NCBI RefSeq assembly: GCF_026262505.1
Contig: NC_067204.1
Coordinates: 20,491,300 to 20,555,299 of the forward strand
DNA from: Trichomonas vaginalis G3
Taxonomy: Eukaryota > Parabasalia > Trichomonadida > Trichomonadidae
Length of the DNA: 64,000 nt
Direction of reading: 5' to 3'
How positions within the stretch are numbered: the stretch's first letter is position 1; each line of letters opens with the position of its first letter. The translations under genes and the position numbers were made by a program. The notes under the pieces are model-generated. The model saw nothing but the letters and a program-made list of their open reading frames with translations. It was not told the origin of the DNA and ran no database searches. Positions 1-64,000 of the stretch are shown in pieces.

Positions 1-208
1 AAAAAAATATACTAGTCCATTTTCACTTTGGTGGTTCCAGAAGGCATTAGAAATGGATGAAAATAGGTTGTATGCTCCCTTATTAATAGTAGATGTATCC
101 TACATCAATGAATTATCTGGGAAACGAAGTTTTTCACTCCAAAAAAAATATCATATTAACAACTTCAAGTGGTTTAATTGTGGAGAGAAATTGAAATTTT
201 CTTCATGA
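1..208 (+). CDS. possible 3' end of a gene cut by the window edge
   Basis: An open frame (codons starting at base 2) runs from the left edge to a TGA at 206-208, about 68 codons. The translation is mixed in composition (Trp-Trp pair, charged and aromatic residues) rather than the Asn/Ile/Lys-rich output of random AT-rich DNA, which is why it is listed. I do not recognise a domain. Bases 209-573 downstream are AT-rich and show no further gene. It could equally be a chance open frame or a decayed repeat fragment. Confidence 0.3.
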   Translation, partial: KKYTSPFSLWWFQKALEMDENRLYAPLLIVDVSYINELSGKRSFSLQKKYHINNFKWFNCGEKLKFSS

Positions 209-573
209 ATAGTAGTTTAATACTTAATAAGTATATATCCAATCGTTCTACTCTTTCAAAATGCAATGCTTCAGGAAATTGTATAGCTTAAAATTTAATA
301 ATTTGCGCCACTTACAGAAATTGTCGTGAAGAACCCAAATATAAAGTTATTCTATTTCCAGAGATAGTTATCGAGTAAAATAAGCACATTTTCCTGTAGT
401 GTTATATGAAATAAACAGCTTTGATTAAGAATTTAAAAGTCTGATGAGTTTAAAAATCTTATTTATTATTTGTTTGCATGAGATATAAAACTTCTTTAGT
501 ATTAAAAAAAAGAAAAATTACAAAGTTCTACATAAATAAAAATAAATAAATTACAAAAATAAATTAATTAAAA
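209..573. other. intergenic, AT-rich
   Basis: This stretch holds the converging 3' ends of the possible left-edge gene and the cyclase-like gene. It is rich in A runs and TAAA tetramers, which serve as polyadenylation signals in trichomonads. I see no RNA gene or repeat. Confidence 0.5.
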
Positions 574-3500
574 TTAAACACAGTCTTTGATCATTAACAA
601 AGAGCATTCGTCGCTCTTTCTGACCTTTTCACGTAATCTTTGTGGGATATCTCTATCCAAGTAGAAACAATGTAATTCATCTTCATTCGAGTTATCCAAT
701 GAATGCAACATCATTCCTAATTCAGGGAAGAAAACATTGAATTTTGCCTTGTTGATTGAAGGAATTCCAATGAAACACATCTTTGCGTATGCAACAGAAG
801 CAGAAATAGAAATTCCATTGCTTGAGCATTCACTGTTTACCTGTTTGATGATTTCCAGGGCCTGTTCCATTGGTTGTGTCATTGATCTCTTTTGAGATTT
901 GAAGTTAAATATCACGAAATTCGTCATGTTGTGTTTCTTTGCGATTGCGCAATCATCACTGGACTTTGAAGCATTAATTATAGATTTGTTGAAGATACTC
1001 ATCTTGTTGAGTGTCACCTTGAGTTTGTCGTCATCATCATCTTCATTGAAAGTGATGTTTTTAGCTCTGATTGCGAGAACAAGCAAATTTTCGAACTGAA
1101 CAGTTCTGAACAAATTATCACCAAAGATTTCTCTGAAATCGTGAGGAACTAATCTGTAAATGATGTTCTTGAGTTTGCTCTCTGTCTTCTCGCGCTCTTC
1201 CTTCAATTGTTCTGCAACAATATCTCTATGAATAATGATAAAGATGTCGTTGTTGTTTGTTTGAGTGATGGAAACTGCTGCTTTGTATTCTTTTCCATCA
1301 TCATCTTTCATTATTCTTTCTACTGATTCCATGCATGGCTCATTAGATTCAACAACCTTTCTGAATTCATTAGGGATGTTTCCAAAGAGATCTTCGACAT
1401 TCTTAGCGTGTACAGCGTTCTTTGAAATGTTCTTTGCTGCATTATTCATCTCGATAATGTCGAAGTTCTTTGTTGTCAGAATTACAGGATCATTTGTGTG
1501 TTCTTTCAAACACTGGATGTAATGTGAAGGAATAGATTCACTCTGCTTATCAGAGTTGAAGTCTCCTGCAACAATATCAAGTAATCTTTCATTGGATTGA
1601 ATGAATTTTTGGTCGAGCATTGACAAAGACATAATTGTGAATCTGAATGTCCTAAGAACTTTTCCTTGGTAATAAACAAAGATACCAATGAAAGTTGCCA
1701 AAATAAGGAATCCAACAATAGGTGTAACAATTGCCAAAGCAACTTGTTTCTGGATGACATCATTCATATCAACGAAAGTGTTGCTAATAATTTTATCAAG
1801 AATTCCTGTAGATAAGTGGATATCGTTATAATGCAACATATTGTTCAATCTTTCATTATCTCTGTTGAAGATGTTTTTGTTTGTTGCTTTGTCATCGAAG
1901 AATCTGATTTCGCTGGCATCGACTTCGATACTGAACACGTATCCGAACTTAATCATGAAATCATGAAGACTTGTTCCTGTAGAGTTTTCGCCTGAGAAGA
2001 AAAGATTTCTGGAATTTGATTTCGTCAAAAGATAGCCATAAGAAACATTTGTTTGTGATGAAACACCAAACAACATTTGGTTAATGGAATCTTCGATCTT
2101 TCTTGTTGTTTCTGGCCAAATAGTTTTACCAAGATATGATGTATCGGTGTTGAATGAAAGATTTTGATTTACACCGAAAACTCTCTTCATTGTAGCCATT
2201 TCATCATAAATGTGGTTTGCAAGCAATGCACTGTTCATCATCTGATATGGAAGAACTCTGAATGAATCAGTGGATTGTGTCAAAACTAAATAATTAACAA
2301 CATAAATTGCGGCAAAAATTATAATGCAAAAACCTGACAAAATTGAGACCAAAACTGTCTGAATTCCATGAGAATTCTGAATTTGTAAAGCAACTTCAGC
2401 TCTGTTGTTTTTATCTTCCAAGGAGTTATTTGTGAGTTCAGAGATGTGCTGGATAATGACTAATGATGGGATCTTGTGCATTGAATTGATGATGTAATCG
2501 TATTTCTTTGCTTGTATTCTGAGCATGATTAATGTGATTGGGAAAACCAAAACAGAAATACAAGAGAAAACAATACACATTATCATTGCGAATTGATTGA
2601 TTTCAGTAGCGAAATCAAGCATGTTCGATGCTACATATTTAGAAAGAAGATCCAAAGCATCATTAACTCTATAATTGTTTTCTAACATGTACATAAACCA
2701 CTTCTCTCTCTGATAACTTGCAGCGTTTTCAACAAATTTTTGAGAGAAACTAGAAATGTAAGAAGCCTGTACATTCATGGCTGCCAAGAGAGGAATGTAA
2801 GGTTTGTTGTTATTGAATATATTTGAAGTATTCAAATATATCATGTTATATTTAATTTGAATGTTTGTAACTAATTCTGTTACATTTCCTATGTAATCTT
2901 TAACAGTTGGCTTCAAAGAAAGGAAGTTTGCAATGTTTGTATTCAGTTCCATTATGTCAGAAATGATGAGATTCGATGTTGAATTTAATGTTGCCAATTC
3001 TGATTCAGCACCTAAAAGTTTTGTCACTGTTGTTGTATTATAACTCAAACCGAGTTTATCAGCAACAAAAGAAGCCATGTAATAAACAGTTCTTGAACTG
3101 TAGAACAACATCGAAGTGAAAGAAGAAAGGAACTCAAGAAGAGTCTTGAAAACTTGGTACTTTTGGAGAATGATGACATTTGTCATTACAACACCTAATC
3201 CGAACAACAAAATGAAGGAAATGATGACAAATGCTGTGATGCAGTAATTAATAGGAATTGAAGCTCTTTTACCCATTTCATACAAAGTGTTTTGTTGGGC
3301 AAGTTCCGCTTCAAGTTCTTCATTATCGTTCAATGAGTTTGATGAACTTCCTGCAAGAGATGCTGATAAAACAGAAGCACCATCATTCTTGTTGTGGGCA
3401 TCTTCACGCATTGCATTCTCTGGATCAGGTAAAACCATTGGTAATAACGGGAATAACTTCTTTGCACGGATTTCTATGAGATCGATCTTACGAGTTACGC

Positions 3501-5034
3501 TTCCTAACGCTGCGTACTGTTCGCCTTTCATCCTGTTGTTGCAGATGTGGTTAATGAACCTGGAATACGACTTGTAAATCAAAGATGCGTTCGGCCATTT
3601 AGTCAATGCTGAGTCGTAGACCTTTTCTATCTGGTCCATCTGCTTCTGTGCGGATGCGCCGTATGCGTATGCACCTCCTGGATAGTCGCTTTCGATGGCT
3701 TCCCAGTATTTGACGACTGTGCCTTTGAGCATACGAGTTTGGGTCTGGATATTCTTGAGGATGGACTTGCATTGCTTAGTTACCTTTGGAGATCTGTATT
3801 CTATGATGTGTTCGATGCCTCTGACAAATAATATGGATTGAATATCGGCAAATCCGAGACGCTTGAACTCGGAGCAAGCGTTCATGAGATCGTAGATACG
3901 GCTGTTGTAGATTGCAAGTACTCGGAGATAGAACATCCATACTTTTGAATTGGTATTTTCATTATGAGCGCCTTCGACTAATGGTTTGAAGGTAAGAAGG
4001 TAGGGATGGCCCATCTTGAAGGCTTCCATGCAGTATCTTAAGTATTGGCCATTTATTTTTGGAAATACATCTTCGAAAGTTAATTCTTCGTTTTCCATGG
4101 CTGTAAAGATTTCGGATACTTTCTTTTGTTGACGCTTAAGGATAATGTTAATCACAAATGTACCAATTGCGATGATGCCAAAGAATATAAGTAAACGGAT
4201 GACCCAATCAAGGCTGATGAAGATACCGAGTACATCGAGGACAAAACCAGCACAGAAAACTGCGGAAATGAAGGCTGAGTATGTACGTGAATGGTTGATG
4301 TTATAAAATATAATGATGAAAATGCCAATAGCCAATAAGATAGCTATTAAAACACGACATATCTTGGCAACAATTGTTCCGATTGTTGCATTTGCCGATC
4401 TTGCAAGAATTCTGATGACAATAATGATATTTAACTCAAAGCTCTGGAATGCCGGTGTTAAAGCTGAAGATCTACCAGGAACAAATGGAATGTATGATGC
4501 AAGGAACAAGCTATTGAAAATAAACGTAACAACCACCCAAAACAACTGGATGATCGTATATAACCAGATTATGGAATTACGGATATCATCATATAGCAAG
4601 CCGACATTATTTCCGATTTGGCTACCACTAGTCAATAAAATGAATGGCATAAGGAATTCGATGCAAATAACGTTGAAAGTTGTCGACCATTTTCGCATAT
4701 GACTTCGTGTTGCGTATACAATTGAGCAGCCGATGATACTGGAATAAATAATAACATTTAAAATCAAGTTGATGATGAAATTTATTGTTGTCCATTGATC
4801 ATCCAAAGCTGTGGCGTAAAGGTTTAAGAAAACTTCTAATGGCTTAATACCTGTTCCAGCTTGATGGAAGTTTGTAAAGAGCAAACAAGTTGCAAATGTA
4901 ACATAAACTTTTGCAAAGGGATATAACCATGTAGGAAGAATGAAATTGTCGAGAATATATGTGTAATAATCATATATGGTTTCACAAGCAATCTGCTTGA
5001 CGGTTCTCGGGAGGATAGTGCCTCCTTTTTTCAT
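574..5034 (-). CDS. multi-membrane receptor-like protein with PAS-like and degenerate nucleotide-cyclase-like C-terminus
   Basis: A protein of 1,486 residues. The first 300 residues hold a cluster of hydrophobic segments, probably about nine membrane spans. A soluble region of about 300 residues follows, then widely spaced single membrane segments near residues 600, 820, 900 and 1,115. Around 1,170-1,280 there is a PAS-like segment (VILTTKNFDIIEMNNAA, then an FRKV loop), then a charged linker. The last 180 residues align in layout with the class III cyclase domain of the large trichomonad cyclase family. Where a cyclase has its FxDIxxF metal-binding strand this protein reads VLAIRAKNITF, so the metal aspartate is missing. 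I infer a signalling pseudocyclase of the plasma membrane. The ATG at 5032-5034 is the first in frame; no clear Inr precedes it. Topology and domain limits are estimates. Confidence 0.7.
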   Translation of the reverse strand: MKKGGTILPRTVKQIACETIYDYYTYILDNFILPTWLYPFAKVYVTFATCLLFTNFHQAGTGIKPLEVFLNLYATALDDQWTTINFIINLILNVIIYSSIIGCSIVYATRSHMRKWSTTFNVICIEFLMPFILLTSGSQIGNNVGLLYDDIRNSIIWLYTIIQLFWVVVTFIFNSLFLASYIPFVPGRSSALTPAFQSFELNIIIVIRILARSANATIGTIVAKICRVLIAILLAIGIFIIIFYNINHSRTYSAFISAVFCAGFVLDVLGIFISLDWVIRLLIFFGIIAIGTFVINIILKRQQKKVSEIFTAMENEELTFEDVFPKINGQYLRYCMEAFKMGHPYLLTFKPLVEGAHNENTNSKVWMFYLRVLAIYNSRIYDLMNACSEFKRLGFADIQSILFVRGIEHIIEYRSPKVTKQCKSILKNIQTQTRMLKGTVVKYWEAIESDYPGGAYAYGASAQKQMDQIEKVYDSALTKWPNASLIYKSYSRFINHICNNRMKGEQYAALGSVTRKIDLIEIRAKKLFPLLPMVLPDPENAMREDAHNKNDGASVLSASLAGSSSNSLNDNEELEAELAQQNTLYEMGKRASIPINYCITAFVIISFILLFGLGVVMTNVIILQKYQVFKTLLEFLSSFTSMLFYSSRTVYYMASFVADKLGLSYNTTTVTKLLGAESELATLNSTSNLIISDIMELNTNIANFLSLKPTVKDYIGNVTELVTNIQIKYNMIYLNTSNIFNNNKPYIPLLAAMNVQASYISSFSQKFVENAASYQREKWFMYMLENNYRVNDALDLLSKYVASNMLDFATEINQFAMIMCIVFSCISVLVFPITLIMLRIQAKKYDYIINSMHKIPSLVIIQHISELTNNSLEDKNNRAEVALQIQNSHGIQTVLVSILSGFCIIIFAAIYVVNYLVLTQSTDSFRVLPYQMMNSALLANHIYDEMATMKRVFGVNQNLSFNTDTSYLGKTIWPETTRKIEDSINQMLFGVSSQTNVSYGYLLTKSNSRNLFFSGENSTGTSLHDFMIKFGYVFSIEVDASEIRFFDDKATNKNIFNRDNERLNNMLHYNDIHLSTGILDKIISNTFVDMNDVIQKQVALAIVTPIVGFLILATFIGIFVYYQGKVLRTFRFTIMSLSMLDQKFIQSNERLLDIVAGDFNSDKQSESIPSHYIQCLKEHTNDPVILTTKNFDIIEMNNAAKNISKNAVHAKNVEDLFGNIPNEFRKVVESNEPCMESVERIMKDDDGKEYKAAVSITQTNNNDIFIIIHRDIVAEQLKEEREKTESKLKNIIYRLVPHDFREIFGDNLFRTVQFENLLVLAIRAKNITFNEDDDDDKLKVTLNKMSIFNKSIINASKSSDDCAIAKKHNMTNFVIFNFKSQKRSMTQPMEQALEIIKQVNSECSSNGISISASVAYAKMCFIGIPSINKAKFNVFFPELGMMLHSLDNSNEDELHCFYLDRDIPQRLREKVRKSDECSLLMIKDCV

Positions 5035-5414
5035 TCTATTATAATGTGTAAATTTTTTTTGAATAGATATCTAATTTTTTTAATATAAGTTCTGAAATAT
5101 AACGTGTTGATTTTCGGATCTTGATTGATTTCATTAAGGTTAGATAAAACCAACGCAAAGAAAATAATCGATAGATTCAAATATTGAATAAGGTTTCATT
5201 TTTTTCAAGAACTAATTCTCGTAAATTATATAAAATCTTATTGGTACAGGATAAAACGATTGATATATCATGGGCGCAAATTTGAATGGTTCCGATGTTG
5301 TTATGAAAAAATAAAAAAATGTCCTATAATTCTATATAAATTATGATGTTACTTAGGAGGAACAATTTTAAATTAAAATTCATAACGATTTTTTTCTCAG
5401 CATAAAAAAATTTT
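5035..5414. other. intergenic between the cyclase-like gene and the transposon
   Basis: AT-rich spacer that should contain the promoter of the cyclase-like gene. No open frame, RNA gene or repeat was recognised. The last 14-15 bases are the left target-site duplication of the adjoining element. Confidence 0.5.
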
Positions 5415-5975
5415 TGTTATAGACCGAAAATAGATTTTTTCGGTTTTCTCTTCAAATAATTGAAAGAATGATACTATTATAGGTTTATTATATTATATAG
5501 CATATAATCATGCTATAGCCGAAAATTATAAGTTTTGAGAAGATTGAATATAACACAAATAAATTTGAATGTAAGTTAAATTGCTTGTTGTTTTTAATAT
5601 GTATTTAATGAGAAATCCAATATTGCAAAATTCAAATTGAATGATTGAAAGAACAGAAAAAGTCATTCTTTTCAATTTCGAATATGTTTCATTATATTTA
5701 TAATTATATGGCAAATAAGATATTTAAACTTGATTTTTGAAGGAAAATTCACAAAATTGAATATATTCAAATAATTTTTATTCAAAAATAAACTAGTTAT
5801 TTGAGTTTAATACTAATTATCTATTCAAACTACAAAGTTTGTAATTTAAAATATTTTGTGAGATCAGATTGAATTAATTCAAGGTTCTTTTCAATTAATA
5901 TTAATGACCATATTACGCATTTTCGAACATTCTAAACGAAATATATAAAAATGCGAGACGAATGTTAAATTTGCT
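5415..5975 (+). repeat. left terminal inverted repeat of the IS481-like element
   Basis: Reverse-complement match to 8283-8850 with almost no differences, including the outermost 19 bases. Such long arms would let a transcript or single strand fold back over half a kilobase. Confidence 0.85.
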
Positions 5976-6400
5976 AGACATAAAGAAGTTGTTTACCGAG
6001 TTTTAGCTCTTATCTCTAACAAAAAATTAATTTTTAAAAAAATGACCGAATACGTTTCACAGCGAGAAAAAAATAAAAGGCAAGATAGAATTTTCTAGAC
6101 ATAAAGAAGTTGTTTACCGAGTTTTAGCTCTTATCTCTAACAAAAAATTAATTTTTAAGGGTGCCCTATAGACGATAGACCACCCTCAGAAAAGCACTTT
6201 TAAGGCTATTATATTGAGAACTAGAATCTGGATAATCCATTCATTCGAGTTCTAATAAGGTTAATTTTGTGATGTTTACATTATCGTTATAGGGCACCCT
6301 TAAAAAAATGACCGAATACGTTTCACAGCGAGAAAAAAAATAAAAGGCAAGATAGAATTTTCTAGACATAAAGAAGTTGTCTACCAAGTGTCAGCTGTTA
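5976..6400 (-). repeat. left-arm copies of the 121-bp subrepeat
   Basis: Two copies, the second split by the MITE at 6158-6300, and the start of a third that diverges after about 6390. They are inverted relative to the three copies at 7947-8290. Each unit contains the motif CTCGCTGTGAAACG on the opposite strand. Confidence 0.8.
6158..6300. mobile_element. 143-bp MITE with TA target duplication (Tc1/mariner-like)
   Basis: Inverted ends AGGGTGCCCTATA at both sides, flanked by TA at 6156-6157 and 6301-6302. Removing the insert and one TA gives exactly the sequence of the uninterrupted neighbouring subrepeats (five T then seven A before TGACCG), so the empty site is present in the same window. 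TA duplication is the hallmark of Tc1/mariner-type elements. No coding capacity. Confidence 0.85.
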
Positions 6401-6797
6401 CTTCTTCTCAATACTGATATAAAATAAAAATCTTTATTATTTATTTAACCTTTATTGTTTCATTAAACTTCATTTATTTTATATTATAGTTTTATTCTTT
6501 TAGCTACTTGTAAAATAATCTAATTTTATATCATCATTTTACCGGATTATTCTTCAGTACATCGATTGTGTATCTAAAATAATATCATTATCCTTATTCT
6601 GTTTTTTCCAAAATTCTTTTAAATATCTTTTTTGGTTAGATTACTTTATACTTTTTACTTTTATTTTTTAATTTCAAAAAAAAATTTGGTGATTGTTCTA
6701 TTCTGTTACAATGTGCATTATCATATTCTAATGAATTATTCATTACATACATTTAAAAAAACTTGTTAAAAATGAAATTAAAAAATTATGTTTATTA

Positions 6798-7673
6798 TTA
6801 CGCTGTGAATGTGTCAACAGCGGTCATGCCTGTATCTGTATCCCATATTTGCCACAACCTTTCTGTATCTGCATTTGTATATTTCGGTTTCAGCTAATAC
6901 ATTTGATTTGGCGTGTAATTTGTTCCAGTTAATGGATTAATTGGGAGATCTTCATGCGGTGTGTTATTATTGTACTCCCAAATAAAGGCAGGAATAGCCT
7001 GAATGCTTTGGCAGCGCTCCAATGTCGGCCAGAATCTCTCAATCTTCCCATTTTGGTAGGGAGAATGAGAGTCTGTATGCCGCCATTGGACGCCCCAAAG
7101 ATCAAGTAGATCTTGAAAGGCGCCCCTATTTTCTGAACCGTTGTCGGTCCAGAAACAATAAGGGGCGCCAAATTCAATGAAGGCGGAAGCCGCAACGTTC
7201 GCTGTCGTCGCTGCCAGCATATCTGGTATTTTGTATACACGCTAGACTTTGCGGCTAAAATCGTCGATTATGCCATAAATATACTGGCCACGAACACCCC
7301 TAAAATAATGAACATCTGCGTGCCAGATAAGATTGGGTGAAAGCGCCTAATATCTTACTGCTGTTTCTGGCCCGGCATGCTCTAATCGCGTCTTGGTGAA
7401 ATGATTTTCTTTGAAGTATCTGCGTACTTCTCTATAAGATACATCAATTTGTTGTAATTTCAAACGTTTCCATTGTTTTGTTTGACCACAGGGAAAGGCC
7501 CAGTGGTCATGTATCACAGCAAGAGCTTTGATTTGGTCGGAGGGATTGACCCTACGACCTTTCTTGCCTTTAGGCAATGGGATATTCTGTAAGCTAAATT
7601 GATTTTGTAAAAAAGATTTTGAAACAGCTAAATATTTTAAATCATTTGATTGAAGGGTTGGGCGATGGAACAT
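6798..7673 (-). pseudogene. IS481-like integrase, interrupted by three in-frame TAG codons
   Basis: One frame runs from 7673 to a TAA at 6798-6800 and is broken only by TAG at 7347-7349, 7242-7244 and 6894-6896. The first part contains a helix-turn-helix-like region. Next comes the integrase core: LIWHADVHYF with the first Asp, IIDDFSRK, FWTDNGSEN with the second Asp, and SPYQNGKIERFW with the Glu. Asp-2 and Glu are 35 positions apart, as in DD(35)E enzymes. The catalytic residues are all present. An upstream in-frame TGA precedes the first ATG by 8 codons, so the N-terminus may also be damaged or shifted. It is probably a recently decayed integrase; readthrough cannot be excluded. Confidence 0.8.
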
Positions 7674-7946
7674 GGGTGCAAGCTTCTTCCCATGTCATTT
7701 ACCTTCTTCAATCTGATTGGAATACCAATTAGGTAAATTCGATCGACATACCCTTTGTAAGGATTCATTCTAATGAAGTACGTTAACAATCAAATATTCT
7801 ATAAGTGTCTAGTATGGAATTCAAAAGAATAAAGAAAATGGTAACGTAAATAAACGTATTATGAAATAATTTATAATTAAAATGAAAAAAAGAAAAAATA
7901 ATAAGTAAAGTGACTGGAAATGAAAATGAAAATCAGTGTACAGTTT

Positions 7947-8290
7947 TATTTTTTTCTCGCTGTGAAACGTATTCGGTCATTTTTTTAAAAATTAATTTTT
8001 TGTTAGAGATAAGAGCTAAAACTCGGTAAACAACTTCTTTATGTCTAGAAAATTCTATCTTGCCTTTTATTTTTTTCTCGCTGTGAAACGTATTCGGTCA
8101 TTTTTTTAAAAATTAATTTTTTGTTAGAGATAAGAGCTAAAACTCGGTAAACAACTTCTTTATGTCTAGAAAATTCTATCTTGCCTTTTATTTTTTTCTC
8201 GCTGTGAAACGTATTCGGTCATTTTTTTAAAAATTAATTTTTTGTTAGAGATAAGAGCTAAAACTCGGTAAACAACTTCTTTATGTCTAG
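7947..8290 (+). repeat. three tandem 121-bp subrepeats (right arm)
   Basis: The marker CTCGCTGTGAAACG recurs at 7956, 8077 and 8198, an exact 121-bp period. The units are nearly identical. They are the inverted counterparts of the left-arm copies and may be transposase-binding or expansion-prone subterminal repeats. Confidence 0.85.
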
Positions 8291-8850
8291 CAATTTAACA
8301 TTCGTCTCGCATTTTTTATATTATTTCGTTTAGAATGTTCGAAAATGCGTAATATGGTCATTAATATTAATTGAAAAGAACCTTGAATTAATTCAATCTG
8401 ATCTCACAAAATATTTTAAATTACAAACTTTGTAGTTTGAATAGATAATTAGTATTAAACTCAAATAACTAGTTTATTTTTGAATAAAAATTATTTGAAT
8501 ATATTCAATTTTGTGAATTTTCCTTCAAAAATCAAGTTTAAATATCTTATTTGCCATATAATTATAAATATAATGAAACATATTCGAAATTGAAAAGAAT
8601 GACTTTTTCTGTTCTTTCAATCATTCAATTTGAATTTTGCAATATTGGATTTCTCATTAAATACATATTAAAAACAACAAGCAATTTAACTTACATTCAA
8701 ATTTATTTGTGTTATATTCAATCTTCTCAAAACTTATAATTTTCGGCTATAGCATGATTATATGCTATATAATATAATAAACCTATAATAGTATCATTCT
8801 TTCAATTATTTGAAGAGAAAACCGAAAAAATCTATTTTCGGTCTATAACA
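8283..8850 (-). repeat. right terminal inverted repeat of the IS481-like element
   Basis: Reverse complement of 5415-5975. It ends with TCTATAACA at 8850 next to the right copy of the AT-rich target duplication. Confidence 0.85.
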
Positions 8851-10180
8851 GCATAAAAAATTTTATCAATGACATTGATTGCTAATACATTATTATTTAA
8901 CTTTTGATTCAAATCAAAATGGCACACAAAAACATTTACTTTTATTAGCGCTGAATTCAAAGAAATCTGGTAGTTAACAAATTTTTGAATCAAATAAAAC
9001 TCAAAAGTGAGCACACTATTTTACTTGATCGTTTCTATAATTTTCTATTAAAATTTCAAAAAATAGCAACTGCAAATTTTTTGAATAAAAAAAAATACAG
9101 GCGATAAACTAATTAGCTATTCATCCTCTAAGACTCACTTCATACTTATCTAGGTGTATGCTCATTAGAAGCGGAAACTCTTAGGTTAACTCAAGAACTT
9201 AGTCATTGAAAAAATCAAAATATCAACAGAACGTAGTTTGGAGAATTGCATTTAGCGTACTATTGTTTACTCATATACGTTGAATTGGAGTAATTATGTC
9301 TAGGAATTGAGACAGCTGTATTTGATGGGAAATAATTAAACTTAATACCTTATTAAACTATTATATGGAGTAGGTAAGTAACAATATCGTATATTTTTGT
9401 CTATTTCGATACATATTTACTCAATTATTGTGATAATTTTGTAAAGTTATTGGAGTTTACATTAAGATATTCATATATATGCTGTGTAATAGTAAATTCA
9501 TTGATTGATTGTGTTTGATAAAGATATGACATCAAGCAATAAAGTCATTTTGAGAAAAATTTATCAAAGAATTCAAGAATTTTCCTTAACACTAAAAGAA
9601 TTTGAGGTTTAAGAATGAATTCTAAAAGAAATTTGGAATATTTGTGATTGAAAAGCAGCATTCTAATTAGAATAAGAAGATAATTCCTTATGAATCTATA
9701 TGTATATTTATGATTCTGCTGAATGCCCTTTAGAATTCTTATTTAAATACGAGATCAAAGGAATATAATTTTATTTAAAGAAATCATTATAATTTGCTGG
9801 GAAATTTGACACATGTCGCCTGCTTGATCCAGTTATTTTAGTTATTCGATCTCAAAATTTTCCAAAAAAAAAATTGAAATTTTAAAAATAAATATAATTT
9901 TATATAAAATTATAGATATATTTAGAAATATGAAGATTTTTTGGAAAATTTGAGACTATGAAACTATTATATATTATCATTAAATATTAAATGCATTATG
10001 ATTATCATAAATTCACAAAAAACTTTAATTTTTATTGCTAAATCAATGAAAATATCCTCATTATTTCATAGTATAATTGATTCATGATCCATCATAGAAT
10101 TTAAAAGTTTGTTCATATTTGATCTATATTATTTTACAAATCCAAAATCTCTTATTTTTTCGATGTAACGAGTTTTTTCG
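8851..10180. other. 1.3-kb intergenic stretch
   Basis: Strongly AT-rich, with no recognisable gene, RNA or repeat. A 60-codon frame at 8832-9014 on the minus strand overlaps the transposon end and looks random. Confidence 0.5.
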
Positions 10181-10188
10181 TCACTTTT
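10181..10188 (+). promoter_or_regulatory. initiator (Inr) TCACTTTT of the CFAP100-like gene
   Basis: Matches the trichomonad initiator TCAYTTTT. Transcription from its A at 10183 leaves a 20-base leader before the ATG at 10203 and excludes the in-frame ATG at 10119. Confidence 0.75.
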
Positions 10189-10202
10189 GTAAAGATTTTG
10201 GG

Positions 10203-11603
10203 ATGTCGAAGGAAAAGCTAGAGACGGCTGATGAAGTTTCCTCGGGCCCCGAATCAGCTGAATCAGTAGAAAAACACATGTATACTCGACCGGCCAATCC
10301 GTTCAGGATTCCCGAGGACAAAGAAGAATTTGCACTGCATGATCAAATGCGTGCATCATCAAATAAGGCAAGATCTCGATTGCTTGATGTGAAATCAGTG
10401 CGCGAGAACTTCCGTCATTTAACACAAGTTTCAACTCAACCAATTACTGCTGAAGAAAAGGCATTGGATCAGTTAATTCCTCCACCAGACTCATCAAAGA
10501 ATAGAGAAGGACTTAAAGAATTCATTTCTCAGAAGCGCGAAATCTTTCTTGCTCAATTAGCTATTGATACAAAACAAGAAGAATTACAAAGACTTGAAAA
10601 GCTTGAAAAAGAGGAAGAGTCAGCTCTTAAGGCAAAAGCAGCCGAAATCAATCTATTTAAGACACAATTCGCCAATTTTATCGAATCTGATGGTAAAGCT
10701 ACAATGGACGCTGGAAAAGCTGCCGAAAAGAAGGCAAAAGAAAGACTCGAAGTTTCTATGAAGATCAAGCAAGTATCAGGACAGATATCTACTCTCAGAA
10801 ACGAAATCGCTCATCAAGACGAAAAACTTACAGAATGTCAGCAATACGAACAATTCTTAGAATCTCTTACACCACCAGAATGGCGAAAAACACATCCTGG
10901 TGAAATGTACTTCAAAGATCCCGATCAACTTATTAATATCATCGCATCTCTTGAAGAACAGAACATGTTCTTAATACGACATTGCCAAGAAGCTGAAGAA
11001 GCCGTCGAGCGATACAGAACTAAGTTTAATGAGTTACTTGAGAGCAGAGAAGGCGGATTAAAACAAATGGCAACAAATAAAGAAGAAAAAGAGAGAGAAT
11101 TACAAGTAACTCGCGAAAAGAATGGTCAGTATAAGATTGATAGCGAATTTAAGTACGGAAATGAGCTTGGAGACGAAGAATATAATCAAATTCAACAAGA
11201 CATTATTAATTTCCATAAAAGTCTTGGATTTGATGTTTCCAGCTCAAATGATATAGCAATGATGCTCAGAAGAATCGAAAATCGCATGGAAGAACTAATT
11301 ATGAGATTAGAAAAGTTTGAACAGTCAACGGTTAAATCTTTGGCTCTAGAAAAAGAGAGGGAAAGAAGAGATTTGAAGAGAACAAAGGATCAAGAAGAGA
11401 AACAGAGAGGACAAGCAGAGAAAGTTAAAAAGGCAATTGAACTGGCCAATAAGCCAATTGAGCGCAAACTCGGAAGACCACTCGTGGAGAGAATCATTCC
11501 GAAGAAGGGCCAGAGCAGGCAAGAAGAGGAAGATAAAGCGCGCCAAGAAAAATTGGAAAAAGAAGCAGACGAACAGCTTCTTTTTGGACAGATTTGGGAT
11601 TGA
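10203..11603 (+). CDS. CFAP100: CFAP100/CCDC37-like (MIA1) axonemal coiled-coil protein
   Basis: A protein of 466 residues when started at the ATG after the Inr; an upstream ATG at 10119 would add 28 hydrophobic residues but lies before the predicted transcription start. Residues of about 100-230 form a DUF4200 coiled coil beginning with KREIFLAQLAI and ending FLESLTPPEW, a signature of CFAP100 (Chlamydomonas MIA1), part of the modifier-of-inner-arms complex that regulates inner dynein arm I1. The remainder is charged coiled coil with a Lys/Arg/Glu-rich tail. The expected role is in the flagellar axoneme, which fits a flagellated protist. It is shorter than the animal protein, mainly at the N-terminus. 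Confidence 0.88.
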   Translation: MSKEKLETADEVSSGPESAESVEKHMYTRPANPFRIPEDKEEFALHDQMRASSNKARSRLLDVKSVRENFRHLTQVSTQPITAEEKALDQLIPPPDSSKNREGLKEFISQKREIFLAQLAIDTKQEELQRLEKLEKEEESALKAKAAEINLFKTQFANFIESDGKATMDAGKAAEKKAKERLEVSMKIKQVSGQISTLRNEIAHQDEKLTECQQYEQFLESLTPPEWRKTHPGEMYFKDPDQLINIIASLEEQNMFLIRHCQEAEEAVERYRTKFNELLESREGGLKQMATNKEEKERELQVTREKNGQYKIDSEFKYGNELGDEEYNQIQQDIINFHKSLGFDVSSSNDIAMMLRRIENRMEELIMRLEKFEQSTVKSLALEKERERRDLKRTKDQEEKQRGQAEKVKKAIELANKPIERKLGRPLVERIIPKKGQSRQEEEDKARQEKLEKEADEQLLFGQIWD

Positions 11604-11914
11604 TAATAGATTTTTGTTATTCATGTTTGATAAATTTATTGTTTTTTCTTTCATTTACTGAATTTTTCTTTTCATTACCAACAAATAATAATTTGGATAA
11701 ATTGGTCACTATTGTCATGTTATTTGATACATAATCGTCTTTATGTTAAAGTATTTTGTTTCATTCAATTGCAAAGAATCGCAAATTTACAGCATTTTCT
11801 CTTTCGGTAATACACTGTTTTCACTCGATCAAATTAGCGATATAATATCAAAGCAAATTAAATATCACTCATCCATGTAAAATTCAAAAAACGATTTTTT
11901 ACAACTCTCAAAAA
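11604..11914. other. intergenic between CFAP100-like and kinase genes
   Basis: AT-rich spacer with the 3' end of one gene and the promoter of the next. A TCACTCATCC sequence about 45 bases before the kinase ATG is a possible but imperfect Inr; it is followed by a two-codon ATG-TAA. Confidence 0.4.
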
Positions 11915-13078
11915 ATGGGCAGCTGCGTGAGCCGCTCCTCAGTGAAGGTGAGCGCAGCGTCCAATGAGGAAGAGGACAAAAATGATAATAGTGAAGGCAG
12001 TCTTCTCCCCATGTTTGAGAATAACGATGATGTGGATGAATTTGTTTTTCAAGTAGCTGATAGTAGTTCAGAAGAAGAAAAACCTAAAATGGTCTTTGAT
12101 GGAATGACTCCAGGACAAATAATTAAGTTTTTGATCTATAATTCAAGTTCACCATTTTTGATTGGCGGAAATCCTCCCGAAGCAAATTCAAAACCCGATG
12201 AAAAAGATGATAGTAGTTGTTCTGGATACAGATACGTCAAGCATATTGGTTCTGGTGCTTCATCTGAAGTTATTGAAATGGAAAAGGATAGTGTTCATTA
12301 TGCAGTTAAGTCATGCACTAAAAACAATAAAAAAGTCAATTTCCTCAACCTTCAAACTCATGAACCTAAAGAGGAAGCAGCAATTCTTAGAAATTTCAAC
12401 AGTCCTTTTGTTATTAAAATTTACGATATAATCGAGTCAGAAGAAAACGTAATGATCGTCATGGAATTACTTAAAGGCGGATCGATCTTAAAATTGAGAG
12501 AAATTCCTCAACTTAAAAAAGCCTTCGGACAATCATTAATTGCCTTAGAATATATTCATTCTCGTTACATAGCACACCACGATATTAAGCCAGACAATAT
12601 ATTACTGGATTCAGATAATAACATACGACTCGTTGATTTTAGTGTCTCCGAATACGTTGAAGACCCGGATGATTTGAAGTCTCATGTACAGAAAGGAACT
12701 GCCACATATTCTGCACCAGAAGTTTTTGATTCTCAGCCATATGATTTATTTAAAGCTGATATTTGGTCTATGGACATTACATTTTACCAGGTAATGTATA
12801 AAACATTGCCTTTTACTGGTAAAAACGTCTTTGCCTTGCAAAACAATATTGCAACAAAGCCAATTGAATTTCCACCAGATTCAGATCCAGATTTCAATAA
12901 TTTAGTCTCTAGTATGGTTGAAAAAGAACCTTCGAAGCGAGCAAACTTTATAGATTTATGGAAAAACCCTTGGCTGAAAGGAGTAAGAGAAATTGCAATG
13001 GATGTTCCTGTCCGCTCTTCTGTACAGAAAATTTATCAGTCACAGACTGCTATTCGATTCTGCTCTGTCAAAGTATAA
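11915..13078 (+). CDS. serine/threonine kinase of the CaMKK/LKB1-like group, predicted N-myristoylated
   Basis: A protein of 387 residues. The N-terminus MGSCVSRSS fits the MGxxxS myristoylation pattern, with Cys4 available for palmitoylation, so membrane anchoring is predicted. An acidic linker of about 100 residues follows. The kinase domain spans about 105-355: Gly-rich loop IGSGASSEV, Lys in HYAVKS, catalytic loop HHDIKPDN (the usual HRD Arg is His), metal site DFS in place of DFG, and SAPE at the end of the activation segment, then FKADIWSMDI. The overall pattern resembles CaMKK, SAK1/ELM1 and LKB1 kinases, which activate AMPK-type kinases; the exact subfamily is inference. Catalytic Lys and both Asp residues are present, so it is likely active. 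Confidence 0.85.
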   Translation: MGSCVSRSSVKVSAASNEEEDKNDNSEGSLLPMFENNDDVDEFVFQVADSSSEEEKPKMVFDGMTPGQIIKFLIYNSSSPFLIGGNPPEANSKPDEKDDSSCSGYRYVKHIGSGASSEVIEMEKDSVHYAVKSCTKNNKKVNFLNLQTHEPKEEAAILRNFNSPFVIKIYDIIESEENVMIVMELLKGGSILKLREIPQLKKAFGQSLIALEYIHSRYIAHHDIKPDNILLDSDNNIRLVDFSVSEYVEDPDDLKSHVQKGTATYSAPEVFDSQPYDLFKADIWSMDITFYQVMYKTLPFTGKNVFALQNNIATKPIEFPPDSDPDFNNLVSSMVEKEPSKRANFIDLWKNPWLKGVREIAMDVPVRSSVQKIYQSQTAIRFCSVKV

Positions 13079-13354
13079 TTTGTTTGTTAATAAATACCAT
13101 TTAATTTTAACTAATTTAAGAATTTTAATATTTCAACTATTGCCAATCGTGTGAAGATCTTGAGCTTTATATAACTACTCATTAAAACATAATTAATCAA
13201 ATGAATAATAAATTTTCCAGAAAATTTATTACGACTTTCTGAAAATAATATGCAACCTAATCATGCAATGCATATATTTAACGGAAATGATCATTATAAT
13301 GCTTTTTCTTACTTCAATAAAATATTGTTTTTCAAAAATAAATACAATAGAATT

Positions 13355-13915
13355 TTACTGGACTTTTACAACAGTTCCATGTAATTCGAACTGAATTACA
13401 CCATAAGCTCGACCTACTATGCTTTCAGTTTGCTGAATTCGGAAAGCTTTGTAATATTGATCACAAAACAAAGTATTAACATGCAATCCAATTGTACTAG
13501 GATTCAAATATGTTTTTCTTGCTTCATCTAAAAGAACCCAATTATCATCTTCGGTTAAACCATAAATTACAAAAGAAAATATTGGTTGATTTGATGACTC
13601 ATTATATCTCATTGCGTAAGCAGTAGGATTTATTAGAAAATTATGAAAACTGATTTCAATCGGGTTTAATATTTCTGTAGTGACTTCTGAATTGTCGCCA
13701 TAAAGAATGTCAAGAGAAGCTTTATCACCTGATGGCTTTTTTGAAATAGCTTTGACAATTTGTTGGATATTTATTTTTTTATTTTCGTCATTTTTGATTT
13801 GATTCATAAGACCTGTAAATATTCCGTTGAAATAATCACCTTTATATTGCAAATCTATATTCTGAAGCCTCGCATCATTCCTTTGCAGTCCAAAATATAC
13901 TCCTTGATCTGTCAT
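13355..13915 (-). CDS. F5/8 type C (discoidin-like) domain protein
   Basis: A protein of 187 residues starting MTDQGVYFG; an upstream ATG in frame lies before the Inr and is rejected. The middle to C-terminal region has the layout of the trichomonad F5/8 type C domain: AYAMRYNES, then FVIYGLTEDDNWVLLDE (compare the family pattern WxIEGSNDGxxWxxLD), and the closing strands AFRIQQTES and GVIQFELHG. The family is a beta-sandwich often found alone or fused to BTB domains in trichomonads. There is no signal peptide, so it is probably cytosolic. The ligand is unknown. Confidence 0.65.
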   Translation of the reverse strand: MTDQGVYFGLQRNDARLQNIDLQYKGDYFNGIFTGLMNQIKNDENKKINIQQIVKAISKKPSGDKASLDILYGDNSEVTTEILNPIEISFHNFLINPTAYAMRYNESSNQPIFSFVIYGLTEDDNWVLLDEARKTYLNPSTIGLHVNTLFCDQYYKAFRIQQTESIVGRAYGVIQFELHGTVVKVQ

Positions 13916-13920
13916 CAATA

Positions 13921-13928
13921 AAAAATGA
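13921..13928 (-). promoter_or_regulatory. Inr TCATTTTT of the F5/8-type-C-like gene
   Basis: On the minus strand TCATTTTT lies 5 bases before the ATG at 13915, giving a leader of about 10 bases. It fixes the start codon. Confidence 0.75.
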
Positions 13929-14015
13929 AAAAATATGCCACCAATTATCAAAAATTAAGATAAATGCTACAATTATTAAACAATTTATTGAGATTTATAT
14001 GGAAAAACAAAAAAA

Positions 14016-15074
14016 TTACAATCGTATAAATGAAAAAACAAGAAAAACAATAAGAATAACGAACGCTACATCTGTAAGAGGATTAAATCTAATAACATGA
14101 GAATTCTCAGCATTGTCTGAATTCGTATTTTGCTCATTAACTACTTTAACAACAATATTATTGTTGAACAAATCTGATGCACCAATTTGTGTCTCAGTCT
14201 CGGCTTTAATATCAGATGGTATATCAGTAATAACAGTTGTTAAAATTTCAAAAGGAGTACGTTTTTCTTGGACATTTCCATTGGAATTAGCTTCTGAATC
14301 AGGAATTATGTTTTCTTGGCTAGTATTTTCTAGACTTTCTGGGGATGAAACTTGATTATTTATTTCATCTTGGTTTTTAACGTTATCTTCTGGTTTTTCT
14401 TGAGCTAATTCATTCTGTGATGGATTTTCTTGAACTGGCTCTTCTTCAATTGGAGTTTCTTGGGAAATATTATTTTCATTTTCGTTATTTGGTTGTTCTT
14501 GGTTGTCATTTTCATCATGATGAAGTTCCTCTTCTTCAGGATGTTCATGGTCGTGGCAATGATCTTCATTTTCTTCTGGCTCTTTTGGTTCTTCAGTTTT
14601 CTCTTCAGGAAGAGGATCTGGGTCGATATGGAGACTGCATTTAGTACATTTCCATTCTCTACTGGCTTTTGCTAGCTTTCTTACTGAAACAGGATCAGTA
14701 TAAATTCCTCCAATTGCGCCTTCTGGATTTGTAGGGAAAAATGCGATCAATGCTGTAAGAGCAGTTCTAATGTCCCATCCAGGATTCCATTGTTCTGGAT
14801 GATATGAAGTAAATGATAAACATAATCTTGTATCTGTTGCAAATCTTCCATTTGGAGTTAAGAAAGTTATATCAGGCGGCGCTAAAGGATAATTTAATGG
14901 AAATGTTAATGTGCCATGATAAATACCGCCTTCAAATGGAGTGTCTTTTGGACCTTTTACTGTGAAATGCCATAAGAAAATATCATCATCACTAATTGGA
15001 CCTGCAACGAATAATCCGTCGTTATCTTTTTGTATTTTTTTAAGCTCTGACATCAGTCTTTTGGCTCCAGTCAT
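14016..15074 (-). CDS. UBE2J: tail-anchored ubiquitin-conjugating enzyme E2, UBE2J/Ubc6-like
   Basis: A protein of 352 residues. The UBC fold covers about 1-150: WHFTVKGPKDTPFEGGIYHG, YPLAPPDITFLTPNGRF, and active-site Cys85 in RLCLSFTSYHPEQWNPGW. This wording, with TPNGRF in place of the usual HPN and the SYHPE segment after Cys, is typical of UBE2J. A Glu/Asn/Gln-rich, acidic linker of about 170 residues includes a His-rich stretch (HCHDHEHPEEEELHH). The last 20 residues are a single hydrophobic segment ending at the C-terminus, as in tail-anchored Ubc6/UBE2J on the ER membrane. The expected role is ER-associated degradation. No convincing Inr was seen close to the ATG. Confidence 0.9.
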   Translation of the reverse strand: MTGAKRLMSELKKIQKDNDGLFVAGPISDDDIFLWHFTVKGPKDTPFEGGIYHGTLTFPLNYPLAPPDITFLTPNGRFATDTRLCLSFTSYHPEQWNPGWDIRTALTALIAFFPTNPEGAIGGIYTDPVSVRKLAKASREWKCTKCSLHIDPDPLPEEKTEEPKEPEENEDHCHDHEHPEEEELHHDENDNQEQPNNENENNISQETPIEEEPVQENPSQNELAQEKPEDNVKNQDEINNQVSSPESLENTSQENIIPDSEANSNGNVQEKRTPFEILTTVITDIPSDIKAETETQIGASDLFNNNIVVKVVNEQNTNSDNAENSHVIRFNPLTDVAFVILIVFLVFSFIRL

Positions 15075-15360
15075 TTTCCAAAATTTATTGTCACTTTTTT
15101 ACCTAAAATATCGAAAAGAATCTCAAATTCTGCCTTAAATAGTGGTTAGATTCACTATGCATTCATATACAGGCAGATTTGTTGAGTGATACATCAAATT
15201 ACAATGGAATTCGAATAGTGATTCTCTTTATCTTAAGAAATGTATCTTCTTTAATTCTGATTAGTTATAATTCATCCGCTCACTTAAGTCAACATTCATG
15301 AGAGATATAAGTTTAAATACAATGAACGCTTTTAATTACAATAATATAATAAACAATTTT

Positions 15361-15825
15361 TTATTTGTGACGTAAGTTAGCAACACTATCGGTAATAAAA
15401 CCATGGGGATCTATATCAGCAGGTGGATGAGATATGCAATGCATAAATCTCTGTGAAGCTCTTTGCATTTTACCCATCCATTCTTCTTCCTGAGAAGATG
15501 GAAAATTCTGAACTTTCTTATTAAACCAAAGCTTTGCTTCAGCAGACATATGAGTGTAGAGTGCATCTTCTCCGTTATATTTTCTTGCATTATCCCAGAT
15601 GAGATTTACATCAGATTTCCATGCTTCTATTGTGTCATACTTTCCATTCTTCAAGTTTGAGAGTACTTTTTGCAAAGCCATTGGTTCTTTAATAATTTGC
15701 AAATAATTTGGTGCTCCATCTCTTTCAGGATCCACCATCTCGACAAATGGTTGACATAATGGCCAAGCAATAAGTTTTTCTGTTAATGATTTGCATTTTT
15801 CGAGTTGATATTTTGTTAATGGCAT
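15361..15825 (-). CDS. small single-bromodomain protein
   Basis: A protein of about 154 residues if started at MPLTKYQLEKC; two earlier in-frame ATGs would add 8 or 13 residues. Nearly the whole chain is a bromodomain: WPLCQPFVEMVDPERDGAPNYLQIIKEPMAL (ZA loop), a helix with YDTIEAWKSDVNLIWDNARKYN containing the conserved acetyl-lysine-binding Asn, and a final helix. Small proteins of this type are a chromatin-reader family in trichomonads. It lies head-to-tail with the UBE2J-like gene. Confidence 0.88.
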   Translation of the reverse strand: MPLTKYQLEKCKSLTEKLIAWPLCQPFVEMVDPERDGAPNYLQIIKEPMALQKVLSNLKNGKYDTIEAWKSDVNLIWDNARKYNGEDALYTHMSAEAKLWFNKKVQNFPSSQEEEWMGKMQRASQRFMHCISHPPADIDPHGFITDSVANLRHK

Positions 15826-15989
15826 TTTCGAGAAATTGACATGTGACATGAAATAGAAAATCACTTCATTGAAACTGATTGATTTTAGCTAATAATTATA
15901 TGCATTGTAGTTGCACATTCATATTTTTAAAGTCAAAATGGACTTATATTCTTCCTAGACTCATTTTTTTGCTTCATAAATCTTCGATA

Positions 15990-16150
15990 TTCAAATTTGA
16001 CGGTTTGGTCCAATCAAACATCTATTTCCCTTCCTACCCAGTTGTCATTGGTATGCCAGCTAAGCCTGGAAGGGGTAAAATTACAGGTTGTGTTGGTGTG
16101 CAGATGCTTCCGTTATACCTTCAAAGGCCTGTCACAATTCCAAAAAATTT
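15990..16150. ncRNA. candidate structured RNA or conserved island, unidentified
   Basis: A patch of higher GC content between two minus-strand genes. It contains CCCTTCC at 16028-16034 pairing with GGAAGGG about 35 bases later. Farther on, ACAGG near 16083 can pair with CCTGT near 16130. A run of T follows. A 91-codon frame crosses it but reads as a mix of hydrophobic and unrelated residues. I checked by eye for U1, U2, U4, U5, U6, SRP and RNase P signatures and found none that fit. It could also be a decayed gene. Confidence 0.2.
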
Positions 16151-16285
16151 TTAGAGTTTTTTTCCTATTCACATCTAAATTACACTGAGGAATCTATTTT
16201 GAGCTTGCACAGTTCTTTTAATATTTAATTTAATATTTGCAAGTGAATAATTTCATTTTTTTTATGAATCAAACAAAATTACCTT

Positions 16286-17677
16286 TTATTCTACTGTAAA
16301 TATATGACATATATAAGTGTAATAAAACAACGAAGCTGATGCTTCATATTTTTCCTCTTGAGCATCAGATTCTGCGTAACTATCAATATCATAACCAGAA
16401 CAAGTTTCTTTGAACTCAAAGAGCTTATTCATATTATAAAAGTATTTGCCAATAGCTGCTAGACCATCATAGATCTCATCTTTCTCTATTCTTTCGCTCA
16501 TTTGAAGCAAAAATCCAAAACATCTGGCGTAATTTTTTGGATCAGGATTTTCATCGCTGTCGTTTTCGTTGTAAGTCATGAATGAGTCTACGAACAAAGA
16601 TGGGTTCAACTGTGCAACAACAGCTAAGAATTGGCCAGCTGCATTTCGTATTTTCATTGTTCCATTGAAGATCCTTGATGTTGTAATTGATAAAACATCA
16701 TCAATCGAAAATGGACACTTCCAATCTTCGTTTTTGAGAACAAAAGCGAGTAATTCGAAGGCTCCACTCTCTGAGTTTGAATCATCTGTATCTAATGACT
16801 TGTAAATCGCTTGATAACCTCCATTTTCAAGGAGATTATTTAATACTTCTCTGGAAAGTCCGAATTGCATAAGAAGGAATAATAAAGAATTAATATCTGA
16901 ATCGTCAAATGCCCAAAAATTATTGAATTGAAGAATTGCTTCAGAATAATCTTCAATTTTTCTTTCTTCTTCAAAATGTTCAATTGTTTTGCCGACAATT
17001 TTGATAACATAGAAACCAGAATCACGAATATATGGAGAATTTATAAAGATATTAACTCCTGCAAAAATAATATCGATACTTTCTGGATCAAACTTAAATT
17101 TCTGGTATTTGCAAATAAATCTGGCTACACTTCGATCTAAATTAGGAGACAAGCCAACAAAATTATAGAAAGGTTGTAAATTTAATTTATCTGGTAATTG
17201 TGAGATTCTTTTGATAAGTATTTCGAATATATTTTGATATATTTCTAATACTATACCATTTCTTGCTAACTGCTGATTATCTAAGAGAGAAAATAAGTAT
17301 GAAAGCAATTCATCTGTAAGATCATGGTTTGTCATTCCTATTATAGCTTTTAATATGCAAGTCAAATCATTTATTATTGAGATATCGGTTGCATGAAATA
17401 AAAGGATCAATAATCTTTCATAAAGTTGAATTTGCTTAATTGATGGATGTGCTTGATTAAAAGATGTGATTTCCACTAGATATTTTAATGCATTTCTTAT
17501 TGAGGTTTCATTTTCTGATTGAAGATTTTGAAATTGGTTTGGAAAATCTAAAATTAAAGTTCTAAACTGAATGTCCTCCTCTTTAGAAAGACCACGCGTA
17601 ATGTAAGAATTCGAGTTTTGTAGTTTATAAGGGTTTTCTTGGTCTTTTCCCTTATGGTCAGATAAAGAAGGAATCAT
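16286..17677 (-). CDS. armadillo/HEAT-like helical-repeat protein (paralogue of 19033-20439)
   Basis: A protein of 463 residues starting MIPSLSDHKGK. The ATG at 17677 follows an Inr, so the 13 upstream residues of the longer frame are rejected. After a polar N-terminus the chain is a succession of amphipathic helices with Leu/Ile/Phe spacing typical of armadillo-like folds. No catalytic motif or membrane segment. The gene at 19033-20439 has the same length, start (MIP) and architecture, so I infer a tandem paralogue pair. Function unknown; such proteins usually act as scaffolds. Confidence 0.7.
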   Translation of the reverse strand: MIPSLSDHKGKDQENPYKLQNSNSYITRGLSKEEDIQFRTLILDFPNQFQNLQSENETSIRNALKYLVEITSFNQAHPSIKQIQLYERLLILLFHATDISIINDLTCILKAIIGMTNHDLTDELLSYLFSLLDNQQLARNGIVLEIYQNIFEILIKRISQLPDKLNLQPFYNFVGLSPNLDRSVARFICKYQKFKFDPESIDIIFAGVNIFINSPYIRDSGFYVIKIVGKTIEHFEEERKIEDYSEAILQFNNFWAFDDSDINSLLFLLMQFGLSREVLNNLLENGGYQAIYKSLDTDDSNSESGAFELLAFVLKNEDWKCPFSIDDVLSITTSRIFNGTMKIRNAAGQFLAVVAQLNPSLFVDSFMTYNENDSDENPDPKNYARCFGFLLQMSERIEKDEIYDGLAAIGKYFYNMNKLFEFKETCSGYDIDSYAESDAQEEKYEASASLFYYTYICHIFTVE

Positions 17678-17683
17678 TTCAAG

Positions 17684-17691
17684 AGAAATGA
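17684..17691 (-). promoter_or_regulatory. Inr TCATTTCT of the helical-repeat gene
   Basis: TCATTTCT on the minus strand, 6 bases before the ATG at 17677. It decides the start codon. Confidence 0.7.
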
Positions 17692-17908
17692 ATTGCCAAA
17701 CATATGTTGCCCCCAATTGCTATCGAACACGAACCATATGAATAAATGAGGTTTATACATTATAATTCCAATTAAATAAAAAATTTAATTTTATCATCCA
17801 CAATCTTAACTATATTGGTTAACATATGATAAATACATTAGATGATGAAATATACAATAAAGATTAAAAGTCTAATATTTACAAACAATTTATAATTAAA
17901 AATTAAAG

Positions 17909-18871
17909 CTATTGTTTCTTTCTTTTCTGAACATCCACGTTGAATTTGCAATCATATACTTCTACTTGGCATGACTTGTAGAGCACAATGATTTCTTTTG
18001 ATTTGAACTCAGTGAAATAACTGTCTGTGATATCCAGAGCACAAGAATCGGATTCAACCAATACGGAACAATTCTGGTTATTAATGAAGGAACATTCTTC
18101 GATTTCACCATGAAATCTCATTAAAAATAAATTAATTCCTGCGGAATTATCAAGAGCGGAATTATTAATAATACTACATCCATAAAATGATTTAAAGCCA
18201 GGACTACTACTAAATTCAAAGACTGCACCATACTTTGTAGCAGTGTTTCCACCAAAAATACAATTTTTAATCTTTCCAGAATTGTGTTGAAGGCGGATAC
18301 CACCAATCCAAGTATTTGCATTGCAGTTAGTAAAATTCGAATTCTCACAGAAAACTAGGCTTAACATGTTTTTACCGTCGAAAAAGCATGCTCCAATACG
18401 ATTGGCATGGCAATTATCTATGGAGTTATATGTAAAATTGATATAGTCGGAATCTGTTATTTCAGCTGCGCCTGTTGCTTTTGCGATACAAGATTTGAAA
18501 ATGGATTTTCGAATGGTCGCATTACAAGTCATAACATACAATCCTCCTCCAGAGCGTTGGAGATCAATACACTTTAAGAATGTGCATTGTTCTATTGTAA
18601 CAAGATTTTGTTGTTTTAAAAAAATTCTTGAGCTATATGTTGTCTTACTAAACGATTTTTCTGAATCAATTCGAACAGGCGTGGTAAGAAAGTTTTTCAT
18701 CGTAGTTTGGTATAATTTTATAATTGAGTTTTGGAATGATTGGAGTAACGGGCCAAACGAGTGAGAAAAATATGATTTACTGAGTTGAAATTTCATATTG
18801 TCTGCTTGAATTTGAGGAGATGTATGATAAATTGAAGCAATTGCTAAATTAATCAGAGAAACATTCTTCAT
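17909..18871 (-). CDS. Pmp-like parallel beta-helix protein
   Basis: A protein of 320 residues. From about residue 90 it has repeats of the form xxIxxCxFxNCxA: VTIEQCTFLKCIDLQRSGGG, then RKSIFKSCIAKATGAAE, SNFTNCNANTWIGG, KNCIFGGNTATKYGA and EECSFINNQ. These resemble the right-handed beta-helix of polymorphic membrane protein (Pmp)-like families, which are expanded in Trichomonas and often surface-exposed. This copy has no signal peptide or C-terminal membrane segment, so it may be a truncated or intracellular member. The start codon overlaps a TCATAAAT sequence that may serve as Inr. Confidence 0.7.
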   Translation of the reverse strand: MKNVSLINLAIASIYHTSPQIQADNMKFQLSKSYFSHSFGPLLQSFQNSIIKLYQTTMKNFLTTPVRIDSEKSFSKTTYSSRIFLKQQNLVTIEQCTFLKCIDLQRSGGGLYVMTCNATIRKSIFKSCIAKATGAAEITDSDYINFTYNSIDNCHANRIGACFFDGKNMLSLVFCENSNFTNCNANTWIGGIRLQHNSGKIKNCIFGGNTATKYGAVFEFSSSPGFKSFYGCSIINNSALDNSAGINLFLMRFHGEIEECSFINNQNCSVLVESDSCALDITDSYFTEFKSKEIIVLYKSCQVEVYDCKFNVDVQKRKKQ

Positions 18872-19032
18872 TTATGAAAAATTAATAAGCCAAATCATAT
18901 TCAGTGGTATAATGTGTTAATATTTCCTTATAGACTAGTCTTGAAAACATACATTTTCTATTATGAATTTTTTTATTATATGATGGTATCAATTCATTTA
19001 TAAAGAAAACATGTTTTAATTAAATGATAAGT

Positions 19033-20439
19033 TTATTCACAATCATATCTACCAAGAAAACCTTGAATATTATAATATGGTCCTTCTTCAGCATTTGGAT
19101 CACCAACTTCATATAATTTCTCAGGTTCTAAGAGCATTTCATTTAATTTATCAATTACAACTTCATCTACAAATTGTTGAATTAAATCAGATAATTCTTC
19201 ATCTTCAAACATTTCCTGCATATAGTTAAGGTGGTATAAGAAAGACATCAAATCATCGAATAGAGAATATTGAATTTCTTCGAAATAGTCTGAAAGATAA
19301 TTCAAGAAATTCATTTCAACTAAATTTCGAAATTGTTGATTTTGTGATGTCGCTCCAATGACCAACAAGAACTTTATCATTGATTTCTTGACTGTAAAAC
19401 TATATTTCCCATCCAAAGAGTCGATTAAATACTTAGTTATACCTAATGATTCGCATTCTTCCGCAAAATTGGACAAATTTGATAAATTAGACAATGATTC
19501 AAGTACTGATTGAAATATATCTTCATTATCAACATATTTCTCTAATAAACTGTAAAAATAATCAAAAAGGAACAAATGATGATTTTTCAGAACTTCCTTT
19601 AAATTAACAACCTTAGATCTAACGCATGTAGTGTCTGTACCTGAGATCAACTCATTGTACTTCTTATCTGAGTCATCGAATGTATAATCTAATAATAATT
19701 CTAATTCAGGAATTATCATTGCAGGATCTTCTTTCTCAAGCATTTCCTGAAGCGATGGATTAAGTAGGAAGTTAAGCGCACAATTTTGGTCATACATGAA
19801 ATTTGTAAGAGCTTTAAATGTATATTTTACTAAATGTGGATTAGCAAATGTAAAATCACGTAATTTATTATATAAAGATAACATATTATCGAAAGCAGTA
19901 CCTTTGTAATCGGTCATTGCTTCAATAAAACATAAAACATCGACAATTATACTTTCATATGTTGGAGGAGAGTCGAAAAATTGATTTAAAGCTTGTACAA
20001 CGTTCCATTGGATTAGACAATTAGCAATATATTCGCTGTGTATGACAAAAAATTGAAAAATAAATGGTGTACCAAAGTTTGGAAAAGCAGTAAATAGCTC
20101 ACTAGCTATTGGTGTTTGAATAAATTGATCTGCTACCTTATCTGTTATAATAAGACGAAAAATTTGATAAAATAATGTTCGATATTCAGGAACTCGATCT
20201 GCATTCATAATAACAAATTGTAAAAATGGAAACATTTCTTGGAATCCATACGTGTATTTATATTTTGAATAAAAATCTAAGATTACTTGTAAATTGTCTG
20301 GTTGAGATTCGATGTTTTGAAGCATTTCGATGACTTGGCTTTCATGAAGATCATCATTTTCATCCTGACATTCCATATCTTGATCTTTTTTTCCAATACT
20401 GATTTGGTCAGGTGTATCATCATCTTTTCGTGGAATCAT
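19033..20439 (-). CDS. armadillo/HEAT-like helical-repeat protein (paralogue of 16286-17677)
   Basis: A protein of 468 residues starting MIPRKDDDTPDQ. An acidic N-terminal 35 residues are followed by helical repeats (VILDFYSKYKY, FLQFVIMNADRVPEYRTLFYQIFRLI, LVKYTFKALTNFMYD, FQSVLESLSNLSNLSNFAEE) to the end. No enzymatic motif. A CCATTTTTATAAATG on the minus strand at the start is close to an Inr, with C for the first T. The Pmp-like gene sits between it and its paralogue. Confidence 0.7.
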   Translation of the reverse strand: MIPRKDDDTPDQISIGKKDQDMECQDENDDLHESQVIEMLQNIESQPDNLQVILDFYSKYKYTYGFQEMFPFLQFVIMNADRVPEYRTLFYQIFRLIITDKVADQFIQTPIASELFTAFPNFGTPFIFQFFVIHSEYIANCLIQWNVVQALNQFFDSPPTYESIIVDVLCFIEAMTDYKGTAFDNMLSLYNKLRDFTFANPHLVKYTFKALTNFMYDQNCALNFLLNPSLQEMLEKEDPAMIIPELELLLDYTFDDSDKKYNELISGTDTTCVRSKVVNLKEVLKNHHLFLFDYFYSLLEKYVDNEDIFQSVLESLSNLSNLSNFAEECESLGITKYLIDSLDGKYSFTVKKSMIKFLLVIGATSQNQQFRNLVEMNFLNYLSDYFEEIQYSLFDDLMSFLYHLNYMQEMFEDEELSDLIQQFVDEVVIDKLNEMLLEPEKLYEVGDPNAEEGPYYNIQGFLGRYDCE

Positions 20440-20766
20440 TTATAAAAATGGTAAATGTAAAACCATCATGAGGTGATAACATAAACATTTGCTATGAATT
20501 TATGATTAAAATCCTGAGAAACAGTAAAATAATATATCTAATTTTATTAAAAACAACACAAAATATATAGAATCTTTATTGATTAGTGGGATATCGGGAA
20601 ACTTATCGGTCTGAGAATAAAAACAACAAATATAAGTAATAATTTTTGTAACATCTTGTAAAATCATTTCATGAACTTGTATTTCTAAAATATCATATTA
20701 ATGACAATGAAAGTTCCATAAAGGAATGATTAAATAAATGAATATTCTATCAGGCAAATAATGAAG
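20440..20766. other. intergenic spacer
   Basis: AT-rich, with no open frame or RNA recognised. It carries the promoter of the helical-repeat gene and the 3' end of the coiled-coil gene. Confidence 0.4.
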
Positions 20767-21351
20767 TTAAACTTCGACAAGATCAGGGCTATTCAAAAAC
20801 TTCATAGCAACTGAATAAAATTCTTGGGGAGAATATGATTCATCTGATTTTCCAACGAAATATTGAAGCTTTAAAAATCGATCTAAATCGATTTCCGGAG
20901 ATAAATCACTATCTGATACACCAATAAAAGCCATCAACCTTTTAATTCTTTCTTCCTCTTCACTAATTGGCTTTGGTTGAGGAGGATTTGGTGGTTTAAC
21001 TTCTATGACTGTATTTTCTTTCTTGGTTTCTGTAATTTTTTGAGCTGCTTTTCGTTTTTTCTGTTCATCTTGCAATTCGACTAATTTATTAATTTCATCT
21101 TGCAAATCTTTTTGTTTTGACATCATTTCTTTAATTGAATCGAGTTCAGATTTGAAAGTTTCAATTGATACTGATTTTGCTAGCAATTTATTGTGATTTT
21201 TCAAATTATATTCTATTGCATCGAGAAGTTTATCAAGAGAATCAAGTTTACCATCAATCTTTGATGACACATTTCTGAAATCTTCAAGGATATCATGGCT
21301 AGCATCTTTTGCGATTCTAATGGCAACTCCAAATTTATCGTATTTTGACAT
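20767..21351 (-). CDS. small coiled-coil protein, unknown function
   Basis: A protein of 194 residues. Residues of about 20-105 form heptads with hydrophobic a/d positions (ILEDFRNVSSKIDGKLDSLD, then IKEMMSKQKDLQDEINKLVE). A Pro-rich hinge VKPPNPPQPKP precedes a C-terminal helical domain of about 65 residues. I do not recognise the family. A strong Inr supports the start and its reality as a gene. Confidence 0.7.
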   Translation of the reverse strand: MSKYDKFGVAIRIAKDASHDILEDFRNVSSKIDGKLDSLDKLLDAIEYNLKNHNKLLAKSVSIETFKSELDSIKEMMSKQKDLQDEINKLVELQDEQKKRKAAQKITETKKENTVIEVKPPNPPQPKPISEEEERIKRLMAFIGVSDSDLSPEIDLDRFLKLQYFVGKSDESYSPQEFYSVAMKFLNSPDLVEV

Positions 21352-21356
21352 TATCT

Positions 21357-21364
21357 AAAAATGA
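21357..21364 (-). promoter_or_regulatory. Inr TCATTTTT of the coiled-coil gene
   Basis: TCATTTTT followed by AGATA and the ATG at 21351, giving a leader of about 11 bases. Confidence 0.75.
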
Positions 21365-21518
21365 ATGCTTTTATTCACAAATGATATTAAACATGCTATG
21401 AAAAAGATATTATGTTCCTTAAAATTAAACTATTCCTATTTAATTACTCAATATTCAAAAAATTTAGCACAAAAAGTTAAAAATAGTAGAGATTTAATAA
21501 ACAATACATTTAAACATA

Positions 21519-23942
21519 TTAATTTGCATCCTTATGCGCATTAGCTATTGATCTTAAAAATTCAGGATTTGTTTGAGTGTTTTCATTCCTCCATAAGCTA
21601 AGTTCATTCGAGAATTTAGCAAATGTAATAAATTGTTGATTGTGCTCAACATTTCCTTCAATAGCTGCAATAATTGGTGCTGAAATATGTTCTGGTGTTT
21701 CGCGCAATATTTGGCAAATATTTATCATGATATTTTGCTTTTCTTCAGGGAATGTCTCACATATACTTGATAAAATCCTAAATGTAAGAAGTAAAATTTT
21801 CGGATTTAATGAATTTCCGAAAATTTGGTAAATTGTATCAATAAACTGGGATGTTATCTCTTTCTTATATCTGATAAGCATCTGGATGACTAAAAGAGCA
21901 TTATAAGCTATCAAATTGTTTGGTAACATCGATAATTCCTTTAATTGGTCGATTGAGAGGACACTAAGAGCTTTTTCAATCATTGAATCAGCATCCTTCT
22001 CGTAACTTAAGCTTAAAATCAAATTAAATGCGTTATTATAAGTTATTTCCTTATCTTCGCCTTCTACAGAAGAAATATACTGTACAAGTTCATCGCATGG
22101 CAATAATTGTGGGAAACCTATGAAACAATTAACATGAAATGGATGGGGATTATGAGTTAGAACAAAAATTAAGTATTCTCTATAGTTTTCTATTGGAATG
22201 TATCTTCCTATTGCACGGAATAATATTGCAATAGAACTTTGTGTAAAATTATTTGGAATTTGAACGTATCCGGAAATATTCGTAAAAATTGCTTCCGAAA
22301 TATAAGACATAATGTCAATATTTGATACTTCTGTCTCATAAATTGCATTTGTTATTTCATTCAAGAATTCATTGAACGATTCTTGCTTATTTGCAATTTG
22401 ATACTCAATCATTTCAGAAACATAATTAGAAACAGCATCTGTGATATCATCTTGATATTGAGGATACCAAAATGCTATAGCTATTAATGTTTTTACAACA
22501 TAAATTGAATGAATATCTTTTATGTTGTTTAAACCAGTTGCCAGCCATGAAATCATATTAGAATTAATATAACTCCTTGAAGCAGGAACTCGTTCCATGA
22601 TTTCACAAATTTTTTGGGCAGAATCATAAATTAATTCAATTGGAACGCTTGTAAGGATATTTATGAATTCTCTGATATGTGATTTATATTTAATACCATA
22701 TGATGCAATAAACAATATTGAATTCAAGTCATAAAATGGATTTTCAATTAAATATTGAACCATTGGGTTAATTATTCGTTGAGGAATCATTTTAAACTTG
22801 GTAACAAGCATAAAATGGCCTGGCTGAAGGTTTGATGTCAATCTTTGTTCAAAATAAGTTACAATTCTGGATTGTAAATATCCTTCAACGAAATCGAATT
22901 CGCAGTCGCCAAATTGAACGCCATTGTTTGCGAAAAGAACAACGATATCCAAAATCAATATGTAAAAGTTAAATTTTTTGTCAGATTCGATTGGAACAGC
23001 ACAAGAAAAAATAAACAGTTTTATGAGTTCCCTGAACATTTCGTTACCGAATAATTCATTTTCAACAAGAGTATTAAGTGTTCGGACGATAAATTCGAGT
23101 TCTTCAGAAAAATCAGGTGAAAATATGTAAATTGCGTCAAATTCTACGGCCATAGTAATCATAGCTAAAGCGTCATCGATATTCTCTTGTTGGAGATAAA
23201 TATTGGCAACTTGAAAGGCAGAATGAAGGATTGTTTTGAAAAAGCTTTCATTTGTTTCATCAACGCGTGTATTGGAGATGCTGCATATTGAATCAATGAT
23301 TGGTACTAAATAATCGATGGTTTCTGGGTTCGTTGACAACGAATATAATTCTGTCTCGAATGGAATGTAAATTGAGACGTTAACAGCTAGTCGGATTGAG
23401 TTATTAATTAAATCATATCTTTGCTTACCTTCGTAATTATCAAAATTATCAAAAATGACCTGTAATAATTGTGCTAAAATTTCATCAATTGTTTCTTGAT
23501 TTCTAAAGCGTTTTAAGAGATTTTTACTTGAGTCGAATACAATGTTCGTAAGGAAATCGTACCTTAATTCTTTATCGTCGATGGAATCAAAATAATTTTG
23601 AGCAATATTGGGATTAAGTAGTACAATATCTGATAAACAGCAATTTAATTGCAAATATGAGTTGACTTTTTGTTTAACAAATTCAGTTAATGAATTGAAT
23701 AAAGATTCTTGAACATCTGCAGATAATTCATCCCAATGGTTTTGTAAAAACAACTTAAATATAATAGAAAACATCAAATGTACCATCTGCGAGTCCGTTC
23801 TTGTGTAAATTTCCCTACAAAAATCTAAAACATTATGAACCTTGATGAAATTAAGGAAATACTTCTCGAAATCTGGTATAACTCCTGTTTTTAATGATGA
23901 AAATATATTGACATTTTCAATAAATTCATTAATTGCATCCAT
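21519..23942 (-). CDS. karyopherin-beta / transportin-3-like nuclear transport receptor
   Basis: A protein of 807 residues from MDAINEFIENV (14 residues of the longer frame dropped, since the second ATG fits usual short leaders; no clear Inr). The whole chain is HEAT-like helices. The N-terminus has the exportin/importin-13 arrangement: YFLNFIKVHNVLDFCREIY, MFSIIFKLFLQNHWDELSAD, ESLFNSLTEFVKQK, which resembles the region of transportin-3 and importin-13 with the W-x-x-L motif in helix B of repeat 2. Length (800-960 in the family) fits. The role would be Ran-dependent cargo transport. The assignment is by pattern only; another HEAT scaffold is possible. Confidence 0.6.
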   Translation of the reverse strand: MDAINEFIENVNIFSSLKTGVIPDFEKYFLNFIKVHNVLDFCREIYTRTDSQMVHLMFSIIFKLFLQNHWDELSADVQESLFNSLTEFVKQKVNSYLQLNCCLSDIVLLNPNIAQNYFDSIDDKELRYDFLTNIVFDSSKNLLKRFRNQETIDEILAQLLQVIFDNFDNYEGKQRYDLINNSIRLAVNVSIYIPFETELYSLSTNPETIDYLVPIIDSICSISNTRVDETNESFFKTILHSAFQVANIYLQQENIDDALAMITMAVEFDAIYIFSPDFSEELEFIVRTLNTLVENELFGNEMFRELIKLFIFSCAVPIESDKKFNFYILILDIVVLFANNGVQFGDCEFDFVEGYLQSRIVTYFEQRLTSNLQPGHFMLVTKFKMIPQRIINPMVQYLIENPFYDLNSILFIASYGIKYKSHIREFINILTSVPIELIYDSAQKICEIMERVPASRSYINSNMISWLATGLNNIKDIHSIYVVKTLIAIAFWYPQYQDDITDAVSNYVSEMIEYQIANKQESFNEFLNEITNAIYETEVSNIDIMSYISEAIFTNISGYVQIPNNFTQSSIAILFRAIGRYIPIENYREYLIFVLTHNPHPFHVNCFIGFPQLLPCDELVQYISSVEGEDKEITYNNAFNLILSLSYEKDADSMIEKALSVLSIDQLKELSMLPNNLIAYNALLVIQMLIRYKKEITSQFIDTIYQIFGNSLNPKILLLTFRILSSICETFPEEKQNIMINICQILRETPEHISAPIIAAIEGNVEHNQQFITFAKFSNELSLWRNENTQTNPEFLRSIANAHKDAN

Positions 23943-24540
23943 TTTTTTACACGAAGTTTTGAGGTCAATTGAAAAAATTGTCACTCAATTTCTATCGGCG
24001 ATTCATATTAGAGCTGATATTATGTCTTAACTATTGTTGAAAACATCATTCTCATTTACAATCACATAGCAAAAATCTTAATTTAAGGTAGTATCATAAC
24101 AATGTTTATATTTCAACCACAACAATTAAATATGCATCATGAGATACGTAAATACACAAAATACGAGTTATTCCGTTGTTGCATTTTGGAAATACAATAT
24201 TTCGATTTTTAACATGGGGTTTTGGCAGGTGCAATATTATTCTTATCTAAGTACAGTGAGAATGCTACAATATGATTAAAATTAACGAAGCTAATCTTAA
24301 ATTGAATAATGTTGTTGAAAAACTGAAAATGCAACTAATTGTATTATACAAGATAGTTGCCAATTGGAGTAATAAATTAGGCTGCATCAATCATTTCTTA
24401 CATTACCAGCATGTCGAGCAGAAATGAAGCTAACAATAACCCTAGTAAAACAAAAGAAAAAGTGTCATTTGCAATGGTTTGGAAAAAGAATTCATAAATA
24501 AAACATTGAACATTTTATATAAAAATAAATCAAATAAATA
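23943..24540. other. intergenic spacer of 0.6 kb
   Basis: AT-rich. Nothing recognised beyond promoter and 3' end sequence. Confidence 0.45.
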
Positions 24541-26976
24541 TTATACACCACCAGCTCTTGAGATCACTTGTCTCATTTCCTGTGAAACAGCTAGTGTCAA
24601 AGGTGTTGACACATGAGGAGAAGCCGGGTTTACATTACAACCGTATTTAATAAGTAATTTCACAATTTCGACCAAATCATTTTTGACAGCGATATGAATT
24701 GGAGCTCTTCCCAAATCATCCTTTTCGTCGATCAAACATCTTCTCTTTATCAAAGCCTCAGCGATAGACGCGTTCTGGCTTAACAAAGCAACATGCAAAG
24801 GTGTCATGTTATGGTTATCTTTTGCGTTTATGTCGCAATATTGTTTGATCAAAGTATTTGCGAGATTTTGGTATCCGCAAATTGCTGCCAAATGAAGAGG
24901 AGTTCTTCCATCACTGTCTTTTTCATTCTTCGTCATCTGGCCGCCATTCAACTTATCAATTGCATCCTGTTCCGATATTTCCACAGACAAAGGTGGAAAT
25001 CCTCCTTCTGGATAATGAGGACCATTATGAGAATTATTATGATTTTGTGGATTATTGTGGTTTTGTGGATTATTATGGTTTTGTTGTTGTTGTGGATTCT
25101 GTTGGTTCTGGTTTTGGTTGTTTGCGGGAGCTTGTTTCTTCGGTTGCCTTTGTGGTTGCCGCGGTGTTTGTTGAACAGGTCTTGGTGTTTCTGTCAATCC
25201 TTTCTTTCTCAAAAATTCAACAATTTCTGGCACTTTTTGTTTAATTGCGCAATCCAAAGGATTATCGTTATCAAAGATTGTTGTCATGTAAGCGCCGCAT
25301 TCAATTAATGTCTTGACAAGTTCGAACTTCTTCCTTCGAATTGCTGAAAAAAGAGGAGGAATTGATTTTCCAGAACCGCTCAAATTCGCTGAAGCTCCGA
25401 AAAGAACTAAAGTCTTGATAACTGTTGGATCTGGTTCAGGATCATCGAGAGCGATCTGAACAAATGATTTCTGGGCTGTCGGAGAGTCTTCTGGCTTCAA
25501 TCCGTGCGTTGCAAGGATTCTTATCATTGAAACATTTTGTGTTCGAATACAACTTCTGAAAATATCGATCTTTTTGTCTTCTGGAATTGCTGATACATTG
25601 TATCCGTTATCTAGAAGAAGTCTGGCGGCTTCATCTCGACGTTTTTGAACACAAATTTCAATTAAAGTTGAATCACGGAGTTTTCCATCGAAAGAAGAGC
25701 CATTCTTGATAAGAAGCTTCATTATGTCGAGATCTGAGACTGCTGTGGCTTTAACAAGCGCCGTTTCCTTAGTTTTTAGTTTTTCTGGATCAATTGGCTG
25801 ATTTTCACCTGGTGGAGGTGGTTTCATAACGGTGAGGTTCACATCAGCACCTTGGGATATCAGATACTCACATGTGGAGTAGTGTCCTCTGTATGCAGCT
25901 TCAATTAAAGCTGTTCCATGGTTTTCGAACACGTGATTGATGTCAGCACCATTCTGAACGCAAAACATGATCTGTCTGATGCTTCCGCTTGAAGCACAAT
26001 CGATTAATGGCATTGGATATAAACCATAATCTGCAATTATGCGGTCAAATAGCTTATGATGACGGAAATTAAGTGCTGGGAACATTCCACGACGAAAATC
26101 AGCTCCACGTTCCCGTAAAAGTTCGTAAATTTCGATACTTCCGCCACATGATGCTTTTGCAACAGCATTTTTGTCTACTTCTGCTCCATTTTCGAGTAAT
26201 ACTTTAACACATTGAACACTGCCGTAGTATGCTGCAAAAGCTAATGGAGAAATGCCTCGATCTATTGCATATTTGTCAACTTTCTCGGTAAATTCAGAAA
26301 ACATCGAGTCTTGGATATTCTCTTTAATAAAATCTGGATCTTTTTGAATCGTTTCGATAATTTGATCAACTTTGTCATATTTTAAGAAATAACTTGGAGT
26401 ATTTTTAACATATCCGTATCCAATCAACTGAGAAAACAGTTCCCAGTCATTTGCTTTGAGGTTATCCCATTGCTTAAATACTTTTCCGAGATGTTGTTTT
26501 ATAACTTTTTGTGAAGGAAGAATTTTTTCATCAGGTAAGAAGAAACCAACTTGCTGAGGAATTCTAGTAAGTTTTTCTTGCATTTCTTGCTCTGAAAAGA
26601 TAGCTTTTTTGTATAATGAACGTAATAAACGTCCATGAGATTTAAGGAATAAATGATCTTTGAAATCAGGTATCTTAATTACCAGTTGCTGAGCCAGTTG
26701 CGAATATAGCTGCAATTTTTTGATTCTTATTTTTGCGTAAATATTCAGCTCTGAAGCGACCGTATTTAATTGCTCGTCAGATTTGAAATTGATACTGATC
26801 CAATCAGCAAGATCTTTGACTTGCTCTTCGACAAAAGTATCAAGTTTATCCTGAAGTTCAACAATGTTTTGAAATTCTGGAGCAATTTCTACTTCGTCAA
26901 GCGATTTAACCTTAAGAGGGATTTGTATCTCTGTTGGGGATGGTTCGTGTGGAATTTCCTCTTCTGTTTGCTCCAT
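24541..26976 (-). CDS. ankyrin-repeat protein with Asn/Gln-rich insert
   Basis: A protein of 811 residues from MEQTEEEIPHEP; the frame stays open upstream but has no ATG there. The N-terminal 230 residues are helical and match the layout of trichomonad ankyrin proteins (DUF3447-like). Ankyrin repeats run from about 235 to 600 (ISPLAFAAYYGSVQCVKVLLENGAEVD, GTALIEAAYRGHYSTCEYLI). A low-complexity segment of about 70 residues rich in Asn, Gln and Pro carries a repeated NHNNPQ unit. Four canonical repeats close the protein (GRTPLHLAAICGYQNLANTLI). It is a protein-interaction scaffold of unknown partner. Element E1 begins 79 bp upstream of the ATG. Confidence 0.88.
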   Translation of the reverse strand: MEQTEEEIPHEPSPTEIQIPLKVKSLDEVEIAPEFQNIVELQDKLDTFVEEQVKDLADWISINFKSDEQLNTVASELNIYAKIRIKKLQLYSQLAQQLVIKIPDFKDHLFLKSHGRLLRSLYKKAIFSEQEMQEKLTRIPQQVGFFLPDEKILPSQKVIKQHLGKVFKQWDNLKANDWELFSQLIGYGYVKNTPSYFLKYDKVDQIIETIQKDPDFIKENIQDSMFSEFTEKVDKYAIDRGISPLAFAAYYGSVQCVKVLLENGAEVDKNAVAKASCGGSIEIYELLRERGADFRRGMFPALNFRHHKLFDRIIADYGLYPMPLIDCASSGSIRQIMFCVQNGADINHVFENHGTALIEAAYRGHYSTCEYLISQGADVNLTVMKPPPPGENQPIDPEKLKTKETALVKATAVSDLDIMKLLIKNGSSFDGKLRDSTLIEICVQKRRDEAARLLLDNGYNVSAIPEDKKIDIFRSCIRTQNVSMIRILATHGLKPEDSPTAQKSFVQIALDDPEPDPTVIKTLVLFGASANLSGSGKSIPPLFSAIRRKKFELVKTLIECGAYMTTIFDNDNPLDCAIKQKVPEIVEFLRKKGLTETPRPVQQTPRQPQRQPKKQAPANNQNQNQQNPQQQQNHNNPQNHNNPQNHNNSHNGPHYPEGGFPPLSVEISEQDAIDKLNGGQMTKNEKDSDGRTPLHLAAICGYQNLANTLIKQYCDINAKDNHNMTPLHVALLSQNASIAEALIKRRCLIDEKDDLGRAPIHIAVKNDLVEIVKLLIKYGCNVNPASPHVSTPLTLAVSQEMRQVISRAGGV

Positions 26977-27046
26977 TTTTAATTTTTTTATTATCCCCCC
27001 CAAAAAAAATACTTATTGGGCAATCTAATTTTATCTTTTATTATGC

Positions 27047-27055
27047 ACTCGTTCT
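27047..27055 (+). repeat. left target-site duplication of E1 (ACTCGTTCT)
   Basis: Nine bases identical to 28108-28116 on the far side of E1 and to 38057-38065 on the right of E2. Confidence 0.9.
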
Positions 27056-28107
27056 AAGGGTTTCGTTTTGCGAAAAAAACGTACAATACGCAATTTCGCT
27101 AAAAAACATTTAGCTAGCAATTTCGACCTTTGACTCCACTCAAGACGTCACTTTTTTAATTTTGCGGTATCATATTTTTGGAAAATCTTTATGAATATTA
27201 TATAAAAAGTCTCTTTAATATCTATATTTCATATTTTTATCGATTTTTAAAGTTTTTGCGAAAAGTATTCAATTATTTTTGCTATTTGGTCGGGTAAATG
27301 TCAGATTTGCGACATTTTCTGATATGATATTCAGATTCTACGTTGATAATAATGCTTATAGAACCCTCTTGCTATTGTGTCAAAATTGCGAAACCGATAG
27401 CAAAAATATCTCGCAATATCAAAATTGAGATATTGAGTGAATTATGCATTATAGAGATTAAAAATCTGATTTGTGAAAACATCTCATCAGTTTCTAGCTA
27501 ATTCAAAAATCTTTACTATCTTATTCGATTAAAATGAAAAGGGAATAGTTTCATTATGCTTTAAATGACAGCCTTATAATATAATCATAGTTTTCGCTCA
27601 ATATGCAGCATTTTTTTTTCGAAATCTATGGTCAATATCCTAAATACTGATTGCTTTGCATTCATATCTCTTACATTTTCTATACCCACATCACTATTCA
27701 TTGCTATTCCTATCTTTTTCATTTTTGTTTGTTTCTCATAATTTCTCAAAAAACATGATAACTTGATATTTGTAAATATCATACTTTATAACGTAAATAA
27801 GAACTTGACCTATTAAGAAAAGCAGTAATGAAAAGAAAATCTGAAATTCATAAAAATTACAAGTTTCTGATGACAATTAGCTTAATTAAACCAGGTACAA
27901 GATTATATAATTGTATTTTCTATCCAATTATCCATATAATATCTTATCCAGAAAAAATAACTTGATCAATACCAAATGATTTTTTAACTAGTAAATAAAG
28001 TATTTTCTTTACACACACATTGTATATCATAGTTTTTTTTTGGTTTCGCAAAACATCCAAAAACAAATATGCTATAAAAGTGACAATTTTAGCAAAACGA
28101 AACCCTT
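27056..28107 (+). mobile_element. element E1, 1,052-bp non-autonomous MULE-like transposon
   Basis: Terminal inverted repeat AAGGGTTTCGTTTTGC at both ends, flanked by perfect 9-bp duplications, the size made by Mutator-like (MULE) transposases. The interior is AT-rich with no transposase; a 65-codon minus-strand frame is not supported. Two further copies, E2 and E3, lie in the window. It must have been moved in trans. Confidence 0.85.
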
Positions 28108-28267
28108 ACTCGTTCTTTCCAATAATATGTAAAAAGGATTTTATTTCTTGGAATCAACATGACTGGTATGGCTTCTTGATGAGACTTTCATGTTATATTA
28201 TTTTACTATTGAAAAGAAGACACTATCATGAAGTGAGGAACAAATTTTCAAAAATATACGATATTAG

Positions 28268-30617
28268 TATAACGTTTATGGAAAATAAGCCTTATTTACC
28301 CGGCCAATCTTCCCCTCAATTTGGTCTTTCAAAATTGGCAGATGCCAGTCACTTTTTACTATGGTAATGATACATAATCATTAATATAGATTCAGGATAG
28401 TATGTTATATCATATTTAATCATTATTAAGCAACTTCTATGATATTTTTTTTCCATTCATATAAAAAGTTTTATGAAGTTAATATTAAATAAACTATTTA
28501 TTTTCCCTTTTCTTTACAATTTTTATACAAAAATTAGTAATAAAACAATTATATTTATAATATGATGAAACTAGTTTATTTTCATTGGTATCAGCTCGAG
28601 ATCATCTGACTTGGAGGTACTGAATATTAGTTTCTTATTGTAAAGCCATATCTGCGTTGTGATTTGAATTTTTTGCTTATAATTCAAAAGAAATGCAATC
28701 TGAGTGAATTTTATCGGCTATTTAAAACCCTTGTAAGAATTAGCATTCGACTCTTTCTGTGAGCAAGCACTGAGAAGCTGACTGTGAAGCCCGTGTCCTA
28801 CCTAAAAAATGAAAACGATAGGGGTAAAAAGGGAAAAATGTGAAAGAAAATAAAACCCTCAAAAATATGTTATATATACAATAACAAATCGATATCCAAG
28901 ATAAATTTTAAGGATGTCAATTTGGAAGAAAAGTGAGAAAATTCCTAAAATGCTAAAAATGAATTTTCCAAACATATTTTTTTATCTCATTTTTTTGATT
29001 TTGAAAAAAATTTGGAGAGAAGAACTCTTCGTTTTTGAATTTTATCACGATGGTTTTAAAGTATATTAGACACATGTATTGGTATTACTATTTTTGTATA
29101 TTTTGAGAGAAAATCCCTAAAAAGTGAGAAAATCTAAGACGGTTTGAGAAAATATATAAACTATTGAAAATTTGAATTAAACTTCTAATTTGGAAAAAAG
29201 AAATTTGGAAAGAAGGAAAATTCAAAAATCGAGATTTAGACTCAGCATCAAATGGAGAACAAAATGTTTCTTCATATGAAGGAAAAAAATTTTCTTGTGA
29301 AGAAATAGAGTTTTTAAAATTTTATTGTATGTAATGAAATAAACAAATATTAAAATTATTTTTTGATAACAAGAAAATTCCAATAGAAAATATTTGAGAG
29401 AAAGAAAAAAAGAAAATTGAAAAATATTACTCTCCTTTATATTTCATGAGATTTTAAATTTATTCTCATAAAATTGACAATTTTATACCTTTAGATGAAA
29501 ATTAATGATTTTGGTTGAAATAGAAATTATTATTTGCTTACAGCTATCAAATAGATTTTTGCTATTTTGATTAAAATTTGTTAATCAAATTAATAAATTT
29601 TTTCTAAATATCTTAAATATCTGGATCACTCACATATACAATGAATTAAACGATAAAAATAATACAAACTCAACTAAGTTTCCTGTCTTTCAACTAAAAA
29701 AAATTATGCAAATTAAATTAAATTGTTTATTCAAATATAAAACAAAGATGAAGTAATTACCGTTATCATAAACTTTATGAATAACTCTGTAATTGGTTCA
29801 GATTTTCGTAAAAATATTTTTATTAATATCGATAAGAATACGTTTACCTACTATCACAACATATCGATAAACAAGAGTAGAGTGATTTTTATCATCGAAA
29901 CTTTTTAAAAGCTGTAAGCTGGAAGGAAAAATCTTGTTTTTTCTGAGTTAGTTGTAGAACTATTGATGCACGAGTTATCATTGTGATGTAGAAGGATGTC
30001 AATGTACTGACTGAAGGATATGAAGTGAATTGAATTTCATTGCATTTCAATTTGATCAAAATTTGTTGAAATGATATGAATGTGTCAACATCTGTATCAC
30101 TCTCTTTCACTCCTTCCCTATTCTTTCGAGAACGAAGCTAGCTCAGCTTTCGCTGAGCGAATTGACACTTTTGATGCCCTAAACGTACATGCTCTCAAAT
30201 TTATCGAAAAAATTATACCACCTAAACTAGTATATTCTTATTTTAAATATGATATTATCCTTAGAATCCACACTAGAATATATTTAAATCAACTTTTAAA
30301 GAAGTTCGAATCCTGCGCGTCTCACTTTTTAAATTTTCGAAAAGGAAAATTATATTCTCCTAAAATGGAAACAATTTTCCGAATTGACATCCTTATAAAT
30401 TTTTTTAATTTCATGAGCGCTATATGGAATTATAATCCCTCAACTAGAAAAATAAATACTATATGCTATAACAAATCTATATCCAGCATAAAAAATATTA
30501 CTCCATTACTATCATTCTGCATGGCAAAGGCAAATGACGGCAAAACCGCGTCAGAAACTCTCAAAATTGAGGGGATGATTGGCCTGGTAAATAAGCTTAT
30601 TTTCCCTAAACGTTATA
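28268..30617. repeat. imperfect inverted repeat within X1
   Basis: 28268-28322 (TATAACGTTTATGGAAAATA and onward through CGGCCAATCTTCCCCTCAA) is matched in reverse complement at 30564-30617 with a few mismatches. It may mark an old, degenerate transposon inside X. X2 holds the same pair. Confidence 0.55.
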
Positions 30618-30885
30618 TTATAAAAAAATTTATAAAGTTATTTATTTGCTGCAAAGAAAAAATTTTATTTCTCAAGGTGGGATCCAATTTTACTTGGATA
30701 TATTAAAATTCTTAAGACTTTTCATAAGTTATAGATCGAACACTTGATTTGCTCATGGAATGTGAAAATTTATTTTGAAATAGAGTTTGCAAATTAAGCT
30801 GTAAATGGATTCTATCTTGATAAATATATTTCATATATTTCATATATATCTTCATTAATGTGTGCGTCTTTCTTGTTTTAATAAA

Positions 30886-30935
30886 GTTGTTTACAACTTT
30901 TTCCGTTGTTTACAACTTTTTCCGTTGTTTACAAC
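30886..30935. repeat. triplicated 19-bp unit with GTTGTTTACAAC
   Basis: GTTGTTTACAAC, itself a short palindrome with a TTTA centre, occurs at 30886, 30905 and 30924. X2 has the same array at 40837-40886. Confidence 0.75.
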
Positions 30936-31323
30936 ATATTTCGCTAACTGTATCTTTAATTGAATAAAATTTCGGTATGATAATCGACACAATCAAATTT
31001 AGAATCTCGAAGCACAACAAGCTGCTGCTCTAGACTGTTGATCAATATATCTTTAAGTAGGAATAGATAAAAGGATTAAAAAAAAATGAAAAAACCGTTG
31101 TCATTTCTCTAAAAATTATAATCCAAGCACAATTTTAGTTAATCTAAAATTTTTGAGTATTGAAAAATGAGTATATTCGAATTGAATGCAACACTTTATC
31201 GTTTGAATAACCGTTGGATTTTTATCTGATATTATTATATACTAAATATTTTATGCATAATTTCAAAATTTAGCTAATCGAGCAAATAAATTTTGAGAAC
31301 AACTTAATCGCAATTCTCTTGTT

Positions 31324-31332
31324 ATAATATCT
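31324..31332 (+). repeat. left flank of E2 (ATAATATCT)
   Basis: The nine bases before E2 match the duplication around E3 (41274-41282, 42333-42341), not the right flank of E2. Confidence 0.9.
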
Positions 31333-32235
31333 AAGGGTTTCGTTTTGCGAAAAAAACGTACAATACGCAATTTCGCTAAAAAACATTTAGCTAGCAATTT
31401 CGACCTTTGACTCCACTCAAGACGTCACTTTTTTAATTTTGCGGTATCATATTTTTGGAAAATCTTTATGAATATTATATAAAAAGTCTCTTTAATATCT
31501 ATATTTCATATTTTTATCGATTTTTAAAGTTTTTGCGAAAAGTATTCAATTATTTTTGCTATTTGGTCGGGTAAATGTCAGATTTGCGACATTTTCTGAT
31601 ATGATATTCAGATTCTACGTTGATAATAATGCTTATAGAACCCTCTTGCTATTGTGTCAAAATTGCGAAACCGATAGCAAAAATATCTCGCAATATCAAA
31701 ATTGAGATATTGAGTGAATTATGCATTATAGAGATTAAAAATCTGATTTGTGAAAACATCTCATCAGTTTCTAGCTAATTCAAAAATCTTTACTATCTTA
31801 TTCGATTAAAATGAAAAGGGAATAGTTTCATTATGCTTTAAATGACAGCCTTATAATATAATCATAGTTTTCGCTCAATATGCAGCATTTTTTTTTCGAA
31901 ATCTATGGTCAATATCCTAAATACTGATTGCTTTGCATTCATATCTCTTACATTTTCTATACCCACATCACTATTCATTGCTATTCCTATCTTTTTCATT
32001 TTTGTTTGTTTCTCATAATTTCTCAAAAAACATGATAACTTGATATTTGTAAATATCATACTTTATAACGTAAATAAGAACTTGACCTATTAAGAAAAGC
32101 AGTAATGAAAAGAAAATCTGAAATTCATAAAAATTACAAGTTTCTGATGACAATTAGCTTAATTAAACCAGGTACAAGATTATATAATTGTATTTTCTAT
32201 CCAATTATCCATATAATATCTTATCCAGAAAAAAT

Positions 32236-32244
32236 AACTTGATC
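32236..32244 (+). repeat. left target duplication of the MULE (AACTTGATC)
   Basis: Repeated exactly at 37908-37916. E1 and E3 contain this sequence once, at the equivalent position, as the empty site. Confidence 0.95.
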
Positions 32245-33020
32245 GGTAAAAAAGGGGGTTGGCGTCCTAAGGCGTCCTAGTGTAAATTTCTCAAAATTGT
32301 GATATTTACATCACATTTTTGAAAGGTTTATGGGCGTCCTAAGGGAAAATTGAATAGCTAGGGCGTCCCGAATTTTCATTCTAAGATTTAAATATATTAT
32401 ATACTTAAGTATAATACAAGCAATATAAAAATTAAATTTTTATTATGTTAACTTATAAGAAATTTTTTTGAATTATCGTTGATTTATTGTAATCTTTCCA
32501 GGCTATACTTTTGAAATCAACTTTCCCTGTCATACGCATTAATGTAGTAGATGTCCAGGTGTAGCTATTATATCCCAGCAACATTGGTATTTTATCATTG
32601 TAAGATATCAAAATGAAGCGTTTTTTCAGATATAATTTTTCGTAAATTTTTCAAAAATAAGATGGTAAAAAAGCCTCGACTTGCTCGAAAAATAACAATT
32701 TTTTTACTTGTAAAAATAACCCTTTTACAGCATGGGCAGCTATTCAATCACTATTTCTTTTTCTAAAAGTATATTTTTCAAAAAAAATTAAGATCAAATT
32801 CGACAATTTCTTGATGAAAGCAAAAATATTACACATACTTCTAGATGCATGGGATAAAATATGCAATTATTCAATCAATTCGCATGATTTGAAAAAAAAA
32901 TCTAAATTTGATAAAAATGTAGAAATTTTTTATTTTTAACTTGAGATTCGATTTTTTTTGATCCAATTTGTGAATTTTTTTTGATCGGAATTTCAATTAA
33001 TTTGTTGATCAAAAATGACC

Positions 33021-34123
33021 TCACAATGTTTGATCATAAGTGAAGTCATCTTCATGGGTATTTAGAAATTCCAAGAGAAATTGCTTATTTCTCGCAGATG
33101 TAATATCTGAGAAAATCGAATTTAAATATTCATAGAAACCCAAATCATTCTCCGGTTCGAATAATTCATCTGTTGCTTTTTCTGTTTTTTCTATGAATTT
33201 TAATAATTTGATTAATAAATCTTCATCAGGAAGAATTATTGCTGCATTTGTGATAAAATTCCATATTGAGGTAATATGGCAATAATTACATTTATAAAAT
33301 GTAATTTTATCCAAATTTTTTGGCAAATTCGCATAATAGCATTAATATTTGAAGCTGAGATTAAACCTGTGATTACTTCTGTAACTTTTGGAAAATCATC
33401 GCAATTTAATATCTCTTTATATTGAATTGAGAAATAAAAAAAATCAAATGGATTCATTTCTTCAATTTCAAGGAGATTGTAAAAATTGATAGAAGTGTTA
33501 TTGCAACAAATTGTATTTGCAGCAAAAAATATCATTTGCTTGATTCCATTTTTGGAATAAATTTGCTGGAACAATGTTAAATTAAAACAGTTGCTTAATT
33601 TTTCTTCATTGTTTTCATAAAAAAGTAACAAGTTTGCAACTGAAATTTCAAAATTTTGATAATTGCCAGTTATTTCAGTAAATATATATTTGCTTTTCTT
33701 CATCTAAAAATGGCAAATATTGATTTGCAATATTAACTAAAGTTTGGGATAAATTGTTCCAGTTTGATTTTACAATTTGTGAGCACATTATGTAATATGT
33801 AAATTTATCCGCTTTGTAGGAATTTAAAATTGTTTGTTGTTCTGTTTCAGTTAAATTACTGAATTTTTCAAGATTAATATTGTGATAAAAAATAGAATCC
33901 TTGAAACATTCTGATATCTTTTCAATGTTTAAAACGGATGCTAAAAAATGTAAAAGAACTTCATCAGTCACTGTGATTTTTTGAAAAATTTATCCCAATT
34001 CAAGCATCCAATTGATCTTTCTGTCATTGTACTTATGCATTGATAAAGTTGATTTAATGAATCCGAAGAATAATCATTATGCTTGACTAGTTGAGTTAGT
34101 TGATACAGACTGTCGTCAGCCAT
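33021..34123 (-). pseudogene. frameshifted cargo gene of the MULE, helical protein
   Basis: ATG at 34121-34123 begins MADDSLYQLTQL; the frame stops at 33968. Open frames then continue in alternating phase (33675-33971, 33236-33703, 33021-33326), so about three single-base shifts interrupt a gene of about 365 codons. The pieces read like one helical-repeat protein (Leu/Ile/Phe/Asn rich, no catalytic motif). It is divergent from the transposase. It could be a second MULE gene or a captured host gene; the parent is not visible in the window. Confidence 0.6.
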
Positions 34124-34173
34124 TTTAAAAAAAAGAATAAAATTGTATAGTAAATTATATTTGTGAAATTTGT

Positions 34174-34740
34174 GACGCTACATTCAATCTAAGACCAATA
34201 TCTCAAAGAATTCCTCATTTAAGTATTACTTTTCATTGTTTTTTTAAAAAATATCTTTGCTTATTTATTCACTTTTTTGACATTTATTATATGCTTTTTA
34301 TCATATTTCCGATGATATGAATATATATTCTATATAAGAATGACGCTACATTCAATCTAAGACCAATATCTCAAAGAATTCCTCATTTAAGTATTACTTT
34401 TCATTGTTTTTTTAAAAAATATCTTTGCTTATTTGTTCACTTTTTTGACATTTATTATATGCTTTTTATCATATTTCCGATGATATGAATATATATTCTA
34501 TATAAGAATGACGCTACATTCAATCTAAGACCAATATCTCAAAGAATTACTTATTTAAGTATTACTTTTCATTGTTTTTTAAAAAATATCTTTGCTTATT
34601 TGTTCACTTTTTTGACATTTATTATATGCTTTTTATCATATTTCCGATGATATGAATATATATTCTATATAAGAATGACGCTACATTCAATCTAAGACCA
34701 ATATCTCAAAGAATTACTTATTTAAGTATTACTTTTCATT
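34174..34740. repeat. 168-bp tandem repeat, three full copies and a partial one
   Basis: GACGCTACATTCAATC recurs at 34174, 34342, 34510 and 34677 (periods 168, 168, 167). Copies are near-identical. The array lies between the two divergent MULE genes, so it occupies their shared promoter region. Confidence 0.9.
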
Positions 34741-34783
34741 TTTGATTCAATTTTCGAACGGTTTTCGTAAATTTTGCATCATT

Positions 34784-34791
34784 TCATTTTT
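34784..34791 (+). promoter_or_regulatory. Inr TCATTTTT of the MULE transposase
   Basis: TCATTTTTTAATG places the initiator directly before the ATG at 34794, so the element carries its own trichomonad-type promoter. Confidence 0.8.
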
Positions 34792-34793
34792 TA

Positions 34794-36884
34794 ATGGGAA
34801 AATCATATATATTTAATCAAAAAAGAGCAAACTTTACAGACGAAAATAAAATATTTATCAGGGAACAATCTGATAAATACCAAAAATCAACATCGAGACA
34901 TGAAAAAACGAATATAATCAAACAAGTTCTTCAATATTTTAATATTAAATACGCCGAAAATGAATCTAAAGCTGTCAGAAGATATTTTAGTTATATTGCA
35001 GTTAAAAATATTCCCGCAGTTACTGGAAAATATCCTGATACAATTGTTCGCAAAGATATGCTTTATTCGCATGATCATACAAATATTATTAATTCAAATA
35101 ATATTGAACGTTACTACCGTTGCATCGATCATTCTTGTCAAGCACGTTATTTAGTTAAAATTGAGAACAGTTCAGTTTCCGAAGATTTACAAAAGGAACA
35201 TATACCCGAATGCAGACAATTTAAAAAGTTACAAAATGAAAAAAATGATCTTCATAAATCAATGACTCTGACAGAAATATACAATAAGGCAATGGCAAAA
35301 TTTTCTGAAGACAACGGCACTTTTCAGCAGATTAAAAAATTTATGACAGAACTTGCTGTTGGTACTGATGAAAACCCATTAATTAAAGATTCATTGGTCA
35401 GGGAAGTTTATAATAAGTCCAGAAAATTTTCTGTTGGAGAAAAAATTACAGACGATGAAATTGCTAATTTTTGTTTAATAAATGGCGAGCAGTTTTTCAT
35501 TGGCCATGATTTTCAAGCAAATTGTGAGACGATGTTTTTTGGTTTTGAGAAGGCAATTCAATTTGCAAAAGAAGCCACAGATTTATTTTGCGATGGAACT
35601 TTTAAAATTACACCAAAACATTTTCAAAAAGGACAGATGCTAACAATTATGATTTGTGAACCTTCAACAAATCAATATCTACCACTTTTATTTATATTCA
35701 TGAAAAACCGCACATTTGAATCTTATAAGAAGGCATTTGAATATATTTTTACTGTCAAGGGTATTCAATTTTCAAAGCTAATTCAAATTCATTGTGATTT
35801 TGAAAAGGGAATGATAGAGGCACTTCAACAAATTTTCCCTAAAGTCCGTATAATTGGATGCCTATTTCATTTCAAACAAGCTTTACACAGGAAACTTGTA
35901 GCACTTTATACAAAAAATTTCAATACTTTACAAAATTCTTTATTTAAGCTATATTCTATTACTCCATTCATGTCTCATGAAGAATTTGTACTTACAATGC
36001 ATATAATTAATCAAAATAAAGTTGATTCGATCAAAGATTATATTGATTATTTCAACAAAGTTTGGTTGCCGCACTACAATTTAATATCTCAATATAATAA
36101 TGCAACTGCAATATTCACTAATGATTGCCTCGAGAGTATGCATTCAGAATTTTCTTCGTTAAAACATCCAAACATTTATGAAGCTATTAAGAAGATATCT
36201 CAAATCCAATTAGATAAATATAACGCCATCAAAAATAACCAGAAGATCGAGCGCCATATAAAAACCGTTATCACTGATAGCTACAAAAATTATATTCTTG
36301 ACTGCTTTCAAAAAGAACTTGAGAAAACAATTTTTTCTATCAAACAATACAACGTAAGTGATCTTTCTTTGGCTCAGAACGAGATTTCTCCATATGGTTC
36401 CATAGAATCGAGTTCATTGTTCGAAAATATTCCAGTTCATGATGCAGATATACTCAAATCGATCGATCTAACAGATAAAGATACAATGATCACTAAGTTT
36501 ATTAATGAAAAAAGAGAAAAAATTATGGCATTATTTAATGAAACATTAAATCATCCAGATTTTAATTCATCCACTCCAATTCAAACTAATTTTGAGCAAG
36601 CCGATACAAATCAAGGTTCAGATGCTCCAATTCGCTCCGAAAATTCAAATATTGCAGACTCTACAGATTTAGAACCAGAAAATCAAAACCATCCTTCTAC
36701 AAATCAAATGTCTAGTAATCTAGAACATAAGCTGGACCTTCTTGATCATATTGAAAAACAATTATCGAAAATGCGCTCGTTATTGGGAATTCTTCCTACT
36801 ACAAATGCTATTGTTGGGCCGTCAAAACAAGTTTCAGTTAATAGCAAGCAAAATTCTGAAAAAAATAAAAAAAATCTTCCATAA
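34794..36884 (+). CDS. MULE transposase
   Basis: A protein of 696 residues. An N-terminal Cys/His zinc-finger-like segment lies near 109-140 (YYRCIDHSCQARYL, then KEHIPEC). The MULE catalytic domain follows: Asp267 in DLFCDGTFKI, Asp335 in IQIHCDFEKGM, CxxH in GCLFHFKQ (356-359), and candidate Glu447 in NDCLESMHSEF. It would cut and join the element ends, making 9-bp duplications as seen here. The C-terminus is polar. A run of A at about 36860-36870 appears to hold a one-base shift: in another phase the frame continues to a TGA at 37043-37045, adding about 60 Lys/Arg/Ser-rich residues (PPKRKAPISERIL, KRSKSKRS) that look like a nuclear-localisation tail. So this copy may be slightly truncated. 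Confidence 0.93.
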   Translation: MGKSYIFNQKRANFTDENKIFIREQSDKYQKSTSRHEKTNIIKQVLQYFNIKYAENESKAVRRYFSYIAVKNIPAVTGKYPDTIVRKDMLYSHDHTNIINSNNIERYYRCIDHSCQARYLVKIENSSVSEDLQKEHIPECRQFKKLQNEKNDLHKSMTLTEIYNKAMAKFSEDNGTFQQIKKFMTELAVGTDENPLIKDSLVREVYNKSRKFSVGEKITDDEIANFCLINGEQFFIGHDFQANCETMFFGFEKAIQFAKEATDLFCDGTFKITPKHFQKGQMLTIMICEPSTNQYLPLLFIFMKNRTFESYKKAFEYIFTVKGIQFSKLIQIHCDFEKGMIEALQQIFPKVRIIGCLFHFKQALHRKLVALYTKNFNTLQNSLFKLYSITPFMSHEEFVLTMHIINQNKVDSIKDYIDYFNKVWLPHYNLISQYNNATAIFTNDCLESMHSEFSSLKHPNIYEAIKKISQIQLDKYNAIKNNQKIERHIKTVITDSYKNYILDCFQKELEKTIFSIKQYNVSDLSLAQNEISPYGSIESSSLFENIPVHDADILKSIDLTDKDTMITKFINEKREKIMALFNETLNHPDFNSSTPIQTNFEQADTNQGSDAPIRSENSNIADSTDLEPENQNHPSTNQMSSNLEHKLDLLDHIEKQLSKMRSLLGILPTTNAIVGPSKQVSVNSKQNSEKNKKNLP

Positions 36885-37907
36885 CAACAAAATCAAACAA
36901 TAAAAAACAAAATTCATCCGACAATCCTCCTAAACGTAAAGCTCCTATTTCGGAAAGGATTCTCAGCGATAATAACTTATATTTTCAAGTTCATCGAAAG
37001 AGATCGAAAAGCAAACGTTCCACATCTACAGAGAAAAAGAATTGATATATGAAGTCTAATTCCTTTTATAACTACTATATTTTTATTCTTATGACTAAAA
37101 AATAATATATTATTTAACAATTTTCATTTTTTTCTTTTAACAATTTCGTTTTATTTCCATTTATTGTTAAATGATTTTTAGCATACACCTTTCTTTGTTC
37201 ATCTTCTAAATACAATTTATTTTTTCTTAGATATAATTCTATTCATTCAATTCGATCGTCATTTTTCAGTACATGATCGTAATTTTCAATTATTGATCGC
37301 GATTTTACTTCAGAATTTGTTCGCAATATTGCTTATCAAAATTATATCTCTATTCTCTCATTTCTGTTTAGTCAATATCATTACACTCCTATTGTCTAAT
37401 AACATGCTATTAATTTTCTTAAAATTAAAAAAAAATATCAACTTTTAAAAACAGAAACTTAACATCCTTCGGTCAATGGATTTTGATGTGAGATACATTT
37501 AATCTGTTTTTCTTTTTTTATTTTAAATAATTGAATATTTATAGTTGTTATGGGTCTTACATCATGTAAAACGAATTTTCTTAAAGTAAATTTACTTTTT
37601 CTTCAATCTTTCTTACATATTTATTAAAAAAAAATTATCCAAAAAAAGATTTTTTTAGAATGAAAAAAAATAGAAAAATCTTCATTTATAGTCTTTCTTG
37701 AATGTATACGTTTTGATTTTTTTCTTTTTTAAAAAATTCAATTTCTAGAAAAATCGAGAAAAAATCATTTTCTTCTATTTTTTAGGACGCCATACCCATT
37801 GAAATCTCCTCTCAGGACGCCATAAACTATTCAATTATAGTGTAAACTTCTCAAAAATTGAATAGTTTACATCAGGACGCCTTAGGACGCCAAACCTTTA
37901 CGCGCCC

Positions 37908-37916
37908 AACTTGATC
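37908..37916 (+). repeat. right target duplication of the MULE (AACTTGATC)
   Basis: Exact copy of 32236-32244. Confidence 0.95.
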
Positions 37917-38056
37917 AATACCAAATGATTTTTTAACTAGTAAATAAAGTATTTTCTTTACACACACATTGTATATCATAGTTTTTTTTTGGTTTCGCAA
38001 AACATCCAAAAACAAATATGCTATAAAAGTGACAATTTTAGCAAAACGAAACCCTT

Positions 38057-41000
38057 ACTCGTTCTTTCCAATAATATGTAAAAAGGATTTTATTTCTTGG
38101 AATCAACATGACTGGTATGGCTTCTTGATGAGACTTTCATGTTATATTATTTTACTATTGAAAAGAAGACACTATCATGAAGTGAGGAACAAATTTTCAA
38201 AAATATACGATATTAGTATAACGTTTATGGAAAATAAGCCTTATTTACCCGGCCAATCTTCCCCTCAATTTGGTCTTTCAAAATTGGCAGATGCCAGTCA
38301 CTTTTTACTATGGTAATGATACATAATCATTAATATAGATTCAGGATAGTATGTTATATCATATTTAATCATTATTAAGCAACTTCTATGATATTTTTTT
38401 TCCATTCATATAAAAAAGTTTTATGAAGTTAATATTAAATAAACTATTTATTTTCCCTTTTCTTTACAATTTTTATACAAAAATTAGTAATAAAACAATT
38501 ATATTTATAATATGATGAAACTAGTTTATTTTCATTGGTATCAGCTCGAGATCATCTGACTTGGAGGTACTGAATATTAGTTTCTTATTGTAAAGCCATA
38601 TCTGCGTTGTGATTTGAATTTTTTGCTTATAATTCAAAAGAAATGCAATCTGAGTGAATTTTATCGGCTATTTAAAACCCTTGTAAGAATTAGCATTCGA
38701 CTCTTTCTGTGAGCAAGCACTGAGAAGCTGACTGTGAAGCCCGTGTCCTACCTAAAAAATGAAAACGATAGGGGTAAAAAGGGAAAAATGTGAAAGAAAA
38801 TAAAACCCTCAAAAATATGTTATATATACAATAACAAATCGATATCCAAGATAAATTTTAAGGATGTCAATTTGGAAGAAAAGTGAGAAAATTCCTAAAA
38901 TGCTAAAAATGAATTTTCCAAACATATTTTTTTATCTCATTTTTTTGATTTTGAAAAAAATTTGGAGAGAAGAACTCTTCGTTTTTGAATTTTATCACGA
39001 TGGTTTTAAAGTATATTAGACACATGTATTGGTATTACTATTTTTGTATATTTTGAGAGAAAATCCCTAAAAAGTGAGAAAATCTAAGACGGTTTGAGAA
39101 AATATATAAACTATTGAAAATTTGAATTAAACTTCTAATTTGGAAAAAAGAAATTTGGAAAGAAGAAAATTCAAAAATCGAGATTTAGACTCAGCATCAA
39201 ATGGAGAACAAAATGTTTCTTCATATGAAGGAAAAAAATTTTCTTGTGAAGAAATAGAGTTTTTAAAATTTTATTGTATGTAATGAAATAAACAAATATT
39301 AAAATTATTTTTTGATAACAAGAAAATTCCCAATAGAAAATATTTGAGAGAAAGAAAAAAAGAAAATTGAAAAATATTACTCTCCTTTATATTTCATGAG
39401 ATTTTAAATTTATTCTCATAAAATTGACAATTTTATACCTTTAGATGAAAATTAATGATTTTGGTTGAAATAGAAATTATTATTTGCTTACAGCTATCAA
39501 ATAGATTTTTGCTATTTTGATTAAAATTTGTTAATCAAATTAATAAATTTTTTCTAAATATCTTAAATATCTGGATCACTCACATATACAATGAATTAAA
39601 CGATAAAAATAATACAAACTCAACTAAGTTTCCTGTCTTTCAACTAAAAAAAATTATGCAAATTAAATTAAATTGTTTATTCAAATATAAAACAAAGATG
39701 AAGTAATTACCGTTATCATAAACTTTATGAATAACTCTGTAATTGGTTCAGATTTTCGTAAAAATATTTTTATTAATATCGATAAGAATACGTTTACCTA
39801 CTATCACAACATATCGATAAACAAGAGTAGAGTGATTTTTATCATCGAAACTTTTTAAAAGCTGTAAGCTGGAAGGAAAAATCTTGTTTTTTCTGAGTTA
39901 GTTGTAGAACTATTGATGCACGAGTTATCATTGTGATGTAGAAGGATGTCAATGTACTGACTGAAGGATATGAAGTGAATTGAATTTCATTGCATTTCAA
40001 TTTGATCAAAATTTGTTGAAATGATATGAATGTGTCAACATCTGTATCACTCTCTTTCACTCCTTCCCTATTCTTTCGAGAACGAAGCTAGCTCAGCTTT
40101 CGCTGAGCGAATTGACACTTTTGATGCCCTAAACGTACATGCTCTCAAATTTATCGAAAAAAATTATACCACCTAAACTAGTATATTCTTATTTTAAATA
40201 TGATATTATCCTTAGAATCCACACTAGAATATATTTAAATCAACTTTTAAAGAAGTTCGAATCCTGCGCGTCTCACTTTTTAAATTTTCGAAAAGGAAAA
40301 TTATATTCTCCTAAAATGGAAACAATTTTCCGAATTGACATCCTTATAAATTTTTTTAATTTCATGAGCGCTATATGGAATTATAATCCCTCAACTAGAA
40401 AAATAAATACTATATGCTATAACAAATCTATATCCAGCATAAAAAATATTACTCCATTACTATCATTCTGCATGGCAAAGGCAAATGACGGCAAAACCGC
40501 GTCAGAAACTCTCAAAATTGAGGGGATGATTGGCCTGGTAAATAAGCTTATTTTCCCTAAACGTTATATTATAAAAAAATTTATAAAGTTATTTATTTGC
40601 TGCAAAGAAAAAATTTTATTTCTCAAGGTGGGATCCAATTTTACTTGGATATATTAAAATTCTTAAGACTTTTCATAAGTTATAGATCGAACACTTGATT
40701 TGCTCATGGAATGTGAAAATTTATTATGAAATAGAGTTTGCAAATTAAGCTTTAAATGGATTCTATCTTGATAAATATATTTCATATATTTCATATATAT
40801 CTTCATTAATGTGTGCGTCTTTCTTGTTTTAATAAAGTTGTTTACAACTTTTTCCGTTGTTTACAACTTTTTCCGTTGTTTACAACATATTTCGCTAACT
40901 GTATCTTTAATTGAATAAAATTTCGGTATGATAATCGACACAATCAAATTTAGAATCTCGAAGCACAACAAGCTGCTGCTCTAGACTGTTGATCAATATA

Positions 41001-41282
41001 TCTTTAAGTAGGAATAGATAAAAGGATTAAAAAAAAATGAAAAAACCGTTGTCATTTCTCTAAAAATTATAATCCAAGCACAATTTTAGTTAATCTAAAA
41101 TTTTTGAGTATTGAAAAATGAGTATATTCGAATTGAATGCAACACTTTATCGTTTGAATAACCGTTGGATTTTTATCTGATATTATTATATACTAAATAT
41201 TTTATGCATAATTTCAAAATTTAGCTAATCGAGCAAATAAATTTTGAGAACAACTTAATCGCAATTCTCTTTTATAATATCT
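38057..41282 (+). repeat. segment X2, second copy of the 3.2-kb unit
   Basis: Begins ACTCGTTCT and ends ATAATATCT like X1. It differs from X1 by a handful of one-base changes, for example an extra A in the run near 38415, one G fewer near 39165, one extra C near 39330 and an extra A near 40160. No convincing gene. Confidence 0.9.
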
Positions 41283-42332
41283 AAGGGTTTCGTTTTGCGA
41301 AAAAAACGTACAATACGCAATTTCGCTAAAAAACATTTAGCTAGCAATTTCGACCTTTGACTCCACTCAAGACGTCACTTTTTTAATTTTGCGGTATCAT
41401 ATTTTTGGAAAATCTTTATGAATATTATATAAAAAGTCTCTTTAATATCTATATTTCATATTTTTATCGATTTTTAAAGTTTTTGCGAAAAGTATTCAAT
41501 TATTTTTGCTATTTGGTCGGGTAAATGTCAGATTTGCGACATTTTCTGATATGATATTCAGATTCTACGTTGATAATAATGCTTATAGAACCCTCTTGCT
41601 ATTGTGTCAAAATTGCGAAACCGATAGCAAAAATATCTCGCAATATCAAAATTGAGATATTGAGTGAATTATGCATTATAGAGATTAAAAATCTGATTTG
41701 TGAAAACATCTCATCAGTTTCTAGCTAATTCAAAAATCTTTACTATCTTATTCGATTAAATGAAAAAGGGAATAGTTCATTATGCTTTAAATGACAGCTT
41801 ATATATAATCATAGTTTTCGCTCAATATGCAGCATTTTTTTTTTCGAAATCTATGGTCAATGTCCTAAATACTGATTGCTTTGCATTCATATCTCTTACA
41901 TTTTCTATACCCGCATCACTATTCATTGCTATTCCTATCTTTTTCATTTTTGTTTGTTTCTCATAATTTCTCAAAAAACATGATAACTTGATATTTGTAA
42001 ATATCATACTTTATAACGTAAATAAGAACTTGACCTATTAAGAAAAGCAGTAATGAAAAGAAAATCTGAAATTCATAAAAATTACAAGTTTCTGATGACA
42101 ATTAGCTTAATTAAACCAGGTACAAGATTATATAATTGTATTTTCTATCCAATTATCCATATAATATCTTATCCAGAAAAAATAACTTGATCAATACCAA
42201 ATGATTTTTTAACTAGTAAATAAAGTATTTTCTTTACACACACATTGTATATCATAGTTTTTTTTTGGTTTCGCAAAACATCCAAAAACAAATATGCTAT
42301 AAAAGTGACAATTTTAGCAAAACGAAACCCTT
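41283..42332 (+). mobile_element. element E3, 1,050-bp copy with perfect 9-bp duplications
   Basis: Same termini as E1. Flanked by ATAATATCT on both sides (41274-41282 and 42333-42341). It differs from E1 and E2 at several sites after about position 41755 (indels near 41760 and 41800, substitutions near 41863 and 41913). Its right end lies 115 bp before the first cathepsin-like gene. Confidence 0.88.
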
Positions 42333-42435
42333 ATAATATCTTATTCATTATGATGATACTTATAATGAATTAAACAAAATCAAGGAAAAGAAAAATTCTG
42401 TTAAATTTTACATCATTAACCGCCACATTCAAAAG

Positions 42436-42443
42436 TCATTCTT
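42436..42443 (+). promoter_or_regulatory. Inr TCATTCTT of the first cathepsin-like gene
   Basis: Located 4 bases before the ATG at 42448, giving a leader of about 10 bases. Confidence 0.7.
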
Positions 42444-42447
42444 ATAA

Positions 42448-43800
42448 ATGTTTTTGCTAACTTGCTTTGCTCGATCTTTCAAGGATTCAGATCCTCTTAT
42501 AACACAAGATATGGTTGATGCAATTAACAACGATCCTAATGCACCATTCAAGGCAACACTTTATCCAAAGTTTGCAAAAATGACTGTTGGTGATGCTAAG
42601 CGTTTCTTGTCACCAGTTCGCCCACCACCACAAAACCACGGCTCAGCTGTTCCAGTTGGTGCTAACGAAGAATTCTTCAACTGGGTTGATAACAACTACA
42701 TTACAGGTCTCACAAATGTTGTCGCCTTTAATGGATGGAATAATGCTTCGAACCAAGATGCAGATCAGAGTCATATTTCAGGAGGCAGATCTATCCGTCC
42801 TAATACCAGCATTGTCAAATTCCCAGTTTTTGATGTCACAAAGTTGTGCAGCTCATGGGCACCAGCAGTCACATCTGCAATGACAATCTCTGTTTCACGT
42901 TGGGCCGGTCAATTCGTCAACTTCTCTCTTCAGTACGTTCTTGATTGTGACATGCTCGGCGATTCATGCATTGAACGTACTCCACTCAATGCATACCAAC
43001 TCTTCTGGACATACCATCCTCCGGACTTCGATAGCTGGGACAGACCAGGCGATGAACACTCAGAAAGAAAAGAATCTATGCAAGCACCACGCTCTGATTT
43101 CAAGAGAGCCAACTGTGCTAATAACAGATGCTATCCAGGCTTGACAGGCTGCAAGCGTCACTGGGCACTCACAGGAAGCTGCAACCCAGGTGATCCAGAA
43201 ACAGGTTGCCCAATCTACTTCCTTTATAACTGGCGCTGGATTAAATCTCATCTTTGGGAAGTTGGTGCAGTTACTTCTTCAATCACTGTTTACCAAACTC
43301 TTTTCTCTTATCAGGATGGTGTTTACTCAAGCTATTATAAATCAGCTGGAGGAGATGGTTTTGATAATCAGGGAATTCTTGGTATGCTTGATGTTACAAT
43401 TATTGGATGGGGCCAAAAAGAGTTGAATTTATCCACTAACAATGAACTTTACACTAAGGAACTCCAAAGATATTGGTGGGTTATTCCACACTTTGGAGTT
43501 AAATTTGGTGTGAAATATGATCCATGTGATGTCAATTCACACAAATGCGTAGATAGGGCACTTGTTGCAGAAAGTGGAAAAACTAAAGTTACAACGAAAG
43601 ACGATCAAATCAGAATTGATACATTAAATATTGCTGGTTATGGTGGTGGTGTACAATCTGATTCAGTTAAAGGTTTCATAAAGTTCAACCGTAGATTTGA
43701 TGACTGCAACATTGAATCACATGCAGTTGGTGCTGTTCCATACAACTTTGTTCCACTTCCACACAGAACACCATCTCCAACAGATGATGAGACAACATAA
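42448..43800 (+). CDS. cathepsin-B-like papain-family (C1) protein lacking catalytic residues, copy 1
   Basis: A protein of 450 residues. It begins with a short hydrophobic stretch (MFLLTCFA) that may act as a signal. The papain fold is recognisable by FDVTKLCSSWAPAVT (residues 129-143, in place of QGxCGSCWAF), DCDM, a Cys-rich middle, GAVTSSITVYQTLFSYQDGVYSS (cathepsin-B pattern), LDVTIIGWG and RYWWVIPHFG. The nucleophile before Trp137 is Ser136, the usual His is Asp315, and the Asn of the NSWG motif is Pro347. All three catalytic positions are therefore replaced, and I predict a non-proteolytic binding protein or surface or lysosomal pseudoenzyme. The stop TAAA also forms the polyadenylation signal. 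The paralogue is at 45587. Confidence 0.85.
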   Translation: MFLLTCFARSFKDSDPLITQDMVDAINNDPNAPFKATLYPKFAKMTVGDAKRFLSPVRPPPQNHGSAVPVGANEEFFNWVDNNYITGLTNVVAFNGWNNASNQDADQSHISGGRSIRPNTSIVKFPVFDVTKLCSSWAPAVTSAMTISVSRWAGQFVNFSLQYVLDCDMLGDSCIERTPLNAYQLFWTYHPPDFDSWDRPGDEHSERKESMQAPRSDFKRANCANNRCYPGLTGCKRHWALTGSCNPGDPETGCPIYFLYNWRWIKSHLWEVGAVTSSITVYQTLFSYQDGVYSSYYKSAGGDGFDNQGILGMLDVTIIGWGQKELNLSTNNELYTKELQRYWWVIPHFGVKFGVKYDPCDVNSHKCVDRALVAESGKTKVTTKDDQIRIDTLNIAGYGGGVQSDSVKGFIKFNRRFDDCNIESHAVGAVPYNFVPLPHRTPSPTDDETT

Positions 43801-44716
43801 ATGAATAAACAATAATTTTGATGCGTTTAATTTTGATCAAATCACAAAAGTCGTAAATATTTAAATTTGTAAATTTGTTGTAAAATGTATTATTTGCAAG
43901 AGTATGTTTGGCGTTGCAATTCTTGCTGCTTATATAATTCCACAAGTATTGTAAACTTTTGCAAGATCAATATTTAAATTTCATTCAATATATAATTATA
44001 ATATATAATTTCAAATTTACATCTCATCAGCTATTATCCATTTTACAAGAGCATCAGTAGCATAAAATTAATAAAAACTCAAAACAATTTTAGCGAAAAT
44101 TCATTTAATAACTAAAATATTCACAGAGAATCAGAGTATTTTAATTTTCTCTATCTATTTACTAATCTTATGCTTGCATGTGGGCAAATGGTGGGAAAAG
44201 ATATGGGAGTAAGATAATCGAAAACTATCTAAAAATATTAAATATCATATTTAAACTAAGTAAAATCGATGTTTATGATTATTAGGTTATCGAAACCACC
44301 TGAGGCCCCAAATTATTTTTGATCAAATATATATTTTCATACTGCAGATCAATAAATCATATGATATGCTTGTTATTATTTTATATGATTATGCAATATC
44401 AAGTCATAGTATTATATCAGACCTTCAAACAATCTATGATTTGAACTTCTTTTGTCAAAAAATTATTTAAATGTGCACTTATGCCCCTATAACATGATTT
44501 TCAATTCTTCATAGGTGAGGCTTATGTCTCAAATATAGGTGTAGTAGACACTATCAATTCCAATAACGTGGGTTGGACCATTACATCAAATTTTCTGTCT
44601 TTACACTTTAATTCAATTTTGAATTGTTTGAAAAATTAAATAGTTGTAAACTAATATTTGAAGCTCCTCATGATTTAATTTTTCGTCTTTACAATAATTG
44701 ATTTCTGATATTATAT
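43801..44716. other. 0.9-kb intergenic stretch
   Basis: AT-rich, with no gene or RNA recognised. Confidence 0.45.
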
Positions 44717-45350
44717 TGTAATAAACAGAAATTCATCAAAAGTGACAGCTCTCAATTTTTTGACATTTGTAAATTCTAAATTGAATGAGAAAAATGAAAT
44801 AATACTAAGCATAATACAATATTCTAGATTTAATTATAATTAGGAAAAAGTTAGTTTTGAGAGTACTTTTCATAGGCATATAGAATGAAATCTTCTGAAA
44901 AATAATATCACATAAACTCATATTATTTTCTAACATATAACTATTTTATATAAAAATCAAATTCAATGATCTTAAAAGCGAAGGATAAACCTCAAAATTT
45001 ACGAATATAATGAGTGGGAATATTTCATATGGTTTTTATGATAGATAAGCATTATATTCCCACTCATTATATTCGTAAATTTTGAGGTTTATCCTTCGCT
45101 TTTAAGATCATTGAATTTGATTTTTATATAAAATAGTTATATAGTAGAAAATAATATGAGTTTATGTGATATTATTTTTCAGAAGATTTTGTGTTCTTCT
45201 TCAAAATTTTATTTTTTTATTAAAAAGAATCTTTACAAAATATACATTTACTTTAATTAATATTTAAAAACGTGCTCTATCAAAAGTTCCAAAAATTCAA
45301 TATTTTAGCTTTTCTGAGGTGTCACTTTTGATGAATTTCTGTTTACAACA
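44717..45350. mobile_element. foldback element copy 1 (634 bp)
   Basis: Ends are inverted: TAAACAGAAATTCATCAAAA near 44722 and its reverse complement near 45343. Inner arms of about 150 bp (about 44890-45035 and 45052-45195) are almost perfect inverted copies around a short centre. The same ends and arms occur at 53163-54403. No coding capacity. The target duplication is not clear. It lies between the two cathepsin-like genes. Confidence 0.8.
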
Positions 45351-45586
45351 ATATTTTCCTATATATCATTTTAAAAACAGTTTTAAATGCAGGCTTCTTG
45401 AAACAGATATTGACAGAATTTTATAGATTTTTCAAAATTGAATAACTAGAAGGTTATAATAAGTCGAATGAAAATTAGCATAAATACATCCAAAAGTTAA
45501 TAGAGGTTAAACTCTTTTGCAAGCAGATTTTTGTATAGTAATTATTTAAAAAAAAAGTTTACATTTAATTCTATTAATTTCGATTC

Positions 45587-46927
45587 ATGCTTTTATTATT
45601 GTGCTTTGTTCGATCTTTCAAGGATTCAGATCCTCTTATAACACAAGATATGGTTGATGCAATTAACAACGATCCTAATGCACCATTCAAGGCAACACTT
45701 TATCCAAAGTTTGCAAAAATGACTGTTGGTGATGCTAAGCGTTTCTTGTCACCAGTTCGCCCACCACCACAAAACCACGGCTCAGCTGTTCCAGTTGGTG
45801 CTAACGAAGAATTCTTCAACTGGGTTGATAACAACTACATTACAGGTCTCACAAATGTTGTCGCCTTTAATGGATGGAATAATGCTTCGAACCAAGATGC
45901 AGATCAGAGTCATATTTCAGGAGGCAGATCTATCCGTCCTAATACCAGCATTGTCAAATTCCCAGTTTTTGATGTCACAAAGTTGTGCAGCTCATGGGCA
46001 CCAGCAGTCACATCTGCAATGACAATCTCTGTTTCACGTTGGGCCGGTCAATTCGTCAACTTCTCTCTTCAGTACGTTCTTGATTGTGACATGCTCGGCG
46101 ATTCATGCATTGAACGTACTCCACTCAATGCATACCAACTCTTCTGGACATACCATCCTCCGGACTTCGATAGCTGGGACAGACCAGGCGATGAACACTC
46201 AGAAAGAAAAGAATCTATGCAAGCACCACGCTCTGATTTCAAGAGAGCCAACTGTGCTAATAACAGATGCTATCCAGGCTTGACAGGCTGCAAGCGTCAC
46301 TGGGCACTCACAGGAAGCTGCAACCCAGGTGATCCAGAAACAGGTTGTCCAATCTACTTCCTTTATAACTGGCGCTGGATTAAATCTCATCTTTGGGAAG
46401 TTGGTGCAGTTACTTCTTCAATCACTGTGTACAAAACTCTTTTCTCTTATCAGGATGGTGTTTACTCAAGCTATTATAAATCAACTGGAGCAGATGGTTT
46501 TGATAATCAGGGAATTCTTGGTATGCTTGATGTTACAATTATTGGTTGGGGCCAATCACAGCTGAATTTATCAACTGACCATGAAAAATACACTAAGAAA
46601 CTCGAGAGATATTGGTGGGTTATTCCACACTTTGGACCAGGTTTTGGTATTAAATATGGGCCATGCAATGAAAGTGGCCACAATTGCAAGACTAAAGCAT
46701 ATGGAAGTGATGGACAATTTACCAATACTGCCCAAATCGACATCGGCAAATTGACTGTTGTTGGTTTAGGTGGAGGTGAGCAATCTGATTCTATTAAAGG
46801 TTTCATGAAGTTCAACCGTAGATTTGATGATTGCAACATTGAATCACATGCAGTTGGCGCCGTTCCATATAACTTTGTTCCACTCCCACACAGGACGCCA
46901 TCTCCAACAGATGATGAGACAAAATAA
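45587..46927 (+). CDS. cathepsin-B-like papain-family protein lacking catalytic residues, copy 2
   Basis: A protein of 446 residues with the same domain plan as copy 1, including CSSW, LDVTIIGWG and YWWVIPHFG, so the Cys, His and Asn positions are again replaced. From residue 9 to about 250 the DNA is identical to copy 1. The region 300-410 has diverged (for example SQLNLSTDHEKYTKKLE), and the last 50 residues are again almost identical. The leader and first eight residues differ (MLLLLCFV). The stop TAAA again doubles as polyadenylation signal. A TCATGCTT overlapping the ATG is a weak Inr candidate. Confidence 0.85.
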   Translation: MLLLLCFVRSFKDSDPLITQDMVDAINNDPNAPFKATLYPKFAKMTVGDAKRFLSPVRPPPQNHGSAVPVGANEEFFNWVDNNYITGLTNVVAFNGWNNASNQDADQSHISGGRSIRPNTSIVKFPVFDVTKLCSSWAPAVTSAMTISVSRWAGQFVNFSLQYVLDCDMLGDSCIERTPLNAYQLFWTYHPPDFDSWDRPGDEHSERKESMQAPRSDFKRANCANNRCYPGLTGCKRHWALTGSCNPGDPETGCPIYFLYNWRWIKSHLWEVGAVTSSITVYKTLFSYQDGVYSSYYKSTGADGFDNQGILGMLDVTIIGWGQSQLNLSTDHEKYTKKLERYWWVIPHFGPGFGIKYGPCNESGHNCKTKAYGSDGQFTNTAQIDIGKLTVVGLGGGEQSDSIKGFMKFNRRFDDCNIESHAVGAVPYNFVPLPHRTPSPTDDETK

Positions 46928-47217
46928 ATTTTTATTTGATATTTTTTTTACTAATGTTTGATATTTCTTATTTGAACGAAGAGAGTTTCTATCATAAGAA
47001 TTCTGAATGAATGTTACCTCGAACAAGATAATATTTCTGAAGATCAGATAAATCTATCATATTTTTTGTTATTCTACAATATCTATGTATATATTTCACA
47101 GACAAGTATGTAAGTTATCTTGTAAGTTGTGCATTTAAATAGCAACGTAATTTAGGCTGAGCCCACATTTGGAAAACTTTTTTTTATTTCAAAAAAATTC
47201 TAAACAGACGTTAATAA

Positions 47218-48516
47218 ATGCAGACGATTGGGCGCTTTGTTAAGCTCTCACTCGATGATTCCGCTCTTGATCGAGCATTTGAGCAGATTAATACAAGGAT
47301 CGACCGTCAAGAAGAAATGATTCATGAACTTCAGCGACAAATGAAAGATCGACCTACTCGAAGTGAGTTAAAAGATGTTAATGACAATTTACAGAAACTT
47401 ATAGATGATAAGAACAAAGAAACTAACAAACAAATTGACACACTGATTGAAGGCCTCGAAAACAAGTTGAAAGACCTCGAAACAACATTAGAAAACCGCA
47501 TGCTTGATACAGCTAACATGATGAACCTCACAATTCAACAAAAATTCGACGAACTCGAAAATCGCAACAATAACGGAGATACCAAAATGTCTGATTTCAT
47601 CGAACGCTTGCAAGCACTTGAAGAAACAACTTTTAACAATGGTAAGAAGCTCCATCTTACACGCGAAGCCGTTCAACAAATCGCTTCATCTATTTGTTAT
47701 CTCAATAATACAAACGCAATCTTAGACAACACACTTCCAGACACACTAAAAGCAGCTGTTGGAACAGTCACAACAAATTTCAAAGATATCTTCGATCAAC
47801 TCAACAAACTTAAAGATCGTGTTTCAAACATTGCACTCAAAGAACGACGAGCACCTCCACAAGTCATTGAGAAACCAGTTCAACAAGGCAATCCACTGGA
47901 CATCGACATATCAAACATCCATCCATATCCAAGTGTTACCGCGCATTGGCGAGATGCACCAGATTTACCACCGATCAATCAGTTTATGAACATCGGCGAA
48001 GTTGTTGACTACATCTACAGAATGGTTCCTAAGTTACAAGCACATCTTACGGCCATGCAAGGCAAGATTGTCGAAAATGCAAACGACATTCTCGGCAAAG
48101 TTGACAAATCACTTGTTGAGAAGATGTTTGAGAAGTTCCAAGCTGTCATTGGCGAAATGGCAGGTCGTGTTGATGAACTCAAAGACTGTATTGAAGAAAC
48201 AGCAACAAGAGATGAAATCAACGCTATGATTGAAGATATATTCAACTCAATGACACAAGGCGGACAAACAGCAATTGGAAGAGTTCGTTGTATTGCATGC
48301 GGTAGAGAAATACCTCAAGTTACTGGTGCAACAAGCGAAGAAGATGCTACAAGAATGCTTGGACAACCAACAAATAGTTATGCAGGAAAAGGTGGAACAA
48401 CAAATCTCGGACTTTTGTACGCGAAGAAGGATGGTATGGATTCTGCAATTATAGAATCTCCAAGGTCTATTAGACCATTCAAGCCACAGACTGCTCGTCC
48501 AAAGACACCACGTTAA
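47218..48516 (+). CDS. coiled-coil protein with DUF4795-like C-terminal region
   Basis: A protein of 432 residues. Residues of about 15-215 are long heptad coiled coil (INTRIDRQEEMIHELQRQMK, TLIEGLENKLKDLETTLE). A second coil covers about 255-345. Near residue 356 is RCIACGREIP, a CxxC motif of the kind found after the coil in DUF4795 proteins such as QRICH2. The tail is Pro/Arg/Ser-rich (SPRSIRPFKPQTARPKTPR). Known DUF4795 proteins are linked to sperm flagella, so an axonemal role is plausible here but inferred. No clear Inr within 30 bases of the ATG. Confidence 0.65.
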   Translation: MQTIGRFVKLSLDDSALDRAFEQINTRIDRQEEMIHELQRQMKDRPTRSELKDVNDNLQKLIDDKNKETNKQIDTLIEGLENKLKDLETTLENRMLDTANMMNLTIQQKFDELENRNNNGDTKMSDFIERLQALEETTFNNGKKLHLTREAVQQIASSICYLNNTNAILDNTLPDTLKAAVGTVTTNFKDIFDQLNKLKDRVSNIALKERRAPPQVIEKPVQQGNPLDIDISNIHPYPSVTAHWRDAPDLPPINQFMNIGEVVDYIYRMVPKLQAHLTAMQGKIVENANDILGKVDKSLVEKMFEKFQAVIGEMAGRVDELKDCIEETATRDEINAMIEDIFNSMTQGGQTAIGRVRCIACGREIPQVTGATSEEDATRMLGQPTNSYAGKGGTTNLGLLYAKKDGMDSAIIESPRSIRPFKPQTARPKTPR

Positions 48517-49157
48517 CTTTTATTCTATTTTATAATATTATTTTTGTCATGACATTATTTTTTTGATATAAATAATTCTAAATTTGCTGTTTAACAATTA
48601 CATATGTTTATCTTTTCAAGTTACAAACTACCAAATCATAATTATTATTTGATCAAATCAATTATCAATTTCCCTCTGAATAGCTTAAGTGCTTCTTTCT
48701 AGCCATCTAAAAAGATCTATAGGGAGTTTAATATTGCAACATGCACCAATATAGATTCATATATATAAATGATATGCATACATTGAATGAAAGCAAATAG
48801 ATCTCAGTGAACAAAGGAAATTTAGCTTTCACAAATAAATTCACATTGATACTGAAATTCTGAGTTATAACTTTGAAAACACATGCAAATTAAAATCGAG
48901 GAGATAGATACAATACAATCTGAAACCAATTTATAGCACCCAAGAAGACGCGGAGATTGGTGTAGTCTGCTCACTTTTTATTAACAAAAGTATTAATATC
49001 AAGAAATTATAAAACATTATAATCTATCATTATTCCAAATATTTAACCATAACCATATAAAATTTCTCTCATAAGAAAGTAAAGATCAATTGTTATTTTA
49101 CGCTATAGAAGTAAAGATTTTTATGTTAATTCTAAAATACCAAAAAAATATGTCAAT
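48517..49157. other. convergent intergenic spacer
   Basis: The 3' ends of the DUF4795-like and HisRS genes face each other here. AT-rich; no RNA gene or repeat recognised. Confidence 0.45.
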
Positions 49158-51551
49158 TTAATTTGCATTCTTGAGTTCGTTGAGGAGTTTGATTGTTTCC
49201 TGAACGACATCAGCCTCTGGAACTACTCTCTCTATTGGTTGTCTTTCTACACCCTTTGGTGTCATCTCTCTGATCTTAATCTGACCCTTCTCGAGTTCAT
49301 CTGGTGCGAGCAACACGAAAACTTTCGCTCCGAGTTGTTCAGCAGCGAGAAGCTGTTGTTTGATATCTGGCTTCTCCTTCGGGAAGAACTCTGTTGGAAC
49401 ACCGAGTTCCCAGAACTTAGAAGCGAGTTCGAATCTCTTCTTTGTGTAGTCAGAGAAAATACCTGCGATGTAAACTTCAGTGTCACTTTCCTTGACTTCC
49501 TCATTTGCCTTGAGTCTCTCGATGAGTGCGAAGATTCTTTCGATACCGAGGGAAACACCGACAGCAGGAACCTGTCTTCCTGAGAACATGCCGATGAGGC
49601 CATCGTATCTGCCACCACCAGCGATGGATCCGACATCTCCTGATGTTGTTCCTGCCTCGTAAATGACGCCTGTGTAGTAGTCAAGACCACGAGCGAGGGA
49701 CAAGTCGAAGTTGATGTTTCCAAGGCATCCTGTTGCTTCGAGGTAGTTGAATAATACTTCCATTTCATCAAGAACCTTTCCAGCAACAGCAACGAAGTCT
49801 TGTTTCTGTCTGAGAGCGGCAAGAACTTCGCGTGGATTGCCTTGGATGGAAACAAACTCTCCAAGCTTGTCTGCAGCTGCCTGTGAAAGTCCCTTGACGT
49901 CAACAAGTTCGCGGGAGACATCGGACCATGGCAACTTATCGAGTTTGTCGACTGATGAGCAAATTGTCTTGAATTTCTCGTCTGGAACTCCGGCAACTTT
50001 TGTCATCGCGGAAAGTAACTGGCGGTGGGAAACTCTGATGCTGTAGTTGAAGTTGTCGAGACGGCAGAGTTTGCCAATGGCTGTAAGTAACTCGCTGACG
50101 ATGGAAATAACTTCGGCATCAGAAATCATGAGACCAGATGTACCGGCAACATCGAAATCGCACTGGTAGAATTCTCTGAATCTGCCGCGCTCGATGGCTG
50201 GCTTGTCTCTTCTGTAAACTTTTGCGATGTGGTAGCGTTTGATCTTTGTGATGCCGTGAGTAGCAACGAATCTTGCGAATGGAACTGTAAGGTCGTATCT
50301 GAGTGAAAGAAGTTCACCACCTTGGTCTTCGAGGTTGTAAATTAACTTGGATTCTTCACCGTACTTCTCAGTGAGGACTGATCTAAGTTCGAAGACTGGT
50401 GTATCGATGGCAACACCACCGTGTCTCTTGAAGATGCTTGTGACCAGCTGGATGACTTCCTGACGGACTTTCATCTGCTTTGGAAGAAGATCGATGCAGC
50501 CTACTGGTTCCTTTGGAAGAACCTTCTTGCCGGCTGGTGGTGCGTAAAAGTTCATCATTGTAAGGGCGGCTGGACCGTTCTCAGCAACGGCGACGGCAAT
50601 TTCCTTCGAAATTGTGCCGACTGTAATGCGCTTCTTCTCAATGGACTCTTGGACCTTTGGTGCGAGGCCGGAAATCATTGAAAAAGCGGCTGTGGCGAGT
50701 AATTGAGAGGCATTCTCAACAGTGACGTTGTCTGCTGGCTTGCCGAGGTACTTGCAGATCTCGACTGTGGAGTAGACAATGTTGGATGTGTATGAGAAGA
50801 GTGTAAACTTGTCGAAGAAGTGCTGTGGCTTGACAACAGCTGTACGGAGCTGAGCAACAGCGGCGAAGATTGGAGCAAAGAGCTTTGGAAGGGAGGAAAG
50901 GATCTTTGAGCCTTTCTTGCGGAGGTTCTTTGAGTTGAGAGCGATATCGAAGATACGCTGAGCAACGATGGAGACAAACTGTGGAGCAAGTTCACGGGAG
51001 AACTCTTCGGATGAAAGAAGAGCAGCACCCTTGAATTCAGCATCAAGAACAGCGGCAATAAGGGCATAGTCGGAAACAAGCTCGATTGTGGAGACAAGGA
51101 GTAAAACTTGAGCTGCTGAGACGTATGGCTCTTCGAAAAGCTCTAAAACTTCCTTCTCTGCATCTGGATAGATTGCTTTGAGGAAGTTTGTGAAGTCTTC
51201 ATCAGAAAGAGGAAGGCCTGGTGTGAAATCATATGGAGAGTTCTTGAATTCTGGTGTTGTGTTGTAAGCTGGGCCTGGAAGTTCGTTGAAAATTGTGATG
51301 AGTGTCTGAGCAACCTTTGGAGCTGGAACAGCAAGGTGGGCTGCAGCAGAAAGGAGAGCAACACGATGTACTGGTGAGAAAATTTCAACACATTGGCTCA
51401 TTGGGAGTTTCTTGAGCTCTTCAAGTGAAACAACTTTGGCGCCTTCGGATTTTTCTTTGAGATCTTGTGGGAGTTGCCATGTTGTCTTACTTAGAAGAAT
51501 GCTGCGGACTTCATCGAGCTTCGGAACTGGAGACGCGAGGACAGTCGACAT
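49158..51551 (-). CDS. HARS: histidyl-tRNA synthetase with a large N-terminal helical domain
   Basis: A protein of 797 residues, against about 420-520 for usual HisRS. The class II core starts near residue 350. It has motif 1 around IDTPVFELRSVL, motif 2 in YHIAKVYRRDKPAIERGRFREFYQCDF, the HisRS-specific LARGLDYYTG and SIAGGGRYDGLIG, motif 3 in VPAVGVSLGIERIFAL, and a C-terminal anticodon-binding domain (EVYIAGIF to the end). It charges tRNA-His in the cytosol. The first 345 residues are an Ala/Leu-rich helical domain; a comparable extension exists in plant cytosolic HisRS, and any link to a lyase-like fold is only a guess. The coding DNA is richer in GC than its neighbours, as expected for a highly expressed gene. 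Confidence 0.97.
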   Translation of the reverse strand: MSTVLASPVPKLDEVRSILLSKTTWQLPQDLKEKSEGAKVVSLEELKKLPMSQCVEIFSPVHRVALLSAAAHLAVPAPKVAQTLITIFNELPGPAYNTTPEFKNSPYDFTPGLPLSDEDFTNFLKAIYPDAEKEVLELFEEPYVSAAQVLLLVSTIELVSDYALIAAVLDAEFKGAALLSSEEFSRELAPQFVSIVAQRIFDIALNSKNLRKKGSKILSSLPKLFAPIFAAVAQLRTAVVKPQHFFDKFTLFSYTSNIVYSTVEICKYLGKPADNVTVENASQLLATAAFSMISGLAPKVQESIEKKRITVGTISKEIAVAVAENGPAALTMMNFYAPPAGKKVLPKEPVGCIDLLPKQMKVRQEVIQLVTSIFKRHGGVAIDTPVFELRSVLTEKYGEESKLIYNLEDQGGELLSLRYDLTVPFARFVATHGITKIKRYHIAKVYRRDKPAIERGRFREFYQCDFDVAGTSGLMISDAEVISIVSELLTAIGKLCRLDNFNYSIRVSHRQLLSAMTKVAGVPDEKFKTICSSVDKLDKLPWSDVSRELVDVKGLSQAAADKLGEFVSIQGNPREVLAALRQKQDFVAVAGKVLDEMEVLFNYLEATGCLGNINFDLSLARGLDYYTGVIYEAGTTSGDVGSIAGGGRYDGLIGMFSGRQVPAVGVSLGIERIFALIERLKANEEVKESDTEVYIAGIFSDYTKKRFELASKFWELGVPTEFFPKEKPDIKQQLLAAEQLGAKVFVLLAPDELEKGQIKIREMTPKGVERQPIERVVPEADVVQETIKLLNELKNAN

Positions 51552-51578
51552 TCTTTTTCAAAAATAGTGGTCAATCGA

Positions 51579-51586
51579 AAAAGTGA
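51579..51586 (-). promoter_or_regulatory. Inr TCACTTTT of the HisRS gene
   Basis: TCACTTTTT on the minus strand gives a leader of about 33 bases before the ATG at 51551. Confidence 0.7.
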
Positions 51587-52479
51587 CAAATTTTAATGCT
51601 TTTTTTTGAGAGCTAAGTTCGCCTCAAATTGAATGCATATGAAGTTCGATTTACTGAAACAAAATTTTGGAGCCATTTTAGATATGTCTCCAATATTCAT
51701 TTTAAAAATATATGTTCTCCATTGAAAATGTATGAATAAGCTCAATTCATCACAAATAATAGGATTAATCATTTAATTCATCTATGGATATATTGTTTGT
51801 TGTAACTGGGATTCAATATTAGATTGCCTTTATGAAATTTTAAGTTTCAGATAATATTTTTTTTGATCTCATATTTAAATGTTAATTATGAATTGACAGA
51901 TTGTGAATATTGTTCTTTGAACATCTCTAAGGTAGAATATCAAGAAATAATTACCGCATTAAAAAAATTCTCTTCAAAATGCAATTTCAATGATAAATTA
52001 GGTAGTGCATGAATTTTTAAATCTTAATTCCTCCTATAGAAGCTAGATATTATTCAAATTAGAGAGCAAAATTACAAGTTCCAAACTCGTCGAGGAATAG
52101 AGATTTATATTTTAATTGTCAAATGGCAGCGAAATATTCCATTTTGAAGTTATATTATTCTTGATAATTGAATCCGAAATTAATAGTCATAAGAAAACAA
52201 TCAAGCGGCTTTTTTCATAATAGCTATGATGAAATCTACTTAAGTGGAAGGTATTCATCTTCTTAAGATTACAAAATTTGTTATTTTTTCATTATCAAGC
52301 TCAGACTAGTGATTACTGACATATGTTTTAGACACAAAGGATTCTGCATGAAAAACTGTTACATTTAACTATATGCATACATTTTGTTTATTCTTTATAA
52401 GTAATTTCCTTTGACAATTTTAATATATTCTTCACTTAAATGAAAAATTTAAGGTCTAAGAGGCAAGCCTAGACGATGC
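51587..52479. other. 0.9-kb intergenic stretch
   Basis: AT-rich spacer between HisRS and the C2-like gene. Nothing recognised. Confidence 0.45.
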
Positions 52480-52878
52480 TTAAAAGTTTTCTGTTCTCTG
52501 AGCATGAAGAATAACTCTTGGACCATTTGTGCCAAGTTGGACCTCGCGTGTGCATGGAGAATTAGCATCAAAGTTATCAAGAGTGATTTCTGTCTTGCCG
52601 AGTTCCTGATCCTCAGACCAGAAGTTCTTACGGTTGTACAAAGCAATGACAATGGAAGAACGCTTCGCGTTTGTGTAATTGAAGTTGTATTGTGTTTCCT
52701 TCAGGCGCTGGCCAACTTTGAATTCTTGAGCGTTCTTCTTGAAGTTCTTGTGGGAGCCAACGCAAAGTGTATAAGTGCCTTCACGAGTGCAGCCATTTGG
52801 ATTTACTGCAGAGACAGAAAGCTTGAAGTTGTTCTTGTCTGAGCTGAGGAGCTTTTCGTACTGGGAATCAGCGAGCAT
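52480..52878 (-). CDS. small C2-like domain protein
   Basis: A protein of 132 residues, all beta-strand-like. The pattern NNFKLSVSAVNPNGCTREGTY, then TQYNFNYTNAKRSSIVIALYNR and DQELGKTEITLDNF resembles a C2 beta-sandwich (strand, then xxVxVxDxD...xxLGxxxIxL). The acidic calcium-binding loops are not complete, so calcium binding is doubtful. No signal peptide or membrane segment. The coding region is richer in GC than the surroundings, suggesting good expression. A 4.4-kb transposon sits directly upstream of its promoter. Confidence 0.6.
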   Translation of the reverse strand: MLADSQYEKLLSSDKNNFKLSVSAVNPNGCTREGTYTLCVGSHKNFKKNAQEFKVGQRLKETQYNFNYTNAKRSSIVIALYNRKNFWSEDQELGKTEITLDNFDANSPCTREVQLGTNGPRVILHAQRTENF

Positions 52879-52882
52879 TTTT

Positions 52883-52890
52883 AAAAATGA
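52883..52890 (-). promoter_or_regulatory. Inr TCATTTTT of the C2-like gene
   Basis: TCATTTTT, then AAAA and the ATG at 52878. The transposon target duplication begins only 13 bases upstream of this Inr. Confidence 0.8.
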
Positions 52891-52902
52891 AGTGTTTTGT
52901 TA

Positions 52903-52911
52903 ACATCGTTC
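52903..52911 (+). repeat. left target duplication ACATCGTTC
   Basis: Exactly repeated at 57342-57350. Confidence 0.93.
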
Positions 52912-53162
52912 GGGTCGTTATCGTCTTTTTGTAATTGAATCGTTATCGTTATCGATTTTGTAATTTAATCGTTATCGTCTTTTTCTAAACGTGCATTTTC
53001 TTCATATTGGGATAATGAACATAACTTGTTCTGAGCTTCCAATGCACAAATCGTTTTTATTCTAAATGGATTCATTCCTACAAGTTTGGCAGAAATCAGT
53101 GAATTTTATAAAATAATGATAAATATGAAAAGAAAGAGAATGGCATAAAATGATGATTAATA

Positions 53163-54403
53163 TGTAATAAACAGAAATTCATCAAAAGTGACAGCTCTCA
53201 ATTTTTTGACATTTGTAAATTCTAAATTGAATGAGAAAAATGAAATAATACTAAGCATAATACAATATTCTAGATTTAATTATAATTAGGAAAAAGTTAG
53301 TTTTGAGAGTACTTTTCATAGGCATATAGAATGAAATCTTCTGAAAAATAATATCACATAAACTCATATTATTTTCTAATATATAACTATTTTCTATAAA
53401 AATCAAATTCAATGATCTTAAAAGCGAAGGATAAACCTCAAAATTTACGAATATAATGAGTGGGAATATAATGCTTATCTATCATAAAACCATATGAAAT
53501 ATCAATTTTTGCTTTACGCCTAATTTTTGACGACAATTAGCAAAAAATGTTAAATGTTAACACTCAGTCCATTTGAATATGAAAAATAAAATTGACTTTG
53601 ATTAAATGTTTTTATTTATCATGCAATTCTTCTTGCGACCAAAGATTTGAATAAAACTTCAAAAAATAAGATAGCTTAAAAAATAATATACGGTAGTGTT
53701 TACTAATAGATGAATAGTATATAAATTCTATTAAAATGGATTTGATCCAAAAAAATATATAAAATTTGATCATAAATAAAATCGTTTTAAATTACTTCTT
53801 CATTTAAATATAACAATTATTTTTGGTTTTATATTTTTTTGGATAAAATCCATTTTAATAGAATTTATATACTATTCATCTATTAGTAAACACTACCGTA
53901 TATTATTTTTTAAGCTATCTTATTTTTGAAGTTTTATTCAAATCTTTGGTCGCAAGAAGAATTGCATGATAAATAAAACATTTAATCAAAGTCAATTTTA
54001 TTTTTCATATTCAAATGGACTGAGTGTTAACATTTAACATTTTTTGCTAATTGTCGTCAAAAATTAGGCGTAAAGCAAAAATTGATATTTCATATGGTTT
54101 TATGATAGATAAGCATTATATTCCCACTCATTATATTCGTAAATTTTGAGGTTTATCCTTCGCTTTTAAGATCATGAATTTGATTTTTATAGAAAATAGT
54201 TATATATTAGAAAATAATATGAGTTTATGTGATATTATTTTTCAGAAGATTTTGTGTTCTTCTTCAAAATTTTATTTTTTTATTAAAAGAACCAAAATAC
54301 ATACTTTAATTAATATATTAAAAACTGCTCTATCAAAAGTTCCAAAAATTCAATATTTTAGCTTTTCTGAGGTGTCACTTTTGATGAATTTCTGTTTACA
54401 ACA
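53163..54403. mobile_element. foldback element copy 2, near-perfect palindrome of 1.24 kb
   Basis: Same termini as 44717-45350. The inner arms, about 53335-53788 and 53795-54250, are almost perfect inverted copies of about 450 bp around a short AT-rich centre. Copy 1 lacks the inner part. A 105-codon frame at 54174-54491 runs through the right arm and is not a gene. Confidence 0.85.
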
Positions 54404-54646
54404 ATCTTCATGTAGTCAAATAAAACGGAAATGCGAAAACAAACTTTTATTCGATATTACAAAAAAAATTATATTGATCGCTAAGATTTAAATACGTATA
54501 GTTTAAGTATATGTGGTATCATTATGTGCATATTCTGATATATATACTTGAATGATATCACAAAAATAACAGAAATACAAATCTTGAATTAAATTATATC
54601 ATAGAATACAATTTTAATAAACGAAAAATCAAACCCTCTCGCAATA

Positions 54647-54959
54647 CAGCCATTTTTAAGAGTAGTTCTTTCAAGATCTTCGAAGATTTGGAAGATCTTG
54701 GAAGAACTGCCTCTAAATGGCTGTAGCTTCGGTATTGTTACTATCAAGTAGAAAGTTACGGTAATTACTGCCATTTTAAGAGTAGTTCTTTCAAGATCTT
54801 CCAAATCTTCGAAGATCTTGAAAGAACTGCTCTCTAAATGGCAGTAGTTTCGATGTTAACATGATAATATGAGTGAAATTTTCTTATTTGAAGTCGGTTA
54901 AAGAGCAGTTCTTTCAAGTTCCTTCAAATCAGGAAGGGTCTTGACAGAACTGTCCTCTT
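54647..54959. repeat. hairpin array, group A (three hairpins)
   Basis: Inverted repeats at 54647-54723, 54767-54845 and 54901-54959. The first two have ends CAGCC/GGCTG and ACTGCC/GGCAGT and a shared arm AGTTCTTTCAAGATCTTC; the third is a diverged relative (CAGTTCTTTCAAG). Each would fold into a stem of 25-35 bp. Starts are 120 and 134 bp apart. Confidence 0.85.
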
Positions 54960-55154
54960 ATTGATTGGAATACCGGTATTTTACGTTGGTAAATGCTTGA
55001 TTTGAATTGGGGGCTGAGTGTTGGAGAAAAAAAAACATTAAAAAAATAAAAAGTGCCAAAATAAAAGAATTCAATCTACATATATATAGTATTTCTAGGC
55101 CTGTCCAAACTTTTAAAAAAGCTTACCACGTGGAAGGAAGAGACCAAAAAAATC

Positions 55155-55183
55155 GTGCCTCGGCGGCTTCGCCGCCTCGGCAC
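55155..55183. repeat. GC-rich hairpin
   Basis: GTGCC, TC, GGCGGC, loop TTC, GCCGCC, TC, GGCAC: a strong stem in otherwise very AT-rich DNA, just before a 74-base pure pyrimidine tract (55211-55284). Confidence 0.8.
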
Positions 55184-55293
55184 TAAAAACAGCATATCGT
55201 ATTTAATATGTCCTTTTTTCTTTTTCTCTTTTCCTCTTTCTCTCTCCTTCTTTTCTTTCTTCTCTTTTTCCTTCTTTTCTTCTCACTTTCTTT

Positions 55294-55946
55294 TTGGAGC
55301 TGCTTTACTTTGAAATCTCTCATCAATTGATGAGAGAAATAATAGTAAAGTAGCTTCAATGTAAATACGTACATTGATTGGGTTATGGTTAGCGGTAATG
55401 TCTGTATGTAGTTCGATTGGAGCTGCCTCATCTGAGATCTCTCATCAAATGAAGAGAGTTCTCAGAGTGAGGCAGCTCCAATGTATATGTGCGTATTGAT
55501 TGGGTTGCTGTAAGAAGCAGTGCTTGTGTGTAGTTCGATTGGAACTGCTTTACTCTGAGATCTGTCATCAATCGATGAGAGTTCTCAGAGTAAAACTGTT
55601 CCAATGTGTAATCTTGTGCTAGCTTGTCTGTTCGATTGGAACTGCTTTACTCTGAGTTCTCTCATCAATTGATGAGAGAAATAAGAGCAAAGTAGCTCCA
55701 ATGTATATATGTGTATTGATTCGGTTTGGTTAGCTGGACTGTCTGTGAGTAGTTCGATTGGAACTGCCTCATTCTGAGATCTCTCATCAATAGATGAGAG
55801 AAATAAGAGTAAGGCAGTTCCAATGTATATAATCGTATTGATTTGGTTGCTTTAAGTTGGAGTGTTTGTGCATAGTTCGGTTAGAACTGCTTTGCTCTGA
55901 GAACTCTCATCGATTGATGAGAGTTCTCAGAGCAAATCAGCTCCAA
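55294..55946. repeat. hairpin array, group H (six hairpins)
   Basis: Inverted repeats at 55294-55359, 55417-55481, 55539-55604, 55636-55701, 55758-55823 and 55881-55946. Starts are 123, 122, 97, 122 and 123 bp apart. Each has a left arm like TTGGAACTGCTTTACTCTGA and a right arm near its complement, with a small loop around ATCAATTGAT and a stem of about 30 bp. Spacers share TAGTTCGATTGG on the left and AATGTATAT on the right. Where the left arm reads TGCCTCA (second and fifth hairpins) the right arm changes to TGAGGCA or TAAGGCA. Confidence 0.9.
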
Positions 55947-56552
55947 TGTGTAAATTTGTATTAGTTCGGGTACCACAACTCAATTTGTGGTCACTTCATC
56001 TTACCACGTGGTAAGTTTTTATAAAACTCTTTATTTACCATTGATTTCTGATTTAATATCAATATCTTGAATAATCAAGCATATCTATCGCTTTAAATTT
56101 TATTCTCTAATTCCAAAAAAAATTCAAAAATCAAAAAATGAAAAAAATATTTAGAATTTTTTCCGTCAAAAATAAAAAATGTTCCCACTGAGTGGTTTCC
56201 ATGGAAAGTTACCACTGGGTCCCACAGGGATTGGCCTAAGTATTTCTTAATAGAATGTGAAATATAGTAAAATTAACTATATTCAAAATGGAAAAAAATC
56301 CAAAAAATTTTTGAAAAAAAGAATTTCATGATAAAAAGCGTAAATTTTGCATCAGAAAATTAAATTCAGGTATTTTTGAATAGAAAGAGTCCTAAAATTA
56401 GTTAAAAATCATTTTTTATTCAAAAGAAACGCTATTTTTAAGGAATTGAAAAGAATTTTATTTAATAATATTTTATTTATAGAATTTGCATATATCATAT
56501 GCATAGACATATTGAATTGTAAACATGAGAACACTAATTACATTAACTTGTC

Positions 56553-56880
56553 GTTCAAATTATTGCATCGAGAAAAAAAGTGCTATAAATTTACTCAATT
56601 AGTTTACAAACGTAAATATTTGGCATAAACTTTACGTTTGTAAACTAATTTGGTAAACTCGTAGTTCAAATTATTGCATCGAGAAAAAAAAGTGCTATAA
56701 ATTTACTCAATTAGTTTACAAACGTAAATATTTGGCATAAACTTTACGTTTGTAAACTAATTTGGTAAACTCGTAGTTCAAATTATTGCATCGAGAAAAA
56801 AAGTGCTATAAATTTACTCAATTAGTTTACAAACGTAAATATTTGACATAAACTTTACGTTTGTAAACCAATTTGATTAA
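56553..56880. repeat. three tandem 111-112-bp repeats, each with a hairpin
   Basis: GTTCAAATTATTGCATCGAG recurs at 56553, 56664 and 56776. Each unit contains TTAGTTTACAAACGTAAA facing its inverse (56599-56648, 56711-56760, 56822-56871). Confidence 0.88.
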
Positions 56881-57350
56881 ATTTAGTAAATTTTAGTTCG
56901 AATGCAAGTTTTCTCGGTAAATCATTTTTAAGACCTCAAATGAGATGTATGATCATATGAGTCACATATGATTTAATCCGAATATGTGTGAGAATTGAGT
57001 TTAAAACGAAGTTTATTTTTTGGACTATATTTCGCCATTTTAAAATGTGTAATAATGATATAATTCGCATGAAATTGAAAAATATTGACTGGATGTGTAA
57101 TGGTTTTATAATTGCAATGTTGATTTGATCGAATTTAAATGAATATATAACGCGATGAAATTTCGAATTGCTCAAATGTCTGTAATTCATATATGGTGCA
57201 CATATTAATATTACATTTCGTTGATATTTACCACATAAACCTTTAAATATTAAGTCATTTTAAAGTTATATGCGATTTAGTTCCAAAATGCACGTTTAGA
57301 AAAAGACGATAACAATTAAATTACAAAATCGATAACGACCCACATCGTTC

Positions 57351-58997
57351 AAATCAATCGTGAGTTCTCAATATCGAACAATTGGGAATTTTAATAATTA
57401 ATTCAAAACTTATATTTTCATCCATGTTCTGAATCAACATAATATGATGATTTTAATAATAAAAATGCATATCATAATTTGAATGAGCATTGAAATTACC
57501 AATCAAAAACGTTTGAGTGATTGTCATAGGATAAAAGTTTTACAGGAATTAACGATTCTCTATTAATTACGCCACCTGACTCAATATGATTTATGGAAAC
57601 TAATTTATTGAATCGCGCTATCAAAACTTCGTTACAAAATCGAACAATTGAATAAAGTCAGATATAAACAATTAAGAGCCATTTTTATTCATTTTCTTAT
57701 TTGATGAGTGATTTTCTTTAATGAGATTTTTTGTATGAAAAAAATTTTAAAATCATATAAAATTTATTAGATTAGTTATTTATCATATATCAATATTTTA
57801 AAATCCAACGAAATTTATTATAAGAAAAAAACGTATTCGATTCAATTTTGGCTGACCAAATTTGAGCGATCAACGAAAGTTTTTATTTTATGATCATAAT
57901 AGTTATTGCTTATCATTTAAGATTTTAATCCGTTTCACATCAACATTTTTTGAATGGTTTACAAAATAAATTATTTTTTGATAACTTTCAGTTTCTCTTT
58001 CAAAATTTAGTTTTTAGTCTCGATCAATAATTTGAAATATTTCTGGTTTATATCTTTGCTATCTGATTGCTATAGATTATAATTTACGCAACACTTGGCA
58101 AAATAACTTTGAAATTCTTCAGCTAACTTCCTAACAGACCGGTTAATCAATCAATATAATCAATACTGTAATAATACATAAACTGTATCACTACCGTCAA
58201 TTGAGAAACAAAAACAACAACCTCTCAATTTCATTTCTGACCAATCAAATTGAAATATTGTCATCGTCACTTTTTAAATTTTCAAATCCAACAACGTTGG
58301 AGATTCCTTTTAACCTATATGTACTTATTTATTTTGCGGTATTTGTAAAGCATTCACCATATACACTAACATCCTACTCCCGATAAGAGCTTTTTCTTTT
58401 CCTTCATCTCAAAATCGAACAATCACTCATCAGTTGATATTCATTTAAACTAGCAATTCATTCATGAATTTCTTTTTTGTGAACATTTGGAACTCCTCCC
58501 AACAAAATTAGCTCATATAAACATTCTTTCCAGAATCTCAATTTTTAAATTTCAATTATTTTTCTTAAAAATTGGCGTTTTCAATCAGACTCTATGTGAA
58601 TACTTAATTTCTTGATTCTTTACTCCAAAATAAATAATTACTAAGAGTTTCAAATTTAAATTTACAAGATGACTCATTGTATTTCAGGTGATTCAAACAT
58701 CATAGCTTACAATCAAGACAGTGACTTAATTCTATGTCTTAAAATCCATTGGATAATGATATAAATGACAAAGTTTTGAGGGTATTTTTTCAGAAGTTTA
58801 TGTTCCCGAAAAATCTTGTTTTTACCCCCTTATCTAGCAACCGACCCAGGAAAATTCATGAGTTTCTATTTGCCTGGCAACTGAGAACTTTAAGCTGATT
58901 GTCTTTACCACCATTATCATGTCCATAATTCTCAAATCTTCGAGATTTGATTAAAACGAAGTATTTTGATCTTTATTCAAGTAAAAAAGTTCGTATC
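57351..58997. other. 1.6-kb intergenic stretch
   Basis: AT-rich, outside the transposon. A few frames of about 60-80 codons exist but none looks coding. It should hold the promoter of the large gene to the right. Confidence 0.45.
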
Positions 58998-61900
58998 ATG
59001 ATGGATTTTAATCGTTCGCATAGTTTCAATAAAATTCTTATGCCTATCGTCTTCGATATTTTTTTTTATATGAGCGATGAGATTTTAGATAGAAAACAAA
59101 ATGTTCCACCTTTTGTCGCTCCTAACAAAATAGATCCTGTGTACAATGCGATTCATAACTTCTTCAATAAAGTTCCAAACTATAAAAACGCAGATTTTCT
59201 GAAAATTTTTAAGGAACCATTAAAACCATCGCCACTCGATCAAAAAAGCAAAGCATTTCTCACCAATGCCAAGAACACCAATGATTATGATTCGATAATT
59301 TCATTTTTCAATCAACATCGAGAATTAATTCCTGAAGGTGTAAAATTAATCACATCTGAATCTTTAGTTGAAAACTATAAGACAAAATATTACTTCGATT
59401 ATCTTGGTATAGCAATAGATTCAAATAATATTCATTTACTTTATGAAATTCTTTTTAATCTTAAGCAGAAAACATCATTATTCCATGGAAAAGACTTATC
59501 TGCAATTACTGAGACTCTTAAACAAACAGAATATATAACTCCATTATTTTTCGACTATACAATTTCTTCCTATTATGGAATAGAGCATAAATTACCTCGT
59601 GACATATTGGCTAGTGCAACTTCCATAGCTTGTAACGAGTCTTCAGTTTATATCGGCACAAAAAATAATACGATTATTGTTTTTCAATCTCCTGGATGCC
59701 ATCATCATTTCCAGCCTTACCAAATTAACTTAGAAGATATCAAAATGTACAAACATTATTCATTATGTCTTGTCGAAAATCATCTTTTCATAGTTTCTCC
59801 AAATCAAGTTGCCGATTACAATACGGAAACCAAGAAATTCCAACAGATATCTTACAAGCGTCAAAAAGATAATCCAGCTTGCATTGATGGAAAATTTTTG
59901 TATGATGTTAACATTAACACCAACAAAGTACATGTTTACAAGTTCGAAAATGGAACTTTTGCTCAAGACAGAACAATCAAGCTCCAATTCCCTCAATATC
60001 AAAAATCAACAATCAAAGAATGGGAAATTCCAATGGCAACGAACGGAACTTTCATGGCAATACTTCTTCCAGGCGTTAACCAGTACGTTTTCCATATCTT
60101 TTCATTGATTACTGGCGAATTATTGTATCTTAAGTCAATTCAGTCAGTTCCTGAAGTCCAAGCCGTTACGATCTGTCCTATTTCAGGTCGTACAGTTGTA
60201 CACACACCAACAGAACTCACAATATTCCCTTCTCCCCATAATATGCCAAAATCTCATTTCAATACTAAGTATCCATCGAATCCTGATCCGAAAAACATCA
60301 TCGACCAACTATATCTTGCATTGTATTATGGTCGTGAAATGTTTTACGAAGCAGATCCCAACTATTCACTTGGCATATTAAATAAATTTATCCAAGACAA
60401 CAACGAGAAAGGAATCAACATTGCATTACAAATCCTTATGAGGCAAGACTTAAGTCACAACCCAGATGCCAATGCTTTACTCTGTGGTTTCTGCAAAAAA
60501 CAGAGTTCACAAGATATGAAAAGAGCTGCTTTATCTGTTTTCTTCTCTTGGATCCGAAATAACAATGGAAAAGACAAGAAGAAAGTCCCACTCCCTAATA
60601 TCTGTAACGATATGTTCAAGGAAGGCCAGAACTTGGACATGGTCTATCCTTTCTTCGATTGCATCAACTTTTCAACTTTCAAATTATCAATGAAAGCTAT
60701 TGAAAACATGATCGTTTATTTATCAGACAAAATTGATAAATATCCAATGCAATCGGAGCATATCATCAAGCCATACTTGATCAAGTACGTTCCAAAGCAT
60801 TTCTTGAGAGATTACAAACAAATCATCAACACTCTCCAGAAAATTTTGGAAAATACCAAAAATATTTTACAAAAAGTGACAAAATCAGAAATTTTGGGAC
60901 AAGATTTCATTGAAACAGTACATTTTAGGATCTGGAAAGTTCTCATTTTCATCTTGTATTCCATCAAAGACAAACTAGTTGAATATATCCCTGATTTCGT
61001 TCCTTATTTGAACTTTTTGTCGATTGAAGGAATTCCTGAGAATCCTGCCACTTTTTCAATAATTCAAGTTATTGATGACAGTCTTTATTTATTGCTTTGC
61101 TTGTTATTTAGCAGCCCGCACAAGCGCCAAAGCAAATTGTTCAAAGATATTGAAGAATTCTATCAAGAATTCGAACATCCTTTGAGCAGAAAATATCCTG
61201 ATGTCGATAACAGATTATTTGAAGTTTTAAACAACTGTTATGATGTATACGACAAAAAGAAATTCAGTGAAGTTCTGTTTAGTCTCAGAAGATATTTGGT
61301 TTTCGAGAATCCTGGCGCGAAACAAAGATTGAAATACAGATTCGAAACACACAGTTATTCCCTCAAAAACTGTGAATTGTTCTTCATGACAGGAAACTCA
61401 AAGAACATGTTTGAAGTATCAGAAAACAAAATCATCAAAGAGTTCGTTGATTCAATCACAAGAAAATCACAAGTTCCGTTTGGTTTCGAAGTAGCTTTCT
61501 TCGGATTTTTACCAGAAATAAAAGAAAGAGTCGAAGAATTTACAATAGATATCGAACGCCCGAAACTTGCAAAGTTCATACAACTCTTCAGATGGCCTTA
61601 CGCTTTCCCTTCTGAGATCTTAAAGTCAGCGAGAATCATCATTGACGCGTCAACATTAAGTAATTTGCCTCTTGAAGATTTAGTAAGTAAAGGTTTTTCA
61701 ATGGAGAATCTTCCACCGATAAATGATCCGAAGATTGCTATCCAAGCACTTGCTGATGATAAAGAACCGGACATGGAGTTCAGGAACTCTTTGATTTGGT
61801 TGTATGGCTGTCAAATAACAAATGAAAGTATTTTTGACAAAAATTTGTCAGAAATTTTCATTACAAAAGTTTTGACAAGCGACATCAAGACGATTGAAGT

Positions 61901-64000
61901 TTTAGTTAATGGATTGACTTATGATAATTGTGATAATGAATATTCTATATTTGTTTTCAAGAATTTGTTGACAATTTTGCAAAAATATTGTGAAGGAAAA
62001 CAAAACATTTTAAGAGGAATCAAAGATTTGACTAATTTAACAACTTGTATCCTTTACATTGTTGACTGCATGAGAAAACAATTATTGAACGAGAAAAGCA
62101 AATTCAAAGAATTATTATTGAATTTTTGTAATGAAAAAAGTGACAATTTCAGTACAATTTGCTTGATTCTCCAGAATTCTATTGATATCGCAAGAAAAGG
62201 TGTCAAAACATCTATTGTTATGGAGTCAGGTGAACTAATAAAAGGTGAAATAACGTTCATGGACGATAACGGAGAAGATATAACGGTTTTGACAAAAGAA
62301 AACACGGAAAGAAAGATTTCTCTTCTAAATGTGAGACATTGCTGGTGTTATCCGAAGACAGAAATCAATCCTCGCATGTTTGACATGGATTATTTCGTTC
62401 AAAAATTCAAAACTGTCAAACCATCGTCAGAAATTTCTGAAATTTGGATTACTGCTTCTTTCATGTTCTTCGCATCATCAAAGAGGTTCAGATCCAAATG
62501 CGATGATGATTTAATCAAAAGATCTTTGACAGATGATTTTAGTCACTTCACTTTTCGTAATTTGATTCCACAACTTCTTAATTCGATACCGAGTTATTAC
62601 GATGGCAATCTTCCGATATTTGCTTTCACGGAAGCAAATGATGAAAGTGAAATACCATGTGACATGAAAGATGGATATATTTCCACACATTTCTTGAGTG
62701 CAACTTACATTTCTACACCTATTTATCCGTTTTCTGCTCAAAGAATAATAATGAGAGTAATGTCAAACGATCAAATTCAACCTGCATTAGGATTGAGAGT
62801 TTGTGGTTATTCCTCTGAATTAGATAACCGTTTTGAAATGTCAAAAGTTGACATTGAAATGTCAAATTTAATGGAACGAAAGATTGTTGTCGAAATTCAT
62901 CCAAGCAGATCAGAAATCATCGTTGACATTGACAGTGGTGCTCAAACAATAAGAAATTGTTATTCACCAAGTTTGGATGTGATTTATTTCATATCACATA
63001 TCAGTCGATTTACTGTTATTGAGTATCATTTTGAAGAATTGGAAGAAGAGAAGTATTCCATTGATTACAACTTCAAACAGAAGATAATGAACATAGAAAC
63101 AACTGATTACAATGTTCCTTCAGTTGAATCTAAACTTTATAATCGAAAATTGTTTGCAGATAGAAAGAGATTAATCATCAATTCTATCAAACAAATAATT
63201 ACGGCATTATTCAAGATCCAATTGAATCCTTCCCAATTCTTCGATGTCTTAAGAAATATCAATCATTTCCCATTAGAAGAAGTCATTGACATCGAAAAAA
63301 TGTCTTTGTCAGAATTGTGGCTTGACAGTTCTGACATTTTTGTCAAAAATATTATTTCTTCAATGAATAATCTTGATATGGAGCAAGTCAAAGAATATGT
63401 TTTGGCAAAGATCAATAGGATAAGTATTTTGGATGGAAATAATCGTTCAGCTGTTTTGATTCCACCAAATAATCCTGTTTTATTATCAAATACTTTTGTT
63501 TTGTCAAAGGATTCTTCCGTTCCTGTCAAATATTTGACAGTTGAAAAAGTTGGATTCAAAACAACGAATGCTTCAATATCTATTCCTTATGATGATGTTG
63601 AAGGAACAGTATTTGATTATCTTTTGTTGTTGAGACATTGTTGTTTCATTCTGAAACCGAAAATGATTTGGGAAATCAAAGAAAAAATTTTAGAGAAAAT
63701 TAGTTCGATTCCTTTATTCGATTTAATTTTCTCTAAACTCTTGAATCTCATCAATATCTTGTATCCGAAAGTTTCACCGAAGAATGGAATAATTCCTATT
63801 TGTAACGAATTATTCTTACTTCATAATGAAATAACAAACAAACGCCTTAATCAACTATTAATACTTTATTTCATGAATGAAGGAAAAACTGCAAAAATCG
63901 ATTCTAAATCTGTCAAAATTGAATTGAAGGGCAAAATTGTTATCGGAATCAAATGTCTTAATGAAGAAGAAACAAACCTTAAATTCCAAATCAACGATAA
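58998..64000 (+). CDS. very large protein, C-terminus beyond the window
   Basis: An open frame of 1,667 codons with no stop from the ATG pair at 58998-59003 to the edge; a TAA lies 24 codons upstream, and no other ATG intervenes. The first 400 residues contain strand-rich segments (SVYIGTKNNTIIVFQSPG, YSLCLVENHLFIVSP, RTVVHTPTELTIFPSP) that may form a beta-propeller. The rest alternates helical and beta regions, including a compact strand-rich stretch near residue 1,080 (ESGELIKGEITFMDDNGEDI). The build resembles giant trichomonad proteins that end in a HECT ubiquitin-ligase domain, but that domain, if present, is off the window, so the function is open. Confidence 0.8.
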   Translation, partial: MMDFNRSHSFNKILMPIVFDIFFYMSDEILDRKQNVPPFVAPNKIDPVYNAIHNFFNKVPNYKNADFLKIFKEPLKPSPLDQKSKAFLTNAKNTNDYDSIISFFNQHRELIPEGVKLITSESLVENYKTKYYFDYLGIAIDSNNIHLLYEILFNLKQKTSLFHGKDLSAITETLKQTEYITPLFFDYTISSYYGIEHKLPRDILASATSIACNESSVYIGTKNNTIIVFQSPGCHHHFQPYQINLEDIKMYKHYSLCLVENHLFIVSPNQVADYNTETKKFQQISYKRQKDNPACIDGKFLYDVNINTNKVHVYKFENGTFAQDRTIKLQFPQYQKSTIKEWEIPMATNGTFMAILLPGVNQYVFHIFSLITGELLYLKSIQSVPEVQAVTICPISGRTVVHTPTELTIFPSPHNMPKSHFNTKYPSNPDPKNIIDQLYLALYYGREMFYEADPNYSLGILNKFIQDNNEKGINIALQILMRQDLSHNPDANALLCGFCKKQSSQDMKRAALSVFFSWIRNNNGKDKKKVPLPNICNDMFKEGQNLDMVYPFFDCINFSTFKLSMKAIENMIVYLSDKIDKYPMQSEHIIKPYLIKYVPKHFLRDYKQIINTLQKILENTKNILQKVTKSEILGQDFIETVHFRIWKVLIFILYSIKDKLVEYIPDFVPYLNFLSIEGIPENPATFSIIQVIDDSLYLLLCLLFSSPHKRQSKLFKDIEEFYQEFEHPLSRKYPDVDNRLFEVLNNCYDVYDKKKFSEVLFSLRRYLVFENPGAKQRLKYRFETHSYSLKNCELFFMTGNSKNMFEVSENKIIKEFVDSITRKSQVPFGFEVAFFGFLPEIKERVEEFTIDIERPKLAKFIQLFRWPYAFPSEILKSARIIIDASTLSNLPLEDLVSKGFSMENLPPINDPKIAIQALADDKEPDMEFRNSLIWLYGCQITNESIFDKNLSEIFITKVLTSDIKTIEVLVNGLTYDNCDNEYSIFVFKNLLTILQKYCEGKQNILRGIKDLTNLTTCILYIVDCMRKQLLNEKSKFKELLLNFCNEKSDNFSTICLILQNSIDIARKGVKTSIVMESGELIKGEITFMDDNGEDITVLTKENTERKISLLNVRHCWCYPKTEINPRMFDMDYFVQKFKTVKPSSEISEIWITASFMFFASSKRFRSKCDDDLIKRSLTDDFSHFTFRNLIPQLLNSIPSYYDGNLPIFAFTEANDESEIPCDMKDGYISTHFLSATYISTPIYPFSAQRIIMRVMSNDQIQPALGLRVCGYSSELDNRFEMSKVDIEMSNLMERKIVVEIHPSRSEIIVDIDSGAQTIRNCYSPSLDVIYFISHISRFTVIEYHFEELEEEKYSIDYNFKQKIMNIETTDYNVPSVESKLYNRKLFADRKRLIINSIKQIITALFKIQLNPSQFFDVLRNINHFPLEEVIDIEKMSLSELWLDSSDIFVKNIISSMNNLDMEQVKEYVLAKINRISILDGNNRSAVLIPPNNPVLLSNTFVLSKDSSVPVKYLTVEKVGFKTTNASISIPYDDVEGTVFDYLLLLRHCCFILKPKMIWEIKEKILEKISSIPLFDLIFSKLLNLINILYPKVSPKNGIIPICNELFLLHNEITNKRLNQLLILYFMNEGKTAKIDSKSVKIELKGKIVIGIKCLNEEETNLKFQIND

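Follow-up and report, generated by a model that had tools for sequence, protein, structure and literature searches.

Among described systems, the closest is a ~4.3-kb repeat that surrounds TvMULE1 and was left unidentified in 2009 (Lopes et al. 2009, PMC2725143). Its printed 36-bp TIR is, letter for letter, the left end of a 6.3-kb element dealt with below (L043), and its 8- and 9-bp TSDs are as here. Its authors regarded TvMULE1 as nested in the repeat, whereas here the whole of L043 is bounded by one exact 9-bp TSD, and the words palindrome and hairpin are absent from the text of that paper (PMC2725143). That repeat can now be given its ends, its TSDs and a candidate for the autonomous partner. 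Muta1, a Mutator-like element of Aedes aegypti, is reported to have 8-9-bp TSDs, non-autonomous derivatives with varied interiors and complex TIRs with repeats (PMC5225508), all shared with the present case, but its tandem repeats are short and lie in the TIRs, whereas those considered here are long tandem palindromes in the interior of an outer element and of an element, X, nested in it. The T. vaginalis non-autonomous elements of the hAT or P superfamily, such as hAT.3N1 or P.1N1 (named in Table 1 of PMC7845603), resemble X and its relative A in their 8-bp TSDs; X and A also show short end repeats and subterminal motifs. The likeness is one of superfamily features, and no transposase was linked to X or A. 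Small RNAs of this species are reported to measure ~34 nt, to favour a 5′ U and to be transposon-directed, with 99 of the 142 hAT.3N1 copies expressed and 141 having sRNA (PMC7845603). A different type of precedent is evolution by template switching in inverted repeats, for which arm homogenisation, spacer inversion and multi-base changes in one arm have been reported (PMC8604942; PMC8794818). All three have counterparts here, though the reported cases concern yeast genes and RNA genes and the present one tandem transposon arrays. No description of these hairpin arrays was found among the open-licence papers listed by the searches.

The window, i.e. the whole 64-kb stretch of Trichomonas vaginalis G3 DNA that was analysed, has nine quasi-palindromes at 54645-55947, three of a group G and six of a group H, mostly ~122 bp apart. 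This is as an earlier note on this DNA described. Start-to-start spacings of the H hairpins are 123, 122, 97, 122 and 123. Not on that note's list were the transposon ends and a further array of three hairpins, K. Stems are ~31-34 bp. All eight quasi-palindromes of score >=16 in the window fall inside the outer element, and in one full copy of that element (L030) the 11 that score >=12 are the six H, the three K and two of the three G hairpins, with none reaching that score in 30 dinucleotide shuffles of the same scan. The families G, H and K have no sequence in common, and all three sit in two elements. No tRNA was found in the window.

The reading that we favour, and consider probable with appreciable room for doubt, is that two non-autonomous DNA transposons, one nested in the other, carry the hairpins as tandem arrays in their interior; transposition would have spread these arrays, and their arms would be matched anew chiefly when the DNA is replicated. 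The earlier note had thought of a polycistronic small-RNA precursor or of protein-bound cruciforms. Neither gains support; the arrays make up the inner part of two mobile elements, each present in many copies. Its simpler alternative, a satellite that expanded by duplication while its arms exchanged sequence, fares much better and largely explains the array; what has to be added is the two nested transposons and a few traces, at the DNA level, of copying from arm to arm.

Features at the hairpin arrays, with positions numbered from the first nucleotide of the window
Feature	Position	Strand	Remarks
Outer non-autonomous Mutator-like element	52912..57341	+	TIR GGGTCGTTATCG; 9-bp TSD ACATCGTTC at 52903-52911 and 57342-57350
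Hairpin G1	54645..54725	+	loop GAAGATTTG; palindrome scan
Hairpin G2	54766..54846	+	loop CAAATCTTC, exact reverse complement of G1 loop; palindrome scan
Hairpin G3, weaker	54897..54957	+	score <12 in palindrome scan
Nested element X	55096..56238	+	ends TAGGCC...GGCCTA; 8-bp TSD AGTATTTC at 55088-55095 and 56239-56246
GC-rich hairpin GTGCC-TC-GGCGGC-TTC-GCCGCC-TC-GGCAC	55155..55183	+	next to it ATTTAATATGTCC, then a pyrimidine tract
Hairpin H1	55293..55360	+	
Hairpin H2	55416..55482	+	1 base shorter than in most copies
Hairpin H3	55538..55605	+	palindrome scan
Hairpin H4	55635..55702	+	palindrome scan
Hairpin H5	55757..55824	+	palindrome scan
Hairpin H6	55880..55947	+	palindrome scan
Three K hairpins	56590..56879	+	~68 nt, period 112; 56590-56657, 56702-56769, from ~56814; palindrome scan

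A nested element within a Mutator-like element

A genome-wide search (180.85 Mb in 86 contigs) yielded dispersed copies, with at least 144 matches overall. Besides the window, at least 15 places on contigs C1, C3, C4, C5 and C6 align over 600 or more of the 691 query bases with an identity of 88-100%, at least nine of them at 100%. All-against-all comparison of 10-kb pieces around 20 places revealed a sharp-edged repeat, the outer element, which carries the G and K hairpins and is without a transposase. Its termini start GGGTCGTTATCGATTTTGTAATTTAATCG, and an exact 9-bp TSD is also present in 10 of 12 other pieces that have both ends (three of the 12 belong to the wider TIR family), none being found in the remaining two (L027, L039). 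With up to three mismatches allowed, the TIR pattern occurs at 404 genome sites and its reversed control at 0. The TIR is long, to judge from an ~86-bp inverted match of 98.8% between the end repeats of one copy (L041) and the other end of L030. No ORF of at least 120 aa lies inside the window copy, the longest stop-to-stop frame among those listed being 113 aa.

The relative L043 has the same kind of TIR, with ends that match at 95-97% over 81-86 bp. Its 565-aa frame has a SWIM match over the Pfam cut-off (E 1.1e-6) and a MULE match under it (E 3.2e-4; 21.5 bits against a cut-off of 27.6). Since L043, which has a like TIR and is flanked by an exact 9-bp TSD, codes for a protein of SWIM/MULE type, the outer element is assigned as Mutator-like and, from its ends, its TSD, this relative and the lack of any ORF of 120 aa or more, as non-autonomous; L043 may be its autonomous form. 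Also inside the outer element, at 53334-54252, is a ~920-bp self-inverted repeat (95% alike) that is absent from the other copies compared; inverted repeats related to it are at 44706-45352.

All six H hairpins are within X, which is nested in the outer element and, in the window, has ~460 bp missing at 55971. Genome-wide there are 22 X left ends. One X copy (L037) is outside the outer element and has its own 8-bp TSD, TTTATTTC, with an additional base on its left side, and another piece (L033) begins at the X left end with different flanking DNA; G hairpins are absent from both. Five of the 20 pieces (L025, L026, L036, L038, L039) contain the relative A, of ~1.9 kb, within the right end of X and with an 8-bp TSD, GATTGGCC, so that TSDs of this length are seen for X at two sites and for A at one. 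Common to X and A is a layout of GC hairpin, ATTTAATATGTCC, pyrimidine tract, 68-nt hairpins and a second GC hairpin. The GC-hairpin pattern occurs at 130 genome sites (control, 0), with no mismatch among the 100 sites listed. A 51-nt hairpin of A gave no BLAST match to group G.

The ends of X and A look related, and the two are therefore treated as subfamilies, likely of the hAT superfamily, with P as the alternative. Ends of hAT elements have the form YARNG; element A starts TAGGG and element X TAGGC; P elements likewise make 8-bp TSDs. Four places in the genome have a hAT dimerisation domain. Short motifs are repeated near the ends (5610-5830 of L030; the right part of A in L038) and differ by subfamily, GTGGTAA in X, CGGTAA and ACGG in A; judged from sequence, they might be putative transposase binding sites. 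In L039, A occupies the target site that it has in L038 but points the other way, which would come from a further insertion at a hot spot or from inversion between its ends.

Unit number varies. The 20 pieces with any G1/G2-type units have two to five of them at steps of ~121 bp, and hybrid, i.e. recombinant, units of this type are common. In L041 the H units were lost via deletion between TTACCAC repeats, and an exact 9-bp TSD is present; the deletion may postdate insertion and so does not show the array to be dispensable. Each array thus consists of a palindrome and its spacer repeated in tandem, in which the number of units changes and parts of them are swapped, and transposition has dispersed the arrays.

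Pairing and mutation of the arms

Strong stem covariation is usually taken as proof of functional RNA. Here it is found in mobile elements that bear traces of copying between arms as well, and the many near-identical copies are material on which the two causes could be distinguished. The covariation of the H arms is real. Among 16 diverged H hairpins, own-arm pairing is 80.0%, compared with 72.1% across hairpins (0 of 100000 permutations), and for the six units it is 85.3% compared with 79.7% (2 of 720 permutations). Both sides are changed in 14 of 32 pairs of the 16 hairpins, as against 9.2 +/- 1.5 in shuffles that ignore relatedness (0 of 500 reaching it) and 3-7 in slid controls, and the co-varying stems of the earlier note thus stand; further pair types are not in excess (27 versus 27.0). 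The 16 were picked from 42 distinct 68-mers, one per unit type, and units of the window are represented by their L030 counterparts. Matches that scored below 33 bits or failed to span model positions 15-78 had been dropped beforehand, and a partial second hairpin in L047 and the fragments in L049 are omitted. They align gap-free, and it is this alignment alone that speaks for equal length, since the 68-mers were cut at a fixed length; several recent copies carry indels. The particular co-change cited in the earlier note, of TTTACT to CCTCA with the opposite arm following, is exact in H2 (CCTCA with TGAGG) and only partial in H5, where CCTCA faces TAAGG with one mismatch. In the window, H6 has a stem mismatch that is absent from most other copies.

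These pairing figures disfavour, and make rather improbable, a plain neutral satellite in which no process or selection keeps the arms matched, even though recent copies do behave in that manner. Isolated stem changes among near-identical copies break a pair in nine of 10 cases, make one in the other and are compensated in none, so that on a recent timescale the arms mutate independently, one of the findings that the earlier note had named as telling against a role for the folded form. (The comparison covers 17 of the 25 variant X-type 68-mers, the other eight having indels or a shifted start, and the nine-of-10 count excludes the hybrid units of L038 and L039, with two breaking, four pair-making and two neutral changes.) Recent diversity is also too small for a stem/spacer difference to show, with few variants (3 of 384 stem and 4 of 248 spacer sites in 12 copies, p = 0.44), as a neutral satellite would have it.

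For the favoured reading, that of re-matching during replication, the process in mind is DNA polymerase template switching between arms, from which, we infer, most of the matching arises: a switch would correct one arm from the other and could invert the loop. In G1 and G2 the same arms enclose loops that are exact reverse complements of each other, five of the nine letters differing. The H5 loop is TATT instead of AATA in one of 18 copies, and that of H6 AATC instead of GATT in two of 18, while AATT and ACTC are each seen in a single copy. Among 35 K units, one (in L041) shows two neighbouring changes in one arm that both restore pairing, from 11 to 13 of 13. Also in favour of this process, G.U and A.C mismatches are similar in number (23 and 32, p = 0.28). 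Such mirror-image loops and the two-base correction of one arm in K are what template switching between inverted repeats reportedly causes (PMC8604942; PMC8794818). Clean cases are few, however, and this weighs against the account as a whole. For G1 and G2, the loops may alternatively derive, by two 9-bp deletions, from a longer perfect palindrome that is present in L036 and contains both; AATC in H6 is reachable by two substitutions via the AATT that is present in L035; and the A-family loop has a single orientation in all 20 copies paired by hand among the matches listed. In chosen pairs of X units, stems are 81% alike and spacers 62%, with a shuffled baseline of 50%, and this would be expected from selection as well as from template switching. 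For chosen pairs of orthologous A/B/C units the corresponding stem and spacer values are 94 and 88, 91 and 90, and 90 and 78%. The stem may be under weak selection in the source copies, which would perhaps add to the matching of the arms.

Putative roles of the arrays

Under another explanation, the module of X and A would be a structured RNA carried by transposons, with hairpins that feed, or act as decoys for, the small-RNA pathway of the parasite. Consistent with this putative role, covariation exceeds that of shuffles, the module is common to two subfamilies, the GC-hairpin pattern is constant over the sites listed, and on both strands folding is far below that of shuffled sequence (20 shuffles per strand; z -15.7 and -17.8), though the last is expected of any palindrome array. 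The reported transposon-directed small RNAs are, moreover, of the size of each ~34-nt arm, and not of the 20-26 nt that the earlier note had led one to expect (PMC7845603). This agreement in length is a coincidence worth a mapping experiment. Against a role as RNA, recent one-arm changes stay uncompensated, the strand asymmetry of wobble pairs is absent (G.U 23, A.C 32, p = 0.28) and no Rfam match reaches the gathering score in the window. Further, one 25-nt H6 arm, with up to three mismatches, has 99 genome sites, all in places known to hold an array, and hence no match outside them. An RNA role is unsupported, and the structured-RNA account is held to be unlikely. Also unlikely is an extended version, in which 8-bp-TSD transposons with a conserved non-coding module between two GC-rich hairpins would have ~34-nt arms making dsRNA that putatively feeds or distracts a host 34-nt PIWI-like pathway, with template switching keeping the arms matched.

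About as unlikely as the structured RNA is that the palindromes are putative DNA sites for a dimeric protein, or extruded cruciforms, kept for that purpose. The most conserved part of the hairpin is the central CTCTCATC-N4-GATGAGAG, with 291 genome sites, and perfect or near-perfect palindromes exist, as such sites would have it. Yet the G, H and K families, in two elements, are without a common sequence, and a dimer site has no need of co-varying ~34-nt arms. Viral contigs gave no match to the GC hairpin and five to the core palindrome, none of which extends into the rest of the hairpin.

Broken copies of A and neighbouring repeats

An A-family GC hairpin can lie as much as ~30 kb from the nearest following right end of A, and a giant A element was therefore considered. 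At the one junction examined, in a broken copy at C1:3103900-3104700 (L056), A stops at its position 1512 and unrelated sequence follows, and a second such case has no A sequence in it. A piece ~6 kb further along the span of that junction has a long open frame resembling, we assume, a Maverick structural protein, and what breaks A there is presumably a Maverick. The span is read as another element inserted in A, and several other A copies may be split by insertion likewise.

Elsewhere in the window, a 4.29-kb direct repeat (27959-32244 and 37908-42192, 99.65% identity) flanks a region with a MULE transposase ORF at 34794-36884. Beyond it are adjacent ORFs at 42463-43802 and 45602-46929 which, without a Pfam match for either, are 93% alike in DNA and constitute a tandem gene pair.
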